A DNA stretch of 64,000 nucleotides from Candidatus Saccharibacteria bacterium RIFCSPHIGHO2_12_FULL_44_22 (GTDB lineage: Bacteria > Patescibacteriota > Saccharimonadia > Saccharimonadales > Saccharimonadaceae): NCBI GenBank assembly GCA_001790515.1, contig MGCS01000010.1, positions 1 to 64,000 of the forward strand. The letters are read 5' to 3'. This document shows, in pieces, positions 1 through 64,000 of this stretch; position 1 is the first letter of the stretch; each line of letters starts with the position of its first letter. Below the pieces are notes generated by a model, which searched no databases, was not told where the DNA came from, and saw nothing but the letters and a program-made list of their open reading frames with translations. Made by a program: the position numbers and the translations under genes.

Positions 1-1
1 A

Positions 2-1276
2 GCAGAGCGAGCAAAAGATGAAATGCGCGATATCATGAGTCGCGTGATTGGTGCTGAAATTCGCTATGCCCGTATTGGCTATTGGATGCGTCAACCGCCC
101 TACGGCTATGCGAGTGAGAAAGTAGAGACGCAGAACGGTAAGCGTTGTCTGCTAGCGCCCCACCCTACTGAAGCGGCGTTTATTCGTCAGATGTACGAGC
201 TTTGCGCTCGTGGCACTATGGATGATCACCAGATAGCCGAGGAAATGAATCGGCAGGGATTTATGACGAGGAGCCGCTATATTCGTGATGATAGCGACAA
301 AACAAAGATTATCGGTCAGCGAGGTAAGCAGCGGCTCACTGCAAAGCGGATGCGCCGGATGATTGAACGACCGATATACGCTGGTGTTATAAAAGAAAAA
401 TGGACGGAAGATAAGCCAATCATGGCGCGATTTGAAGGTCTTGTGTCGTTCGACTTATATAATCGAGCAAATAGCGGAAGGCTGACGCTTGTAAAAGATG
501 ATAGCGGAACCGTTCATCTTCATAAGGAGAAGCCACTCGAGCATCTTGTAAACAAAGGGGTTCGTAATCCAGACTTTCCTTATAAGAAGGCAGTTGCTTG
601 TTCTAAGTGTGGCAGAGCACTACTCGGGAGTTCATCACGAGGAAAATCTGGGAAATACTATCCCGGATACCACTGTAGCAATCACGGTCACTACTTCCGT
701 GTATCCGCAAAGGAATTTGAGAAAACAATTGAATCTTTTGTTCAGTCAATAAAAATCGATCCTGCTCATTTAGACGACATTCTAGGTGCTGCGCAAGCAG
801 AATGGGAAAATAGACAGCTGAAGGATAAACAACTCGCTGGCGAGCTTGAGGCGCGCCAGGAGAGCCTTCGCGTGCAAGTTCGCGCAATCGTGGACAAGAT
901 GCAAATGATTAGCTCGGAAACAGCTATTAAATACATGGAGGAGGATATCGTGAAACTAGAAGAACAAATCACACATATAGATGAAGAGAGGCGACTTGCA
1001 GTAACTCAAAATACGGTCAATACACAGGTCATTATCCAATATGTCAAATACTTTATGGAACACCTTGATCAATTACTACTCCACCTCAGTAATCCGGTCA
1101 ATAAAGCTAATTATTTTGCGGTGTTATTCGAAAAGACGCCAACCTACCAAGAAATAAAAGATGGAACACTAAAAATAGCCCAGATACCAGGGGTAAATGA
1201 GCTATTTAAAGTCGCAAATTGCGAAAATGAACTTATGGTGACCCCGCGGAGAATCGAACTCCGATTGCCAGGATGA
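2..1276 (+). CDS. Large serine recombinase, C-terminal part (5' end outside window)
   Basis: The frame is open from base 2, so the catalytic resolvase domain lies upstream of the window. The visible part has a Recombinase domain (about residues 15-150 from the first ATG at 23), a zinc-ribbon with CSKCG and a later Cys/His group (about 192-225), and a coiled-coil arm (about 235-330), the order known for large serine integrases. The last 13 codons (MVTPRRIELRLPG) are the complement of the 3' half of the tRNA-Glu gene. The element therefore reads into its own attachment site, and this is the junction-proximal integrase of an integrated element extending to the left. The family is clear; whether it is active cannot be judged. 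Confidence 0.85.
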   Translation, partial: AERAKDEMRDIMSRVIGAEIRYARIGYWMRQPPYGYASEKVETQNGKRCLLAPHPTEAAFIRQMYELCARGTMDDHQIAEEMNRQGFMTRSRYIRDDSDKTKIIGQRGKQRLTAKRMRRMIERPIYAGVIKEKWTEDKPIMARFEGLVSFDLYNRANSGRLTLVKDDSGTVHLHKEKPLEHLVNKGVRNPDFPYKKAVACSKCGRALLGSSSRGKSGKYYPGYHCSNHGHYFRVSAKEFEKTIESFVQSIKIDPAHLDDILGAAQAEWENRQLKDKQLAGELEARQESLRVQVRAIVDKMQMISSETAIKYMEEDIVKLEEQITHIDEERRLAVTQNTVNTQVIIQYVKYFMEHLDQLLLHLSNPVNKANYFAVLFEKTPTYQEIKDGTLKIAQIPGVNELFKVANCENELMVTPRRIELRLPG

Positions 1277-1310
1277 GAACCTGGTGTCCTAACCGTTAGA
1301 CGACGGGACC
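1236..1310 (-). tRNA. tRNA-Glu (anticodon CTC), CCA encoded
   Basis: Reading the minus strand from 1310, acceptor GGTCCCG pairs with CGGGGTC. The anticodon arm CCAGG/CCTGG encloses loop TTCTCAT, giving CTC. The T loop is TTCGATT, the discriminator is A and CCA is encoded. Two acceptor pairs are G-U wobbles, which would fit a 3' half contributed by the integrated element. The recombinase gene ends inside it on the opposite strand. Confidence 0.9.
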
Positions 1311-1353
1311 AATAATCGTACTGCCCTACTTTAACAGAGACGAATTTGTTTGT

Positions 1354-1728
1354 CTAGCTGAGTGATTCTATTAATGCAATCAAACGTCGTGGAGTGATTT
1401 CTGCCTTGATCAGGTATGCATCGGCACGATGTTCCATCGCCATGCGCGATTCGTCGTCTTGTTCGAAGTTTGTCAGGACGATTACTTTCGTGTCCGGAAT
1501 CAGGTCTTCGCCGCCACCGCGCAGTGAATCAAGAATTTCGTTGCCGCGTCGTTCTGGCAGCATGACATCGAGTAGTATCAGGTCGTAGTGTTTATTACGC
1601 GCCGCGATAAGCCCATCGTTTCCGCCCACCATCCAATCTATTTCATATCCAGCCTTTTTGAGGCTACGAACATACATCTCGCCGATGAATCGATCGTCCT
1701 CTATGCATAATATTGTTTTGATAGCCAT
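1354..1728 (-). CDS. CheY-like response regulator, receiver domain only
   Basis: A 124-residue single receiver domain. The acidic pocket is E10-D11-D12, the phospho-acceptor is D54 in LLDVMLP, T86 follows in VLTN and K108 lies in LIKAE, so every residue needed for phosphotransfer is present. There is no output domain, so it must act through protein partners or as a phosphate relay. It starts 5 nt after the histidine kinase ends and is surely its cognate regulator. The ATG at 1728 follows a purine-rich GGGATAAT that may serve as a weak ribosome site. Confidence 0.9.
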   Translation of the reverse strand: MAIKTILCIEDDRFIGEMYVRSLKKAGYEIDWMVGGNDGLIAARNKHYDLILLDVMLPERRGNEILDSLRGGGEDLIPDTKVIVLTNFEQDDESRMAMEHRADAYLIKAEITPRRLIALIESLS

Positions 1729-1733
1729 GTTTA

Positions 1734-3263
1734 TTATCCCCTATACAATGAATGATTTCTGATCCAGCCACTACCGTGTTCGATCAGGAGCTTGTTACTA
1801 TTATCTCCTGCTTTGATCTTGTCTGCAACAGTATCGTAGATTGGTAGCGTGAACGTAAAGGTGGAACCTTCGGCTTCGGTGCTACGAACTTCGACGATAC
1901 CGCCATGCGACTCGACGATTGCCTTACTGATGTAAAGCCCGATGCCAGTCCCTGCGACTGTTTCGCGTGATCGATGCGATCGATAAAATTTATGGAATAA
2001 GTTTGGCATGACACTCGACGGCATGCCGATGCCACGATCAGCAATTGATACTTCTACAAAACCGCTGATTGTTCGAGCGCTTACTATTATCTGGCCACCC
2101 TCGTTGCTGTATTTGATCGCGTTGTCGATAAGGTTGCTTAGTACCTCCCCAATACTATTGCGGTCTGCGGCAACAGTTGGCAATGAATCGGGCACATCGA
2201 TAGTCAAAATGCGGTTCTGGGATATTGCACGGAGTTGCATGTCGTCCTTGATGATATCGTAAATACCAAGAATTGTTTCTTCGCTGATATGAATCTTGAA
2301 GTGACGTCGATCATATCGTGATGCATTAAGAATATTATTGACATAACTAGATAGACGATTAGACGAGACGATGAGACGTTGGAGCAATTCTGCTTGGTCA
2401 TTTTGCAGCACGGGACTTAACTCGTCTTCAAGTACGTCTAGGTAGCCTCGAATGACAGTAATTGGTCCTCGTAATTCATGAGCCGCAAAAGAAATAAAGT
2501 CGAGATCGTCTTCTTCTGGTGCGTATGTTTCTGTTCGGTCAAACAATGTTAAGATCGTTTCCGCCGGACTACCTTTTTGATACGATGCAACGACGTCATA
2601 GATTCGTCGACCTTTTTCTCCAGCGGGTTTGTCGGATAGGCGTGTCCAGATGTTTTCTGCATGAACAGATTTTTTCTCACAGGCTTTCAGCCATTTTTTG
2701 AGCGAGTCGTTTTCGGGAAACACGACATCGAGCAGTTTATCACCATTTGAATTTATTCGAATCGGTGCTTTTTTGTTGTTGTAGATGATGGTTTGGTGTG
2801 TATCGTAAATGATAATACCGCTCGATGTATGATCGAGTCCTTCATGAAGTGGACCGTCGGGGTCGAGCGCAGGCAGTTTTGGCTGGTTGTCACGTACCGC
2901 TAGTTCGTAGATTGTCTGAAGAATCTGTTTAAATCCATCCTCCTCGTAACTTTTTTTATTTGGATTTGGTGGCAATAGAGTTGTTGGTTCGCCACCGATA
3001 ATCACGACCTCCCGAACAATATCACGGAATGGCTGACCTAGTTTCCAGAACAAGAATAGTCCACCAAGGCTGTAAATAAAACTAACAATAATACACGTCG
3101 CCCAGAATGAGACAGACCAGAGTGGCATCAGGCGGCTAAGAGACAAGATGAGTGTTGTCGTGACGCCGATTAGTATCATTGTGATAATAATCGCCATGAA
3201 CGAGCGCCGCTGAAACCTGGCCAGATAGTCGCGCATTAATACTGGCTTTGTTTCTACTGCCAT
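1734..3263 (-). CDS. Membrane sensor histidine kinase
   Basis: Two N-terminal membrane helices (about residues 23-43 and 49-73) are followed by a PAS-like region (about 145-245). The HisKA H-box is SFAAHELRGP with phosphorylated H262, followed by an HATPase domain with N-box NLIDNAIKYS, G1 DRGIGM and G2 GTGIGL. The ATG at 3263 is preferred over one at 3302. It follows a G-rich stretch (GGGGGCGG) and overlaps the upstream DUF3048 gene by only 10 nt, as expected for coupled genes. The longer form would add 13 residues with no visible domain. It forms an operon with the single-domain regulator downstream. Confidence 0.9.
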   Translation of the reverse strand: MAVETKPVLMRDYLARFQRRSFMAIIITMILIGVTTTLILSLSRLMPLWSVSFWATCIIVSFIYSLGGLFLFWKLGQPFRDIVREVVIIGGEPTTLLPPNPNKKSYEEDGFKQILQTIYELAVRDNQPKLPALDPDGPLHEGLDHTSSGIIIYDTHQTIIYNNKKAPIRINSNGDKLLDVVFPENDSLKKWLKACEKKSVHAENIWTRLSDKPAGEKGRRIYDVVASYQKGSPAETILTLFDRTETYAPEEDDLDFISFAAHELRGPITVIRGYLDVLEDELSPVLQNDQAELLQRLIVSSNRLSSYVNNILNASRYDRRHFKIHISEETILGIYDIIKDDMQLRAISQNRILTIDVPDSLPTVAADRNSIGEVLSNLIDNAIKYSNEGGQIIVSARTISGFVEVSIADRGIGMPSSVMPNLFHKFYRSHRSRETVAGTGIGLYISKAIVESHGGIVEVRSTEAEGSTFTFTLPIYDTVADKIKAGDNSNKLLIEHGSGWIRNHSLYRG

Positions 3264-4345
3264 GTCACCGCCCCCGTTCCGTTCGGAATTGCAGTAATCC
3301 ATGTCTGGCCTCTGTTTAGCTCGAGCACTTTGCCCGCAGCATCAACAAAGGAAATTTGTGTACCACGGTCGGGTTTGCGCCAGACACCTTCGGTGACGAT
3401 ACCATCCTGAAAGATCGTCGCTTTACCTTCGCCTGTCGTTGTGATCTGTTCGCGGTAGCCGTCTTCCATCACTTTCGTCATAGCAACGTTCATTACTACA
3501 ACGGTTGTTGGCGTAATCTGACCAGCTTCACGATCAGTATGTGGTGCATTTGCCTGCGAACGTAGATATGTATTGGACGTAGCGTCATACGTATACGCCG
3601 AATTATACGATGGACCGCTGATCTTGACGGCGATCGATGTTGCATTTGGGGTGGCCGAAGGCGCCGCATCTTTACGCGCAAATCCCGCAACGGCTGATTG
3701 AGTGTATCCCTTGGCTGCGTTTAGTGCATCAAGTCGTTCAAAGTTGGTGTAGACGTTGTGTGGCGCGTAGCGGTCAGTTGCTCTCCAGTATGTCCCTGCA
3801 TTGAAGAATTGGTCAATATCCCGGTAGTTGCCATTGCGTACTTCGTCGAGAGCGAATTTACTGCCACCAATATGTGCCACGCTCGCTTGGAACGGAGCAA
3901 GCCAATCGACATAATACAAGCGAACGCTTCGAACTGGGCCAACGAGTTGTGGTTTTTCCTGTTGGTACACCGCCAAGAATCGAGTGATGCCACCTTCGGC
4001 AACTGCCTCAAACACTACGCCGGCAGCTTTTAATCCAGATTGTGGACGTGCATCGGGGCTGTTTTCTATCATGATCGCCGTCGCTGCTTGTGTGGTCGCA
4101 GCCTGATCGGCGACCTCTATGCCCGTCAGCGCCGAGTAGAATTTAACAGGCGCTGGGGCTGGCTGTTGTTTTACGACGGTGTTCGATTGGATTGCTTTTT
4201 CTGGCGATTTGTAGAATAGAATCGCACCAACCAACAGGCTAATGAGCAATATAAATATAGCAGCAATTGCGTATGTCGCAGTATGGTGGTGATGGAACCA
4301 CGTTTCTACTTTTTCTAACCATTTTGGTGTTTGTAGTTTGCGCAT
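3254..4345 (-). CDS. DUF3048 domain-containing membrane-anchored protein (YerB-like)
   Basis: 363 residues with one membrane anchor at about 23-45, then a proline/alanine linker and the DUF3048 fold. Family hallmarks are visible: ENSPDARPQSGL, a GITRFLAVY block and the VGPVRSVRLYY block. YerB-like proteins sit on the outer face of the membrane in Gram-positive bacteria and their biochemical role is unsettled. It is the first gene of a minus-strand operon with the histidine kinase and regulator, suggesting an envelope-related input. A TACAAT -10-like box lies about 12 nt upstream of the ATG. Confidence 0.8.
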   Translation of the reverse strand: MRKLQTPKWLEKVETWFHHHHTATYAIAAIFILLISLLVGAILFYKSPEKAIQSNTVVKQQPAPAPVKFYSALTGIEVADQAATTQAATAIMIENSPDARPQSGLKAAGVVFEAVAEGGITRFLAVYQQEKPQLVGPVRSVRLYYVDWLAPFQASVAHIGGSKFALDEVRNGNYRDIDQFFNAGTYWRATDRYAPHNVYTNFERLDALNAAKGYTQSAVAGFARKDAAPSATPNATSIAVKISGPSYNSAYTYDATSNTYLRSQANAPHTDREAGQITPTTVVVMNVAMTKVMEDGYREQITTTGEGKATIFQDGIVTEGVWRKPDRGTQISFVDAAGKVLELNRGQTWITAIPNGTGAVTWQ

Positions 4346-4390
4346 AGCTTAAGCATTATTGTATCAGAAAACAGGCTAAAATGAGAAAAA

Positions 4391-5821
4391 CTATGCGGCG
4401 TCAATGGCTGTTTGTAGACGAGTGAGCGTTTCGCCGCGACCAATAGTCGCAAGTGTATCATTGAGCGCGGGACTAAAGGGTGCCCAGGATACTGCAAGCC
4501 GAATAAGGCTAAAGAGGATGCCTGGTTTTTGCCCAGTTGTGATCAGTAGCTGATTGAGTGCTGATTGAATGTTATCTGTAGTAAAATCTTTTACCTGCTC
4601 GATTGCTTTCATTGTTTGCGATAACAACTCGCTCTGTTCTTGTCTATTCAATTTTCGTAGTTGCTTGTTGTCATCGGCCATCAGCCAATTTGGCACTGGA
4701 GACTGAAAGAAATAATCGGTAATGATCGGAAGGTCTTTGAGAGTTTTGAGGCGATCTTGCACCAGAGCAAGTACCTGTTTTTTGTAGATTTCGTCGGCAT
4801 CTTTTGCACTTGCTGGCCAAAAATCTGTGACACGAACATAAAGGTCATCAAGCGACAAAAGGCGGATGTGTTGACCATTCAGCCAGAGTAATCGTTGTTC
4901 ATCAAAGCGAGCTGGTGATCGCTGAACACGATCCAGGCTAAATTTCTCTATCATTTCATGGACGGTAAATACCTCTTGTTCAGTGCCATCGTTCCATCCC
5001 AGTGTCGCCAGAAAATTCATCATTGCCTCGGGCAAGAATCCCTCACTGCCATATTCCAGAATATCTTTTGCTCCGTCGCGCTTTCCGAGTTTCTTTTTGC
5101 CGTCGATCGCCATCACATACGGAAGTGTCCCCAGTATCGGTCGTTGGATTTGCAGTGCTTCATACAGGTTTAAAAACTTAGGAGTACTACTAATGAATTC
5201 TTGACTACGGAGAACATGTGTAATTTCCATCAGCATATCGTCAATGATGTGGCAGAAATTATATGTTGGAAAGCCATCCGATTTTATTAGTATGAAGTCA
5301 TCGATTGCGTCGGCTCCAGTCGATAAATCTCCCATGACGGCATCTGTCCATGTGTATGGCTTTGGATCTGATTTGAATCGCAGCGGCTGACTGCCGTCCC
5401 ACTCTGGTGGGTTTTCAGGACGATGACGACGATACAAAAAGGGCTGCTTGTTCATCTTTGCTTGCACACGAAATGCTTCCAGTTCGTCTTTCGAGTAAGG
5501 ATCAGCATACGCCCTGCCTTGGTCGATAAGCTTTTGCGCCCATTCTTTATATATCGCAAGCCGTTTGGACTGCAAGTATGGTCCAAATGTGCCGCCCTTA
5601 TCAATACCCTCCTGCCAATCAATACCAAGCCATCTGAGGCTGTTTTCGATTTGCGTAATACTTCCCTCAACCTCACGAACTTTGTCAGTGTCTTCGATGC
5701 GTAAAATAAACGTGCCTGAAGACTGCTGTGCGATAAACCAGGCAAAAAGTGCGGTACGGACACCGCCAACATGCATAAAACCAGTAGGGCTAGGAGCGAA
5801 TCGAGTGCGAATTGTCGTCAT
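4391..5821 (-). CDS. gltX: Glutamate--tRNA ligase
   Basis: 476 residues, the usual size for a bacterial GluRS. The class I HIGH signature is HVGG (residues 17-20) after APSPTG, RIEDTD is intact near residue 42, and the KMSKS-type loop is KKLGKRDG near residue 247. A C-terminal alpha-helical anticodon-binding domain follows. The enzyme charges tRNA-Glu with glutamate. A tRNA-Glu gene lies 3 kb away, which may be coincidence. The ATG has a TAAAAT box 8 nt upstream and no Shine-Dalgarno. Confidence 0.95.
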   Translation of the reverse strand: MTTIRTRFAPSPTGFMHVGGVRTALFAWFIAQQSSGTFILRIEDTDKVREVEGSITQIENSLRWLGIDWQEGIDKGGTFGPYLQSKRLAIYKEWAQKLIDQGRAYADPYSKDELEAFRVQAKMNKQPFLYRRHRPENPPEWDGSQPLRFKSDPKPYTWTDAVMGDLSTGADAIDDFILIKSDGFPTYNFCHIIDDMLMEITHVLRSQEFISSTPKFLNLYEALQIQRPILGTLPYVMAIDGKKKLGKRDGAKDILEYGSEGFLPEAMMNFLATLGWNDGTEQEVFTVHEMIEKFSLDRVQRSPARFDEQRLLWLNGQHIRLLSLDDLYVRVTDFWPASAKDADEIYKKQVLALVQDRLKTLKDLPIITDYFFQSPVPNWLMADDNKQLRKLNRQEQSELLSQTMKAIEQVKDFTTDNIQSALNQLLITTGQKPGILFSLIRLAVSWAPFSPALNDTLATIGRGETLTRLQTAIDAA

Positions 5822-5861
5822 ATTCTTTTATTTTAACAGATTAGAAGGTATGTAAGAAGTG

Positions 5862-7457
5862 TTACGGTTTTTGATAGAGAGACGCATATGCTGCTGGACG
5901 ACCGGTCTTAGAATCGTTTATGACAATGTACTTCGTTTTTATCCAGCCAGGTTGAGGTGGCGTTGTCGCACTTGATATGTCTTCAGATAATAGCCAGATT
6001 GCAGTATGTTTTTGAGCGAATGCCTGTATATCTTTGATCCCTCGTTTGTCAGGATGGTCGTATAGTACATGGGTTGACCCGACGTCACTGAGGCTTTCGC
6101 TAAATGTGTAGTAAACAGGAAAGCGAGTTGTCTCGTACTGTGATGCAGTGAAATACGTATATGGTGATCGAGAGATGATTGGCGCCTGTATATCGCTGTT
6201 ATGTATCTTTGTGATTGTCTGGGAAACCATGTTTTTTACTCCAGTATCAAGACTCCGATTGCCAGCCTGAAAGACATTTACAACGGCGATGCACATCACA
6301 ATGATCGCGATAGTGTAGAGGCCACTTTTTTTCACTGTGTTATGATGCTGGAACCGGACGAGCGCAAACGAAATACCCATCACGATTGTCATGAAGAATA
6401 CTCCGTTGAGTACATATCGGTAGACGAATGATGAACGGAACGGAGGCAGTGACAGGAGGAGTAGTCCTACGATTGGTATCATAGCGCATAGCAAGAACAG
6501 CCTGTAGATTCGTCGCTGTGGCCTGTTGAGGCGTCGATACGTCCAAATGCACACATAGACTATAGCTGCTGTGTATAGACAAATAAGCGGTGCAACCCAG
6601 TTTGTCGCTTTGGACGCATCAAGATAAACGAGTGATGTTGTGATCGTTGATGTAATGGTAGTAATCGAAACAGGGAGAATCCAAAAGCCAGTTGCTTGTA
6701 CTTCGGTAAAACGCACTATGAGCCATGGCAGCCATGGAATATAGAGGATGATTGCCAGTCCGACGGCAAAGACCCACCGCTTCAGGTGTGATGTATATTC
6801 TTTCTTTTCTTTTGTCGAAGACGTGCTGTGTCGTTCACTGAGTATCCATAGCAAATGAGCGATCCAAATAAATGCCGTAAAGTAATTCGTCCACATTCCT
6901 GCCGATACGAGAACGCCATAGCTTGCCCAAAGCATTCGCCGTCGCATAGTCGATTGGTGGGAGTGAGAGAGTAATCGTACGAGAATGTAGGTCGCACCGA
7001 CAACGATCGCTATTGCCATCGTATACATGCGCATCGCTTCACTGTAGCGAATAAAAAGCGGTGACATTGTTATGAAAAGTAGTGTGCTATAGCTAGCCAT
7101 CCGCCCAAACCACTCTTTTACTAATATGAATGTCAGTATGATCGCGATCCATGCCCATATAATACTAAAAAATCGCAGCCAAAAGACATCGATTCCAACG
7201 ATAGACTGCCAGTAATGAAGGGTTATGTAATAGAGTGGCGGATGGACATCGAGTGCTGTGTAATACGCAATTTCAAATGGTGAAAACCGTGCGAGGTATG
7301 ATGTAAATCCCTCGTCAAAATACGAACTCTCATGGGCTAGTGCGAATGTTGCAATGACGGCAAAGATCGTGCAAGCAGTGACGATTGCAAGCGTATCGTA
7401 TGCGAATGTATGCCGAGGATTGGCTCGACCAAAGCGAGCAAAGAATTTCATGGACAT
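5862..7457 (-). CDS. GT-C/GT39-like membrane glycosyltransferase
   Basis: A 531-residue polytopic membrane protein with about ten hydrophobic helices. The first extracytoplasmic loop carries the acidic motif FDEGFTSY and then HPPLYY, the pattern of the ArnT/PMT-type (GT39/GT83) lipid-linked sugar transferases, where the acidic residues act in catalysis. It probably moves a sugar from a polyprenyl-phosphate carrier onto an envelope acceptor. Substrate and acceptor are unknown. The start sits 5 nt after a TATGAT box, consistent with a leaderless message. Confidence 0.75.
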   Translation of the reverse strand: MSMKFFARFGRANPRHTFAYDTLAIVTACTIFAVIATFALAHESSYFDEGFTSYLARFSPFEIAYYTALDVHPPLYYITLHYWQSIVGIDVFWLRFFSIIWAWIAIILTFILVKEWFGRMASYSTLLFITMSPLFIRYSEAMRMYTMAIAIVVGATYILVRLLSHSHQSTMRRRMLWASYGVLVSAGMWTNYFTAFIWIAHLLWILSERHSTSSTKEKKEYTSHLKRWVFAVGLAIILYIPWLPWLIVRFTEVQATGFWILPVSITTITSTITTSLVYLDASKATNWVAPLICLYTAAIVYVCIWTYRRLNRPQRRIYRLFLLCAMIPIVGLLLLSLPPFRSSFVYRYVLNGVFFMTIVMGISFALVRFQHHNTVKKSGLYTIAIIVMCIAVVNVFQAGNRSLDTGVKNMVSQTITKIHNSDIQAPIISRSPYTYFTASQYETTRFPVYYTFSESLSDVGSTHVLYDHPDKRGIKDIQAFAQKHTAIWLLSEDISSATTPPQPGWIKTKYIVINDSKTGRPAAYASLYQKP

Positions 7458-7475
7458 AGTGTATCATAAATACCG

Positions 7476-8528
7476 TTAGATCAGGCTGGTTGCGATGCGT
7501 CGAATTTGTTCGCTAGAAAGCGGTGCATTGCCTTCGATGGTATAAAGAACGCCACCATTTACCCATGCTGCGTTATTGTCGTACGTGTAGATAGTCAAGC
7601 CGCGTTCAGTGTATGGAATGTAGCTGACGCCTGCACGTGGACTGACGTAGTTATCAAGTACAGCTGACGAATCCCAGCTGCTCTTTGTTTGGTTGATAGT
7701 AAAGTTTTGTGGTCCACCATTAGCGGCAAATTTCATACTTACTTGCCCTTTGCTATAACCGACAACGCCATTCAGGCTATAGCCATCTGGCTGGTAGCTT
7801 GGATACGTTGCGTTGACGCCTGCCTGTGCGGCTGCAACACGCACCGAAAGGCTTGGCATATTAAGATAGGTAAAATAGCCACCAAGCATGACAAGTGCGA
7901 TTGAGGCGGTAACGATGCTAAATGTTCGTGGGTGACGTTTTAGAAATTGTTTCTTTACCGGTTTGTGCTTAGTTGTGTTTGCGACTGCTGTAGCGAGCGC
8001 GGTTTCTTTGATTGTATGTGCTGTCGGATGAACCGTTGCCGCCTTTGCTGCGTGTTGCTGCTGTGGCACTCGTGGTGACGGTGCGACCGGCAGAGGAATG
8101 TTCGCCTTCGCTTTACTAATTGCGTGTGCTTTTGTGACGTGCGGATGAACGGCTGGGCCGATATCCATTGACCGTTGTCGTGTCGTCTGTTGAGTGGCGA
8201 CGGGATGTGGAGCGAATTTTGTTATCCGACTATCGGTCGATTGGATTGATGGACGATGTGCTGAAGGTGTCGTGCGGGGAATGATTTTGTGAACAGAATT
8301 GTTTTTTACGATAATCTTGTGTTCTGGTCGTTTGATTGTTCGGCGATTAAGAGTGCTTGAACGCTGTGTCGTACTGTGAATCTGTTTGGCGGTAACGGAT
8401 GGATGTGCGTGCTTTGATGGGGCGTGCGACGGCTGTGGCGTGACTGCAATACCAGGGCTATCTACCATTAAACCTGAATGAGCGTCGTAATGACGACCGT
8501 TAATGGTGATAGTTTTTGCTTCGCTCAT
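7476..8528 (-). CDS. DUF4367-type protein with a long His/Pro/Thr-rich cytoplasmic tail
   Basis: 350 residues. Residues 1-195 are low-complexity, basic and rich in His, Thr, Pro and Gln. One membrane helix (about 203-223) leads to a C-terminal extracytoplasmic domain (about 235-350) that ends in a YTIEGNAPLSSEQIRRIA block typical of DUF4367. DUF4367 domains occur in envelope and anti-sigma-like proteins, but no function can be assigned here. It is divergent from the PEGA protein and shares a 107-bp spacer with it. Confidence 0.65.
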   Translation of the reverse strand: MSEAKTITINGRHYDAHSGLMVDSPGIAVTPQPSHAPSKHAHPSVTAKQIHSTTQRSSTLNRRTIKRPEHKIIVKNNSVHKIIPRTTPSAHRPSIQSTDSRITKFAPHPVATQQTTRQRSMDIGPAVHPHVTKAHAISKAKANIPLPVAPSPRVPQQQHAAKAATVHPTAHTIKETALATAVANTTKHKPVKKQFLKRHPRTFSIVTASIALVMLGGYFTYLNMPSLSVRVAAAQAGVNATYPSYQPDGYSLNGVVGYSKGQVSMKFAANGGPQNFTINQTKSSWDSSAVLDNYVSPRAGVSYIPYTERGLTIYTYDNNAAWVNGGVLYTIEGNAPLSSEQIRRIATSLI

Positions 8529-8622
8529 CCCTCGTACCCCTCGTCGCTTATGGTTTTTTGCTGTTACTCATTATCTTAGGCAGAATTGAGTGATTTTGCA
8601 AGTACATTCTATGAACGTAGGT

Positions 8623-8628
8623 TATAAT
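8623..8628 (+). promoter_or_regulatory. -10 box (TATAAT) of a leaderless gene
   Basis: A perfect TATAAT ends 7 nt before the ATG at 8636. Transcription would start on or beside the start codon. No Shine-Dalgarno could fit in between. Confidence 0.7.
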
Positions 8629-8635
8629 ATGTACT

Positions 8636-10099
8636 ATGTATCAACAAAAATCAAAACGACGCCAGCTTTTAGCGAGGACGTTCGTTTATTCGTTTATGAC
8701 TCTTTCTGTTATAACTATCGTTGTCGTGCTTATGTTGGTGATTTTAGGATATTCATTTAACCGTCAAGATGGACGATTAGAACAAGGAGGATTACTGCAA
8801 TTCAGTAGTATCCCAAGCGGTGCTAGCGTCACGCTTGACGATTCGATTCAGAGTTCACTTACCCCTAGCAAAGCAAGTGTTGACGCGCGCAGCCACAGTG
8901 TCATTATGAAAAAAGCCAATTATCGATCATGGCAAAAGACGATTTCTGTCACCGCTGGTAGTATTGGCTGGCTGAGCTATGCACGATTAATTCCAAACGA
9001 CGTAGCAACAGAATCTCTTCGCACATTCCCCCAAGTCGCAGCAGCTGTTTCTTCGCCAGATCGCAAGTGGATGGCGATTCACGAAGATGGTACAAGCCCG
9101 ACATTTTCTTTGGTAAATATAGAATCGACGACGCCTCGATACACAACGATGACAATTCCCTCGGCGAGTATGACAGCCGCGCAAACGGAAGCTCCGCAAA
9201 GCTTCGTGATCGATTCGTGGAGTAATAACGAAAACTACCTACTCATTAAGCGAACATATGACACCGACAAATCAGAGTGGATTGTACTCGATCGCGCCGA
9301 CCCACAACGATCTGTTAATATTACGTCTACATTTGCAATCAATGTGTCGAAAGTCGTGTTTGGCGAGCGAGGCGGTCGCGATTTGTATGTGCAGACTGAT
9401 GACATTGTTCGTCGTGTCAACCTTGACGATAAAACATTATCAAACGCACTTGTAGCGAACGTAGCCGAGTATGCGGTATATGATCAATCAACCGTTGTCT
9501 ATGTGACGGCGCCTGACCCAAGTAACGACAATCAGCGCTCGATAGGATACATACAACAAGGTATGGATCAGGCCGAGACGATACGGCTGTATCCCGGCGA
9601 AACCACAAACCTTCATGTGGCATTAGGAGAGTATTTCGATAAACGTTACGTTGCAATTACTCACGGTCAGTCACTTGAACTGCTATCGGGTACGTTACCT
9701 CGGGGGAATACAAAGGCCGACCTTCGTTCAGAGATGTCGCATACGATGAAAAGTGCAGATGTAAAATTGACGATGAGTCGTAACGGGCGATTTGTTCTGA
9801 CACAAGATAGTGCGGGCTATAGCGCCTATGATATCGAGCTGAAAAAGACAGATGCAACGACGTTCAAGTCACCTGCGGCAGTGGATCGACCTCTGCAATG
9901 GATAGATGATTATACTATTTGGTCTGGTAGCGGCGATGTTCTACGCTTTTACGATTTTGACGGCGCGAATCAGCAAGATATTATGCCTATTGTCGAAGGC
10001 TTATCGGTGGCAGTGAGTGGAGATAACAAGTATGTGTACGGACTTACTCGTACCGATAATGGTATTGTGTTTCAGCGCGGTAAACTGATACTCAACTAG
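8636..10099 (+). CDS. PEGA-domain membrane-anchored protein with WD/beta-propeller-like body
   Basis: 487 residues. An N-terminal membrane helix (about 14-38) is followed by a PEGA module (about 55-115; SIPSGASVTLDD and a GSIGWLSYARLIP end) and then repeated beta-rich blocks, with SPDRKWMAI, DSWSNNENYLLIK and SRNGRFVLTQD resembling propeller blades. PEGA proteins are surface proteins thought to bind S-layer or cell-wall material. The protein is exported with a short cytoplasmic tail. It is expressed alone from a leaderless start and converges with the sortase gene. Confidence 0.75.
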   Translation: MYQQKSKRRQLLARTFVYSFMTLSVITIVVVLMLVILGYSFNRQDGRLEQGGLLQFSSIPSGASVTLDDSIQSSLTPSKASVDARSHSVIMKKANYRSWQKTISVTAGSIGWLSYARLIPNDVATESLRTFPQVAAAVSSPDRKWMAIHEDGTSPTFSLVNIESTTPRYTTMTIPSASMTAAQTEAPQSFVIDSWSNNENYLLIKRTYDTDKSEWIVLDRADPQRSVNITSTFAINVSKVVFGERGGRDLYVQTDDIVRRVNLDDKTLSNALVANVAEYAVYDQSTVVYVTAPDPSNDNQRSIGYIQQGMDQAETIRLYPGETTNLHVALGEYFDKRYVAITHGQSLELLSGTLPRGNTKADLRSEMSHTMKSADVKLTMSRNGRFVLTQDSAGYSAYDIELKKTDATTFKSPAAVDRPLQWIDDYTIWSGSGDVLRFYDFDGANQQDIMPIVEGLSVAVSGDNKYVYGLTRTDNGIVFQRGKLILN

Positions 10100-10116
10100 G
10101 TGTCGTATCCATTGCC

Positions 10117-11256
10117 CTATTGACCGAATAGCTTTTGCAGCGCGGTACTTGTGTTGCCCGGCATCTCGGCGCTTACACCTGGCGTTGTTGTCGCGGCGGG
10201 TGCTGCCTTGGCTGGATCTGGCGAAATTTGTTCGGCCGTGACAAGTAGGCGGTTTGTCGAAGTACCAAGTGGCGTACAGGTGATCAGCGTAAGTATAGGC
10301 TTGTCGGTGGCATAGACTAGTTTTGCTGCATCATTTGGTCCGACAACTTCTTTTTTTGTCACTGAATAGGAATATCGGACGCCCTCGTAATTTGCATAGA
10401 TTATATCTCCGTTTTGTAGTTTGTCTAGTTGCGCAAAAATAAACTTATAATCACCTGGCTCGAATAAATCGTTGCTTGAATGTCCAGAGATCGGCGTGTT
10501 CCCTATTTGGCCAGGAACACTATTTGCGCCAGGTATGGCGAAGTGCGCGACGCCTTTTTCCATGGCTGCCATCTGGGCATTATGGCTATTACCTACTCCA
10601 TAAACAACCGGAACATCAACATTGATCTTCGGAATGATAAGCTTTGGATCGGCGCTTACTTGAACGTTTGCAGTTGGATCGACGATAATGTTTTGTGGAT
10701 TAATTGCGCCGGGACTGACATAGGCCTGTACGGTCGCCATCAGAATGCTATTGTATTGCAAAAACGCAACAACAAACACTACCACGCACGCTGCGGCAAT
10801 AGGTATAAAGTGTCGACTTTTACGAACTTTGCTTGCCGATGTTTGGACATTATTTTTTAGTTTGTCACGTAACTGTTCGACGGATTCTTTGGCGTTTTTC
10901 GGTGTTTCAACCGGCCTTTCTGCTGATGTATCTGATGCGTTTTGTTGTGGAGACTGGTTACTCAGGATTTTTTGCACATGTCCGGCATAGTATCGTTCGT
11001 AGTACTGCTGATAGTAGTCTTGCCATGCGCTATGATATTGCTGCCATGGGTCGGAGGCTGTCGATGCTACTGGCTGTTGCTTTTGCGCGATTGCTGGCTG
11101 TTGATTTGGCGTATCGACAACATCGCTACCTGATTTGTTATTATATAAATCATCGATTTGACCACGAACGACGTTGACCGCTGCATCACGTGCCGGCACA
11201 TTAATATCCCTGCTTGGGGCTTTACTCGGTGAATTCGTTTGATCTTGTGGTCGCAT
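10117..11256 (-). CDS. Sortase with extended N-terminal tail
   Basis: 379 residues. Residues 1-148 are Gln/Tyr-rich and cytoplasmic, a membrane helix covers about 150-176, and the C-terminal sortase barrel holds the catalytic His259 (PISGHSS), Cys327 (TLITCTPLG) and Arg336 (TNRLLV). Sortases join secreted proteins to the cell wall or to each other by transpeptidation. The class is uncertain (D/E-like by spacing). The long tail is unusual, since most sortases have under 40 residues before the helix. No clear LPXTG substrate was noticed in this window. Confidence 0.88.
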   Translation of the reverse strand: MRPQDQTNSPSKAPSRDINVPARDAAVNVVRGQIDDLYNNKSGSDVVDTPNQQPAIAQKQQPVASTASDPWQQYHSAWQDYYQQYYERYYAGHVQKILSNQSPQQNASDTSAERPVETPKNAKESVEQLRDKLKNNVQTSASKVRKSRHFIPIAAACVVVFVVAFLQYNSILMATVQAYVSPGAINPQNIIVDPTANVQVSADPKLIIPKINVDVPVVYGVGNSHNAQMAAMEKGVAHFAIPGANSVPGQIGNTPISGHSSNDLFEPGDYKFIFAQLDKLQNGDIIYANYEGVRYSYSVTKKEVVGPNDAAKLVYATDKPILTLITCTPLGTSTNRLLVTAEQISPDPAKAAPAATTTPGVSAEMPGNTSTALQKLFGQ

Positions 11257-11340
11257 TATCGTGGTTTCCTACTGATTTAAGTATACAATACATAGTGATA
11301 GTTTTGTAAGTGGGCGTAATCTGTTATTATAAAAAGCGTT

Positions 11341-11459
11341 ATTTTTAACAACTTGTGCCATAGTGGTGGCTGCGTGAAGCGCAAATCATGCGTCGACACG
11401 CTGCGTTTCCCTGGGGCACCGTCTGTATGACGTAAATCTATTTTTTAACAACTTGTGCC
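11341..11459 (+). repeat. Direct repeat of the tRNA-Leu 5' flank
   Basis: A 19-20 nt unit (A, five or six Ts, AACAACTTGTGCC) occurs at 11341-11359 and again at 11440-11459, where it runs into the tRNA. Both are followed after three variable bases by GTGGTGG. The 80 bp between them can form nested stems (GTGCC 11355-11359 with GGCAC 11415-11419; GCGTG 11372-11376 with CACGC 11397-11401). It may be a decayed copy of the tRNA start or a small structured RNA. Confidence 0.55.
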
Positions 11460-11543
11460 GCGGTGGTGGAATTGGTAGACACGCCAGACTCAAAATCTTG
11501 TGTCCTTCGGGACGTACCGGTTCAAGTCCGGTCCGCGGTACCA
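11457..11543 (+). tRNA. tRNA-Leu (anticodon CAA), CCA encoded
   Basis: Acceptor GCCGCGG pairs with CCGCGGT (first pair G-U). The D-arm region is GTGGAATTGGTAGAC, the anticodon loop CTCAAAA gives CAA, a class II long variable arm follows (GTGTCCTTCGGGACGT), the T loop is TTCAAGT and CCA is encoded at 11541-11543. One anticodon-stem pair (C-U) is mismatched. A perfect 14-bp inverted repeat (11440-11453 with 11543-11556) brackets the gene. Confidence 0.9.
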
Positions 11544-12484
11544 GTTGTTAAAAAATCTGTCGATATTGACTGCACTGCTGCAGTTCTTTTTAGCGCGTGT
11601 TTTGATATTTTTTGCATAGAAAATAAATTATTCCTAGCTCTCTGTGCTTGTTCTGTGTGATGAGTATAGAAGTCTCGAGATAACCGATAATGGACTAGTG
11701 GCCAGAAGTTTTCGTGGAGCGCCTCCAAATAACTTTTATCCGAAGGCGATATTGTTTCATCCTCTTCTTCGATCAAGAGTCTCGTTATCTCTTGATCATG
11801 CAAGATATCTTTACCATTGCTTCTGTTCCCAAAATCCTTAGCATCAAGTAAGGCAATATTTGGAATAGGATCGTAGGGACTTATATTCGTCTTTGCTTGT
11901 ATGTTTTGTTGCCAACTGACCATACCGAATCTATTGATACGCGACGCGACAAGGTCGGTTTTTTCTTTCATATCTTCCTCATGAGTCGCAAGTGTTACGA
12001 CCGTATCACCACGAGAGTATACACCGATTGGTGTGATTTCATTCATGACGCCAATGATGTTATTTGCTTGCGTAGACCACACACCCTTATTAAAAGCTGC
12101 TAGCATTTCACGACCGGCCGACACAGCTCCCTTTTGTAGGGATTGTTGGTACCTACGAAGCCTTTCTTTACTGACACTTTTTTCGCGGCTAAAATTTATG
12201 AGTGCTGGTAGAGCGGTTTCCATGAAAACGAGTCTGTAATAATTTGGATCTGTATAGTATTCAGAATCCTGTCGACGGTGCTCTAATAAAAACAGCGAAA
12301 GATTAGCCTGATGTTGTTCGCTTGCATCGTCGACGAATGTATCGCCTTCATGAGATATCGGAATCTCTCGTAATTCTTGAACGTCATTCCATAGATCAAT
12401 AAGCTGACGATTGAACGAAGGAAGAGATTGTTGGTGCTCCATTCCTGTAAGCTGCTGGGGTGACAATTCTGTTGACATAATCAA
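11522..12484 (-). CDS. Hypothetical protein ending inside tRNA-Leu
   Basis: 320 residues, soluble, charged and mainly helical, with no signal peptide, membrane helix or motif recognised. Its last seven codons and stop lie in the 3' end of the tRNA-Leu gene on the opposite strand, and the neighbouring frame is open well before that. This is the same geometry as the recombinase ending in tRNA-Glu, so the gene may have arrived with an element that used tRNA-Leu as attachment site. That is inference, because no integrase is present here. Initiation could be at the ATG at 12484 or 12478. Confidence 0.65.
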   Translation of the reverse strand: MIMSTELSPQQLTGMEHQQSLPSFNRQLIDLWNDVQELREIPISHEGDTFVDDASEQHQANLSLFLLEHRRQDSEYYTDPNYYRLVFMETALPALINFSREKSVSKERLRRYQQSLQKGAVSAGREMLAAFNKGVWSTQANNIIGVMNEITPIGVYSRGDTVVTLATHEEDMKEKTDLVASRINRFGMVSWQQNIQAKTNISPYDPIPNIALLDAKDFGNRSNGKDILHDQEITRLLIEEEDETISPSDKSYLEALHENFWPLVHYRLSRDFYTHHTEQAQRARNNLFSMQKISKHALKRTAAVQSISTDFLTTGTADRT

Positions 12485-12527
12485 TATACATTTTACAGTA
12501 ATATAATCTAATCTGCAAATACACGGG

Positions 12528-13319
12528 CTACTCGAGGAAGCTTGACGTCACTGCCTGAAGCGGTTTACTTGGTGTCCACGACCAATACACGGCCGCTTGC
12601 ATACCGACACTTCCCCGCCAAATTGCCATAGGATTATGCCATGGTGTTGTCGTTACTTCTCCGTTGGTAGCAACGATCAGCTGATCTTGATGAAAGGTAA
12701 CGATCGTTACTGGGTATGTTATGGTAAATTTATGCACCGCTTCGATCACTTGCGCTAGCTGCATGCTGAACGCCAACATTTTTGGATAATAAACACTTTG
12801 AAATATTTTTTGTAACTGCGCGAAGGACACTACTAGTAGCGTATTTGGCCGCTCGACCACCACCTCTAGCGTATTTCGGAGCAAATCAACAGCGTCGCGA
12901 GTAATTGTCAGTTGACCTTCATAATCCCGAACAAAATCTTCGTACAAAATCGCTGTTTCGCTGTTTCGGCCAGCATCCCCGATCAATATAACACCTGTGG
13001 ACCATTCACCAAGTACCTTCATGTCCGTCAACGCATCGCGACTGAGTCCACCCGAAGGATTAGTCGGCGCGAAGAATGCATCTGATATCGTTGCTGGAAT
13101 CGTTTTTCGCAAAACATCGGGCAGTAACACTCGTAGCTGCCCGACACCTGCCGCCGTCGCTATCGAATAACTCTCACTAACGCCTGCAAACCCTAGTTTG
13201 TTGCCGCCGATAATAGCTAACTTTCCAGCCATACTGCGCTGTTCGGGTTTATTCCACTCGATGTCTGGATAGAGTGGCTTCGTAGGATCTTGTCTGTGCC
13301 AATAACTATGAAGCGCCAT
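12528..13319 (-). CDS. Ribokinase-fold protein resembling YjeF C-terminal NAD(P)HX dehydratase
   Basis: 263 residues. The segment GKLAIIGGNKLGFAG near residue 32 followed by an ATAAGVGQLRVLLPD block matches the opening of the YjeF C-terminal/carbohydrate kinase fold, and VILIGDAGRNSET near 110 matches its central G-D motif. The family repairs hydrated NAD(P)H using ADP or ATP. The usual C-terminal GSGD-type catalytic motif is degenerate here (IWRGSVGMQAA), so activity is doubtful. It overlaps the guanylate-kinase-like gene by 14 nt and is probably co-translated with it. Confidence 0.5.
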   Translation of the reverse strand: MALHSYWHRQDPTKPLYPDIEWNKPEQRSMAGKLAIIGGNKLGFAGVSESYSIATAAGVGQLRVLLPDVLRKTIPATISDAFFAPTNPSGGLSRDALTDMKVLGEWSTGVILIGDAGRNSETAILYEDFVRDYEGQLTITRDAVDLLRNTLEVVVERPNTLLVVSFAQLQKIFQSVYYPKMLAFSMQLAQVIEAVHKFTITYPVTIVTFHQDQLIVATNGEVTTTPWHNPMAIWRGSVGMQAAVYWSWTPSKPLQAVTSSFLE

Positions 13320-14040
13320 ATTTTCGCCTCAGTATGCCAATAGTTTCTATCATTGCAGTCGCAATATTCGGCCCACTACTATCGCTCGTGTTGAGGTCGA
13401 TGACATTTATAAGCGCATCAGCTGCGTGGTCGTGTGCCATTTCTCTGTTTTTGACCCAATATACACTGCTTGCGTGTTGCGTCAGTAGCCATGACAGTGA
13501 TTGGTGTGCTTCTGTCAGACGGGACAGCGCCTCGGGCTGGTCGTCTTGAGTGAATCTATTCTGAAACCACCTTTTCCAGTCAAGTGGGTCGGCGACTAAT
13601 CCGACAACTTTATAACTGCCAAATCCAACTTTACGATAATTGTCGACAGCAGAATACAGAGTATCTTGCAAATTATACTGCCCTGGATAATCACTCAGCT
13701 CAGTCCCGTAGACCACGTCTTTTACAGGGCTAACTGCATATTGCACCAGTTGTCGATCCGTAATCAACTGCTGCATTCGTTCGTGGTTATTGTCGGTTAT
13801 GTAGCGGTACATACCTGGTTCGTCATCAGGGCGTGCATCACGACTTGTAAAACCACTGACGCGATCAAACCTGCTGTCTTTGACGATGACATTGTTCATC
13901 GTCGTCGATTTGCCAATTGCCGAAGGTCCAACAACCATGATTAACGTTTTTTTGGCGATCTGTTGCCGGATGTCGTTACTTGGAAGATATGCCTGCTGGT
14001 TTGATCGGAGTGTCGAGAAAAAGTCTTGCTGCATGGTCAT
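13306..14040 (-). CDS. Guanylate-kinase-like protein
   Basis: 244 residues. A P-loop GPSAIGKST (about 38-46) precedes an FTSRDARPDDEPG block that corresponds to the GMP-binding STTTR-xPR-xGE region of guanylate kinase, and YRYI follows as in true Gmk. The C-terminal part is divergent and longer than normal (Gmk is about 200 residues). It may be a nucleotide kinase or a repurposed member. Being paired with the ribokinase-fold gene suggests a small nucleotide or cofactor unit. Confidence 0.6.
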   Translation of the reverse strand: MTMQQDFFSTLRSNQQAYLPSNDIRQQIAKKTLIMVVGPSAIGKSTTMNNVIVKDSRFDRVSGFTSRDARPDDEPGMYRYITDNNHERMQQLITDRQLVQYAVSPVKDVVYGTELSDYPGQYNLQDTLYSAVDNYRKVGFGSYKVVGLVADPLDWKRWFQNRFTQDDQPEALSRLTEAHQSLSWLLTQHASSVYWVKNREMAHDHAADALINVIDLNTSDSSGPNIATAMIETIGILRRKYGAS

Positions 14041-14077
14041 GCATTTAGTATAGCATCGAGAAGTATATGTGACGGTA

Positions 14078-14875
14078 TTATGCTAACGTTACGCTGACAG
14101 GACAATGATCGGATCCCATGACGTCCGGGTGGATATCGGCGGAGACGATTTTGTCGGCGATTGCCGAAGACGCCAAGAAGTAATCGATACGCCATCCGAC
14201 ATTTCGTTCACGTGCTTTTGCCCAATGTGTCCACCAGGTGTATGCGTCAGTTTTGTCGGGATGAGCGGCGCGATAAGTGTCCACGAACCCAGCAGCTAGG
14301 ATTTTGTCAAACCCTTCACGCTCTTCGTTTGTAAATCCGTGCTTGCCGACATTTGGTTTTGGATTAGCGAGGTCAATTTCTTGGTGGGCGACATTCAAAT
14401 CACCGCAGAAGAGTACGGGCTTTGTTTCGGTACGCCTGGATACATAGGCTAAAAACGCTGGATCCCAGCGTTCATGGCGAAGCGCCAATCGGGTTAAGTC
14501 GCCTTTACTATTTGGCGTATAGACCGTTACCAAGTAGAAATCGTCGAATTCTACCGTCAGGACGCGACCTTCGCCAGTAACATCACCGTATTTGTCGGAT
14601 TCTAATGTGTATTCGGTGACAAGTTCTTCGGGTAGTCCATAATAAACGTTCAACGGATCGGTCTTGGTCCAGATAGCTGTACCGCTATAGCCCTTTTTTT
14701 CGGCACTATTCCAAAACTTATTATACTGCGGAAATTTAAGGTCTAGCTGTGCTTCGTTGGCTTTTGTTTCCTGAAAGCAGACGACGTCCGGATCTTCTGT
14801 TTCGATAAACGTATCAAGTGCGCCTTTATTGGCGACAGCGCGGATTCCGTTGACGTTCCAAGAATAGATTTTCAT
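14078..14875 (-). CDS. xth: Exodeoxyribonuclease III / AP endonuclease
   Basis: 265 residues of the EEP nuclease fold, full length for the family. The motifs are WNVNGIRA (metal and active-site Asn), CFQETKA (metal-binding Glu), YTPNS, CGDLNVAH (Asp/Asn pair), WRIDYFL and the final SDHCPV (catalytic Asp-His). It cuts DNA at abasic sites and removes 3' blocks in base-excision repair. The start at 14875 is the only sensible one, because the motif begins six codons in. Confidence 0.93.
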   Translation of the reverse strand: MKIYSWNVNGIRAVANKGALDTFIETEDPDVVCFQETKANEAQLDLKFPQYNKFWNSAEKKGYSGTAIWTKTDPLNVYYGLPEELVTEYTLESDKYGDVTGEGRVLTVEFDDFYLVTVYTPNSKGDLTRLALRHERWDPAFLAYVSRRTETKPVLFCGDLNVAHQEIDLANPKPNVGKHGFTNEEREGFDKILAAGFVDTYRAAHPDKTDAYTWWTHWAKARERNVGWRIDYFLASSAIADKIVSADIHPDVMGSDHCPVSVTLA

Positions 14876-14915
14876 TCTATTGATTATATCATGGTGGACT
14901 AGTCGGTATGTGCTG

Positions 14916-15392
14916 CTATACGTTTTTTATAGCACGTGCTGCTTCGCGTGACTGATCGCGACGCTTGAGTGTTTCACGTTTGTCGTAGTTCTTTTTACCT
15001 TTACCAAGAGCGATAACGACCTTGATAAACTTACCACTAGTGAGCAGTTTTGTAGGGACGATTGTCATGCCGGTTTGTTTTTTGGCATCTAGCGCGTCGA
15101 TCTGTTTACGGCTAGCAAGGAGCTTGCGCGGGCTGGTGTCGATCGAACGTGCGCTCGGCTCGCCTTTTTGTTGCAAGCGAATACTAAAACTGGCGTTATT
15201 AAGCCATAGTTCGTTATTCCGGATAGTCACAAACGACCCCTTGAGCTGGACATGATTTTCGCGGGCAGCGCGCACTTCGGGGCCAGTCAGTGCGATTCCG
15301 GCGACTATGTCTTCACCTAATTCATAGTCAAATCGAGCCCTGCGGTTGAGGACGGCGGATTGTTTTTGCGGTGACTTCTTTTTTTGCGCCAT
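14916..15392 (-). CDS. smpB: SsrA-binding protein SmpB
   Basis: 158 residues from the preferred ATG at 15392. The family blocks are RRARFDYELGEDIVAGIALTG, the AARENHVQLKGSFV region and a basic KGKKNYDKRETLKRRD tail that inserts into the ribosome mRNA channel. It binds tmRNA and is needed for trans-translation. A longer start at 15419 exists, but a TATACT box at 15402-15407 would then lie inside the coding region. With the start at 15392 that box is 9 nt upstream, giving a leaderless message. Confidence 0.95.
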   Translation of the reverse strand: MAQKKKSPQKQSAVLNRRARFDYELGEDIVAGIALTGPEVRAARENHVQLKGSFVTIRNNELWLNNASFSIRLQQKGEPSARSIDTSPRKLLASRKQIDALDAKKQTGMTIVPTKLLTSGKFIKVVIALGKGKKNYDKRETLKRRDQSREAARAIKNV

Positions 15393-15431
15393 AGTATTTG
15401 TAGTATAGCATATTGGCACCCCTGTAAATTA

Positions 15432-15460
15432 TTGACAAGATATATAAAATTTGCTATAAT
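15432..15460 (+). promoter_or_regulatory. Consensus sigma70-type promoter
   Basis: TTGACA at 15432-15437, a 17-bp spacer, then TATAAT at 15455-15460. A leader of roughly 55 nt follows, carrying a CGTACA/TGTACG hairpin before the GTG start at 15522. It is among the best -35/-10 matches in the window. Confidence 0.85.
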
Positions 15461-15521
15461 ATAGATTGATACGTACAATCCTGTACGATCGTCCTTCTAC
15501 ATACGAGAGTGGTGAAAAGAC

Positions 15522-15869
15522 GTGGTTTCCGAAACTATCGGTCTACTTCCTGGCTTCGGCTGGATCGTCGATGGACCGTTCTGGCTGGTGGCTGTGAAGC
15601 TGCTCATGATCACGCCGATTGGGTTTATCCTGGTTGGTGTAATCGGTGAAGGTCGTCTCGTCCCGCTCGACGGGGCAAGGCAGTTCAAGAGTTTCTTCCC
15701 GGGAGACATCTTCCTGGGGATCGCGACAGCCTTCATGGTCTTCGCGGCGGGTTTTGTGCCCGCCAGTGACAGATGGTATACGTCAACGCTGTTTCATGTC
15801 GCCGTCATCGCTGTGACGTTCATTGTTGCAGTGGTGATGACCTACATGGAATACGCTGACCGTGTATAA
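15522..15869 (+). CDS. Small polytopic membrane protein of a transferred-looking cassette
   Basis: 115 residues with about four hydrophobic helices (near 20-42, 58-78 and 88-108), start GTG. The upstream stretch GAGAGTGGTGAAAAG can serve as a ribosome site. No family is recognised. Codon use is visibly GC-richer (CTG, CTC, GTC, ATC) than in smpB and the next gene. It has its own consensus promoter and shares a downstream hairpin with the next ORF, so it behaves as an independent unit. Its stop overlaps the next start by 8 nt, implying translational coupling; the two may form one membrane complex. Confidence 0.7.
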   Translation: MVSETIGLLPGFGWIVDGPFWLVAVKLLMITPIGFILVGVIGEGRLVPLDGARQFKSFFPGDIFLGIATAFMVFAAGFVPASDRWYTSTLFHVAVIAVTFIVAVVMTYMEYADRV

Positions 15870-16170
15870 CCCACTGGCCGCAATTCTGTCGCCGACGAAG
15901 TTGTACCATAACTTCGTGCTGTATACAGGATACGGTTACGTGGCGTCCGCCACAATCATCGCTGTCATCTTCGGTGTCGACTGGTCGCTGGGGGTCGCTC
16001 TAGTAATAGCGGCGTCTCTGGCGATGCTTGGAGTTTGGGTCTACCTCGTGATCCAGGACAACTCACTGAACAAGCACGACCAGTCTTTCAAGGCTGGATG
16101 CGCCCACATCAGCGACTGGCAGTTCCTGGGGGTGATCGGCCCTCGATCATTCTCACGACTCGCCAGCTAG
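15862..16170 (+). CDS. Small membrane protein coupled to the previous gene
   Basis: 102 residues, start GTG at 15862, with two or three hydrophobic helices (about 20-40 and 45-65) and a short polar tail. The family is not recognised. The overlap of 8 nt with the preceding stop and the matching GC-rich codon use show that the two were acquired together. A single protein split by frameshift is an alternative, since helices continue across the junction, but the overlapping start and stop looks designed. Confidence 0.6.
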   Translation: MYNPLAAILSPTKLYHNFVLYTGYGYVASATIIAVIFGVDWSLGVALVIAASLAMLGVWVYLVIQDNSLNKHDQSFKAGCAHISDWQFLGVIGPRSFSRLAS

Positions 16171-16178
16171 TAGAAGGT

Positions 16179-16235
16179 TACCGCCCGCTCCTGTCCACAT
16201 TTAGTGGTCGTGGAACGGGCGGTATTCTATTTGTC
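16179..16235 (+). terminator. Rho-independent-type terminator
   Basis: TACCGCCCG (16179-16187) pairs perfectly with CGGGCGGTA (16216-16224), followed by TTCTATTTG. It closes the two-gene membrane cassette. Confidence 0.75.
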
Positions 16236-16255
16236 TGCTACACTAGAAAGTGCTT

Positions 16256-17764
16256 ATGACATACACTGCAGATGCCGAAAATATTGATGCTATTATCCCC
16301 GGTGTGACGGCGGCTTATGCTGCATTAAAAAGTCCTGATAGTATGGGGCTACAGACAAGTACGGGTAGTTTCTATAACCACACATTATTTGGCCGTGATG
16401 CATCGAACGCAGCAAAATTCGTCAGCGATTTTGATCATGAACTTGTCGCAGAGACGATCTTGGTGCTCGCAAAGTTTCAGGGGGTGCAACACAACACTCG
16501 TACGCAAGAAGAGCCTGGGCGAATTCATCATGAATACCGCGATTTTCGCACCTGGAAAGGCACACTTTTTGAAAACATTCCTTTCTTTATTTTGCGCAAC
16601 AAATGGGATATCAAAGACCGTCGTTTACTTTCATATTTTTCGCTTGATACAACGGCTTCGTTCATTCGTTTGACGCACAAACATGCTACGTATACGGACG
16701 CATCAATACTGCAAAAGAGTGTTACGAATCGTCACGGCCAAACACGAACAATCCAAGAATCTGCTGAAGCGGCAGCCGAGTGGATCATGGAAAAAATCGA
16801 TGATCGTGGATTAATTGGCGAAGTTCAGACAAATGAATATGCCCTGCCCTTTCAGACGTATCAAGATTCGCTCTATGCCCGTCAGGATGGTATATTAGCT
16901 GACTACCGTAACCCTATTATCTATGTCGAAGTTCAGTCACTTGCGGCAGACGCACTCCACGATATGGCGCACATGCTACCAGACCACAAAATGGCACACG
17001 CATGGCGCGATACGGCACTGCGCTTGCAGTATACAATGGTGCAGCAGTTTGGTGATGAAAAAGGTTTTTTGGCATCTGCTATTGATTCTCGCGGGAAAGT
17101 TGATGTTGCCAATGTCAGTGCAGGATGGACACTAAACACGTCGCTATGGACAGAAATGTCACAACATGACCAGCAGCGGTATGTGACTGCTATCGTTGAA
17201 AAATTGTTCTCTGACGAATTTTTGACGACGGTCGGGATCCGTAGTCGTGCTAAATCGGCATCAAATCCTATCTCAAAAACCCTCGATTATCATGGTTCAG
17301 AAACTGTGTGGCCGATGTTCAGTTTTATGGTTGTCGAAGGGTTGCGGCGACACCGATTGCACGGCCTTGCGAATCAATTGGAACATCGGATTGTGAATGG
17401 ATTGAATGCTGTCGGTAATTTTCCGGAGTTTATTATAGTGACGCGTAATGACAGCGTCATTATGGCCACTAAAGACCGTTTAATGCCGCAACTAAATGTG
17501 CAGATGAAGCCCGAAAAGAATATAGGGTTTTCTGTTGTCCCTGCGATGGTGATGGGGCATCGTGCGGCCACTAAACCTCGCTACAGCGAGCCAAACAGAT
17601 GGCAACGAGAATTAGATGAACGTATACTAGCGACAATTCCACGCATTGAACGCGTTGCGTCTTCGCAGGCAATTAATGCAATAGGAGCATTTGAGTATCG
17701 TCATTTGCGCCGATGGATGTCGACTATTCGAACGATGTATTATTTTTGGCAACAACGTAAATAA
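16256..17764 (+). CDS. Six-hairpin glycosidase, MGH1/GH63-like
   Basis: About 502 residues. The protein opens with SFYNHTLFGRDASNAAKF near residue 40 and carries TWKGTLFENIPFFIL, LPFQTYQDSLYARQDG and a HGSETVWPMFSFMVVEG block, which together resemble the (alpha/alpha)6-barrel MGH1-like/GH63 glycosidases (mannosylglycerate hydrolase and amylo-1,6-glucosidase relatives). No signal peptide is present, so it should act on cytoplasmic oligosaccharide. With the branching enzyme at 54074 it could handle stored alpha-glucan. The ATG at 16256 is chosen; a GTG two codons earlier is possible. Confidence 0.65.
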   Translation: MTYTADAENIDAIIPGVTAAYAALKSPDSMGLQTSTGSFYNHTLFGRDASNAAKFVSDFDHELVAETILVLAKFQGVQHNTRTQEEPGRIHHEYRDFRTWKGTLFENIPFFILRNKWDIKDRRLLSYFSLDTTASFIRLTHKHATYTDASILQKSVTNRHGQTRTIQESAEAAAEWIMEKIDDRGLIGEVQTNEYALPFQTYQDSLYARQDGILADYRNPIIYVEVQSLAADALHDMAHMLPDHKMAHAWRDTALRLQYTMVQQFGDEKGFLASAIDSRGKVDVANVSAGWTLNTSLWTEMSQHDQQRYVTAIVEKLFSDEFLTTVGIRSRAKSASNPISKTLDYHGSETVWPMFSFMVVEGLRRHRLHGLANQLEHRIVNGLNAVGNFPEFIIVTRNDSVIMATKDRLMPQLNVQMKPEKNIGFSVVPAMVMGHRAATKPRYSEPNRWQRELDERILATIPRIERVASSQAINAIGAFEYRHLRRWMSTIRTMYYFWQQRK

Positions 17765-18535
17765 TCAGTTCGCTAAATACTGTCGTATCATATGCTCGGC
17801 GTCGTCAACCGTTTTGACGAGTGTATGATGCCCCGATTCAGCCATTAAAAGTGTGACATTGGACGGAAGAGATCGTCTTTGGAGATTTTCTTGATACACG
17901 ATTCTATCGTATTTTCCGACAACAATCAGTGTTTCTACTGCTGTTTTACGTAGATCACTAAAAAATTCTCCAGATGCAATGATATTCTTGTATGATCCTT
18001 CACGGGCGTGTCGTGACACGCGAACAGTATCGGCAAAGTTTATGGGAGGCCGACGGGATGTTGCGTTGTGAGGAACTAATTTTAGTGCGCTCCAGTACCC
18101 TTCCCTTAGTCGAGAGTACAGTAGTGATTGATAATGAGTGCCACTTGACTTGTGGGTTTTAATCATTTGGTTAACATCCGTAAACATAGGAGCATTAAAT
18201 AGTTGCAGGCGTACAATCTGATCTGGATGCAAGGTTGCGTAACGTAGCGCAATGAGTGCTCCCATAGAGTGGCCTATCAGCGTAAATGGTGTCTTGATCT
18301 TATAATAGACAAGAGTACGGTGTATTGCTTCGATATGGTCTTCAAAGGTATAGCTGATATGTGGTTTTGGAGATTTACCAAATCCTAGCAGGTCAAGTGT
18401 GATGACTTGGTGTGTTTTCTCCAGACGCTGGACAAGCGGTTTGAAATAATGAGACGATGACAAAAACCCATGAAGAAGCACAATCGGTTCGCCTCTACCC
18501 CTGATAGTTGCATAAAGCACTTTTTTTGCGGCCAT
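17765..18535 (-). CDS. Alpha/beta hydrolase
   Basis: 256 residues with the standard fold: oxyanion LLHGFLSS (20-27), nucleophile Ser90 in GHSMG, a catalytic Asp in VVGKYDRIV and a His near the end in AESGHHTLV. It has no signal peptide, so it is cytoplasmic. Substrate cannot be inferred; esterases, lipases and small-molecule hydrolases share this pattern. It is convergent with the MGH1-like gene, with stops one base apart. The upstream region holds a TATAAT-like box in the shared divergent spacer. Confidence 0.85.
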   Translation of the reverse strand: MAAKKVLYATIRGRGEPIVLLHGFLSSSHYFKPLVQRLEKTHQVITLDLLGFGKSPKPHISYTFEDHIEAIHRTLVYYKIKTPFTLIGHSMGALIALRYATLHPDQIVRLQLFNAPMFTDVNQMIKTHKSSGTHYQSLLYSRLREGYWSALKLVPHNATSRRPPINFADTVRVSRHAREGSYKNIIASGEFFSDLRKTAVETLIVVGKYDRIVYQENLQRRSLPSNVTLLMAESGHHTLVKTVDDAEHMIRQYLAN

Positions 18536-18590
18536 AACTTTATAATATCATTTTGAAGAAACGGTAAAATGATATAAAATAACCGTAAGC

Positions 18591-19142
18591 ATGACAAAAA
18601 CACTCACGAACAGACATACATTCATTGTTAACAGTATCGGTGCATTGGGCTACGTGTCTATACTGCTCGTGTGGCTGCTTGTGATCAATGCGATCATCCA
18701 CATCGCTGCTCTGCAACAAGTACTAACATCGACATCATCTTCACTCTATGCATTTGCTATCATTTCGGATGATCAGTCGTCGACATCAGACACCGAACAG
18801 CATGCGATTGTTCGCTTTTTACTCGCTAGTCTATTGCTTATAGTCGTATGGATATTGGTATATTTTGCAAGCAAAGTAGGTTCGCGGATTGTTCGTCATT
18901 TTCTTTTACTCTTCGGAGTAAAGGTGACTGCCGTGTCACTTATTCGCGCAAAATACTTTTGGCTGGCATTTGGGCTAGTCCTGCTGGCTAGTCTTCTTGT
19001 GTTTGTTCCAAATGTAATGGTGGATGTCAAATTGCCACTCGCACTTATTGGCTTTACGGCTGGCGCTACTGGTGTCGGTGCAATTTGGGTGCAGTCGGTA
19101 CTTGCTGCACGATATCGTGTCAAGATCGATGATCTAGTCTAG
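18591..19142 (+). CDS. Four-helix membrane protein, unknown
   Basis: 183 residues with hydrophobic helices at about 17-42, 84-100, 122-142 and 147-170, and no motif recognised. It lies just ahead of pyrH with a 22-nt gap and may share its message. The AT-rich upstream stretch (GATATAAAATAACC) holds a -10-like box 10-15 nt before the ATG. Confidence 0.65.
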   Translation: MTKTLTNRHTFIVNSIGALGYVSILLVWLLVINAIIHIAALQQVLTSTSSSLYAFAIISDDQSSTSDTEQHAIVRFLLASLLLIVVWILVYFASKVGSRIVRHFLLLFGVKVTAVSLIRAKYFWLAFGLVLLASLLVFVPNVMVDVKLPLALIGFTAGATGVGAIWVQSVLAARYRVKIDDLV

Positions 19143-19164
19143 GTTTGTTACAATAGGATCATAT

Positions 19165-19869
19165 ATGTATAAACGAGTCTTATTAAAACTGTCCGGTGAA
19201 CAATTACAAGGTAAATTTGATGGAGGATTTGACGCCGAACGTGCAGCGTGGATTGCTCACGAGATTGAGCGAGCGACAACAGTAGGAGCTCAGATAGTAG
19301 TGATGATTGGTGGCGGTAACTACGCCCGAGGCACCCAGCTGGTTGGTGGCGGCGTTCAGCGTGTGACGGCCGACAATATTGGTATGATGGCGACGATGAT
19401 GAATGCTGTAGCGCTTGCAGATGTTTTCAATACCGAGGGTTTGCCCGCTCGCGCATTGACTAATATCAAGGCAGACCAGGTTGCAGATCAATTCACCCAT
19501 CGTCGTGCGCTATCGCATCTTGAAAAAAATCGTGTTGTCATTGTCGCTGGAGGTATTGGTCGCCCTTATTTGACAACTGACACGGCGGCTGTCAGCTTGG
19601 CGCTTGAACTAGAGTGCGACGTGATCTTAAAGGCAACAAAAGTTGATGGTGTCTATGATAGTGACCCGCATCAAAACCCCGACGCAAAGCGTTTTGCCTC
19701 GTTGACACTACAAGAAGCGGTCGAGCGACCTGATATAAAGGTGATGGACAAGGCAGCAATTGCACTTGCGGCCGATCATGATCAATCAATTATTGTATTT
19801 GAATTGCTTCACGAAGGTAATATTATGAGTGCTGTCAAAGGCGACACTATTGGAACTGTCATTAGCTAG
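19165..19869 (+). CDS. pyrH: UMP kinase
   Basis: 234 residues, the standard bacterial UMP kinase of the amino-acid-kinase fold. KLSGEQL (8-14), GGGNYARG, the TADNIGMMAT uridine site, GGIGRPYLTTDTAA and KATKVDGVYDSDP are all present. It phosphorylates UMP to UDP in pyrimidine metabolism and is normally a hexamer. A TACAAT box lies about 10 nt before the ATG, giving a short-leader or leaderless message. Confidence 0.95.
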   Translation: MYKRVLLKLSGEQLQGKFDGGFDAERAAWIAHEIERATTVGAQIVVMIGGGNYARGTQLVGGGVQRVTADNIGMMATMMNAVALADVFNTEGLPARALTNIKADQVADQFTHRRALSHLEKNRVVIVAGGIGRPYLTTDTAAVSLALELECDVILKATKVDGVYDSDPHQNPDAKRFASLTLQEAVERPDIKVMDKAAIALAADHDQSIIVFELLHEGNIMSAVKGDTIGTVIS

Positions 19870-19890
19870 CCTGATACCGAAAATGACACT

Positions 19891-20922
19891 ATGACAAACA
19901 CTACAAAGATACGAGTAAATCTAGCATCCGAAAGTGAAATATCGGTAAAGGGACATGGTGTCCATACTGCCTATGAAGAAATGACGGCTTCGTTAGAAAA
20001 ACGCGACGATATCGAAGTAATCCGTGGCCGGTTTTCAGAATCTGTCGACTGCGATGTTATTCACCTTCACACGATTGGTATGCGTGCATGGCGCAAGTTA
20101 TTGCAGCGAGGGCCAAAAAAGGTCGTATCAGTGCACGTTGTCCCTGATTCGTTCGTCGGTTCAGTTATTGGTGCACGGTATTGGCGATTCGCCGCCAGTA
20201 TCTATATGCGGTTGTTTTACGACAGAGCTGATCTATTACTCGCAGTATCTGAGGAAACAAAAAAAGATCTTTTGGCAATGAACGTCACGAAACCGATTGT
20301 TGTTGAATACAATTCCATTGACACGCAAAAATACCGAACAGTCAAACCGGATGCACGCGAACAAATACGAAAGAATTTAGGAATAGATTCTGATGCTTTT
20401 GTTGTAATGGGCGCTGGTCAAGTGCAACCACGAAAGCGTATCGATAGTTTTATTGCATGCGCAACGGCGCTGCCTGACGTGCTGTTCGTATGGGTTGGCG
20501 GCATGCCATTTGGCAAATTGGCAGCAGACAGTATGCATATGGACAAATTAATCAAGTCAGCTCCTTCGAACATGTTATTTCCGGGTATCGTCGATCTACG
20601 ATCGATGCCCGAATATTATGCAGCAGCCGATATGTTTTTTCTTCCGTCAGACCAAGAAACATTTGGGTTAGTTGTTCTAGAAGCGTCTGCAGCTGGCCTG
20701 CCTGTCATGGTTCGTCGGCTAGACGATTATGCCGATTCATTTGGTAATGACGTGCTGCAGTGCGTCGAGGCTGATTTCCCCTCTAACATTAAACGTCTTC
20801 GTGATGATCCGTCGTTCTATCAACAGCGCCGTGATCGATCAAAGTTGCTAGCAAGCCGATTTGACAGTACAGCCGCCGCAGAACGATACGTAAAACTATA
20901 TGCTGGTTTACTCAATGAGTAA
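19891..20922 (+). CDS. GT4-type glycosyltransferase (tandem copy 1)
   Basis: 343 residues of the GT-B fold. The N-terminal acceptor domain contains VKGHGVHTAYEEM and the C-terminal donor domain has VQPRKRID and the EX7E-like block QETFGLVVLEASAAGLP. It is a close paralogue of the next gene, sharing the motif order throughout, including LQRGPKKV against FQRGPKKV. It is predicted to use a nucleotide sugar at the inner face of the membrane. With the two following GT4 genes it looks like a glycolipid or surface-glycan pathway. Confidence 0.85.
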   Translation: MTNTTKIRVNLASESEISVKGHGVHTAYEEMTASLEKRDDIEVIRGRFSESVDCDVIHLHTIGMRAWRKLLQRGPKKVVSVHVVPDSFVGSVIGARYWRFAASIYMRLFYDRADLLLAVSEETKKDLLAMNVTKPIVVEYNSIDTQKYRTVKPDAREQIRKNLGIDSDAFVVMGAGQVQPRKRIDSFIACATALPDVLFVWVGGMPFGKLAADSMHMDKLIKSAPSNMLFPGIVDLRSMPEYYAAADMFFLPSDQETFGLVVLEASAAGLPVMVRRLDDYADSFGNDVLQCVEADFPSNIKRLRDDPSFYQQRRDRSKLLASRFDSTAAAERYVKLYAGLLNE

Positions 20923-21946
20923 TGTTGATCCTATTCGAGTAAATATTGTTTCAGAAAGCGATATTTGGGTAAAAGGCCACGGTGTTCATACCGCCTACGA
21001 TGAAATGGCAACCGCACTCGAGGCTCGAGATGACGTAACGGTGATTCGTGGCGAGTTTGACCAACAGATTGATTGTGACATCATTCATTTTCATACGATT
21101 GGTAGTCGCACATTTTTGAAATTATTTCAGCGCGGTCCAAAAAAAGTCATCACGGCACACATCATCCCGCAGTCATACATAGGTTCACTTGTCCTTGCTA
21201 AATACTGGTCTTTCGCCGCCAGTTGGTATATGAGCCTTTACTATCGTCGTGGCGATAAAGTACTTGCAGTATCGCAAACTGTTGCAAAAACACTCCATGA
21301 AAAACTCCATGTTCCTAGTGACAAGATCGAGGTAATGTATAATACGATCGACATGAAGCAATATGCACCGAACGAGCTTTCAAAACAAGCTGCACGTAAA
21401 GTACTGAACCTCCGTGAAGATAGTTTTATTGTCTACGGAAACGGTCAAGTGCAGCCACGAAAGCGCATCGATATCTTTATCAAAATGGCTCGCGAATTGC
21501 CTGACGTGCTATTTGTATGGGTCGGCGGTATTCCGTTCAAGCAGCTTGCAGCAGACTACTCATCAATGCAAAAAATGCTAAACGATGTGCCATCGAATTT
21601 ACTGTGTGTCGGTATTGTCCCTCACGAGAATGTCATTAATTATCTGCATGCAGCCGACGTATTTTGTCTGCCGGCCGAACAAGAAAATCATCCCATGAGC
21701 GTACTAGAGGCTGCCGGTGCGGGTCTACCAATTATTGTTCGAGATATACCAGAATATAACGATTCATTCGGTGATAACGTTTTGCGATGTCATGATGATA
21801 TGTTCGTAGATGCCGTCGTTCGACTACGGGATGATGCAGCTGCGTATCAGGAATGGCAAGGTCACGCTGCTGTCATAGCAGAACGATTTGATAGTACCGC
21901 CGCTGCAAAGCAATACGTCGATTTGTACCGAAATTTGATACAATAG
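20915..21946 (+). CDS. GT4-type glycosyltransferase (tandem copy 2)
   Basis: 343 residues from the ATG at 20915, which overlaps the previous stop by 8 nt. An earlier ATG at 20900 would add five residues, but copy 1 begins at the equivalent later point. The same architecture as copy 1 is seen (VKGHGVHTAYDEM, VQPRKRIDIF, QENHPMSVLEAAGAGLP). In the donor site copy 1 has ETFGLVVLE where this copy has ENHPMSVLE, so the duplicates may have diverged in donor or acceptor specificity. Confidence 0.85.
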   Translation: MSNVDPIRVNIVSESDIWVKGHGVHTAYDEMATALEARDDVTVIRGEFDQQIDCDIIHFHTIGSRTFLKLFQRGPKKVITAHIIPQSYIGSLVLAKYWSFAASWYMSLYYRRGDKVLAVSQTVAKTLHEKLHVPSDKIEVMYNTIDMKQYAPNELSKQAARKVLNLREDSFIVYGNGQVQPRKRIDIFIKMARELPDVLFVWVGGIPFKQLAADYSSMQKMLNDVPSNLLCVGIVPHENVINYLHAADVFCLPAEQENHPMSVLEAAGAGLPIIVRDIPEYNDSFGDNVLRCHDDMFVDAVVRLRDDAAAYQEWQGHAAVIAERFDSTAAAKQYVDLYRNLIQ

Positions 21947-21956
21947 AATATATATT

Positions 21957-23231
21957 ATGCGCATTGGCTTATTTACAGACACGTATCACCCCGCAACGAA
22001 TGGTATCGTCAATGTCGTTGACATCACCCGCGAACAGCTTGAAACGATGGGTCACGAAGTGTACGTGTTTTGTCCAAAAGTCAGTTCTGACACGAAAGAG
22101 TACGATGATCACGTTATCCGCTTCCCTAGCTTGCCATCAGGATTATTTGACGATAACCGTGTCTCGGTGTTTTTTCCTCCGATTGCGCTTCGTAGTATTC
22201 GCAAACTAAATCTCGATGTAATCCATTTCTTTACGCCACTCCAGATTGGGATGATGGGTATCTATGCAGCCCAGCGAACGGACGCTATTTTGGTCGGACA
22301 GCATTGTACTGATTTTTATCAATATGTCGAACATTATCCTCAGGTATTGCCTGGAATCCTTGCTATGGCAATGACATTACCGTTTACGGTGAAGTTCGAT
22401 GGCGTTGACGCACGAACGTTGCTACACATTTATCGTCCGCAATTAGGCGCTGTACAGTGGAACAAAGATGTCGTCGAAGGCCTAATGTCGCTTGTCTATA
22501 GTCGATGTAATGTCGTTATCTCTGTTTCACGCAAAAGTCAGCGCCAATTAGAATCATGGCGCAAAAAATACGACTATGATGTCATGGTGCTGCCGACAGG
22601 TGTCGATCCATTGCCACGTCCGTCCAAAGCACAAACAAAGCAATTTCGAGAAGATTGGGGCATCGCACTAGATGATCAGGTGTTCTCAAATATCGGACGA
22701 ATTGGAGCCGAAAAGAACTTAGCCATCCTGATTCCTGCCCTGAAAAAGATTTTAAAAACAAACCCCAAAGCTCGTTTATTGTACGTGGGTGACTTTGATT
22801 ATTTAGAAACACTCAAACAATTAGCGGCAGAGTCGGGCGTTAATGACCGGATCACGTTTACAGGACGTATTCCCCGTCAAGAACTCGGTGCCGCGTATGC
22901 AGCATCTGACGTTTTCGTCTTTCCCTCCGTTATGGATACGCAAGGTCTGGTGGTGCACGAAGCGGCCAATGCTGGCTTGCCTATCGTCTATGTTGATAAG
23001 TATGTTACAGAAGCTGTCGAAGATGGCAAAAACGGATTCCTGGCACGTAATTCAGCCGCAAGTATTGCCGATAAGATCACGACGTTATTTAATGATGATC
23101 AACTGCGCAAAAAATTTGGCGCCAAAAGTCGAGCGATCGCAGCGAAATTTAGCGAATACGGACAAACCCGCAAGCTTGAAGGGCTGTACCGCGAGGCGCT
23201 TGCCGAACTCGAAATTGAAGTTGAAAACTAG
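21957..23231 (+). CDS. GT4 glycosyltransferase, diacylglycerol glucosyltransferase-like
   Basis: 424 residues. The opening MRIGLFTDTYHPATNGIVNV and the later VDTQGLVVHEA-type donor motif are typical of 1,2-diacylglycerol 3-glucosyltransferases and PimB-like mannosyltransferases. The enzyme would add the first sugar to a membrane lipid. It follows the two tandem GT4 genes in an operon-like array with a 10-nt gap. A hairpin lies 16 nt after the stop. Donor identity cannot be read from sequence. Confidence 0.8.
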   Translation: MRIGLFTDTYHPATNGIVNVVDITREQLETMGHEVYVFCPKVSSDTKEYDDHVIRFPSLPSGLFDDNRVSVFFPPIALRSIRKLNLDVIHFFTPLQIGMMGIYAAQRTDAILVGQHCTDFYQYVEHYPQVLPGILAMAMTLPFTVKFDGVDARTLLHIYRPQLGAVQWNKDVVEGLMSLVYSRCNVVISVSRKSQRQLESWRKKYDYDVMVLPTGVDPLPRPSKAQTKQFREDWGIALDDQVFSNIGRIGAEKNLAILIPALKKILKTNPKARLLYVGDFDYLETLKQLAAESGVNDRITFTGRIPRQELGAAYAASDVFVFPSVMDTQGLVVHEAANAGLPIVYVDKYVTEAVEDGKNGFLARNSAASIADKITTLFNDDQLRKKFGAKSRAIAAKFSEYGQTRKLEGLYREALAELEIEVEN

Positions 23232-23247
23232 CCTTTAAATGAAAAGG

Positions 23248-23301
23248 TCGCCGAAAAGGCTCAAGCTGAAGAGGGATCTCTTCGGCGAACCTTTTCGGCG
23301 A
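23248..23301. terminator. Two-armed hairpin between convergent genes
   Basis: Outer 12-bp stem TCGCCGAAAAGG (23248-23259) with CCTTTTCGGCGA (23290-23301), and an inner stem GAAGAG (23268-23273) with CTCTTC (23278-23283). It lies between the GT4 operon (+) and the 79-aa gene (-). There is no long T tract on either side, but the position suits a bidirectional terminator. Confidence 0.6.
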
Positions 23302-23304
23302 TAG

Positions 23305-23544
23305 CTAGAGCGACAGGACGTCAAATAGTGTGTGCCTGCCGCCAGATCGTTTATTCTGCAACACGCATACAAAGATGCATTGTTCTCCTCCGTCCGCATG
23401 GAGCTGGAGTTTTCTCATGACGTGTTGTCGCTGTGTGTCGCTCATTCCGCGCTTTAGATGAAACACACCTCGATCAGTCGTTACGACTGCTGGTCGTACT
23501 GCCTCGTTGACAGTAGCGACTGTCACGCGTACTCTGTTTGTCAT
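23305..23544 (-). CDS. Small hypothetical protein with strong ribosome binding site
   Basis: 79 residues, beta-rich at the start and basic, with no known domain. The ATG at 23544 is preceded by GAGGTGG with 6-nt spacing, and by a promoter (TTGACT revealed at 23602-23607 and TATAAT at 23580-23585 on the minus strand, 16-bp spacer). The stop is three bases from the hairpin at 23248-23301. This complete set of signals argues for a genuine gene despite its size. Confidence 0.7.
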   Translation of the reverse strand: MTNRVRVTVATVNEAVRPAVVTTDRGVFHLKRGMSDTQRQHVMRKLQLHADGGEQCIFVCVLQNKRSGGRHTLFDVLSL

Positions 23545-23630
23545 GAAGCCACCTCATTGATGAGTAGGGATACATTATTATTATAAAACTAAAATTATTA
23601 AAGTCAATGAATGTGCTATACTAAACAGAT

Positions 23631-25271
23631 ATGATCGCTGATATTGTTGTAACCGAAAAATCATTCGGCCCTAAGGTCTTGATGTCTAATATCAAGTTCT
23701 CTATTGATGATGGCGAAAAAGTTGGTGTTATCGGCCGAAATGGCGTGGGCAAATCAACGCTATTCGGTATCGTTGCTGGCATGGACAAAGATTTCACCGG
23801 TGATATTATATTTCGTCGTGGAACCGTTGTCGTCGCAACGCAGCAGGAACACCACGACATGGGTGAAACGACAGTACTACAATATGTACTACAGGGCTTG
23901 CCTGAATACAGCGAACTGTCGCATATCATCGAAACGTACCCAGTAACAATGGGTGACGACATGAAATTGATCGACGAATACACTCAGGCTTTGATGCGAT
24001 TTGATGACAAAGGGTTCTATCAGATCGAAGAGCAGATCGAACGTGAACTAGATAACTTTCAATTGCCTGACGTTGCTCATCGTGCCTTCTCTACTCTATC
24101 TGGTGGTCAAAAGCGTTTAGTAGAGGTCGTGAAAGTCATGCATAGTGATGCGCATTTGGCGCTTGTCGACGAACCGACCAACCATATGGACTACGTCGCC
24201 AAAGCACAATATGTTGAATGGATGAAGACCGCCCGCGAAGCCATGCTGGTGATTACGCACGACCGTGATGTGTTGAACGAAGTTGATCGTATCGTCGAAT
24301 TAAAAGATGGTGAGAGTGTCAGCTACAAAGGCAATTATGATGCCTACCTAAAACAAAATGCAGTATCAACTGGTACGCAGATGAATGATTTTGAGATGGT
24401 CGAAAAACGTATCGTTAATCTGAAAGCAAAAGTGATTGACTATCAACGACTAAAAGAAAAATCACGCAACCCAGGTACGATCCAAAAGTTTAAACGACTT
24501 GAAGAAACGTCGCGTAAAGAACTTTCTGAACTGCAAGCCAAAGAAAAGCCAACATTTTGGATAGATAAAGAATCTGCTGCGAATCTGAATTACAAAGTAG
24601 CCGCACAGTACGACAAATTCAAAGCAAAAAACATTCGCATGAACCTAAAGAATGATGAATCACGCAGTAAGCATATCCTTGTCAATCTGAAGGATGTGTC
24701 GCTTGGCTATGGTGACACGCCGCTTTTCGATGGTATTAATATCGATCTTCGCGAGGGCGAGGCGATGGAACTTCGCGGGCGCAATGGTGCTGGTAAAACA
24801 ACGCTGATCAAAATGATTCTCGGTGATACGACGCCCGTTACTTTTAGTGGAGACGTCACATTGGATAAACAAATGCGCATCGGTGTCTACGAACAAGAAG
24901 TCTCGCCTACTTATTTCGGGCTGGCGCTTGGTGATGCGATTGAACGAATGTATCTCGACCGAGGTTTGAGTATTACCGAGACAAAAGTAAGAAACCTTCT
25001 GAGCAATTATCTATTTAACGAAGGCGATGCACGCATTCCACTATCAAAACTATCTGGTGGCCAAAAAGCGCGATTTCAGCTGATAAGCATGCTGGCAAAC
25101 GAACCGCAGCTGCTGATTCTTGACGAACCGACGAACCACCTTGACCTGCCGTCCATTGAAGAATTAGAAACAGCGCTTGCTAAATATTCTGGTGCAACGC
25201 TCTATGTCAGTCACGACGGATACTTCCGAAATGCCTTAGGCGGTGAAGTTATCCAAGTCGGCGCTAAATAA
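23631..25271 (+). CDS. ABC-F family ATPase
   Basis: 546 residues with two ATP-binding cassettes and no membrane segment. Domain 1 has Walker A GRNGVGKS (35-42), signature LSGGQ and Walker B LVDEPTNHMD. A charged linker of about 70 residues rich in Lys/Arg/Glu follows, then domain 2 with Walker A near 383 (GRNGAGKT), LSGGQ and LILDEPTNHLD. ABC-F proteins bind the ribosome E site and regulate elongation or relieve antibiotic stalling. The subtype cannot be fixed. A TATACT box sits 8 nt before the ATG. Confidence 0.93.
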   Translation: MIADIVVTEKSFGPKVLMSNIKFSIDDGEKVGVIGRNGVGKSTLFGIVAGMDKDFTGDIIFRRGTVVVATQQEHHDMGETTVLQYVLQGLPEYSELSHIIETYPVTMGDDMKLIDEYTQALMRFDDKGFYQIEEQIERELDNFQLPDVAHRAFSTLSGGQKRLVEVVKVMHSDAHLALVDEPTNHMDYVAKAQYVEWMKTAREAMLVITHDRDVLNEVDRIVELKDGESVSYKGNYDAYLKQNAVSTGTQMNDFEMVEKRIVNLKAKVIDYQRLKEKSRNPGTIQKFKRLEETSRKELSELQAKEKPTFWIDKESAANLNYKVAAQYDKFKAKNIRMNLKNDESRSKHILVNLKDVSLGYGDTPLFDGINIDLREGEAMELRGRNGAGKTTLIKMILGDTTPVTFSGDVTLDKQMRIGVYEQEVSPTYFGLALGDAIERMYLDRGLSITETKVRNLLSNYLFNEGDARIPLSKLSGGQKARFQLISMLANEPQLLILDEPTNHLDLPSIEELETALAKYSGATLYVSHDGYFRNALGGEVIQVGAK

Positions 25272-25328
25272 CAGCATAAAGAATATGATTGACTTTTAGT
25301 CAAAATTATGATTCTATAATCATGTATG

Positions 25329-25355
25329 CCGTATCGTTATGATGCGGATTTTTTT
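25329..25355 (+). terminator. Rho-independent terminator of the ABC-F gene
   Basis: CCGTATC (25329-25335) pairs with GATGCGG (25341-25347, one G-U) around loop GTTAT, followed by A and seven Ts. Confidence 0.75.
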
Positions 25356-25437
25356 GCGTTGACTACTACCATATTTTTGGCTAGTAGTTCGCTATTGTAT
25401 TGCTATATTTTGTGTATTTACGCTGATGCGTCGCTAA

Positions 25438-25716
25438 CTAAGCGGAGATTGTCTGGATATTCTTGTCTTTTATTGCAGTTTGAATTTTAGGTCGATCAAA
25501 CCCTAGCACGACTTCTCCGGCGATATCTGTAACGGGGACACCCTGAAAGTTGCCGCCAATTTTGCCCATAAGCTCTTCGTACGCATCTTTGTCCGCCTCA
25601 ATATCTTTTGCAACGTAAGGGATACCTAATTTATCGAGCCATTGCATTTCTGTATGGCAAAATGCACACCAAGTTGTGCTATAGATGGTAATTTGTGGTG
25701 TTGCTGTATCGCTCAT
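25438..25716 (-). CDS. Glutaredoxin-like protein
   Basis: 92 residues from the ATG at 25716. The thioredoxin-fold active site is WCAFC (Cys17, Cys20) and the cis-Pro motif GVPVTD is present. It would act as a disulfide or mixed-disulfide reductase in the cytoplasm. The start at 25773 is rejected because a Shine-Dalgarno-like GAGGG lies just before 25716 and TATACT/TATAGT boxes lie in the stretch a longer protein would occupy. Confidence 0.88.
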   Translation of the reverse strand: MSDTATPQITIYSTTWCAFCHTEMQWLDKLGIPYVAKDIEADKDAYEELMGKIGGNFQGVPVTDIAGEVVLGFDRPKIQTAIKDKNIQTISA

Positions 25717-25918
25717 GATGATTCCCTCTTTCTTTACTATACTAAGTATATCAATCTTGCATATATTTCGCAATATCTACGCTTAAGTATACTCTACTCT
25801 TTGCGCATTATATGTATACACAACTGATGATCACACGTGCTGTATTCATCTGCAGAGTGACATTGAGTTTTGCATCTATACGGAGTATCCTAAACGCAGA
25901 GAAGCACGTCGTCAATTT

Positions 25919-26614
25919 ATGAAAAAATACATCTTATCTATTACTGTAATCATATCGTGTGTTGCGGTGACAATGCTGTGCGTATCAGCTGTTGGCGCAC
26001 GTCAACCAATCCTTGACCAACCGAAAGAATCGGATCCAGTATACGACGGTATCAGTGTTGCAAAAACCGACGTGCAAACAAAACTGGAGTCTATTACATA
26101 TGATGCAGAGCAAAAGGTACGCACGATAACACAACGAGGTAGCGAGCAAACCGTCAATCAAGAAACGGACAGTACTACTCATCGCAAAAATGACCTGAAG
26201 CTAGGTAAAGATGCGTTGACAAAATGTCTGAACTACGAAAAACAACTAAGGATAACGATGCAATCTATCGCCGATCGTCAACAGCAACGCTTTGACAAAA
26301 TAAGTACAGTGTATGATAAAGTTGCTTCATTTTACGTACAATCTGGTCGTATAGTAGAAAATTACAAAGACATTGCAAAGCTACTTACTCAGCAAAGGGC
26401 TGCTGCTCAAGCGACAATTACGCTACTTGGACAAAGTCAGGAGTTTGCCTGTACTGCGGCTGCACCACACCAACGTCTCGCAGATTTTCGAACCCAACAG
26501 GCAACGGCTGTCGTCCAGTTGACGGTATATCGTGATTCACTGAAAGAGTTAATCAAAGCAATCCAATCGTCGGATACTACACCGCAGCAGGAAGAGCGTG
26601 ATGACAAGAATTAA
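25919..26614 (+). CDS. Secreted coiled-coil protein (pair 1, large partner)
   Basis: 231 residues. A signal peptide or N-terminal anchor (about 4-26, ending VGARQ) is followed by Gln/Thr/Lys-rich helical sequence with coiled-coil character from about 60 to 220. Two cysteines (about 101 and 179) could form a disulfide outside the cell. No family recognised. Its last 17 nt overlap the start of a small membrane-anchored acidic protein. The same large-plus-small arrangement recurs at 37603-38662. Confidence 0.65.
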   Translation: MKKYILSITVIISCVAVTMLCVSAVGARQPILDQPKESDPVYDGISVAKTDVQTKLESITYDAEQKVRTITQRGSEQTVNQETDSTTHRKNDLKLGKDALTKCLNYEKQLRITMQSIADRQQQRFDKISTVYDKVASFYVQSGRIVENYKDIAKLLTQQRAAAQATITLLGQSQEFACTAAAPHQRLADFRTQQATAVVQLTVYRDSLKELIKAIQSSDTTPQQEERDDKN

Positions 26615-26882
26615 ACCGTTTCACCTTACCGAAGGTGCGGCATTCGTTGGATTTCTTTGCATACTTGCTGCAGTTGGCTTTTTGCTATATGTATTTTTCA
26701 TCGCACCTCAGTCACTCGATAATTCCTCTACTACAGCACCTTCTGATCAGTCGTCGCCTATTTCTAATGATGACAGATCTATCCAAGACAATGACGACCT
26801 AGAATCTGTTATGGGTGATCTTGATCAAACGTCACTTGACGATGATATGAGTGAATTTGAAAGAGATGCTGGATCCTTTTAA
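26598..26882 (+). CDS. Small membrane-anchored acidic protein (pair 1, small partner)
   Basis: 94 residues. A membrane helix at about 13-36 is followed by a Ser/Asp/Asn-rich strongly acidic tail with no predicted fold. It overlaps the preceding gene by 17 nt, so the two are translated together and probably work together at the outer membrane face. Function unknown. Confidence 0.65.
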   Translation: MMTRIKPFHLTEGAAFVGFLCILAAVGFLLYVFFIAPQSLDNSSTTAPSDQSSPISNDDRSIQDNDDLESVMGDLDQTSLDDDMSEFERDAGSF

Positions 26883-26955
26883 TATTTCATACTGTGTAGA
26901 TTAAAGAGCCAGTACAGCAATGAGTGAGTTTTTTGACTGTACCGCGTAGTAATAC

Positions 26956-27168
26956 TTAGGTAGTATCTTCTTCAGTTGGCTTGCTTGTCAAATACCACCC
27001 ACCATCTAGCTGAGATTTGTAAACGTACAATGTGAGATGCATATGAAGTAGCATTCGATGCTCGGCAGCGGCTTCGGCCGCACGCTTTGTTGTGTAGCGA
27101 GTTTTTGTGAGTTCGCTACCGCTAATACGGAATGGTATGTGTTTTGGTGTGTTATTCTTTCGTGGCAC
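26956..27168 (-). CDS. Small conserved-looking hypothetical protein
   Basis: 70 residues, GTG start, with a basic head, an Ala/Glu-rich central helix (KRAAEAAAEHR) and a short beta-rich end (LYVYKSQLDGGWYL). A purine-rich AAGGA lies upstream and a TATAAT box at 27195-27200 (minus strand) gives a roughly 20-nt leader. It is divergent from the atp operon and shares the -10 region with it. Function not recognised. Confidence 0.6.
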   Translation of the reverse strand: MPRKNNTPKHIPFRISGSELTKTRYTTKRAAEAAAEHRMLLHMHLTLYVYKSQLDGGWYLTSKPTEEDTT

Positions 27169-27193
27169 GGTTGTGGAAATCCTTAGTAGTTGT

Positions 27194-27200
27194 TATTATA
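27194..27200. promoter_or_regulatory. Shared bidirectional -10 region of the atp operon
   Basis: TATTAT (27194-27199, plus) sits 8 nt before the ATG at 27208. The complementary strand reads TATAAT (27200-27195) and suits the minus gene at 27168. The two -10 boxes physically overlap. Confidence 0.55.
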
Positions 27201-27207
27201 TAGGCAG

Positions 27208-27459
27208 ATGAGCACCTCTCCAAATGATAAGGGTGAATCTGCGCCGCCGCCGGATCGATCGACGGTACTTTTATTGCTTGGGACTATTGGCGATACGACA
27301 TGGCGAATGTTCCTCCCGACCCTAGGTTTGGCTGCAATTGGCCTGTATGCCGATAAGGCATACGGTACGAGACCATGGCTTTCGATCGTCGGAGTCATCG
27401 CAGGCGCAACCATCGCAGGGCTTTTGGTTGCCCGACAACTAAAGAAAGTGAACAAATAA
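27208..27459 (+). CDS. AtpZ/AtpI-type small membrane subunit
   Basis: 83 residues from the ATG at 27208. Two hydrophobic helices (about 20-45 and 52-75) separated by a short loop, at the head of an ATP synthase operon, fit the AtpI/AtpZ family that assists c-ring assembly or Mg/Ca transport. Sequence identity to either subgroup is not obvious. It ends 1 nt before atpB and begins the operon from a leaderless start. Confidence 0.65.
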   Translation: MSTSPNDKGESAPPPDRSTVLLLLGTIGDTTWRMFLPTLGLAAIGLYADKAYGTRPWLSIVGVIAGATIAGLLVARQLKKVNK

Positions 27460-27460
27460 T

Positions 27461-28309
27461 ATGATGAACTATTTTGCCGCCACAGAACTCCACATTAGCC
27501 TCGCGGCTGAGACTATTTTTCATATCGGTTCTTTCCCTGTCACGAATTCGATGATACTTGGTGGCTTTGGCGTTATTGTCATGTTAGCGCTGCTCTTTTA
27601 CGCGGCAAGCAAAGTCAAAAAGGGCGGGTATAACCGCTTTATCGGACTACTTCATTGGACATTCGAAGGATTTTTGAACCAAGCCGAAGAAATTATCGGC
27701 GACAAAAAGATCGCCCGCAAAATCTTCCCTCTCGTCATGACGATGTTTTTTACTGTCATTGTAACCTACTGGATTAGTGTGTTGCCTGGTGTCGGTGCAA
27801 TTAGCTGGAACGGTACTCCGCTATTTCGTGGACTGCCGGCTGATCTGAACTTTACATTTGCGCTGGCGATCATAACGGTCGTTGCATCTCAGGTATATGC
27901 CATTCAAAAACATGGTGCCTTTGGAAACGTCAAACGCTACGTCAAAAACCCTCTCAAAGATCCTATTGGTGCGTTCGAAGGTATTTTGGAACTTGTTGGT
28001 GAATTCTCTCGATTGGTCGCACTGAGTTTCCGTTTGTTTGGTAACGCATTTGCCGGTGAAGTGTTGCTCCTCGTCGTTGCAGTGCTCGCTGGTGTCTTCT
28101 CTATCGCCGGGCTGCCGCTCGTCATGGCGTTCGAATTGTTTATTGGATTTATCCAGGCGTACGTCTTCTTTGTCTTGACTCTTATCTTTACATCGCTCGC
28201 TATTCAAACACATGGCGGTCACGACGACCACGAACCAAGCCTGACTTCACCTGATCATTCCCCTGTTGATACGACGAAAAAGCCGTTGGCGGCTGCTCAG
28301 CTGGAATGA
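27461..28309 (+). CDS. atpB: ATP synthase F0 subunit a
   Basis: 282 residues with about six membrane helices. The essential Arg is in the FSRLVALSFRLFGNAFAGE block (SxRLFGN), which faces the c ring and forms the proton half-channels with nearby polar residues. A His/Asp-rich C-terminal tail extends past the last helix. The usual order atpB-E-F-H-A-G-D-C follows. A second ATG two codons on would also serve. Confidence 0.93.
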   Translation: MMNYFAATELHISLAAETIFHIGSFPVTNSMILGGFGVIVMLALLFYAASKVKKGGYNRFIGLLHWTFEGFLNQAEEIIGDKKIARKIFPLVMTMFFTVIVTYWISVLPGVGAISWNGTPLFRGLPADLNFTFALAIITVVASQVYAIQKHGAFGNVKRYVKNPLKDPIGAFEGILELVGEFSRLVALSFRLFGNAFAGEVLLLVVAVLAGVFSIAGLPLVMAFELFIGFIQAYVFFVLTLIFTSLAIQTHGGHDDHEPSLTSPDHSPVDTTKKPLAAAQLE

Positions 28310-28360
28310 TTGACGTAAAGTCAGTATAATTTAGATAATAATTAAAGGAGATAATTAATA

Positions 28361-28570
28361 ATGGAATCACTAGCATTTGGATTGACATACGCACTACCAG
28401 CACTTGGCGCTGCGCTTGGTATTGGATTTATTGGTGCAGCTGCGTTGAACGCGCTTGCTCGTAACCCAGAAAAACTTTCAGACATTCGAACACTCATGAT
28501 CACGGCTATCGTTTTTGCCGATGCACTTGCGATCATTGGTATCATTGTCGCGTTTATCGCTCGTTCATAA
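28361..28570 (+). CDS. atpE: ATP synthase F0 subunit c
   Basis: 69 residues, two helices joined by the polar loop ARNPEKLS. The ion-binding carboxylate is Asp54 in VFADALAIIG. Helix 1 lacks the Gln typical of sodium-type c subunits, so proton coupling is more likely (inference). A clear ribosome site AAAGGAG precedes the ATG by 9 nt, unlike most genes here and fitting the need for many c copies. Confidence 0.93.
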   Translation: MESLAFGLTYALPALGAALGIGFIGAAALNALARNPEKLSDIRTLMITAIVFADALAIIGIIVAFIARS

Positions 28571-28586
28571 GGATTGAATAATCTCA

Positions 28587-29138
28587 ATGGACTATTCTAC
28601 ATCATTTAACACGTTCGCTAACGCAGCGGCCGACCCAGAAAAAACAGGTATCCTTGCATCGCTTGGTATTGACTGGATGCTTTTGGCATTCCAGACGATT
28701 GCCTTTTTAATCTTGGTTGTACTTCTTGGTAAGTTTGTGTACCCAGTCTTTGTTCGAATTATTGACGAACGTCAAGAAAAGATCGATGCAGCGACAAATG
28801 CCGCTGAACAAGCGGAGCAAACTGCTGCTGCGGCTCAAGAAGATGTTGCAAAACTCCTCAAAGAAGCTCGCAAAGAAGCAAGTGCGATAGTTGCAACAGC
28901 CAAGGACGAAGCAAACGCCGCTATCGAAGCTAGCGAGAAGAAAGCAAAGTCACGAGCTGAAAAGATCGTGGCCGATGCGCATGATCAGATCGAAAAAGAT
29001 GTGATTGCCGCGCGAAAAACACTTCACAATGACACGATTGATCTTGTTGCTATGGCGACAGAGAAAATCATCGGCAAAACAATGACTGGTGCGATCGACG
29101 ATAAAGTGATTGCAGCTGCCGTCAAGGAAGCTAAATAA
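28587..29138 (+). CDS. atpF: ATP synthase F0 subunit b
   Basis: 183 residues. One membrane helix (about 27-52) leads to a long Ala/Glu/Lys-rich helix with the right-handed coiled-coil look of the peripheral stalk. It links subunit a to F1 through delta. Upstream gap is 16 nt. Confidence 0.92.
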   Translation: MDYSTSFNTFANAAADPEKTGILASLGIDWMLLAFQTIAFLILVVLLGKFVYPVFVRIIDERQEKIDAATNAAEQAEQTAAAAQEDVAKLLKEARKEASAIVATAKDEANAAIEASEKKAKSRAEKIVADAHDQIEKDVIAARKTLHNDTIDLVAMATEKIIGKTMTGAIDDKVIAAAVKEAK

Positions 29139-29142
29139 CACT

Positions 29143-29529
29143 ATGGCTATTCGTCTGAGTCGCCGAAAAATTGCCAGCTATTACGCTGACGAGCTGATTG
29201 CAGGTCGCGATATTGTTCGCAGCTTGGCTGCGTATCTTGTTGATAGTCGACGCTTGCGCGAAATTGAATTGATCGTTCGCGACATCGAATCAGCACTTGC
29301 CGATCGCGGTGTCGTCGTGGCCGATGTGACAACAAGTCGCTCATTGACTGATCAGGCAAAAACGGCGATTCAGACGTACATCAAAGCGACAACGGGTGCA
29401 AAGTCAATCGAACTTCGTCAATTAATAGATGACGATCTGATTGGTGGCGTTAAAGTCGCTGTGCCTGGTCGCGAGCTTGATGCGACGATCCGTCATCGAC
29501 TGAATCTATTGAAAGCAACTAAAGTCTAA
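29143..29529 (+). CDS. atpH: ATP synthase F1 subunit delta (short)
   Basis: 128 residues from the ATG at 29143; typical delta is about 175-180. The C-terminal signature DDDLIGGVKVAVPGRELD is intact, but the N-terminal six-helix domain that binds the top of alpha is strongly shortened. An ATG at 29110 lies inside atpF and is less likely. Position between b and alpha confirms identity. Confidence 0.85.
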   Translation: MAIRLSRRKIASYYADELIAGRDIVRSLAAYLVDSRRLREIELIVRDIESALADRGVVVADVTTSRSLTDQAKTAIQTYIKATTGAKSIELRQLIDDDLIGGVKVAVPGRELDATIRHRLNLLKATKV

Positions 29530-29554
29530 GAACTAAGATATTAAGGGAGAAATA

Positions 29555-31090
29555 ATGGCTGAATTATCGGTAACAGAACTGAGCAAGGACTTGCGAGACG
29601 CAATCGCTCAGTTAGAAGTAGCCGGCGACCTCGAAACAGTCGGTGTTGTAACTCGCGTCGGTGACGGTGTTGCATGGGTGCATGGACTACGAAGCGCTGG
29701 ATATAGCGAAGTATTACAAATTGAAACCGTAGACGGCATCGTTGAGGCGTTTACGCTAAACTTGAACGAAGACGAAATCGGTGCGGTGCTACTTGGTAGT
29801 GACGAAGGAGTCTCGGCTGGCGCGAAGGTGACGTTGAAAGGAACTGTCCTTGACGTTCCTGTCGGCCCAGAACTATTAGGTCGCGTGGTTGATCCACTCG
29901 GAAATCCTATTGATGGTGGTCCAGCAATCAAAACAAAGCAGCGTGGACTTGTCGAACGAGAAGCAGTCGGTGTACTCGGTCGTAAGCACGTTCACGAACC
30001 TATGATGACGGGAATTATGGCAATTGATGCGATGTTCCCTATCGGTCGTGGTCAGCGAGAGTTGATCATTGGTGACCGCCAGACTGGTAAAACAGCCATT
30101 GCAATCGATACGATGATTAACCAAGGTCGTCAAAAGACCGGGGTTATTAATGTCTATGTTGCGATTGGACAAAAACTTTCCAAGGTTGCTCGTTTAGTTG
30201 AACGCCTGAAAGAAGAAGGCGTCATGGATCAAACGATTATCGTTGCGACTGGTCCGTCTGACCCAGCATCACTCCTGTATCTAGCGCCATATGCTGCAAC
30301 AGCTATGGGTGAATACTTCCGTGACAACAAACAACACGCGCTTATGATCTATGACGATCTAACGAAGCACGCTGTTGCCTACCGACAGATGTCACTCCTT
30401 CTTCGCCGTCCACCAGGACGCGAAGCATTCCCAGGTGACGTGTTTTACCTCCACTCACGCCTTCTTGAACGATCAGCGAAACTTTCTGATGATCTTGGTG
30501 CCGGTTCATTGACTGCGCTTCCTATCATCGAAACTCAAGCTGGCGACATTAGTGCCTACGTTCCAACGAACGTGATTTCGATCACCGATGGCCAGATCTT
30601 CCTGGAAACTGATCTGTTTAATCAAGGTATTCGACCAGCAATCAGCGCCGGACTATCCGTGTCGCGTGTTGGTGGTGATGCACAAACCAAAGCAGTTAAA
30701 TCTGTCGGTTCACACTTAAAGCTTGGCCTTTCTCAGTTCCGCGAACTAGCGTCATTTGCACAGTTTGGTAGCGACCTAGACGAAGCAACAAAAAGCCAGA
30801 TCGATCGCGGTCAGCGTTTGACGGAACTTCTAAAGCAACACCAATACACTCCGGCGGGTGTATGGGAGCAAGTTGCGAGTATCTATGCGGTATCTGAAGG
30901 TATCTTCGATAAAGTACCTGTTGCAAAGATCAAAGAAGCGCAAACTGCCCTATTGACTCGTTTGTGGACTGATCACAAAAAAGACATGCAAGAACTTAAT
31001 AAGGGTGGCGAGAAAATCAACGGTGATTCGCCGTTTGCTAAGTTGATCGAAAAGGCTGCGAAATCCGTCGTAAAGGGATTTGAGGATTAA
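29555..31090 (+). CDS. atpA: ATP synthase F1 subunit alpha
   Basis: 511 residues, full length. Walker A is GDRQTGKT near residue 172. The conserved [20 protein letters not shown] block and the arginine finger region ([13 protein letters not shown]) are present. It is the non-catalytic nucleotide-binding subunit of the F1 head. GGGAG lies 8-12 nt before the ATG. Confidence 0.97.
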
Positions 31091-31093
31091 TAC

Positions 31094-31958
31094 ATGGCTT
31101 CAACTCAGCAACTAAAGGGACGTATCCGCTCGGTAAAATCAACCAAGCAGATTACGAAAGCGATGCAGTTGGTTGCTGCCAGTAAGATGCGACGTGCTCA
31201 AGAAGCTGAAAAGGCATCTGCGCCGTATACTCGTGCAGCTAATGAGTTGTTGACGCATCTTGCAAGTCAGGGTGTGACAAAAGGTCATCCACTATTCGAA
31301 ATTCGTGATCAAATCCGATCACGACTGCTGATTGTTGTCGCAACAGACAAAGGTTTGGCCGGTGCATACGATTCAAATATCTTGAAATTGTATGCAAAAC
31401 AACTGATTGCTGACGATCAAGCTGGTGTAAAGAACGAGACAATTACAATTGGTCGTCGTGCGAATCGTTTCGCATCCCGCATCAAGGGCACGAAAGTTAT
31501 CGCGGCCTATCAAGACTTGCCTGACGATCCAGCTGGTAGTCAGTTGCGGGCAATCGTCGATATGGCCCGCGAGAAATTCGAAGCTGGTGAAGTTGACGCG
31601 GTTGATATTCTGTATACGGAATTCATCACGAGCGTTAACCAGATGCCAATGATGCAGCGTGTTATGCCTGCAGGCTACGAGATCACCGAAGTAACGGATG
31701 AAATCAAAGAAGCGTTGTTCGAACCAAGTGCCGAAGAAGTACTCGAAGCTGTCACCTATCGATTGATCGAGGCGCAGGTCTATCACGCACTTCTGACTGC
31801 TCGTGCATCAGAATACATGATGCGAATGATGGCGATGAAGAATGCAACAGATAATGCCAATGATTTGATCGATGACCTGACGCTTGCAATGAATAAAGCC
31901 CGTCAGGGTGCCATCACGCAAGAACTGGCAGAGATCAGTGGTGGTGTGGAGGCGCTTA

Positions 31959-31966
<8 letters not shown>
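31094..31966 (+). CDS. atpG: ATP synthase F1 subunit gamma
   Basis: 290 residues. The N-terminal RIRSVKSTKQITKAMQLVAASKMRRA and C-terminal ENATDNAND-like helices form the central rotor shaft; the VATDKGLAGAYDSN block marks the Rossmann-like middle. It starts 3 nt after atpA. Its stop overlaps the start of a small unknown gene by 8 nt. Confidence 0.95.
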
Positions 31967-33534
<1,568 letters not shown>

Positions 33535-33540
33535 TCAGTC

Positions 33541-33963
33541 GTGAAATTCCAACTGATAACCCTTTTAGGTGTAAAAGTTGACCAAGATGTCTATGAAGTC
33601 ATCTTGCCGACAGCCGATGGTGAAATCGCAGTATTTCCAGGCCACGAACCGTTAGTCAGCTTGGCGGTTCCTGGTGCGATTGCTGTTCGTCATAATAAGG
33701 GCGACGCCGACGACAAACTAGAATACTTCGCGATTAGCGGTGGTGTTATCGAAGTGTCGCAGGAAATCCTAAAGGTACTTGTTGATGAGGCAGATAGCGG
33801 TGAGGACATCGTCGAAGCTGAAAGTAAGGCTGCTCTTGAACGTGCACTCAAGGCGCGAGACAACGCAACGAATCAAGTTGAACTTGAAAAAGCACACCAA
33901 CTGGTCGATCGTCATGCGGTGCGACTAAAGGTTGCTGATCTTCGTCGTCGACATCGTCGATAG
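33541..33963 (+). CDS. atpC: ATP synthase F1 subunit epsilon
   Basis: 140 residues, GTG start at 33541. The N-terminal beta-barrel (ILPTADGEIAVFPGHEPLVS, GGVIEVS) and a C-terminal two-helix domain ending in a basic tail are present. It couples the rotor to F1 and may inhibit ATP hydrolysis. It is the last gene of the operon and is followed by a terminator. Confidence 0.92.
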   Translation: MKFQLITLLGVKVDQDVYEVILPTADGEIAVFPGHEPLVSLAVPGAIAVRHNKGDADDKLEYFAISGGVIEVSQEILKVLVDEADSGEDIVEAESKAALERALKARDNATNQVELEKAHQLVDRHAVRLKVADLRRRHRR

Positions 33964-33989
33964 TAGGTCTACTCTTTTGACACTTGCCT

Positions 33990-34016
33990 ACTGAGCCCTA
34001 TGTGGGCTCAGTTTGA
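33990..34016 (+). terminator. Terminator of the atp operon
   Basis: ACTGAGCCC (33990-33998) pairs with GGGCTCAGT (34004-34012) around TATGT, followed by TTGAGT. Confidence 0.8.
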
Positions 34017-34030
34017 GTATGTAGTCGTTG

Positions 34031-34342
34031 TCATCCTGAACTTGTTTCAGGATCCAATCCTCATCCATTCAACTAACCGTACTCCCTTATGTTCCTTTTT
34101 ACGAAAGAACCAAACCGTCTTCTTTTCATTATCGAACGAAAAGAAGCAAAAGAACTAGTGACGGCTTCACCACGCGGATATACACCCTAATTACCAATAA
34201 TCGGAATCTGCGGAACTCGCGCCGACATGTGATGTCGGGCTCAGACAGTCCTCGATTCACGACTATCGTTACTCAGGCTGTTTTCCGGAGGCTGCAGATG
34301 TCACGATAAGTTGATGACATAATGACGCAGTAGGGCTGCGAA
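34031..34342 (+). repeat. Dispersed structured repeat, copy 1
   Basis: About 312 bp sharing the same order of conserved blocks with 48561-48872 (for example GTGACGGCTTCAC, CTGCGGAACTCG, CAGTCCTCG, TTTTCCGG and ACGCAGTAG). Stem-loops inside are conserved in pairing although not in sequence (see findings). It lies between the convergent ends of atpC and the 34439 gene. No credible ORF spans it. Confidence 0.8.
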
Positions 34343-34361
34343 TGATGAATGCAATTCAAAT

Positions 34362-34417
34362 GACCCTGCCGGGACCTGCTTCGCCTTGCGGCAATGCTGA
34401 TCCTGACAGGGTCTTTT
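34362..34417. terminator. Bidirectional hairpin terminator
   Basis: GACCCTG (34362-34368) pairs with CAGGGTC (34407-34413), followed on the plus strand by TTTTG. An inner GC-rich arm lies in the loop. It closes the minus-strand gene ending at 34439 and could stop readthrough from the repeat. Confidence 0.65.
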
Positions 34418-34438
34418 GAGCTAATGGTGCTCCGCTGT

Positions 34439-34966
34439 TCAGGCTGGCTGATGTGCCCGCTGATCCAGCAAAATGTTCTCCGGATAGTAATCCGGCATCT
34501 GTTCGCCGAGGGTGTTGCACTCGGCGAACGTCGGACGAACCACGTCACGAGCGGTTGTTGCCAACCGTTCGATCTTCGCGTCGTCATCGAACTGTGTCCG
34601 AGTGAGTGTGACGGTACCGCCATTCTCACCTGGAGTCAGCCAGGGCCCGGTGATGAGAATCTCATCTCCGGCGTTCATTAGGCGCGGCACTGTGATCGGG
34701 TCGGAGAGATACTTCTCTCCGAATGATCCCTGATCGAGGACGTAGCGAAGCGCGTAAGCTCCATCGACTTCGGCAGTTCCGAGGCCTTTGACGACTGCGT
34801 CAGCGCAGGTGTTTCCACCTTTGATGACGTAACTCGAGGTGGTTTCGTCGGATTGAAGTGGACTTGCTCCTGCAACGCCAAAGCTCGCCCAGACCGTTCC
34901 TCCAACGAACACCAGTCCGATGATTCCTACGGCAATTTTACCGAGGATTTCTCCGATTCGATTCAA
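34439..34966 (-). CDS. Membrane-anchored extracytoplasmic protein, unknown, TTG start
   Basis: 175 residues starting at TTG 34966. One membrane helix (about 8-32, GKIAVGIIGLVFVGG) is followed by a soluble domain with two cysteines. The TTG follows a textbook GGAGGAG with 6-nt spacing. An ATG at 35017 in frame would fall on the transcription start predicted from the promoter at 35023-35051, and two hairpins (GAGC/GCTC, ACCGC/GCGGT) lie between, so they are better read as leader. Codon use is GC-rich compared with atpC. No homologue recognised. Confidence 0.7.
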   Translation of the reverse strand: MNRIGEILGKIAVGIIGLVFVGGTVWASFGVAGASPLQSDETTSSYVIKGGNTCADAVVKGLGTAEVDGAYALRYVLDQGSFGEKYLSDPITVPRLMNAGDEILITGPWLTPGENGGTVTLTRTQFDDDAKIERLATTARDVVRPTFAECNTLGEQMPDYYPENILLDQRAHQPA

Positions 34967-35022
34967 TGTAATCTCCTCCGTTGAGGACCGCTTTTGCGGT
35001 TTGAGCACCATGCTCATATTTT

Positions 35023-35051
35023 ATTATAGCATAAAAGCTATGAAGTGTAAA
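35023..35051 (-). promoter_or_regulatory. Promoter with 17-bp spacer for the 34966 gene
   Basis: On the minus strand TTTACA (35051-35046), 17 bp, TATAAT (35028-35023). The predicted start of transcription falls at about 35016, leaving a hairpin-bearing leader of about 50 nt. Confidence 0.75.
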
Positions 35052-35146
35052 TACTAACTTCTCTCTACCGCTTAAACGATTGCCAACACTTGCAGTCAAA
35101 ATACGCTACAATATACAAAGAATAAAGTATAAAAAGAGATATCTAT

Positions 35147-36064
35147 ATGGACGAACAATCAAAACAGACTACTCGCATTGTTGGCGCCGGTAAAATGACA
35201 ACCGGTAGCTGGCCTGGAGCGGTGGATGGAAGCACCACAACGATTACGACGGACGAGATTATAGACCGTTTAGATGACTTCTATGTTGCGACCAGTTTCA
35301 CCGCAGCGACTCGCTGTATTGACGGTCGTCATGATCCAAATCTAGATGAATCAAAGTTAGGTGCACAGATGCCAGGCGGTGCACCCGGTGCCGCTCTTGC
35401 CCATAGGCTGGGTGTGGACAGTGAGGATATCACGCGAGCAACTTTCATCAATGATGCCGAGACGATGATCGATACTTTTATGCGATTCGATCTTACTCCG
35501 GGTGGGCATAAAGATGATCAGGCGTCTGATGGCCATGTTGGATGTGGCGCGCTGGACAGTATGGAAGCGATCGTTACGAACATGACCGACCCGCGCTACG
35601 TCGAAGATCATAAACGTGTCGTCAAAACACTTCTGGATACCGATTTTCAGCGCGACGACTACTTGCGCATATTAGGCGCAGCACTCGTACTGCGTAGTCG
35701 ATCTGATGAGTATTTCAAAGGCACTGGAGAGGTGCTGGATATTCTTGAACATCGTGCACCAGGCAGCATTGCAACACTTGAAGGTACGCACAAAGAAGCC
35801 TTTGTGTTTGTGAACCTTGTCGAGGACACAACGTTCTCGTCAAACAGATTTAGTGAGGCATTTGGCGTGCAAGCGTTCGGGTATGATCTATGGCGTTCAA
35901 AGCAGCTTGCATCGCAACTTTTTGGGTTTAGCCCGCACGATGCTCGATATGCTAGGTTTGTCCACGCGCGCGTCATGCTGACGGTCGCGACACTTATGAC
36001 GCTAACAAATGGAACACAGCGATTATTCATACGACTCCCTGACGATCAAACTATCGCGCTGTAG
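35147..36064 (+). CDS. Zeta-class (cadmium-type, CDCA-like) carbonic anhydrase homologue
   Basis: 305 residues. The blocks CIDGRHDPN, QMPGGAPGAALAHRLGV, HKDDQASDGHVGCG and FVFVNLVEDTTF follow the order and wording known from the diatom CDCA repeats (CVDGR, KMPGG, HGDHSSDMLGCG, VVYINLVENKT). Proposed metal ligands are Cys57, His121 (or His130) and Cys133. The family hydrates CO2 with Cd or Zn. A single domain is present, where diatom CDCA has several. No signal peptide is present, so it is cytoplasmic. The assignment rests on remembered motifs, not a search. Confidence 0.7.
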   Translation: MDEQSKQTTRIVGAGKMTTGSWPGAVDGSTTTITTDEIIDRLDDFYVATSFTAATRCIDGRHDPNLDESKLGAQMPGGAPGAALAHRLGVDSEDITRATFINDAETMIDTFMRFDLTPGGHKDDQASDGHVGCGALDSMEAIVTNMTDPRYVEDHKRVVKTLLDTDFQRDDYLRILGAALVLRSRSDEYFKGTGEVLDILEHRAPGSIATLEGTHKEAFVFVNLVEDTTFSSNRFSEAFGVQAFGYDLWRSKQLASQLFGFSPHDARYARFVHARVMLTVATLMTLTNGTQRLFIRLPDDQTIAL

Positions 36065-36089
36065 TTTTATCAGTGATGACGAGTAGTTG

Positions 36090-37451
36090 TTAGCTCTTTC
36101 GGTTGATATATAACATATCAGCATAAGACTGCCACCACTGCCCTGCTGGTGGCGCGCCACTACCGCAGGCACCATCGCTATCTCCTGGGGTCTTGATCCA
36201 TAAGTATGCATCCACTAGCGATTTACCGGTTGCCAGCGTTGGTGCTTCGCCTAGTCCGCGGCCTGCGGGATTACACCACTCATTATTTGTCGATGCTCCA
36301 TTGCCATTGCGACTTGTATCAACGACGAAGTGTTTATCACCTACTTTTGCTGACAATGAATTGCCATATGTTATGCTTTCGCTGGTTGTGCGAAAATTGG
36401 ACACATTCAAGCTAAAGCCATTTGCTTTGGCGATGCCTGCCGATTTCAATCTTGTGGCCATTGTCGCAGTCGATTGCCAATCAGAGTGTCCTGCATCAAT
36501 ATAGACTCGCGACTGGACGGTTTTTACTATACTGACAACCTGTGAGATGGCGTTTATACGCTGATGACGCTCGCTACTACTGAGGCAGTCCATGGCCGCC
36601 AGCGCATCCGGCTCGACAATAATAGTTACGTTTCGGCCGTTGATTCCGTCTGCGACTTGTCGCACCCAGTCAATATACTTGTCATACGTGGTCGCGCCGC
36701 CCGCCGAATAGTTTCCGCAGTCACGTCCGGGGATGTTATACATAACGATTGTCGGCGTTGCATTTGCTGCAGTTGCTCTCGATATATAATTATCCACATC
36801 ACTACTTACGTTAGTATTCCAATCTCCATACCAGTGGGCCGTCGATTGTTTTGCCATATATTGCAATGATTGGTTTTGCGGATTTCGACTCAGTTGTTTT
36901 GCAACTGTACCCTCTGAATCAACATACAATACATCATGGGTGAGTTTTGGAGACACCGGAATGAGTTCAGGCGTACTGGTAGTTTGCGACGGAGGTACTG
37001 TAGCGCTTGTTTGTAGAGGCGGTGTTCCTTTGTTAATGACAAGAGAACTTTCGATCGGACGCCAGCCGTCTTTTAGCAGTGCAATATAACGAATAACATA
37101 TCTGTTATCCTGTTGCCAATTCCAGGTGCTGGTGTCAATTACCGCCATTGACACTCCGGTTGACACACTTGTTGTCATTTTGTTCCATTCGCCATTTCCG
37201 ACAGCCCAGAACATTTCATATGTGTCGGGTAATGCTCCGTCTACTTGTGACGACAATGTAACCAAACCTGTATGATAGCTGTTATCTATTGGTGACGTTG
37301 GTTGTACTGTCGGTAGCGATTGAGCATGCACCTGTTGATGTTTGCTATTAAAGACAAATGCGGCTAACGTAATAGCGACTGCAGCGCAAGCGCTTATGGC
37401 CATTACAAGTACTGTATAGCGGTGGACTTTGTTGAATGAGATTCGTAACAT
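36090..37451 (-). CDS. Secreted glycoside hydrolase family 6 (beta-1,4-glucanase)
   Basis: 453 residues from ATG 37451, preceded by a strong AAGGAGG with 5-nt spacing (a GTG two codons earlier is part of that site). A signal or anchor helix (about 14-36) leads to an extracellular beta-rich domain (about 55-140), a Pro/Thr linker and a GH6 catalytic domain (about 165-453). GH6 motifs: YNIPGRDCGNY, IVEPDALA, YIDAGHSDW, WCNPAGRGLG and LWIKTPGDSDG. GH6 enzymes cut beta-1,4-glucan by inversion. For a host-dependent bacterium this points to attack on cellulose-like or envelope polysaccharide outside the cell. Confidence 0.88.
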   Translation of the reverse strand: MLRISFNKVHRYTVLVMAISACAAVAITLAAFVFNSKHQQVHAQSLPTVQPTSPIDNSYHTGLVTLSSQVDGALPDTYEMFWAVGNGEWNKMTTSVSTGVSMAVIDTSTWNWQQDNRYVIRYIALLKDGWRPIESSLVINKGTPPLQTSATVPPSQTTSTPELIPVSPKLTHDVLYVDSEGTVAKQLSRNPQNQSLQYMAKQSTAHWYGDWNTNVSSDVDNYISRATAANATPTIVMYNIPGRDCGNYSAGGATTYDKYIDWVRQVADGINGRNVTIIVEPDALAAMDCLSSSERHQRINAISQVVSIVKTVQSRVYIDAGHSDWQSTATMATRLKSAGIAKANGFSLNVSNFRTTSESITYGNSLSAKVGDKHFVVDTSRNGNGASTNNEWCNPAGRGLGEAPTLATGKSLVDAYLWIKTPGDSDGACGSGAPPAGQWWQSYADMLYINRKS

Positions 37452-37602
37452 TTTCACCTCCTTATCATTCCACTATGACAAATAACCGAACATCGCGCAA
37501 CATTTTGACATTAATGAAATAACGCTGAATAAAAATGCTTGTGTTTCAAAAAAGGATGGAGTACAATGGCCGTAACATAGCTATAAACAAAAAAGGATTC
37601 AC

Positions 37603-37896
37603 ATGGATTCGCAGCAAAGTAAATCAAAAACAAAGTTATTCGTAGTAATAGGTAGTCTAGTGGCACTGCTGATCGTTGCAGGCGCAGCGTATGCTATTTA
37701 TCTTACCGCTACTATGGAAACACAAGAACAAGCTCAGCAAAACTCATCCGAAACACAGTCAGATGAAGTCACAGTAACCGAACAGTCGCTCAAACAAGAT
37801 CTTACGGACATTAACACATCAGTAAATGAACAAAAAGCGACACATGAAGCAGCAAAAAAAATCGTCAATGAAACACAAGTAAAGGTAGCGAAATAA
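37603..37896 (+). CDS. Small membrane-anchored protein (pair 2, small partner)
   Basis: 97 residues. A membrane helix at about 11-34 leads to a Gln/Glu/Thr-rich helical tail likely to form a coiled coil. It ends 1 nt before the next gene, so the two form a unit like 25919-26882 but in the opposite order. Function unknown. Confidence 0.65.
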   Translation: MDSQQSKSKTKLFVVIGSLVALLIVAGAAYAIYLTATMETQEQAQQNSSETQSDEVTVTEQSLKQDLTDINTSVNEQKATHEAAKKIVNETQVKVAK

Positions 37897-37897
37897 T

Positions 37898-38662
37898 ATG
37901 AAACAAACATCTCTATTTCCGTCTGTGTCTAGGTTTGTAACGCTGACACTCATTTTTATATCAGTTGCAGTAATTGCGACTCAGTCAACCGTGACATTGA
38001 TGACTGCACATGCACAAGCTGTTGCGCTCGACAAAGAAACGCAATCAGTTGTTAGTAAAGTAACGACGGAACTAAACCGTCGTTCGGCGGCAATTGAATC
38101 GGCTACTGCTGGTGTTGCCCGAAGCAAGACGCTGACGGATAGTCAAAAAAACCAACTAAAAGCAACATTAGACGAAGTTAACTCGACTAATAATGGTTTG
38201 TTAACAAAAATCAAAGGTGTCAAAAATGCAGCCGAAGCTCAACTTGTTGCATTAGAAGTCGATGCGGCGTATGAAAAGTACCAGACTGCCGTAGGTCAAT
38301 CTTCGCTGCTTCAGGACAGTGATGCACAATCAGCAGTTAAGCAGCAACTAGAGACAACAGCAGCTAACATCCAGAGCTTGATTGATGAAAAGGGTGCAGA
38401 GGGTCAAGATGTGTCGTCTGAACAGAAACAGATGAAGGGACTTGATCAGCTTATCGAGACGATAGCTGCGATTATTCAGTCAATCATTGCACTACTTCTC
38501 AGTCTTGTTGCTGGAGATATAGGTCAAGCTGCCTCTATCTTTAAAAGCATTCTTGGTCAGCTTGGGCTGAACATGGAAAGCTTCTTGACTGTTGAGGGTG
38601 CACTATCCGATCTGGTCGGTTCATTGACTGGTGGAATATCATTCGGCGCAAGCGGTAGCTAA
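37898..38662 (+). CDS. Secreted coiled-coil protein (pair 2, large partner)
   Basis: 254 residues with a signal peptide (about 12-40, ending AHAQA), alpha-helical Gln/Ala/Ser-rich sequence (about 45-185), a hydrophobic stretch at about 190-205 ([15 protein letters not shown]) and a Gly/Ser-rich end. It contains no cysteine. The C-terminal hydrophobic part could insert into or bind a membrane. The family is unknown. It overlaps the end of the convergent Dus gene by 4 nt. Confidence 0.65.
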
Positions 38663-39624
38663 ATCGTTGCCATATCAATCGAATCAAGTATTGAACGGAC
38701 TTGAGTGGTTGAGGTTGTATGCATCAGCCGATCGCGCAACTCGCTGGCGCCAGTAAAATCACGAATATAAATTTTGAAATATCGTTTCAGGGGCTCGAAC
38801 TTGCGCGGTTCGAGCTCTTTATCGTATTGATCGTGTAGATCTAGCTGCATGCGTAGCAGTCCAATCAGCTGTTCGTGACTGTGTTGCGAAGGTACTTGTT
38901 CGAATGCAAATGGATTCGTGAATATGCCACGGCCAATCATCACACCGTCGACACCGTATTGTTCGACTAGTTCGTCACCATGTTGACGGTCGCGAATGTC
39001 ACCATTTATCGTCAATAGTGTATGTGGCGCTATCTGGTCACGAAGTGCTTTGATTTCCGGGATAAGTTCGAAGTGCGCGGGTACTTTACTGGCCTCTTTG
39101 CGGGTTCGTAAATGGATTGTCAGATTTGCGATATCTTGTTGCAGCAAAAACCCTAGCCAATCATGCCATTCTTCGACTTTGTAGGCGCCTAGCCTTGCCT
39201 TGACGCTGACTGGCAGGCCACCTTCTTTGGCAGCTGCGATCAGCTGCGCGGTTAATTCGTAATTACCAATCAGCCCACTACCACTGCCCTGTTTGACAAC
39301 GGCCTTATCTGGGCAGCCAGTGTTGATGTCGATACCTTTGTATCCCATGTCAGCTAGGCCTTGCGCCATAAATGCAAAGTTATCAGGGTTATTGCCCCAG
39401 ATTTGGGCTACCATTGGGTGCTCATCAGCAGTAAAGGCTAATCGCCCTTTGGTGCTATGCGCACCCTTTGGGCTGGCATAGCTAGCTGCATTGGTAAATT
39501 CAGTAAAGAACACATCGGGTCGTGCGGCAGCTGCGACGACGTGGCGGAATACTACGTCGGTCACTGCCTCCATTGGAGCCAGGATATAAAATGGTTTTGG
39601 TAAGTCTTGCCAGAAATTATTCAC
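38659..39624 (-). CDS. tRNA-dihydrouridine synthase (Dus family)
   Basis: 321 residues. A TIM-barrel flavoenzyme with LAPMEAVTD at the start, [10 protein letters not shown], the active-site Cys in [19 protein letters not shown] (about residue 104), KARLG for phosphate and a [11 protein letters not shown] site. It reduces uridines in tRNA D loops with NADPH. The subtype (A, B or C) is not clear. It follows a 56-aa gene with a 14-nt gap and is likely co-transcribed. Confidence 0.92.
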
Positions 39625-39638
39625 AATAGATCGTACTT

Positions 39639-39809
39639 TTATTCGGTTTTGTCTGATTCTGGATCTGCGATTTCAACTGTTCCTTCAAGGGCTGTAGCAC
39701 CCATGTTTTCATGGAAACTTTCGGGTAATGTTTTATACTCCGAATTTATTAACTCTTCGACATGCTTGTCCAGCGCTTGTTGCCCTTCGTTTCTAGAATC
39801 GAACCCCAT
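39639..39809 (-). CDS. Small acidic protein upstream of dus
   Basis: 56 residues, acidic and hydrophilic ([18 protein letters not shown] opening, Glu/Asp-rich end), with no known domain. A TATAAT box at 39818-39823 (minus strand) lies 8 nt before the ATG, the leaderless pattern of this genome. The frame is closed 14 nt before dus starts. Size and composition suggest a small regulatory or structural protein; no function assigned. Confidence 0.6.
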
Positions 39810-39862
39810 ATATTTTTATTATAACACGTTTTTGCTTATTTTAACAGATAGATATGAGAGAA

Positions 39863-39881
39863 CCCGCGCAAAATGCGCGGG
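39863..39881. terminator. Strong GC hairpin
   Basis: CCCGCGCA (39863-39870) pairs with TGCGCGGG (39874-39881) around AAA. The minus-strand side continues into TTCTCTC. It probably ends transcription of the minus-strand genes to its right. Confidence 0.6.
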
Positions 39882-39889
39882 CTGGTATC

Positions 39890-40167
39890 TCAATTTGATG
39901 AAACTAGGATATGATGACGCGCCCAGTACATTCACTCTACCGCGGTGAGTTCTGCAGAGGAATGACTGGGTCGCGTCACCTAAAGATGGAGATGGCAGGG
40001 GGGGTGCTCATCTTTTCCACGGATTGCTCCGCGCCATCGACGGCATGCAGGCCTCCTCAGTGCAAAGGCCTGTGAAGTTGGTGGATGCGACGGGTATCGA
40101 GCCCGACGCATCCTGATAGCGGCGCATGACTGACAGGTCGCCGTTTTCTACGGATTCCTCCGCACAA
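39890..40167. other. Hairpin-rich stretch without a supported gene
   Basis: No convincing protein gene. Three strong inverted repeats occur: 39915-39927 with 39965-39978 (13 pairs, one bulge), 40048-40054 with 40066-40072 (CAGGCCT/AGGCCTG), and 40083-40113 (GGATGCG/CGCATCC with CGGG/CCCG inside). On the minus strand a 12-codon ORF at 40044-40046 and below has a GAGGAGG site. Confidence 0.5.
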
Positions 40168-40311
40168 TCAGTTTTTACGACCGCGCGCCTCGAAATCCGC
40201 ATTGCGGACTTCCTGGATGTTGGAGCCTTTCTCCACCATCCTCTGCTGTTCCGGCGTTCGCTTGTCGGGCGATACCTTCGCGGCAGCGACATACTGTGAC
40301 TTTGTTGCCAA
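40168..40311 (-). CDS. Very small protein with full-length Shine-Dalgarno, TTG start
   Basis: 47 residues, hydrophilic and basic (opening ATKSQYVAAAKVSPDK), starting at TTG 40311. The upstream AAGGAGGTGAT is an exact match to the 3' end complement of bacterial 16S rRNA, the strongest in the window. Upstream in-frame codons contain no better start. No homologue recognised. It probably lies on the transcript beginning at the promoter 40613-40641, which also covers the tRNA-like element. Confidence 0.6.
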   Translation of the reverse strand: MATKSQYVAAAKVSPDKRTPEQQRMVEKGSNIQEVRNADFEARGRKN

Positions 40312-40420
40312 TCTAATCACCTCCTTGGTGATCCGATGTGAAGTGTCGAACGGATGTTCGGCACTGTGTCCGCAGTGACGGGAATGAGTTAACAACTCTC
40401 GTCACCGTTCGCCAAAAAAG

Positions 40421-40494
40421 CTCCCCTGACAGGAATTGAACCTGCACGTCTTCGCCAAAAAGCGCGATGTGTTTACCACAAGCACCTCAGGGGA
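40421..40494 (-). tRNA. tRNA-like element, isotype undetermined, possibly decayed
   Basis: The acceptor TCCCCTG pairs fully with CAGGGGA, the T arm GCAGG/CCTGT with loop TTCAATT is canonical, and the D loop has GG and TAAA. However, position 8 is A not T, the D stem is 3 bp, and the anticodon arm can only form TCGC/GCGA around an 8-nt loop GCTTTTTG. CCA is not encoded and six Ts follow the 3' end. It could be a degenerate tRNA, an unusual tRNA with an 8-nt loop, or a tRNA-shaped terminator. Confidence 0.45.
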
Positions 40495-40612
40495 ATAACA
40501 TGCAATCCATGTTTCATCAAATTGAAAATGAACGGTAGGAATGCATGGCAGGCTATTTATGAACATTATAATCTCCTAAATACTCTGCCGCGCACTCAAC
40601 TACACGAACATC

Positions 40613-40641
40613 ATAATAGCTTTAAATTGACAGTATGTCAA
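40613..40641 (-). promoter_or_regulatory. Promoter with palindromic -35
   Basis: On the minus strand TTGACA (40641-40636), 17 bp, TATTAT (40618-40613). The -35 lies in a perfect 7-bp palindrome ATTGACA gta TGTCAAT, a plausible operator. Downstream an AGGAG site and ATG (40566) open a 54-codon frame that would run through the tRNA-like element. Confidence 0.65.
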
Positions 40642-40679
40642 TAGAACCTTCATTGCGAACCTGATTTAGTATCTTTTCT

Positions 40680-43600
40680 TTACTCTTCGTTCAGTAAATC
40701 TTGCTCAAACTGTACTATCCCCGCATACGTCTGATCATATCCGCTTGTGTCAGGTAGATGAACTGTCGTGATGCAGTGCCAGATCTTTTGGAGTAACTGA
40801 GCGAACCGGTCTAGTTCTTCGCGGTTGAATGATGCATCTAGGCCGATGATATCACCGTCGCGCGTTGGTTCGACGAACTGCAGGCAGCCGTTTTCAACGG
40901 TGTAGGTGTTGTAGTTGCGAGAATGTTCAACCAATAATTTATAGAACATTAGCTGTTGGCGGTATTTATGTAACTTGATCTTTTCGTAATCAGTCTTGCC
41001 TTTCCAGTCACGGGTTGGTTTGCCTGTTTTGTAATCGGTCACGGTCATCGTTTTTAATTTGGTGTCGATATCGACCAGGTCTAATTTACCTGTGAGATGG
41101 GCATCGCCAACGATTGAATGCTCGCCCGCAAAATCTAGCTCTGCTTTTTGCGTTGTCTTAAAATCGATGTATTTGTGCTGCAAAAATACTTGCAAGGAGT
41201 CACTCCCCTTTTGCAGGTAGGTCTGGAATTGATCATCGGGAAGATGTTGATCGCGCAGGTTACTTTCAAAATCATGCAGTATGTCTTCGACTGCCCTATG
41301 GCTTTCGATTGCTGCTAAATGTGAATGCGCGCGCTGCAATGTTGCATGAATCGCTGTTCCGTAGGCTGCTTGCGGGCTTTTTGCCTGCGGAAACATCAGG
41401 AGGTTTTGCAATAGGAAGCCTTGAGGGCCACCACGGGTAACGTCTAGGAATGCTCCGACATGTGTGGCGCTTAATTTGTATCGTTCAAGTAGTGGTGCTA
41501 GCAAATCTTTCATGGTGCCACGGTCAACCGCGACGACTGGTTCATACCATCGTAATTCCGCTGCACGCACGATGGTTTCCATCGTATGATTGACTGGCGT
41601 ATGAATTGCCTCCCAGCCATCTATGCTGAGAAAGCTTGCAGGAAGTGTCTTTTTGGCATTGTCATCAGCGAGTGAGTAGCTAATGGTCAGTTGTTTTTTG
41701 GCGCGTGTCATTGCGACAAAGAACAGTCGCATGCGTTCATCTAACGATCCACCACTTGGTGATAATGGTAGGTTTTCGGGATAGCTGATCATACTTGATC
41801 TGCTACGAACACGTTCGCCCCACGTCGTGTCGATGGCATTGACGATGTACACGTGATCAAACTCAAGTCCTTTTGATTTGTGTGCTGTCATCAAATTAAC
41901 TGCCCCGTCTAGTTGTTCGACATTTGGTCGCAAACTGGTTATCGTGCTACCTAGTTCATGATGCAGATCAATAAATTCCAAGAATGTTTGCAGACGTGGC
42001 TCTTCATTCGGTTGGTATTCCCTTAGCTTCGCACGGATGGTTCGCAGTGCTTCTAAATATGCTAAGTACTCATCTGGCTGTTCATCCAGTTTTTCTGCAC
42101 TAAAGAAATAATCGAATATCGGCGACACGAACCCTATCGCTGATTCGGTCGTGTTACCGTCTTTACCGACAATCTTGTCTAGCATAAATTCTAGTGGCGT
42201 GTGTTCGATCGCAGCGGCCATAGTCACCAGCCATGTATGGAATGCGACGAACTCTGGCGTTGTCGCCATGACTTCCATCCAGGTCGTGTGATTGTTCTTT
42301 GCGCTCAGGCTCAATTTCCAGATAGATACTGGATCTACTCTCCAGGCTGGGTGTGTCATGACTTCCGGCAACATTGCGTTAACTTCATCGTGACGTGCTT
42401 CGTACAGTGCGACGATGATTCGACTGACGAGTTCGATGTGCGTAATAACGTCTAGTTCTAACACATTGTCCCGGCGTTCGTAGTTCACCGGAATCTCGGC
42501 ATCGGCAAAATACGGCAGTAAACTAATGATTTCGCTGTGGCGCCGCGCCAGTACTGCCATTGACGATGCAGATATGCCAGCTTTGATTTTGGTAGCAATC
42601 GATTGAACGACGAGTGTTTTCTCGTCGCTCGCGTTGTCGGCTTCGACATAGTCAACGCTGTCGATGTCACTGCTGACATGCGGCGTAAGTGTTTTGTTAA
42701 GATCAGGAATACGTGTTTCCAACCTGTCGCCACCTTGCACAATAACACTGCGAGATTTTTCTAGTATCACAGCAGCGCTACGGTAATTGTCGGTCAATGT
42801 AATAATTCTAGCCAGTGGGTATGTGTCTTTAAATCCAACAATATTACCGATATCAGCACCCTGAAAACTGTAAATTGCTTGGTCGTCGTCACCGACTACT
42901 AAGACATTAGGCATTCCCTCACTAACTGGGTTGTCGGTTAGGTTATGTAGGATGCGCATTTGTGCCATGTTCGTATCCTGGAACTCGTCCACCATGATGT
43001 ACTGATGTTTTTCTTGTAGATTAAACCGTAGTTCTGGGGTACGTTCGATAGTATGGACGACGTTCAGTATCATGTCGTCAAAGTCATATAGTGCCGATTC
43101 CTGCATCTTTGCGAGGTACTGATAGTAAATAAAACTGACAGAACGGAGTTTCACTTGCCGTTCGCGCGTTTTGAAAACGAATTCACCTTTGTCGTTCTTT
43201 TTCATCCAGATATTTCGCCATGCCGTAATAGCTTTGGTGGAGTTGTCGGTCGTCGCAGTAACAACAGCGTACTGCAAACTGTCGGCCAGTATCTGCGCCA
43301 GAGGAGTGATGTTTGCAACGGTTGTTTTTGTAGTTGTTTGGCGGATATCTTCGATATGCGGCGCTAATTGTTCTGCAGTCGTTTTGCTGATTCGTCCGGC
43401 GAATATTTCGGCCAGTGGTTTTTCGGCTGCATCAAGTGCGGTATCGTTCGCGTCGAGTACCGCCAGTAGTTCATCGCTGGTCAATCCGCTCTTCTTTAAT
43501 TCTGATATGGCACGTAACGTGTCGGATAAATAGGTGTATTCTCCGTTCATTTTACTTGACAGCGGATTTGTATATTCAAGTTCGTCGAATATCCCACGAA

Positions 43601-43967
43601 TGATTTCATAGGTCGATAATTCGTCCGCCGGATGAAAATCAGCGCCGCGATAAAAATGTTCACGATTTTGGCCGATAACTTCGCTACCAAAACTATGGAA
43701 CGTATGAATAGCAACTTTATATGCATCTTTGCCGATAATGTTGACTAATCGCTGACGCATGGCAGCAGCACCACTGTCGGTAAAGGTTAGGCATAGGATA
43801 TTTTCGGGCAAGGTGTCCGTTTTGCGGAGAATGTTTGCTGCGCGCATCGATAGGAGTTCAGTTTTGCCTGTTCCCGGCCCTGCAACAACCATGACTGGCC
43901 CGTCGATGGTGTCGACTGCTTGTTTTTGTGCGGCATTCAAGTTTTTGTAGCGAGATTCAAAATTCAT
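40680..43967 (-). CDS. UvrD/Rep-family helicase fused to PD-(D/E)XK nuclease (AddA/PcrA-like)
   Basis: 1095 residues. SF1 helicase motifs in order: Q motif LNAAQKQAV, Walker A GPGTGKT (about 30-36), Ia, DEFQDTN, GDDDQAIYSFQGA, NYR, MTAHKSKGLEFDHVY and VAMTRAKK. The C-terminal 200 residues form a RecB-like nuclease with GKLDLVDID, TVTDYKTGK and a YRQQLMFYKLL helix, the Asp/Asp-x-Lys set needed for cutting. It unwinds and degrades DNA ends in break repair or defence. It is one large protein rather than the AddAB pair. No partner gene is adjacent. Confidence 0.92.
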   Translation of the reverse strand: MNFESRYKNLNAAQKQAVDTIDGPVMVVAGPGTGKTELLSMRAANILRKTDTLPENILCLTFTDSGAAAMRQRLVNIIGKDAYKVAIHTFHSFGSEVIGQNREHFYRGADFHPADELSTYEIIRGIFDELEYTNPLSSKMNGEYTYLSDTLRAISELKKSGLTSDELLAVLDANDTALDAAEKPLAEIFAGRISKTTAEQLAPHIEDIRQTTTKTTVANITPLAQILADSLQYAVVTATTDNSTKAITAWRNIWMKKNDKGEFVFKTRERQVKLRSVSFIYYQYLAKMQESALYDFDDMILNVVHTIERTPELRFNLQEKHQYIMVDEFQDTNMAQMRILHNLTDNPVSEGMPNVLVVGDDDQAIYSFQGADIGNIVGFKDTYPLARIITLTDNYRSAAVILEKSRSVIVQGGDRLETRIPDLNKTLTPHVSSDIDSVDYVEADNASDEKTLVVQSIATKIKAGISASSMAVLARRHSEIISLLPYFADAEIPVNYERRDNVLELDVITHIELVSRIIVALYEARHDEVNAMLPEVMTHPAWRVDPVSIWKLSLSAKNNHTTWMEVMATTPEFVAFHTWLVTMAAAIEHTPLEFMLDKIVGKDGNTTESAIGFVSPIFDYFFSAEKLDEQPDEYLAYLEALRTIRAKLREYQPNEEPRLQTFLEFIDLHHELGSTITSLRPNVEQLDGAVNLMTAHKSKGLEFDHVYIVNAIDTTWGERVRSRSSMISYPENLPLSPSGGSLDERMRLFFVAMTRAKKQLTISYSLADDNAKKTLPASFLSIDGWEAIHTPVNHTMETIVRAAELRWYEPVVAVDRGTMKDLLAPLLERYKLSATHVGAFLDVTRGGPQGFLLQNLLMFPQAKSPQAAYGTAIHATLQRAHSHLAAIESHRAVEDILHDFESNLRDQHLPDDQFQTYLQKGSDSLQVFLQHKYIDFKTTQKAELDFAGEHSIVGDAHLTGKLDLVDIDTKLKTMTVTDYKTGKPTRDWKGKTDYEKIKLHKYRQQLMFYKLLVEHSRNYNTYTVENGCLQFVEPTRDGDIIGLDASFNREELDRFAQLLQKIWHCITTVHLPDTSGYDQTYAGIVQFEQDLLNEE

Positions 43968-44006
43968 TACTTTAATTATACCCTAGCAATACCTCAGAAA
44001 AGGAAA

Positions 44007-44036
44007 ACTCCCGGACACCACATGGGTATTCGGGAG
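44007..44036 (-). terminator. Terminator of the 44065 gene
   Basis: On the minus strand CTCCCG (44036-side) pairs with CGGGAG and is followed by TTTTCCTTTT. Confidence 0.65.
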
Positions 44037-44064
44037 GGTTCCGTCCTCAAGATAAACGCACAGC

Positions 44065-44661
44065 TCATCGTCGAATGATTCGTGGATGCCTGTTCCATGA
44101 TCCACCACGATCGCGTTGCCATGTCATTTGGCAGAACGATGACATGTTGACGGCGAAATAGCCAGCTGTCGTTATTGCGCCATCTGTCAGATCGCTGAGC
44201 AGGCTTGCCGAGTTCTGTGACGCCTGCCCGGTCGAATCATCGTAGGCATGACCACAGCTTGTGAATGCCGCGATGGTATGGCCATCGCGCAATGTGATCT
44301 CTGCACACGATCGAGCGATATCGATGCAGACAATATCGTCGCGGTCGAGCTGCTGATCCGACATTTTGTCAAACAGAAGGTTGACGGGGTTCGGTGCGTA
44401 AGCTGCGTACCCTGTCGATACAACGAACATGTTGTATTCGAAATGGATATGCGAACTGGGATCAAGCTGACGGTAGACGGCATATCGAAGTGCGTGTATG
44501 TCGGTATGATCCGTCAGGACACAAATGTCCCGTTGAAGTTGCTGGATCCATCCGATATTCGGACCCCAGCCGAAATGGCGAGCAATGGCGGGGATCTCAT
44601 CTTGTATCGCTTGGACATTACTATCGCACTCATTGTTCTGGGCGTTCATGATGTGGTTCAT
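44065..44661 (-). CDS. Hypothetical soluble protein of a GC-rich cassette
   Basis: 198 residues from the ATG at 44661 (AGGA seven nt upstream); a TTG two codons earlier is possible. Composition is His/Asp/Ser-rich with several Cys and no membrane helix. No domain recognised. Its own promoter (44698-44726) and terminator make it a single-gene unit. GC-rich codon use contrasts with the helicase next door. Confidence 0.65.
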   Translation of the reverse strand: MNHIMNAQNNECDSNVQAIQDEIPAIARHFGWGPNIGWIQQLQRDICVLTDHTDIHALRYAVYRQLDPSSHIHFEYNMFVVSTGYAAYAPNPVNLLFDKMSDQQLDRDDIVCIDIARSCAEITLRDGHTIAAFTSCGHAYDDSTGQASQNSASLLSDLTDGAITTAGYFAVNMSSFCQMTWQRDRGGSWNRHPRIIRR

Positions 44662-44697
44662 GTGCAATCCTAACCTTGTTGGGTGGACGGTATGGTC

Positions 44698-44726
44698 ACA
44701 ATAGTATCATTTTCGTATAATGTCAA
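44698..44726 (-). promoter_or_regulatory. Promoter of the 44661 gene
   Basis: On the minus strand TTGACA (44726-44721), 17 bp, TATTGT (44703-44698), then a leader of about 30 nt. Confidence 0.75.
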
Positions 44727-44746
44727 TAGTTGTAGAAAAACGAAAT

Positions 44747-44803
44747 CCCCGCCACCTATACGCGGCAGCGCGGATATCGCGTGCGGCATGTTTAGGCGCG
44801 GGG
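44747..44803 (-). terminator. GC-rich terminator of the 44792 gene
   Basis: CCCCGC (44747-44752) pairs with GCGGGG (44798-44803), with smaller hairpins inside the loop; the minus strand continues ATTTCGTTTTT. Confidence 0.65.
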
Positions 44804-45214
44804 TTGAATCTGTTTTCGCAGGTACTCATTTGGAGTCACGAGAAAACAGAATGATGGTATCTCTTCGACTGAGTCATTCAGGTTAGCCGATTCGTCGGAA
44901 TCGTATGACTCGTCGCGAAGTCGATCGATTGCGCAATCAAGCTCGGCATCGATGCTGATTGCTTGCTTGACGGGCAACGCTAAACTAACTCCTCTGCCGA
45001 CACTGCCAATGATCTTTGCGTGTGCGACCAAACCTACCTGCTCCCAATGAACAAATTGGTAAATCTGGTCAAGGCTGGTATATCTGACACAGCCGAAATG
45101 CTCGCTGTGTTCGTGGACGACCAAAAACTCGTCGCCATGTTTCAGATCGTTAGGACTGACGGTTTCGAATCCGCTTGGTCGCTGTAGTTTTGATACGACG
45201 TCGATCTGTCTCAC
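44792..45214 (-). CDS. Hypothetical protein of a GC-rich cassette
   Basis: 140 residues, GTG start at 45214. A beta-rich first half (GDEFLVVHEHSEHFGCVRY) and a strongly acidic tail (about 100-120) are visible. The family is not recognised. A TTGACT/TGTAAT pair lies upstream with a 17-bp spacer, and a hairpin closes the unit. Weak Shine-Dalgarno (AGAAAAG) compared with its neighbours, so the exact start is less sure. Confidence 0.6.
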   Translation of the reverse strand: MRQIDVVSKLQRPSGFETVSPNDLKHGDEFLVVHEHSEHFGCVRYTSLDQIYQFVHWEQVGLVAHAKIIGSVGRGVSLALPVKQAISIDAELDCAIDRLRDESYDSDESANLNDSVEEIPSFCFLVTPNEYLRKQIQPRA

Positions 45215-45330
45215 CTTTTCTGATATGAAGGGGTGGATTTGAATTTGTACCGATATGTATTACATAGTAATTTGGCTATGAAGTCAAGATATTTCCATAT
45301 TGTTTAGAACTTATCAATGGATATGAAACG

Positions 45331-45368
45331 AGCCACCCGGCTACCGCGGTTGCGGTGGCTGGGTGGCT
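45331..45368 (-). terminator. Long hairpin after the 45375 gene
   Basis: AGCCACCC pairs with GGGTGGCT and an inner GCTACCGC pairs with GCGGTGGC; flanking TGAAAC and GTTTCA extend the fold. Confidence 0.7.
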
Positions 45369-45374
45369 AATGTT

Positions 45375-45800
45375 TCACTTTCTGTGCCGAATCCATTCAA
45401 AGAAGGACTTCCTCGGCGGAAGCTTGACTCCGAGCTGGAAGCTCGACGCGGGAGCCTCTAGATCATCGAGTAGGTACCTCAGGCTATTGCGGAGTGCTAT
45501 GTACTCCGCTCGCAGTCTTCCGGCTAGCTCTGAGCTGGGACGCTCGTAGCTCTCGATGATTTCATCGATTTGTCCGATCGCCCCTCTGACAACTTCGATC
45601 TGTGATGATCCCAGATCTCGTCGCCTCCCGTTGGTAGCGATGCCGCCGAGCAACGACACGTACGCCCGGCTCGAAAGGCATTCGTGTCCAACAATAACAT
45701 TAGACGACGTGTAGAATCCGGCGGGCTGCTGTATGGCAGCTTCTCCCCGCAGGTGCTCCGCACATGCCGAGAGTACTGCCTGGGTATAGCGTTGAGACAT
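45375..45800 (-). CDS. Hypothetical helical protein of a GC-rich cassette
   Basis: 141 residues from the ATG at 45800 (GGAAAGGG with 4-nt spacing); a start at 45830 would add ten residues upstream of this site. Mostly helical, with an Arg/Glu-rich C-terminal half (EVVRGAIGQIDEIIESYE) and a basic tail. No domain recognised. Leader carries an AGGC/GCCT hairpin. Own promoter and terminator. Confidence 0.65.
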   Translation of the reverse strand: MSQRYTQAVLSACAEHLRGEAAIQQPAGFYTSSNVIVGHECLSSRAYVSLLGGIATNGRRRDLGSSQIEVVRGAIGQIDEIIESYERPSSELAGRLRAEYIALRNSLRYLLDDLEAPASSFQLGVKLPPRKSFFEWIRHRK

Positions 45801-45850
45801 GTGTCCCTTTCCAAAAAGTGAAAACATCAAGGCGATTTGCCTATATATTC

Positions 45851-45879
45851 ATTATAACATAAAAATAAGCATTATGCAA
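45851..45879 (-). promoter_or_regulatory. Promoter of the 45800 gene
   Basis: On the minus strand TTGCAT (45879-45874), 17 bp, TATAAT (45856-45851). Confidence 0.75.
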
Positions 45880-45898
45880 TAATAATGATAAGTATAAG

Positions 45899-47029
45899 TT
45901 ACGCGACGCTATGAAGTCCAGTATGTGGCGGGGTTGGTATCGTTGGACGGGTCACTAACTTTCTGGTAGCGTTATGCGCTCGTAGCCAGCGCAGCTCTGC
46001 GTTTTCATCCGACTTTGACCCACATCCTAAATGGCCAGAAAAAACACCACGGATCTCACGCACAGTTGCGTTCGGGAAATTATTACGTGCGAATTCTGAA
46101 TATGACCAATCTTGATTGAACACATCGTTTGATGCCTCGGTAATTATCATTTTTGTTTCCGGGTCAAGTAGGCTCATTGCATAGGCGATGCCACCTATTA
46201 GTTTTGGGACAACAAGTGCGTGGTTGATTAGTTCATTGCTGGATGTTCTGAATACTTTTGCTCCCTCGATGAAATTACGGGGGTCTTCAAATGCTAGGGC
46301 AATTGTTGGGACTATCTCATGAATCGGTAGCGGAAGTGTTTGTTGTGCCGCATGTTTAAATGAGCGTTTGTCGAACATAGCTGGTCGATTCAGTCGAAGT
46401 CCGTCAACTTCTATGTCGTGCTGAGCTGCTTGCGCGGCGGCGACGGCTGCTTTGGTACCACCCTGCGAATAGCCAGAAAACATAACAGATCGAAGCTGAT
46501 CTAAATCATACGGCCGATCTGCAAATTCTGTCGTTGCTATAACATTGGCTATCGCATTCATGTCATTGCCCAAATCAAAGAATCGCGTGTCTTGGCCTAG
46601 CCTACTCTGGACATGACTGATTGATATCACGCGGTGACCAAGTTTTGCTTCGCGTTCTGCACGCTTATCATACAAATTCCCCGGTGCGCGTTCTGTCAAC
46701 CAACCATGTGTCTGTACATCGTCGGCTGGTTGTCGTAGTCCAGATGCGGCAAAGTCAATCTCTGGCTGGTCAACTGATGTTGTGTAGACATTATATCGAC
46801 GACCACTAGAGATGACATTATATAGCGATGTCTTGCCGATCACCCTCCCTCGGGACGAAAACGGTGAAAACGCTTCTTCTTCACGAACAGCATAACTGCT
46901 GACAGGTTCGAAATCTTCGATGACGCTAGGTGCGTAATCTGTAAACAACTCGTGGGGCTGTTGACTATAATTTTCAGACAAAAAAGACCCACGTTCGTGG
47001 GCTGAAGGATGGCTAATTGCTTGACTCAT
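45899..47029 (-). CDS. Alpha/beta hydrolase-fold protein with GYSQGG nucleophile
   Basis: 376 residues without a signal peptide. The nucleophile elbow MFSGYSQGG (about residue 186), a later VTEASNDVFNQDWS acid region and a FSGHLGCG His region fit an alpha/beta hydrolase. GYSQGG is the elbow seen in PE-PPE and cutinase-like hydrolases, also present in the two secreted proteins at 59233 and 60565. The first 60 residues look unstructured. Substrate unknown. It lies in the cassette-rich region but with less GC-rich codons than its neighbours. Confidence 0.65.
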   Translation of the reverse strand: MSQAISHPSAHERGSFLSENYSQQPHELFTDYAPSVIEDFEPVSSYAVREEEAFSPFSSRGRVIGKTSLYNVISSGRRYNVYTTSVDQPEIDFAASGLRQPADDVQTHGWLTERAPGNLYDKRAEREAKLGHRVISISHVQSRLGQDTRFFDLGNDMNAIANVIATTEFADRPYDLDQLRSVMFSGYSQGGTKAAVAAAQAAQHDIEVDGLRLNRPAMFDKRSFKHAAQQTLPLPIHEIVPTIALAFEDPRNFIEGAKVFRTSSNELINHALVVPKLIGGIAYAMSLLDPETKMIITEASNDVFNQDWSYSEFARNNFPNATVREIRGVFSGHLGCGSKSDENAELRWLRAHNATRKLVTRPTIPTPPHTGLHSVA

Positions 47030-47110
47030 ATTGCTGTCTCCTGAGGTTGTGACAGAAGTATACTGCTAATGAATGAAAAAGTAAAGATGAATACTGGTAT
47101 ATGGATCGTT

Positions 47111-47140
47111 GGTGGGTCTTCTCGTGAAAGAAGACCCACC
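47111..47140 (-). terminator. 12-bp hairpin after the lipoprotein gene
   Basis: GGTGGGTCTTCT (47111-47122) pairs perfectly with AGAAGACCCACC (47129-47140). No clear T tract. Confidence 0.6.
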
Positions 47141-47162
47141 TGTGACGCACCCTGTCGCAGGA

Positions 47163-47948
47163 TCAGCTGACGAAGTAAATCGCCTTAATACTGTCGAACC
47201 CACTGAAGTCGTATGCAATCACACCAGTGCCGTTTCCGATATTGATGTTCGTGCTCGAAAGATTGAATCGCGAACCTGAAAAGTCAGGTTGTGATTCGTT
47301 CTGAACGACAATGTACGACCAGCTGACAGTCGGTGTTGCCGTGAACATCAGCTCCGAAAAGCCGTTCGCGCCAACAGAGCGTAACCGAGGATTGCCATAC
47401 CCCGCTGGAGGGATGTATGTTGGATCTTGATCTGAGTACACCGGTGTTCCGGCCGCGTCCACGACTGAACCGACATTGTCCTGCGGGATGAGCGCACGAC
47501 GTTCGACGGTTACTGACGGTGCTGGTGTCGATGGCTGAGCAGCTTGCGGCTGCACTTTCGTCGGTGCCAGCACTGGAGCCGGAAGTGAAGTCGTTGGCGG
47601 ATAGGTGTACGTTTCTTGCGGTCGACCATCACTGTGAACAACAACGTATCCGTTTTCGAACGGAACGATCGATATTGTGTCTGGCGCTGCAGATGTCGTC
47701 GATGACGTTGTTGTCGGTACGGTTGTCGACGTCGTTGTCGTTGTGCTGGGTGTCCGTGAGACCGATGTCGTCGGCTTGACGGACGACGACGGCACTGCTG
47801 ATGACGTAGTGAACGACGCATCGCAATCGATGCTTTTGTTGTCGACGTTGCACGACGGTGTGCCGTTGCTGCTGCATCCGGTCAGTATCACAGTGGCTGC
47901 AACAGTTGCGGCAAACGCCACAACTACTTTGTACCATCTATCGTACAT
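47163..47948 (-). CDS. Surface lipoprotein with Ser/Thr-rich stalk
   Basis: 261 residues from ATG 47948 (AAAGGA with 5-nt spacing). Signal peptide with lipobox ILTGC, so the Cys near residue 23 becomes lipidated and the protein stays at the outer membrane face. A Thr/Ser/Pro/Val stalk (about 45-95) and a C-terminal beta-rich domain (about 150-261) follow. Family unknown. The stalk could be glycosylated. Own promoter and downstream hairpin. Confidence 0.75.
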   Translation of the reverse strand: MYDRWYKVVVAFAATVAATVILTGCSSNGTPSCNVDNKSIDCDASFTTSSAVPSSSVKPTTSVSRTPSTTTTTSTTVPTTTSSTTSAAPDTISIVPFENGYVVVHSDGRPQETYTYPPTTSLPAPVLAPTKVQPQAAQPSTPAPSVTVERRALIPQDNVGSVVDAAGTPVYSDQDPTYIPPAGYGNPRLRSVGANGFSELMFTATPTVSWSYIVVQNESQPDFSGSRFNLSSTNINIGNGTGVIAYDFSGFDSIKAIYFVS

Positions 47949-47996
47949 AGGTATCCTTTGAGTGTAGGTACGTGCGCGGGTCTGCGCCACTGGTTT

Positions 47997-48025
47997 ATTA
48001 CAGCATATTTCACTATAAATGTCTA
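47997..48025 (-). promoter_or_regulatory. Promoter of the lipoprotein gene
   Basis: On the minus strand TAGACA (48025-48020), 17 bp, TGTAAT (48002-47997). It is back to back with the leaderless TATAAT (48046-48051) of the plus-strand gene. Confidence 0.6.
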
Positions 48026-48061
48026 TATTTATCAGTGTTCTGTGCTATAATACGCTCAGTT

Positions 48062-48550
48062 ATGAACGATGAAATATACGACGACCTTGCCCTCGAGCAA
48101 ATTGCCAAAGCCAAGTTTGGTATGAAAGTCGAAATCGATAAAGTCATCGTTCGCCAAATTCCGGTTAGCCACGTTGCCGAAGCGACAGTATTTATGACGA
48201 CCAAAAAACAGTTGTTTGTCTATGTGACGGCGCACTCCAAACTAGTACTTGGTGACGTCAAAAAGATCGTCACTCGAATGGGTCTAAAGGCTGAACTATT
48301 TCTGCCGCCTAAGGGTGAGATTGATTATTTTGATGAAATCGGTCGTGCTAAATACCGCGAGGTATTCCCTGCTCGAACCAAACCATCTGCAGATGATATT
48401 ATTTTTTATCGGACGTTAGCGCCATATAATCCGGCGTTGGTGCAAATTCATGAAGTAAAAGATGGCGAGATTAAAAAATTTGATACCGATAGCAGTAGCG
48501 GATGGCGCACGGCTGCGAAGTTTGCATATCGTCGAATCAAAACAAGCTGA
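48062..48550 (+). CDS. Hypothetical protein, leaderless
   Basis: 162 residues starting at ATG 48062, 10 nt after TATAAT. A mixed alpha/beta protein (VFMTTKKQLFVYVTAHSKL, then a basic end). No motif known. Charge and lack of signal suggest a cytoplasmic or nucleic-acid-associated protein. A start 30 codons earlier is ruled out because it would include the promoter. Confidence 0.7.
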   Translation: MNDEIYDDLALEQIAKAKFGMKVEIDKVIVRQIPVSHVAEATVFMTTKKQLFVYVTAHSKLVLGDVKKIVTRMGLKAELFLPPKGEIDYFDEIGRAKYREVFPARTKPSADDIIFYRTLAPYNPALVQIHEVKDGEIKKFDTDSSSGWRTAAKFAYRRIKTS

Positions 48551-48560
48551 TTGTGATGTG

Positions 48561-48872
48561 TCATTCTGAACTTGATTCAGGATCCAATCGTTATATACTC
48601 AACTAAACTTACTGTCTTATGTTCTTTTTTGCCAAAGAACCAAAAGGCTTTCTTTTGTATCGACAAAAGAAACAAAAACTTTCGTGACGGCTTCACTACG
48701 CGGCCAAACCTGCAACAGCTATTTCTTGGGTAGCTGCGGAACTCGTTTTTCTGGTTAGTATACCAGAAAACCTCAAACAGTCCTCGCTCCGCCAAGATCT
48801 AGCTATCGCAGGTTTTCCGGTGGCTCCAGATGTCACGTTAGTTGATTTATTTCTACGCAGTAGAGCTGCGAT
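48561..48872 (+). repeat. Dispersed structured repeat, copy 2
   Basis: Same length and block order as 34031-34342, same orientation, again between convergent genes. Its hairpin arms differ in sequence from copy 1 but keep pairing (for instance TTTCTTTTG 48649-48657 with CAAAAGAAA 48664-48672). Confidence 0.8.
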
Positions 48873-48883
48873 TAATTGTAGAT

Positions 48884-50191
48884 CTATTTCTTTAGATCGA
48901 GTACGACGAGGTGTTCGATGTGCGGTGTTCGTGGAAAGAAATTGTAGCCCTGATGATGGCGAATGCCGTATTTGTCAGCTAGGCGCATGACATCGCGGGC
49001 TTGCGTGACTGGATTGCAGGATAGATAGATGATTCGTTCTGGCGCAGATTCAAGGAGTTTATTGACAACATCTTCATGAAGACCTGCTCGTGGCGGATCA
49101 AGAATAATTGTGCTATCACTAGTGATATGTTCGAGCGCTGTTTCACTTGGTGCCAAGATCGCTTTGGCTGTCTTTGCGCGATCCATTGCTGTGATGTTTC
49201 GTTCCATTTCGCGAACAGCATGTTCGTTGATTTCGACCATGGTCACGTTGTCGCCACCAATTGTCAGGCCGATACTACCCACGCCACTATATAGGTCGAC
49301 GGTAGGTTTTTTGCTATCAACCCACTCTTTCATGTCTAACAGCGCTTGTTCGTAGACAGGCACATTTATCTGGAAAAACCCTTCAACGGCATACGTAAAT
49401 GGTACGTCCAAAATCGTATCGGTTAACGTCGTTTCGCCCCATGCCTGCAGGCGTTTCGTAATAACGCTAGCTGGGCTTTTTGGGTTGCTATAAATGAGTT
49501 CAAATCCAGCGACTGGAAGTGACATTAACTCTGCTTCTGTGAATGCGTCAAACATCTCGTCTTTGACATACAGCTGCGCGGCAACATTACCCTGTTGATC
49601 GCAGCGAATAATGATTGTTTTTAGCTGAAACGCCTGAATACCTTCACGTAATCGCAGGATGTCGCGAATGGCTGTTGCAGCTGTGTTGATCGCCGGTAAC
49701 GCTAAACTTGTTCCTTGAACAGGGATTTTGCCATGTGTACCACGTCGGAAAAATGCGAGATCTAACTGATCTAATTCTTTGTCCCACCAAAAACTAAATT
49801 CGATTTTGTTACGGTATTCGTACTCTTTTCCATCACTGTAGACGGTGATGGGTTGTGGTAGTACGATATCGTGCAGTTCGAATGCTTCTTCGATCAATGC
49901 AGATTTGTAGTGCTGCTCTGCTTCAAATCGAACAATTTGCCACGGACTGGTTGACAAGTAACTTTCGGGATCGCGTGGATCGACACGATCACTGCTCGTC
50001 GTATCAACATCAGTCACAATACCTTCCACAAGGTTGGATTTCTTTTTCGTCAGTTGTACTTGTACTTTTTCGCCAGGTAGTCCACCCCATGCGAATAGTT
50101 TTTTGCCATAGTCTAATTGACCGAGGGTTTGGCCGCCGCCCACGATCTTGTCGAGCGTTGCTTCGACAATTGGTAAAGTTTTTTTAATCAT
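48884..50191 (-). CDS. RlmD/TrmA-family RNA uracil-5-methyltransferase, without iron-sulfur cysteines
   Basis: 435 residues. N-terminal TRAM domain (about 1-60), SAM-binding VDLYSGVGSIGLTI, DPPRAGL and the catalytic cysteine motif LSCNPVTQARD near residue 393. It would make 5-methyluridine in 23S rRNA or tRNA. The C-x5-C-x2-C cluster that binds 4Fe-4S in RlmD is replaced by PESYLSTSPWQ, so the cofactor is lost. This alternative subgroup is known, so identity as rRNA or tRNA enzyme remains open. Confidence 0.85.
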   Translation of the reverse strand: MIKKTLPIVEATLDKIVGGGQTLGQLDYGKKLFAWGGLPGEKVQVQLTKKKSNLVEGIVTDVDTTSSDRVDPRDPESYLSTSPWQIVRFEAEQHYKSALIEEAFELHDIVLPQPITVYSDGKEYEYRNKIEFSFWWDKELDQLDLAFFRRGTHGKIPVQGTSLALPAINTAATAIRDILRLREGIQAFQLKTIIIRCDQQGNVAAQLYVKDEMFDAFTEAELMSLPVAGFELIYSNPKSPASVITKRLQAWGETTLTDTILDVPFTYAVEGFFQINVPVYEQALLDMKEWVDSKKPTVDLYSGVGSIGLTIGGDNVTMVEINEHAVREMERNITAMDRAKTAKAILAPSETALEHITSDSTIILDPPRAGLHEDVVNKLLESAPERIIYLSCNPVTQARDVMRLADKYGIRHHQGYNFFPRTPHIEHLVVLDLKK

Positions 50192-50297
50192 TCCTTCTAT
50201 TTTAACATCAGTAGGAGGATATTCATAACGTCACAGCATGATTGCTCTCTGTTAGGGATTGCCTATAGCATACTATAGTAGTATTATAATCAAATAT

Positions 50298-51626
50298 ATG
50301 CGTATACATGACAGATTCAAATCTACTATGGAAACATCAGCGAAACCATCGCGATTTGATCGCTTCAAGGATGCTGCTCGCGAAAAGAACTATTATGCGC
50401 GGAACATTCTTGTAGGAACGGTGCTTGCAACGACAGCAATGAACATGCTGTCCGCTGACGCGGCGGAAAAACAACAAGTACCGCAAGCTCCAGAAACGAG
50501 TACGGCAATCGACAGTCCTGCTTCTATCGCTGCAACCGAGACGATGACGGTTGCAGAATCTGGTCCATCTATGCGCGTGACTTTCCCTGACATGAACACA
50601 AACTTCGATGTGGCGATTCCGGAATCAACCCAGTTCGATTCGTTTTTGCAAAATGTCGGTACGTATATACAGAACGATCCCTCCGCAGTCGTTACATTCT
50701 CGATCAACGGCAGTGCCTCTGACGAAGATCGTTCATCGTCTATTAATGGCGACAGTAACCTGGGATTGCCGTCCGCGTCAAACGAACAGCTTGCCTATGA
50801 CTACGCGACTACTACGTACCAGCAATTGAGCGAATCGGTTGCGCGAACATCGGGTAACGAAGCATTCCGAGTTGGTGATGTTTCCTCTCAAGAGGCGCTT
50901 CTAGCTCAGGTTGACCAAAGTGCTATCGAAAAGATTGCTACAGAAAAAGGTTTGTCTCGTTACGCACTGCTTGGTGCATACAACGACCAAACAATTCAGC
51001 TGGATGGCGCAGACGCGTTGACATTGACGACGCTTATCGATGACAACCGCGGTGCAACAATCACGACATCGATTGAACGATCATCGACGCCGTTAACTGA
51101 ACTGCCCCCTGAAACTGCGCCTATTCCTACAGACCAGGCTGAAGTACGACCAATGAGCGAAACGCCCCATAGATTCATGTTCGTACCGTTTGCCGTGCCA
51201 CTTCGTTTGCGTCGTCGGAAAAACACTGAAAACACATCAGTCGCTCTGACAAACGAACCAGTCGTGAGTTATGTTCAGATGCTAACGCCTGTCACTCAAG
51301 AATATAATTCGGCTGCGTCAGTAATACCGGCGACGGAAAACTATAATCATCAGCTTTCCCCTATCTCCGCGATTACACCCGAGTATAAGCCGCGGCTTGC
51401 TGAGAGAATGCCTCCTACTTTAAGGCGAATGACTCGACCTATCCGCCACCAGGTTTCATATGCGATAAGTGAGTTTGAACGAAAGAAATCGGGTCGTGAG
51501 ATGGATCGTAGTAACAAAGCATCAATGAAACGAGCATACTTGCAGTTACGAGAAAAACCGAGTCTTCGACGAATAGTACGTGATTTCAAACACGATGTAA
51601 CACATGCCTTTAGGTCACGCATCTAG
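50298..51626 (+). CDS. Exported protein with OmpA-like segment
   Basis: 442 residues from ATG 50298, with TATAAT (50285-50290) 7 nt upstream. A short basic N-terminus and hydrophobic helix (about 35-55) suggest export or anchoring. At about 125-175 the run VVTFSINGSASDED with a later SNEQLAYDYA helix resembles the OmpA/peptidoglycan-binding motif. A Pro-rich region and a second possible hydrophobic segment (FMFVPFAVPLRLRRR, about 285) are followed by a basic, Arg-rich C-terminal tail. Function is not assigned. Confidence 0.6.
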   Translation: MRIHDRFKSTMETSAKPSRFDRFKDAAREKNYYARNILVGTVLATTAMNMLSADAAEKQQVPQAPETSTAIDSPASIAATETMTVAESGPSMRVTFPDMNTNFDVAIPESTQFDSFLQNVGTYIQNDPSAVVTFSINGSASDEDRSSSINGDSNLGLPSASNEQLAYDYATTTYQQLSESVARTSGNEAFRVGDVSSQEALLAQVDQSAIEKIATEKGLSRYALLGAYNDQTIQLDGADALTLTTLIDDNRGATITTSIERSSTPLTELPPETAPIPTDQAEVRPMSETPHRFMFVPFAVPLRLRRRKNTENTSVALTNEPVVSYVQMLTPVTQEYNSAASVIPATENYNHQLSPISAITPEYKPRLAERMPPTLRRMTRPIRHQVSYAISEFERKKSGREMDRSNKASMKRAYLQLREKPSLRRIVRDFKHDVTHAFRSRI

Positions 51627-51658
51627 TATTTTACTATAGAATATGATATAATATAAAT

Positions 51659-52216
51659 ATGAGTCGTTCGATGGTGTCATTAGAGTCATTCGGTATAGTG
51701 CTTCCAAAAGTGCCTGACGGCGAATTTATCGTTGATGACAAACATCATTATAATTCTTATGCTTTTGACGAAGCTACCTTTATTTTGACGCCACTCGGTG
51801 AGAAAATATACCATGCTCAGAATGAGCAAGCATCAAAGCTGCATCATGCGCTGCTCGTTGGTGTTAATCTTGCTACGGAGTATGGTACTCAAATTGCATC
51901 AGAAACTATGCCACTATATGATGTTGCAACGAAGCACCATGGTACCCAACAAATAGGATATACTCCTGGCTTTTCGGTCGGTTACGTTAAGACTAGTGAT
52001 CGGCTTGGTGCGTTGACAGAATTTATGACGTCACCCGACCATGCTCATGACCAGCCGCGAAAATTAGCCTGCGTTCTTGCTCAATCGGCAGTGTGGTTAT
52101 GTGCTGTTCCTAAAACTCGTCTCGAACAATTCCATGACGGACTTGTTGAAGCACCAAGCTTGCCGTTAGAGGCGCAAAGGCAGCTACAAGATCAAATTTA
52201 TCGTTATTCACGATAA
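51659..52216 (+). CDS. Hypothetical protein, leaderless
   Basis: 185 residues, soluble, with TATAAT (51647-51652) 6 nt before the ATG. No domain recognised. His-rich stretches (HHYNSYAFDE, TKHHGTQQ) are visible, but no motif pattern is clear. It ends upstream of an 84-bp spacer before a convergent gene. Confidence 0.65.
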   Translation: MSRSMVSLESFGIVLPKVPDGEFIVDDKHHYNSYAFDEATFILTPLGEKIYHAQNEQASKLHHALLVGVNLATEYGTQIASETMPLYDVATKHHGTQQIGYTPGFSVGYVKTSDRLGALTEFMTSPDHAHDQPRKLACVLAQSAVWLCAVPKTRLEQFHDGLVEAPSLPLEAQRQLQDQIYRYSR

Positions 52217-52300
52217 ACACAATGTAAATATAGTGTATGTAGGCGCTGAGTCCAAAGACTAGCCAATTCATTCACTTAATATCGAGTGCGTGTTTTGTCG

Positions 52301-53428
52301 TTAGTAGTTATATATTTTGACAATGTTCTCAAGTGGAATATAGCCTACTCTATTCCCTTCAACCGAACACGGTATAAATAACTGGTAATACATCTTATCT
52401 TCGTCCGGATGTTGTGCCTGTAGCGTTATGAGCTCTCCAAAACCAGTCTGTACTAACATTGGACGATCATCTGGGCTGACTAGAGGACGGTAGTCCTCCC
52501 CTGCGCTAGTAGGCGGATATATAATCAGTGAAGTGGCTATTGAAACAGCGCGACTCAGTTCTGTTATATGCATTACGTAATCCATTATCGCATCAGTAAA
52601 TTGAGGATTGTATTGTAATGTCGGTTCATTCAGAAGGGTTTTTGTATGCTTTGCAATTGCACGAAACCCGTTCTCGGAGTTTAATTCGTCATCGGCAAAT
52701 GTCATTACCAGATCTATGAACGTAGCATTGACTGCAGGATCATTTGTAAATTTTTCTATCTTTTCGGTAGCTGCTTTAAGTGTATCTTCTGTCTTGTCTT
52801 TGTCAAATTCAACACTCACATCTTCAATTTTTGCCGCTGTATAATACGTCACGTCGGCGAGTGCCGTTGCTGCACTGCCGAGTGCTTGCCGGATATAAAT
52901 CTCTCCATGACATGGAAGGTCATCGTGATCGATATCCTCAAACTTGTCGCGTGTGTCACTGACTGCTATGCTAAAGCCAAACCCGGCGAATGGTGCGGTA
53001 ATTGAACGTAGAGATGGTTGAACGTCATCTTCATCGATTGTCCAGTCTAGCGTATCTCTATATTCTTCGTCGTCTTCTTCATCGTCGTCGGCATAATCTC
53101 CTACATCATCATATGTTGATGTAGTATCAGCATCGATTGCCACAGAGCCGTCTGCATAATTAACGCTCGTTTCAGGCACTATTACAGAGGTTGATGCTCC
53201 CGTGAGAGTGACTGGCTCTTCGTAAAGATTTGTTTGCTTGACTTCATGATTCAACCTATTACAAACATCCGTCAAGCCCATGAGTAGGTCTGTGTATGAA
53301 GCTACACTATCATTCAATACGTCTTGAATGGCTTTTGCACGAAGAAATACGGGATGATCAGCGAATCGACCAGTATGCGATTGCATAGCCTCGTCAAATT
53401 GTAATAATTCGCCAATCTTTTCATTCAT
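52301..53428 (-). CDS. Hypothetical acidic protein
   Basis: 375 residues, no membrane helix. Residues 100-125 form a very acidic run (DDVGDYADDDEEDDEEYRD). The rest is helical with no recognised domain, and the end (VGYIPLENIVKIYNY) may form an SH3-like strand pair. Possibly cytoplasmic; no functional guess is justified. Confidence 0.65.
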   Translation of the reverse strand: MNEKIGELLQFDEAMQSHTGRFADHPVFLRAKAIQDVLNDSVASYTDLLMGLTDVCNRLNHEVKQTNLYEEPVTLTGASTSVIVPETSVNYADGSVAIDADTTSTYDDVGDYADDDEEDDEEYRDTLDWTIDEDDVQPSLRSITAPFAGFGFSIAVSDTRDKFEDIDHDDLPCHGEIYIRQALGSAATALADVTYYTAAKIEDVSVEFDKDKTEDTLKAATEKIEKFTNDPAVNATFIDLVMTFADDELNSENGFRAIAKHTKTLLNEPTLQYNPQFTDAIMDYVMHITELSRAVSIATSLIIYPPTSAGEDYRPLVSPDDRPMLVQTGFGELITLQAQHPDEDKMYYQLFIPCSVEGNRVGYIPLENIVKIYNY

Positions 53429-53476
53429 AAGTCATTGTATTTTAGAGCGTATGCAGTTCCGTCGCAAGCATGAGTA

Positions 53477-54004
53477 CTATTCGCCGACGGCAAGTTTTAG
53501 CAGGATTACCCCGATACCGACTGACATCTCTAATGCACTGACAAGTAATAGGCGCCATACATTATCATAGATTCGTCGACCTGCATTAAATGACAAAAGA
53601 AATAATGACAGTAGTGTGACGACGATCGCTGCCATCAACCCAGTCTTTAGCGTGTACCAATGCGTTGCGCCACCTAGAATCAATATAAGGCTTGGGAGGA
53701 TCACAGGAGCCAGTAGTCCAGCTGAGGTAAATAACGTTTTCACATATTCTGTTCGATCAATGCTTTTGCCATGGACTGCCCTATACGACATGCGTGTTGC
53801 GATAAGTGTCGCCAACCATAGGCCAAATGCCGCACCGACCAAGCTGATGATTGCGCCTTTTATCGTATGTTCTGCCGCTGTCTGCCACATCGCTGCCATT
53901 AACGCTAGTAATGTGATCGTCGAATATATTCGCTCTTTCATGTTTTCGGCCACGGCTTCGCGCATGGCTGGTGTCAAGTTTTGGAGTGTTTTTACTTTTT
54001 CCAT
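53477..54004 (-). CDS. Small membrane protein, possibly VIT-like
   Basis: 175 residues with about five hydrophobic helices. The first helices carry polar residues (MREAVAENMKERIYSTITLLALM), reminiscent of VIT/CCC1-type integral proteins but without the full metal-binding loop. The ATG at 54004 is preferred to 54013 because family members start near MEKV-like sequences. Assignment as a transporter is weak. Confidence 0.5.
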   Translation of the reverse strand: MEKVKTLQNLTPAMREAVAENMKERIYSTITLLALMAAMWQTAAEHTIKGAIISLVGAAFGLWLATLIATRMSYRAVHGKSIDRTEYVKTLFTSAGLLAPVILPSLILILGGATHWYTLKTGLMAAIVVTLLSLFLLSFNAGRRIYDNVWRLLLVSALEMSVGIGVILLKLAVGE

Positions 54005-54073
54005 CAGTATCAATAGTAGCGTATGTCTATGAGTTTTTGGTGAAGTTTATGGCAGGGCTTTCATCGTGCCTGG

Positions 54074-56068
54074 GTGTATGGTGGTATGATAAAGGTAATG
54101 ATTATCCACGAAAACCTTAGTACCATCGACCCGTGGCTTGCACCCTACAGTGCGCAACTACAGCAGCGCATTGATTACGCTGAGCGAGTTCGCGAAAAGG
54201 TACTTGGCGATACAGACATTACTGACTTTTCACTAGGATATCTGCATTTTGGACTACATCAAACGTCAGATGGCTGGGTGTTTCGGGAATGGGCGCCGAA
54301 TGCAACAAAAATCTATCTTGTTGGTGAGTTTTCGGGTTGGAAAGACGATGAGCGATTTGCATTGGTGGCGACTGATCACGGCCAATGGGAAATTGTGATA
54401 CCTACTGGGGTTTTGAAGCACAGAGACCTCTATAAGTTACATATATATTGGTCTGACGGTGACGGCTATCGCATTCCTGCGTGGGCGACGCGAACTGTTC
54501 AAGACGAAACAACGCATGAATTTAACGCCCAAGTGTGGACACCACCGCTGCCCTACGAATGGAAGTCGGACTTTGTGCGACCAACTGACCCTCCAGTAAT
54601 ATACGAAGCTCACATCGGCATGAGCAGCCAGGATGAAAAGGTCGCGACCTACGCAGAATTTACCCGTGACGTGTTGCCGCGTATCATTGCGGGCGGCTAC
54701 AACACTATCCAGTTAATGGCTATCCAAGAGCACCCGTACTACGGGAGTTTTGGCTATCATGTGTCGAGTTTTTTTGCTGCCAGTTCACGGTTCGGAACGC
54801 CAGAAGATTTGAAAGCACTCGTCGATACAGCGCATGCAGCTGGTGTTGCTGTCGTACTCGACCTCGTCCATTCTCATGCTGTCAAAAATGAGATCGAAGG
54901 TTTGAGTCGGTTTGATGGCAGCTATACGCAATATTTCCACGAAGGTGATCGTGGCAACCACGAAGCTTGGGATTCACGGGTGTTCGACTATGGCAAACCC
55001 GAAGTATTGCACTTTCTACTGTCGAACTGTCGATATTGGCTAGATGAATACCATTTTGACGGGTATCGTTTTGATGGCGTGACAAGTATGCTGTATCTTG
55101 ATCACGGGCTAGAGAAATCGTTTACCAGCTATGACGACTATTTTGCAAATACCGACCCCGATGCCCTGGCCTATCTGACGCTTGCAAATCAGCTGATTCA
55201 TAGTATTAAACCGTCTGCGCTAACCATTGCGGAAGAAATGAGCGGTATGCCAGGAATTGCTGGTTCTATGGCCGATGGCGGCATCGGGTTTGACTATCGA
55301 TTGTCGATGGGTATGCCAGACCTATGGATTAAATACATTAAAGAACTGCAAGACGAAGAGTGGCAAGTGTCGCAGTTGTTTCATGAGCTGTCGCAACATC
55401 GTCCCGAAGAAAAAACGATCAGTTACGCAGAATCTCATGATCAAGCGCTGGTTGGCGACAAAACGCTGCTATTTCGGTTGATCGACAAAGATATGTATGA
55501 TCATATGACGATTGGTGATCAGTCGCTGGTCGTCGATCGCGGCGTAGCGCTTCACAAAATGATTCGCCTACTGACGGCGAGTATGCACCATGGCGGGTAT
55601 TTGAATTTTATGGGCAACGAATTTGGCCATCCTGAATGGATTGATTTTCCCCGGGAAGGTAACGAATGGTCATACAAATACGCACGTCGACAATGGAATC
55701 TTGTTGATAATGATCAACTAAAGTACGCACAGTTAGGCGAATTTGACGCTGCGATGACGCGGGCGGTTGCTGATACGGCCGGTGATTACGAATGGGTTAC
55801 CATTAACGACCAAGACCATGTCCTTGCCTTTACGCGCGGTGGGCAGTTATTTGTCTATAATTTTCACCCAACCAATTCCTATACTGACTATGGTCTGATC
55901 GCGGATGCCGGCGATTACCGTGTGATAGTATCGAGCGATGATCAAATATACGGCGGTCAAGGTCGCATCGATGCATCGCTCGTCTACCCGGCAGTTCCCG
56001 TCGAAAACCCGATGCTTCGGCTATATCTCCCCGCTCGTACAGCTATTGTCTTGCAAAAAATTGATTAA
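54074..56068 (+). CDS. glgB: 1,4-alpha-glucan branching enzyme, eukaryote-type (GH13)
   Basis: 664 residues. A CBM48 domain (about 70-160, VFREWAPNATKIYLVGEF) precedes a GH13 barrel with YRFDGVTSM (nucleophile Asp near 333), TIAEEMSGMPG (acid/base Glu near 386) and AESHDQALVGDK. Blocks such as RIIAGGYNTIQLMAIQEHPYY, FFAASSRFGTPEDL and GYLNFMGNEFGHPEW match eukaryotic GBE1 rather than the usual bacterial GlgB as I know them. It makes alpha-1,6 branches in glycogen. Translation may start at the ATG 4 or 8 codons in. No glgA, glgP or glgC was seen. Confidence 0.9.
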   Translation: MYGGMIKVMIIHENLSTIDPWLAPYSAQLQQRIDYAERVREKVLGDTDITDFSLGYLHFGLHQTSDGWVFREWAPNATKIYLVGEFSGWKDDERFALVATDHGQWEIVIPTGVLKHRDLYKLHIYWSDGDGYRIPAWATRTVQDETTHEFNAQVWTPPLPYEWKSDFVRPTDPPVIYEAHIGMSSQDEKVATYAEFTRDVLPRIIAGGYNTIQLMAIQEHPYYGSFGYHVSSFFAASSRFGTPEDLKALVDTAHAAGVAVVLDLVHSHAVKNEIEGLSRFDGSYTQYFHEGDRGNHEAWDSRVFDYGKPEVLHFLLSNCRYWLDEYHFDGYRFDGVTSMLYLDHGLEKSFTSYDDYFANTDPDALAYLTLANQLIHSIKPSALTIAEEMSGMPGIAGSMADGGIGFDYRLSMGMPDLWIKYIKELQDEEWQVSQLFHELSQHRPEEKTISYAESHDQALVGDKTLLFRLIDKDMYDHMTIGDQSLVVDRGVALHKMIRLLTASMHHGGYLNFMGNEFGHPEWIDFPREGNEWSYKYARRQWNLVDNDQLKYAQLGEFDAAMTRAVADTAGDYEWVTINDQDHVLAFTRGGQLFVYNFHPTNSYTDYGLIADAGDYRVIVSSDDQIYGGQGRIDASLVYPAVPVENPMLRLYLPARTAIVLQKID

Positions 56069-56089
56069 ATCTATAGTTTGTTATATAAT
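56061..56089 (+). promoter_or_regulatory. Promoter of the 56149 gene
   Basis: TTGATT (56061-56066, overlapping the branching-enzyme stop), 17 bp, TATAAT (56084-56089). Confidence 0.7.
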
Positions 56090-56148
56090 ATAATGGTGAA
56101 CCAAGCGACCGTTTGTGTTCAAAACTCCGTGAAAAGGATGTGATAGCG

Positions 56149-56424
56149 ATGACTGTTGGTATCCTAGGTACTGAGGTTAATTTCGGCACAGCTGTTCTGG
56201 GCGTAGCGCTCGCTGCAGGATTCGTCCTGATCGTCTGGCCGCTTGCAGTGCGCTGCCGCCGCCGCGCAAAACGAGTTCAAGCAGCCCGGCTGACATTCGT
56301 CGGCGACGTCATGCGCGCGATGAACGAGCACGATGAGTATCTCAGCGCACGAACGACGACCTCGCGGCAGGAACTCGCCTACGTCGCCAGTATGCTCGAC
56401 AGGGGCTCATCGACGCAGCAATAG
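56149..56424 (+). CDS. Small membrane protein of a GC-rich cassette
   Basis: 91 residues from ATG 56149 with AAAGGATGTGAT upstream. One membrane helix (about 10-35) precedes a basic RCRRRAKR turn and a helical cytoplasmic tail. No family recognised. Promoter, ribosome site and a downstream hairpin (GAGACCGG/CCGGTTCTC at about 56440-56463) are all its own. Confidence 0.65.
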   Translation: MTVGILGTEVNFGTAVLGVALAAGFVLIVWPLAVRCRRRAKRVQAARLTFVGDVMRAMNEHDEYLSARTTTSRQELAYVASMLDRGSSTQQ

Positions 56425-56518
56425 CCTCCCTTCTTCACGGAGACCGGTGAAAATCCGGTTCTCCCCTGTCGTCATTACCTATAGTGACCGCAGGAGAGAA
56501 TCGAATGAATCGACAGCG

Positions 56519-56558
56519 CGTTAATCTATTACTAGCGTATACTAGTAATAGATTAACG
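56519..56558. repeat. Perfect 17-bp-arm inverted repeat upstream of gnd
   Basis: CGTTAATCTATTACTAG (56519-56535) pairs perfectly with its complement at 56542-56558 around CGTATA. It ends 2 nt before the GGAGG of gnd. AT-rich, no T tract. Could be an operator, a leader hairpin or a recombination site. Confidence 0.75.
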
Positions 56559-56570
56559 ACGGAGGATTCT

Positions 56571-57479
56571 ATGAAAATTGCTATTTCTGGCCTAGGGCGA
56601 ATGGGCGGACAAATTGCCAAAAAACTGCATGACAACGGACACGAGGTCATTGCGCACAATCGCAGTCCCGAAAAGGTTGACGAAGCCAAAACGTATGGCG
56701 CAACGCCAGCCTATACCGACCAAGAAGTGATCGATGCATTTGGCAGTGATCAAGTCGTACTATGGATTATGCTGCCAGCAGATATTATCGATGCAAAGAT
56801 TGATGAGTGGCTAACGATTCTGCCTGCGGGAAGTATTGTCATTGATGGCGGTAACAGCGACTATCGGGGTGATGCGGCACGTGCAGAGCGTGTTCGCGCA
56901 GCCGGTAGCGAACTGATGGATATTGGGACAAGTGGCGGTGTTCATGGCCTTGCGAACGGGTTCTCTATGATGGTCGGCGGTGATGCTTCGGCGTACCAAG
57001 CCGTCTCGCCTGCCCTCGACACGCTGGCGGCTCCGCGTGGTGGTCATGAACATTTTGGCGTCACTGGTACCGGTCACTTTGTTAAAATGGTTCACAATGC
57101 CATCGAATACGGCATGATGCAATCGCTTGCCGAAGGCTATCGTGTGCTCCGCGAAGGGCCATACAAAGAGCTCGACCTGGCAAAAGCCGGTGATATTTGG
57201 CAGCAATCGAGTGTCGTCACCAGCTGGTTGAACGACTTGACACGGCAAGCACTTCACGAAAATCCAAACATGGATGGAATCAGTGGTGTTGTTGCCGAAT
57301 CAGGCGAAGCTCGATGGACGCTCGAAACAGCACAAGCATCCGGTATCCCGATGCCTGCAATTCAAGCATCGTTTGATGTTCGCCTCGCTTCTCAGCAAGG
57401 TCAAGTCGACTTCTCAACAAAATTGCTCGCAGCAATGCGAGCAAAATTTGGTGGTCACGATATTAACGGTATTCAGTAG
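56571..57479 (+). CDS. gnd: 6-phosphogluconate dehydrogenase (decarboxylating, short type)
   Basis: 302 residues from ATG 56571, following GGAGG with 5-nt spacing. NAD(P) motif GLGRMG (7-12), IDGGNSDYRGD substrate block and GHFVKMVHNAIEYGMMQ with catalytic Lys. Length is the GndA/YqeC type of about 300 residues, not the 470-residue dimer enzyme. It converts 6-phosphogluconate to ribulose 5-phosphate, giving NAD(P)H. The upstream inverted repeat suggests regulated expression. An in-frame ATG at 56484 is rejected because it would include the repeat. Confidence 0.9.
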   Translation: MKIAISGLGRMGGQIAKKLHDNGHEVIAHNRSPEKVDEAKTYGATPAYTDQEVIDAFGSDQVVLWIMLPADIIDAKIDEWLTILPAGSIVIDGGNSDYRGDAARAERVRAAGSELMDIGTSGGVHGLANGFSMMVGGDASAYQAVSPALDTLAAPRGGHEHFGVTGTGHFVKMVHNAIEYGMMQSLAEGYRVLREGPYKELDLAKAGDIWQQSSVVTSWLNDLTRQALHENPNMDGISGVVAESGEARWTLETAQASGIPMPAIQASFDVRLASQQGQVDFSTKLLAAMRAKFGGHDINGIQ

Positions 57480-58421
57480 CTAATAGTTGCAGCTTGCTAA
57501 CTCGTCGTCGTGAGCAAACGCTGCTGCCCTTTGCTCTGGAGTGCCGTGGTTCATGTCGTCTTCTCCGGCGCTTAAATTTGCCATATATTCAGCACCGCGC
57601 GCTGTTTCGGCTGCATCTGAATACCCCATTCGCTCGCTCCAGAGTGCTTGAACACCAGCTGCACAGTCAGATCGCTGTTCGTATGGGAATGGTGAGCTGT
57701 CGCTCATTGGATCACCTGATGTCATCGATTTCAGTAGGGTTGTAGAAACGTTCTCTCCCTCGTTCTCTTGAACGGTATGATTCCATTCATGAGCAACAAG
57801 CCACTTATACTCTTCTGCTTTTGGCGGTTCTTTCATAAGGTCGGGGTTTGTCAAAAAAACTGTATTGTCGCAGGCATGATCGCCGATAATTGGTGCGTAT
57901 CCACAAAAATCAGTTGGATTTTCTGGATTTACCGATACCCCGACTCCTAGTGATGGACTAAGGACGGTTGTTGCGTGTATGTATTCATCGCCCTGCACTT
58001 CTTGGTAAAACTGTTCTGTCTGCCCAACGGCACACTGGATGTCAGCATAGCTAGAGCTATTCGGAGATTCGCAGGCGTCAAGATCGCCTGGGACTACTTC
58101 GGGGACGAATGTATAGACGGTGTTTTCAATGTTGTTTGTTACATCTCCGATGAGCTGTTGCTGTTCGGGTGTCGTCTGTTCAAGACTTGTGTTAATAGCT
58201 GCGGTGAGCTCGGGCGGCAGCATACTTTCTAGTTGCATTGCTGAACCTGGATTCAACTGGTCGATATTCAATTCCTCTGCATTTGCTGAAGCGTGGCTAC
58301 CCAAGAATGCTGCGCTGCCAAATCCAACAAGTACAGCTGCGCGGCCTAATAAGCGACGTACATTGAACGTACTTGATTCTGTTTCAGCTGTGCGACTTTT
58401 CCTAAATTCGAATGATTTCAT
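57480..58421 (-). CDS. Secreted zinc metallopeptidase (YpfJ-like)
   Basis: 313 residues from ATG 58421, 6 nt after a TATACT box. A signal peptide (about 20-42, ending in ASANA) leads to a mature domain with HEWNH (HExxH zinc site) followed by a QRSDCAAGVQALW helix, the pattern of the YpfJ neutral zinc metallopeptidase family (PF04228). Several cysteines suggest disulfides. It probably cuts extracellular or host-surface protein. A longer start (58502) would include the promoter. Confidence 0.8.
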   Translation of the reverse strand: MKSFEFRKSRTAETESSTFNVRRLLGRAAVLVGFGSAAFLGSHASANAEELNIDQLNPGSAMQLESMLPPELTAAINTSLEQTTPEQQQLIGDVTNNIENTVYTFVPEVVPGDLDACESPNSSSYADIQCAVGQTEQFYQEVQGDEYIHATTVLSPSLGVGVSVNPENPTDFCGYAPIIGDHACDNTVFLTNPDLMKEPPKAEEYKWLVAHEWNHTVQENEGENVSTTLLKSMTSGDPMSDSSPFPYEQRSDCAAGVQALWSERMGYSDAAETARGAEYMANLSAGEDDMNHGTPEQRAAAFAHDDELASCNY

Positions 58422-58473
58422 ACTTACAGTATAGCATAAGTACAATAAAATGTCAATACTGTCAACTGCGATA

Positions 58474-59079
58474 CTATCTAGATTGTAATGCGTCAAGGGC
58501 AACGGCCATTGCCGCCCACACCCGCCAATCGGTTGCCTGATATGTTGTATCTTTCATTTCTAATCTGTAATGATCACGGAATACTGTCGTTTTGATATAT
58601 TTGCCTACTTCACCGTTGTCATTGTCCACGAATACAAAGTGATATCGAAAGAAGTTTAGTACAATGTCGAATATGTCACCGATAAACGGTATAAATCCGA
58701 CAAAGCGGCGGAGTACCGCGAGTGTTTTATTGCTTTCTGATACGGTTACAACGACTGAATCATCAGTATTCAGGACATTCCAGGTGCTATTGAGTAGCGA
58801 TGCGCCAAACTGCTTTTTGAATGCGCCTATTAAAGTGTCATTGGCATCTTCGACGAAGTATTTGCCATGAATATCCATGACCTTTTCGGCACGGAATTGA
58901 AATAATTTGGTTGTTTTGAATTCATCACTAAAGAATTCAATCTTTTCTTTGATCGCAAGTCGGCGTTGCTGAGCGAACGCCACCATCTCGGTTTTGTTGC
59001 CATCTGTATCTGTAGCGTAGATTTCGTAACGGTTGACGAATGCGGTAATCTTTTGTTCGACAATAAGGTGTGGGGTCAT
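58474..59079 (-). CDS. LURP-one-like (tubby C-terminal fold) protein
   Basis: 201 residues from ATG 59079. Beta-rich repeats YEIYATDTDGNKTEMVAF and VMDIHGKYFVEDAND followed by LIGAFKKQFG match the LURP-one/DUF567 fold, which is related to phospholipid scramblases. Membrane association is possible (FVGFIPFIGDIFDIVLNFF hydrophobic stretch). Two earlier ATGs (59091 and 59112) exist, but TATGAT sits upstream of 59079. Function unknown. Confidence 0.6.
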   Translation of the reverse strand: MTPHLIVEQKITAFVNRYEIYATDTDGNKTEMVAFAQQRRLAIKEKIEFFSDEFKTTKLFQFRAEKVMDIHGKYFVEDANDTLIGAFKKQFGASLLNSTWNVLNTDDSVVVTVSESNKTLAVLRRFVGFIPFIGDIFDIVLNFFRYHFVFVDNDNGEVGKYIKTTVFRDHYRLEMKDTTYQATDWRVWAAMAVALDALQSR

Positions 59080-59232
59080 AGTATTTATCATATCATGGTG
59101 TAATGAAAGCATATGTGGTATAATCCGTACAATTCAATATACATTCGTATATCCCTTGCCTATTGAATCGCACCTTGTCTGGGGTGTTGATTTGTGCCCT
59201 AGGCGGTTTCTTTAACTAAAAAGAGGTAAAAA

Positions 59233-60366
59233 ATGCTCAAAAATGCTGAAACATTCAGTGAGTCGCGTTTTAATAAAATCAAGACCATATCTGCAATTGC
59301 GGCAATTGCCCTTGTAGGCGTCATGCACGCTGGGTCACCGGCATCTGCCGAAGTAACGATCTATTCCGGTGGGACGTGGGATAAGCATTCCGCTGGCAGC
59401 GCGGGACAAACCGAAGTACCCGATGTTCGCATCGAAAAGCCTGCCGAACCACCTATCATCGGTGCAATGCCGATGCTACAGAGTGTCGATGCTGGATCAA
59501 CGAGTGTGACCGAAGCACTTGACCGAGCACCCGACGATGAATCGATGACTGTGACGGGGTATTCTGCCGGTGCAGTAGAGGTGCGCCATGCACTACAAAC
59601 CAGCAATAGTACTACGGATCGTGTGACAGAAGTAAGATTACCAGGTGATCCATGTGCTCGAAACGGGATACTACGATTAGCTGAGGCGCAAATGCTGACG
59701 GGTACATCGTGTGGAGCAGATATGCAGTTAAATCCTACAGCGACAGTGACGGAATTTGGCTATCAACAGGATCCTATTTTTAATATGCCACACATGCCAG
59801 CGAATTTAGCCCAGGCTGCAAACATGTTGGCTGGCTATTACAACGCAAAGCAAGGTCATGGAAGTTATGATTATCTTGATCCAGACACCGTCGACCCAAG
59901 TCGAAAAACGGTAGTTGTGAACGGAAACGTCCATACGGTGACATTAAAGAACGACACGTCTGCATCGGTGCAATATCTACGAGAACATGGCATATTTCCA
60001 TCTGTCGCGGATGAATCAGCTATCAACGCCATGGTCGGTTTTACAGATGAAGTTGTACCGGTCACTCCCTCGCCATCCGAAGTGCCTGCTGCTGTGACGC
60101 CGGTATCTGCGAACATTGAGCCGTCGCAGGTCGTCGCTCCGGAAGCTCCACAATACCGACCACCAGAGGTTGCAGCGGCGTTGAGTTGGGTTGATATCTC
60201 TGCTAGTTCGGTAGACGTGGCTATCGAATCATATGCCGCCGATGTTGAGCGGGTGGTTCCAGCGGCCGCGCCACAGATCACACAAGTAGCTATTCAGGCA
60301 CATGAAGCAGTGGCTAATGCGCAGCAGCAAGCAAACCAGTTCCTGGCTCAATTTGCGCCACGATAA
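59233..60366 (+). CDS. Secreted PE-PPE-like serine hydrolase
   Basis: 377 residues. Signal peptide (about 17-39, cut near PASAE). The exported body begins with a VTIYSGGTWDKHS oxyanion-like strand, has nucleophile VTGYSAGAV near residue 117 and a NGNVHTVTL stretch, then a Pro/Ala/Val-rich tail (about 275-377) that may be a stalk or wall-spanning region. It resembles the PE-PPE hydrolase domain, best known in mycobacteria. The SD is AAAGAGG with 5 nt to ATG; a TATAAT lies 109 nt upstream. Confidence 0.65.
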   Translation: MLKNAETFSESRFNKIKTISAIAAIALVGVMHAGSPASAEVTIYSGGTWDKHSAGSAGQTEVPDVRIEKPAEPPIIGAMPMLQSVDAGSTSVTEALDRAPDDESMTVTGYSAGAVEVRHALQTSNSTTDRVTEVRLPGDPCARNGILRLAEAQMLTGTSCGADMQLNPTATVTEFGYQQDPIFNMPHMPANLAQAANMLAGYYNAKQGHGSYDYLDPDTVDPSRKTVVVNGNVHTVTLKNDTSASVQYLREHGIFPSVADESAINAMVGFTDEVVPVTPSPSEVPAAVTPVSANIEPSQVVAPEAPQYRPPEVAAALSWVDISASSVDVAIESYAADVERVVPAAAPQITQVAIQAHEAVANAQQQANQFLAQFAPR

Positions 60367-60383
60367 CAGATAAATACAGTTTA

Positions 60384-60413
60384 TGAATACCCTTCAGTAA
60401 TGGAGGGTATTTT
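60384..60413 (+). terminator. Terminator of the 59233 gene
   Basis: ATACCCT and AGGGTAT pair around CTTCAGTAATGG-like loop bases and are followed by TTTTG. Confidence 0.7.
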
Positions 60414-60438
60414 GTAGTATAAATATAACATAAGAGTA

Positions 60439-60467
60439 TTTACAAATAAGCAAAAGTGTGATATAAT
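60439..60467 (+). promoter_or_regulatory. Promoter and structured leader of the 60565 gene
   Basis: TTTACA (60439-60444), 17 bp, TATAAT (60462-60467). The roughly 90-nt leader that follows holds CCGCTC/GAGTGG and GAGGC/GCCTC hairpins before the AAGGTGAG site. Confidence 0.8.
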
Positions 60468-60564
60468 GCAAGTATGTTGAAAGCCGCTCAATGAGTGGTA
60501 CGAAGGCAGTCCGGAGGCACCCGCCTCAGGATAACAACTCAGAATAGAAAGTAAGGTGAGTTCC

Positions 60565-61944
60565 GTGAAGACACGGAGACGAAACTGGCTGCAACGCAGC
60601 ACGATCATCATGGGTATTATTGCCCTATTGATGACGGCACTTCAGCTGTTTGGCGCAAGTACGGCATCCGCCGCAACTCCCGAACAGATGATCATGGGCA
60701 TGTTCAAGTCGGGGGATGCAAGTAGTATCGCTTCGGCACTCATGCCGAAGACAACGCCGGTTGCTTCCGCAGTTGCTGGCGTAACGCCAACACCTGCGGC
60801 ACTTGCTACGCGTGGTCCCACAACGTACTATGTTGCTGGAACCGGTGGAGGCCAAGACAGTCCCGCTGTGCATACGGACAAAGGAACCTACGTAGTTTCT
60901 CCGTACCCGGCTAGTATTTTGCCGGGACCGATCATGGGTCCGTATTCCTACGGGGATTCGGTTCAGATCGGTGCAGCACAAGCGGTCGCCAACTCCAAAG
61001 TAAATCCCCAGCCCGTCAACGAGTTCAATGGCCACAGCCAAGGAGCTTCAGCGGCATGGGAAGCAGCGGCAAAAGATGGACAGGCGTCGCACATTACTGC
61101 AACAGGTACGCCGACCAACCCGGGAACGGGATTTGTGTCGGTTATGCCGAGTAACCTGTTCATCACCGATGTCGGTACGCCATCAGAGTTGGCACCCGAA
61201 GATTCGGCTGATCTCTACAATCTTTCCGGAGATTGCTGGGGAAATATGCCTGATTTCCGCAACGTGCTTTCGCTGATTGCGTGCATTCCGTCGACTATCG
61301 ATACCCATTACAATCAGGGTGAAGGTGGTTACGGCACGTTCAAGGAGGACGAAGTTTACAAGTCCGCCCCGAACATCACGCAACACGTGCAGTATACCGA
61401 GAATGGCCTTGTCCTGATCGGTCAGCAGTTGAATCCCAACCTGCCAGAGGATCAGAAGCAGATGCTTCGAGATCTTGCTCCTCAGGGTCGCCCGGGCGTT
61501 CAGTCCGGACCGACACTTCGTGAACTCACCGACCCAGTCGGTATGGTTCAGGATGCAGTTGAAGGTGCGCTCACACAGGCACCTGCCGCAGTCAACAATG
61601 ATGCATCCGTAGCGCCGGCAAACCCGGTCGCAGCGATTGCAGAAGTTGCCGCTCCTCTGATGGAGCAGTTTGCTGCACAGGCTCCACCCGAGGTTCAGCA
61701 GTTTGTTGCTCCGATCGTGGAGCAGTGGTCGGCTCCCGAGCCTACGTACACAGCGCAGCAGCAGTACTCCGCACCTGCGCCCGTTCAGGACTTCGTTCAG
61801 AATGTCCAGACCCAGGTTCAGGATGTGGTTGCATCGTTCGCGACGCCTGCAGTTGGCAATGTCAATGCAGCTCCCGCTGCACCCGCAATGCCGGCACTTC
61901 CCGACCTCGGCGCACTTGCCGCTTCCTTCATGGGAGGCGTCTAA
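60565..61944 (+). CDS. Secreted PE-PPE-like serine hydrolase with long Pro/Ala/Gln tail
   Basis: 459 residues from GTG 60565 (AAGGTGAG, 6-nt spacing). An earlier GTG at 60556 is weaker. Signal peptide (about 11-36, ending ASTASA). The catalytic body has TTYYVAGTGGGQDSP, nucleophile FNGHSQGAS near residue 162 and an Asp/Thr region after it. The C-terminal third (about 330-459) is Ala/Pro/Gln-rich with no fold seen. Related by layout to the 59233 protein. GC-rich codons and a long leader set it apart. Confidence 0.65.
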   Translation: MKTRRRNWLQRSTIIMGIIALLMTALQLFGASTASAATPEQMIMGMFKSGDASSIASALMPKTTPVASAVAGVTPTPAALATRGPTTYYVAGTGGGQDSPAVHTDKGTYVVSPYPASILPGPIMGPYSYGDSVQIGAAQAVANSKVNPQPVNEFNGHSQGASAAWEAAAKDGQASHITATGTPTNPGTGFVSVMPSNLFITDVGTPSELAPEDSADLYNLSGDCWGNMPDFRNVLSLIACIPSTIDTHYNQGEGGYGTFKEDEVYKSAPNITQHVQYTENGLVLIGQQLNPNLPEDQKQMLRDLAPQGRPGVQSGPTLRELTDPVGMVQDAVEGALTQAPAAVNNDASVAPANPVAAIAEVAAPLMEQFAAQAPPEVQQFVAPIVEQWSAPEPTYTAQQQYSAPAPVQDFVQNVQTQVQDVVASFATPAVGNVNAAPAAPAMPALPDLGALAASFMGGV

Positions 61945-62335
61945 TAGTCGAGTGCTAGATCAAGTTCAACTTCATCAGTTGGCGACTGTTTCCCGTATCT
62001 GTTTCGACAGGTGCCTGATTCACGCAGCTGAAGTGAGTGGAGCTTGGAACGTCATACGTAAGTGTGACGCAGCAATCCGCGATTTCGTGGTGGAAAGGAT
62101 TCATATAATCCTGACTACGTCCCCGTACCTACGAGGGCACAATCCGCATCGAGTGAAGTAGAATATGGTTCATCTATTGATTGAACCAGCACTGCAGAAT
62201 CTGATTTTTGTCGGTTTTTAAAACCGTCAGACTTCAAATTTTGTAAAACCATTCCACGACACTTCGGTGTAGCTTCAACCCCTGTGGAGTGTTTTACCCT
62301 CCCGCTTTCTATTCTGTACCTTTTTCAACATATGC
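61945..62335 (+). other. Hairpin-rich non-coding stretch
   Basis: About 390 bp without a supported ORF. Inverted repeats include CGTCA/TGACG, CCGCG/CGTGG, GGATT/AATCC, GGTTCA/TGAACC (near 62167) and CGGTTTT/AAAACCG (62212-62226). It may be the 3' tail of the hydrolase transcript or an independent structured RNA; no known RNA family was recognised. Confidence 0.5.
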
Positions 62336-62385
62336 AACCCCGTTTCAGTTTGATGTTTTACGTCACTGGCGGGGTTATTCGCTTT
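62336..62385. terminator. Hairpin terminator ahead of the receiver/kinase gene end
   Basis: AACCCCG (62336-62342) pairs with CGGGGTT (62370-62376), then ATTCGCTTTTT on the plus strand. It separates the hydrolase transcript from the convergent kinase gene. Confidence 0.7.
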
Positions 62386-62396
62386 TTATGGCTTAT

Positions 62397-63539
62397 TTAT
62401 TTTTCAACTTTTTCGGTTAGTGGGGCGTATCGCGGAATTGTCACGGTAAAGGTTGTACCGGATTCAACCTCTGATTTGACTGTAATTTCGCCGTTGTGCA
62501 GACGTATGATCTCATGTGACCAATACAACCCTAGTCCTGTGCCATTCGCTTCGATTGATAAGGGATTTGGTATACGCGAGAATTTTTTGAACAGTCGTCC
62601 CATTTCATCTTTGGCTATGCCAACTCCATGATCTGTAATGGTGACAGTACAAACGTCACGTACTGATTTGGCGTGGATAGAGACGGATGTTTTGGTGCGA
62701 CTGTATTTGTTGGCATTATCGACGATGTTGTTGATCGCAGTGCTAAGATATGTGTAATCAGCGCTTACAATCAGTGGTGTGTCCGGCATGGTGAGTTTCA
62801 AGGTTTGTTTTTTGTCTAAAAACTCTGGTCGCAAATCATTGTCTATTTCTTGCAGTAGCCCGCGAATATCAAACTCTTTGCGGTCTAGTTTGATACGATC
62901 AAGGTCAAGTCGGGCGATTCGTAATATGTCGTTTATGATATCCAGCTGTCGTTCGTTGCTATTGTAGGCGCGATCCAAAAAATCACGTTGCTGTTCGCTG
63001 ATGTCACCGACGAATCCTTGGATGATCATACCGATATATTGTTTGACCGCAGTCGCCGGTGTTCGCAACTGGTGTGACGCTAACGATATAAATTCATCTT
63101 TGGATTCGTTGATCTCTATTAGTTCGCGAACACGCTGTGCCTCCATTTCTTTGCGAGACAGTGAATAGTTCAGCACGCGTGATAATAAATTTGCATCGAA
63201 CCCACCCTTCACTAGATAATCTGCCGTGCCAAGTTTCATCGCTGCTGCTTCGATGTTACGGTCGCCTGCACCTGTCAAGATGATAAAGGGTTGACGTCGT
63301 TCAGATAGGTTAAAATGCTCAAGCAGCTCAAGCCCGGTGTTTTTACCTAGTCGATAGTCGACGAGATAAATATCGTGTTCGTTGTTGGCGATAAGTCGCT
63401 CGGCCTCGTCGATGTCACCAGTCCATTCAAGTGCGAATGGTGATTTTGAGATTTTATCGAACAAGCGCTTGATGATGAAGTAATCGTCTTCATCATCATC
63501 GATCAGGAGGACTCTTTTGTACATCTTATCGCCCGACAT
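62397..63539 (-). CDS. Receiver-histidine kinase hybrid, soluble
   Basis: 380 residues, no membrane helix. An N-terminal receiver (D14-D16, phospho-acceptor D61, K111) is fused to HisKA (H156 in SLASHQLRTP) and HATPase (N-box NNIVDNANKY, DHGVGI, GTGLGLY). Receiver-first kinases act as intermediates in phosphorelays instead of sensing directly. It overlaps the upstream receiver gene by 14 nt, giving a two-gene relay. An ATG at 63524 is an alternative start. Confidence 0.88.
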   Translation of the reverse strand: MSGDKMYKRVLLIDDDEDDYFIIKRLFDKISKSPFALEWTGDIDEAERLIANNEHDIYLVDYRLGKNTGLELLEHFNLSERRQPFIILTGAGDRNIEAAAMKLGTADYLVKGGFDANLLSRVLNYSLSRKEMEAQRVRELIEINESKDEFISLASHQLRTPATAVKQYIGMIIQGFVGDISEQQRDFLDRAYNSNERQLDIINDILRIARLDLDRIKLDRKEFDIRGLLQEIDNDLRPEFLDKKQTLKLTMPDTPLIVSADYTYLSTAINNIVDNANKYSRTKTSVSIHAKSVRDVCTVTITDHGVGIAKDEMGRLFKKFSRIPNPLSIEANGTGLGLYWSHEIIRLHNGEITVKSEVESGTTFTVTIPRYAPLTEKVEK

Positions 63540-63987
63540 GATCTTGCGGGAGCTCCACGATTTCTAGCCAATATTTGCCCAACGTTTGCATCACTTTGAT
63601 CAGGTTATCGAACGTAACAGGCTTGGTAATGAACGAATTGACGCCCAATTGGTACGTTTTATACACGTCTTCTTCGGCCTTTGACGTCGTAAATACGACG
63701 ACGGGAATGCTGCTGAGGTTTGGATCGGATTTGATTTCTTTGAGTGCCTCGCGGCCGTCTTTGCGCGGCATGTTTAGGTCGAGCAATATAATGCCTGGTC
63801 GTTCGAACTCGCTAATATTTGTATACTGACCTTCGTGTCGTAGATATTCAATCAGTTCCTCTCCGTCTTTGACGCGGTGGAGTTTGTTTAGTAGCTTGCT
63901 TTCTGCTAATGCCTTTTTGGTCAGTAAATAGTCATCGTCATCATCGTCAGCCATGACTATTGTGATGTGTGATTTGTTTGCGGTCAT
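63526..63987 (-). CDS. Rcp1-like response regulator, receiver only
   Basis: 153 residues, single receiver with a long acidic run D14-D19, phospho-acceptor D70 in LLDLNMP, T100-T101 and K122 in ITKP. The extended DGEEL and EYLR loop resembles Rcp1-type regulators used by phytochrome-like kinases. The upstream end is near the window edge and its promoter is outside or in the last 13 bases. Coupled to the hybrid kinase by a 14-nt overlap. Confidence 0.88.
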   Translation of the reverse strand: MTANKSHITIVMADDDDDDYLLTKKALAESKLLNKLHRVKDGEELIEYLRHEGQYTNISEFERPGIILLDLNMPRKDGREALKEIKSDPNLSSIPVVVFTTSKAEEDVYKTYQLGVNSFITKPVTFDNLIKVMQTLGKYWLEIVELPQDHVGR

Positions 63988-64000
63988 GATGGTACTCCTT

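What the first reader, a model, noticed from the sequence alone, without database searches (positions are those of the whole stretch)
59233..61944. Tandem secreted PE-PPE-like hydrolases, with a third relative at 45899
Two neighbours have a signal peptide, an alpha/beta-hydrolase elbow (GYSAG, GHSQGA) and long Pro/Ala-rich tails; 45899 has GYSQGG without a signal. The PE-PPE domain is known mainly from mycobacteria. If the organism lives on an actinobacterial host, these could act on host envelope lipids. The two tandem genes differ in leader type and codon use, so one may be a later arrival.
Basis: inference. Interest (0 to 1): 0.6.

Follow-up and report, generated by a model that had tools for sequence, protein, structure and literature searches.

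The report
Parasite enzymes against waxy actinobacterial envelopes
An ultrasmall parasitic bacterium (Saccharibacteria) carries two neighbouring genes for secreted ester-cutting enzymes of a kind otherwise known from mycobacteria, their relatives and their phages, and a few related Saccharibacteria carry expanded sets of them, which suggests that they are used on the waxy envelope of actinobacterial hosts.

Summary
Two exported serine hydrolases lie in tandem at 59233-60366 and 60556-61944 of a Saccharibacteria genome. The core of the first passes Pfam PE-PPE (31.2 bits, cut-off 21). The second does not, but a profile built without either window protein finds both (3.7e-18 and 7e-13). Both carry Ser, Asp and His at the family's conserved triad positions, a cleavable leader (59233 Sec-like; 60556 twin-arginine-like, and the genome has TatC) and Ala/Val/Pro/Gln-rich tails. 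The "third relative" at 45899 is a different hydrolase family. Members occur in 8 of 295 genomes of the order, often several per genome, near atp-uvrD-rlmD-glgB-gnd. The only annotated homologues found outside are PE-PPE proteins of Mycobacteriales and hydrolases of Mycobacterium phages; the nearest solved structures are Rv3802c-type enzymes and Lysin B. One carrier fits Ca. Mycosynbacter amalyticus, a parasite of Gordonia. The "later arrival" idea is not supported: the genes belong to two deep clades, and the promoter-leader of 60556 is conserved in another genus although the proteins are almost unrecognisable. Best reading: exported esterases aimed at host mycolata envelope lipids. Activity, substrate and host are untested; structure prediction failed.

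The parts
59233..60366 (+). Secreted PE-PPE domain serine hydrolase (377 aa): leader 1-39, core about 46-233, Ala/Val/Pro tail
   Evidence: PF08237 31.2 bits on the core; leave-out family profile 3.7e-18; ORF
59563..59859 (+). Proposed triad of 59233: S111 (codon 59563), D180 (59770), H209 (59857)
   Evidence: alignment of 39 relatives and alignment with phage hydrolases, HGSYD against HGHYD; positions
60556..61944 (+). Exported PE-PPE-like serine hydrolase (462 aa; likely start 60565) with twin-arginine-like leader, core about 84-281, Ala/Val/Pro/Gln tail
   Evidence: leave-out profile 7e-13; no PF08237 or other Pfam hit; TatC in genome
61036..61308 (+). Proposed triad of 60556: S161 (codon 61036), D226 (61231), H251 (61306)
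   Evidence: alignment; positions
60437..60555 (+). Promoter (TTTACA-17-TATAAT) and structured 5' leader of 60556, conserved in G081 upstream of its PE-PPE gene and found once per genome
58474..59112 (-). LURP-one-like protein, divergent neighbour, at the same place in G081
   Evidence: weak PF04525 match, below cut-off; synteny
57480..58502 (-). Secreted HExxH (HEWNH) putative zinc metallopeptidase, at the same place in G081
   Evidence: NF050010 E 1.2e-4, far below its cut-off; synteny; sequences
45899..47029 (-). NOT a PE-PPE relative: separate alpha/beta-hydrolase-like family (S188, D302, H333 invariant in 4 genomes), no signal peptide
   Evidence: 8.7 bits, E 0.05; alignment; no solved relative found

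Best explanation
59233 and 60556 encode exported Ser-Asp-His esterases of the PE-PPE / cutinase-like branch of alpha/beta hydrolases. The Saccharibacterium, an expected epibiont of Actinobacteria, sends 59233 out by Sec and 60556 probably by Tat. Their proline-punctuated tails probably hold or present the enzyme at the cell surface. There they cleave (or transfer) acyl esters of a mycolata-type host envelope, such as trehalose mycolates or mycolyl-arabinogalactan, opening the outer layer for attachment, feeding or lysis. Shown by sequence: family, triad residues, leaders, tails, synteny, restricted distribution. Inferred: enzyme activity, substrate, surface retention and host.
For: PF08237 and leave-out profile matches. 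Ser invariant, Asp and His nearly invariant over 39 sequences including Mycobacteriales and phage proteins. A Saccharibacteria-only profile's best solved relatives are 5w95 and 3aja, with phage Gene 12 protein 3hc7 also hit; 5w95 as M. tuberculosis Rv3802c, 3aja as its M. smegmatis counterpart and 3hc7 as phage D29 Lysin B are identified from memory. Only Mycobacteriales records match two relatives among 72,556 plasmids, and only Mycobacterium phages match a mycobacterial member among 50,697 phages. DUF4185, whose D-arabinan substrate is a mycolata wall polymer, occurs in 3 of 10 carriers and 0 of 20 non-carriers (enzyme in PMC10115798). G035, with four members, fits Ca. Mycosynbacter amalyticus: 1,081,308 bp single contig against a reported 1.08 Mbp and one DUF4185 protein with a lipobox, as reported for that organism. 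The M. tuberculosis PE16 PE-PPE domain is an esterase inactivated by Ser199Ala (PMC3562317).
Against: No enzyme activity, substrate or host is shown for any Saccharibacterial member. AlphaFold models were unusable. The window genome has no DUF4185 and no cutinase match, so its own host class is not independently indicated. The tested M. tuberculosis PE-PPE domain prefers C4-C8 esters and shows no C14-C16 activity, so mycolate cleavage does not follow from the family. DUF4185 co-occurrence is only 2 of 5 against 0 of 14 genera.
Confidence: 0.6

Rival explanations
1. General nutrient esterases: secreted lipases that release fatty acids from any lipid around the cell for uptake, without host-envelope specificity.
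For: Many secreted alpha/beta hydrolases are scavengers; the tested M. tuberculosis PE-PPE domain acts on short to medium esters; the profile also reaches fungal acetylxylan esterases and cutinases.
Against: All annotated homologues found are in Mycobacteriales or their phages; patchy distribution, 4 of 143 genera in the order sample.
Confidence: 0.2
2. Acyltransferases rather than hydrolases: the enzymes move host mycolyl or acyl groups onto other glycolipids or onto the parasite's own surface, as PE-PPE proteins Rv3822 and Rv1184c do in sulfolipid and polyacyltrehalose synthesis (from memory, not tested).
For: Same domain, triad and exported location; the family includes transesterases (from memory).
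Against: No direct evidence in any CPR member; the only activity read here for the domain is hydrolysis.
Confidence: 0.12
3. Surface or adhesion proteins in which the hydrolase core is mainly a binding scaffold, the tails being the functional part.
For: Shared tail module in several genera (14 motifs in family tails, 0 in other ORFs); cores extremely diverged.
Against: Triad positions retained despite about 20% core identity.
Confidence: 0.06

Closest known systems
PE-PPE domain (PF08237) proteins, e.g. M. tuberculosis PE16 (Rv1430) and exported hypothetical proteins such as Rv1184c
   Same: GxSxG elbow, Ser/Asp/His order and surrounding motifs, secretion; 59233 core above the Pfam cut-off
   Different: No PE or PPE N-terminal domain; Ala/Val/Pro tails; 60556 outside PF08237 and in a Saccharibacteria-only clade; this phylum is not named in the papers found
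Mycobacteriophage PE-PPE hydrolases (phages Nibb, Nergal, LeMond and others)
   Same: Secreted PE-PPE core in agents that exploit mycobacteria
   Different: About 25-30% identity; the phages listed show one such gene each, not an expanded chromosomal set
Rv3802c / MSMEG_6394 cutinase-like enzymes (5w95, 3aja) and Lysin B (3hc7)
   Same: Best solved relatives of the Saccharibacteria-only profile; enzymes of the mycolata envelope
   Different: Distant, superfamily level; the window genome has no PF01083 match
DUF4185 (GH183) endo-D-arabinanase of Ca. Mycosynbacter amalyticus
   Same: Surface wall-degrading enzyme of a Saccharibacterial parasite of mycolata
   Different: Glycosidase, unrelated family; absent from this genome

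Membership tests
PE-PPE domain (PF08237), 59233 | Pfam model above gathering score (21 bits) | tested here: met
   59233 core 31.2 bits, E 1.9e-7; 30.6 bits in genome search
PE-PPE domain (PF08237), 60556 | Pfam model above gathering score | tested here: not met
   Only 59233 matched in the genome; none. 60556 is placed by the leave-out family profile only (7e-13)
PE-PPE domain (PF08237) | GxSxG/S pentapeptide and conserved Ser, Asp, His | tested here: met
   S111/D180/H209 and S161/D226/H251; definition from PMC3037379. Sequence alignment only
PE-PPE domain (PF08237) | Serine alpha/beta-hydrolase fold | tested here: inconclusive
   AlphaFold pLDDT 31.5 and 36.1, no fold; profile match to solved alpha/beta hydrolases
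PE-PPE domain (PF08237) | Esterase activity lost on change of the Ser | not testable with these tools
   Shown for Rv1430 (PMC3562317), not here
PE-PPE domain (PF08237), 45899 | Match to the family profile beyond the elbow | tested here: not met
   8.7 bits, E 0.05, residues 159-210 only
Cutinase (PF01083) | Pfam model above gathering score | tested here: not met
   No match in the window genome
Lysin B mycolylarabinogalactan esterase | Cleaves mycolate from arabinogalactan | not testable with these tools
   Only distant profile similarity to 3hc7

The most novel reading that the evidence does not exclude
A fast-diversifying repertoire of envelope hydrolases, kept in a conserved chromosomal neighbourhood (uvrD to gnd) and partly behind a conserved promoter-leader, sets the mycolata host range of this Saccharibacteria branch; coding sequences are replaced or driven beyond recognition while flanking genes stay 65-87% identical.
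Probability: 0.25. Interest if true: 0.8.

Novelty: new variant of a known kind. Interest (0 to 1): 0.6.

Why it matters
How Saccharibacteria get through the mycolic-acid layer of hosts such as Gordonia is open; mycolic-acid mutants of Gordonia amarae are reported resistant to Mycosynbacter (Rose et al. 2025, known here only from the reference list of PMC12592800). This family gives named, testable candidate enzymes, found in four copies in the probable Mycosynbacter genome, and a possible marker for predicting which uncultured Saccharibacteria live on mycolata. No paper in the searched library pairs PE-PPE with Saccharibacteria or Patescibacteria, but the main Mycosynbacter papers were not held, so priority is unknown.

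Tried and rejected
45899 as a PE-PPE paralogue: rejected. Recent transfer of 60556: not supported. Known riboswitch in the 60556 leader: no Rfam match, though it folds better than shuffles (z -2.55). AlphaFold with the only alignments allowed (two window and four phage sequences): no usable model, so no fold search was run. Direct BLAST of the window proteins in phages and plasmids: nothing significant; the only hit is a Tsukamurella PE-PPE protein at E 0.4. Direct search in viral contigs: nothing. Contamination as the source of the genes: rejected, they sit in Saccharibacterial synteny. Weak family hits of 20-30 bits in many genomes: those looked at are cutinase + von Willebrand A proteins, not this family.

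Full report
WHAT IS THERE. Two + strand genes, 59233-60366 (377 aa) and 60556-61944 (462 aa), encode exported proteins. The 59233 leader is Sec-like (MLKNAETFSESRFNKIKTISAIAAIALVGVMHAGSPASA|E). The 60556 leader contains KTRRRNWLQRS before its hydrophobic stretch, and the genome encodes TatC, so Tat export is plausible; the likely start is 60565, behind AAGGTGAG (inference). Each core is followed by an Ala/Val/Pro/Gln-rich tail.

FAMILY. The whole-genome search gives one PF08237 match, in 59233, at 30.6 bits with cut-off 21. hmmscan of the full-length protein missed it but finds the core at 31.2 bits. 60556 is outside PF08237. Relatives were gathered from genomes of the same family. A profile built from them without the window proteins scores 59233 at 61.6 bits (3.7e-18), 60556 at 44.3 bits (7e-13) and 45899 at 8.7 bits (0.05); 400 shuffled copies of the two proteins reach at most 6.9. 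The relatives were first collected with an alignment that included the window proteins, so some circularity remains in the choice of set. In an alignment of 39 cores, three from Mycobacteriales plasmids and two from mycobacteriophages, the elbow Ser is invariant and one Asp and one His nearly so; 29 of 39 match PF08237 at E below 0.01. In 59233 the His sits four columns off in that alignment, but pairs cleanly with the phage motif (HGSYDYLDP against HGHYDEADLDP). Proposed triads: S111/D180/H209 and S161/D226/H251.

NOT A THIRD COPY. 45899 has counterparts at the same place (between uvrD and the 47972 gene) in G081, G035 and G102 with invariant Ser, Asp and His (S188, D302, H333). It is a separate hydrolase-like family without signal peptide and with no solved relative found.

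ACTINOBACTERIAL LINK. Relatives L029 and L050 match annotated PE-PPE proteins of Mycobacterium riyadhense (3e-17), Tsukamurella and Mycolicibacterium and nothing else among 72,556 plasmids. The riyadhense protein matches 24 phage records, all Mycobacterium phages. A Saccharibacteria-only profile's best solved matches are 5w95 and 3aja, with 3hc7 (a phage Gene 12 protein) also hit; their identities as Rv3802c, its M. smegmatis counterpart and Lysin B are from memory, except that the PE-PPE paper used 3AJA as template. In the tree the actinobacterial and phage proteins form a supported group (99/99) that contains genes of one Saccharibacterial genus, g25, which suggests transfer there. 59233 lies outside that group but in the same half of the tree; 60556 lies in the other half, a Saccharibacteria-only clade (97/90), on a long branch whose place is unsure.

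DISTRIBUTION AND PLACE. The window genome is Saccharibacteria (atpD 81-92% to named Saccharibacteria) and has two members. In an order-wide sample 8 of 295 genomes and 4 of 143 genera have members at E 1e-8, with 2-5 copies each. Copies lie within about 30 kb of atpD in eight genomes, often between rlmD and glgB or near gnd. In G081 the metallopeptidase-like gene, the LURP-one-like gene and a PE-PPE gene follow gnd as in the window.

FAST CHANGE. Between window and G081, global identity is 65-87% for UvrD, RlmD, GlgB, Gnd and AtpD but 24-31% for the metallopeptidase-like, LURP-like and PE-PPE genes, against 20-25% for shuffles. Yet the promoter and 5' leader of 60556 are 90-96% identical, in two blocks, upstream of the G081 PE-PPE gene; the leader element occurs once in each of these two genomes and in none of 26 others. 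So the regulatory region is older than the split while the coding region diverged or was swapped; the data do not decide which. This argues against 60556 being a recent arrival, as does its native fourfold-site GC, although a swapped coding sequence behind an old leader is not excluded.

HOST INFERENCE. DUF4185 endo-D-arabinanase cuts arabinogalactan and lipoarabinomannan and was discussed as a tool of Ca. Mycosynbacter amalyticus, parasite of Gordonia (PMC10115798). It occurs in 3 of 10 PE-PPE carriers and 0 of 20 non-carriers searched, but not in the window genome; genera are not independent, so this is suggestive only. G035, with four PE-PPE members, is a single contig of 1,081,308 bp (reported Mycosynbacter size 1.08 Mbp, PMC12592800) with one DUF4185 protein with a lipobox, as reported. 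I infer that G035 is that organism; its name was not visible.

MECHANISM. Shown: family, triad residues, export signals, tails, synteny, restricted distribution. Inferred: surface-held esterases that cut (or transfer) acyl esters of the host envelope. A PE-PPE domain from M. tuberculosis is an esterase with C4-C8 preference that needs its Ser (PMC3562317), so activity on mycolates must be tested, not assumed.

VERDICT.

Noticed in passing
60437-60555: Promoter and structured leader (z -2.55, no Rfam match) with AGGATAACAACTCnGAATAGAAAGTnAG, one copy per genome in G000 and G081, conserved above a nearly unrecognisable coding sequence.
   Followed up: partly
57480-61944: Block of exported or surface-type genes with 24-31% identity to G081 counterparts while flanking genes are 65-87% identical: a divergence hot spot.
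   Followed up: partly
Tails of 59233, 60556 and relatives in L021, L023, L051, L052, L053, L149: Shared tail module with AP(I/V)(V/L)EQ(F/W/V)-type repeats (14 motifs in family tails, 0 in 86,233 aa of other ORFs); several tails end in a hydrophobic stretch plus Lys/Arg (NQFLAQFAPR, NSPLGQFLPR, FLGGLFAPKR): possible surface-sorting signal. The motif was chosen after looking.
   Followed up: partly
36090-37457: Glycoside hydrolase family 6 (PF01341, E 1e-60) in a Saccharibacterium; substrate unclear.
   Followed up: no
47163-47990: Lipoprotein-like protein with a long Ser/Thr linker, counterpart in G081 at 28% identity.
   Followed up: no
G000 contig 15, 46352-47662: A second F-type ATPase beta-like gene (40% to atpD), also seen in G035, G102 and G081.
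   Followed up: no
L005, L007, L008, L009: Separate secreted cutinase-like + von Willebrand A proteins in other Saccharibacteria.
   Followed up: no
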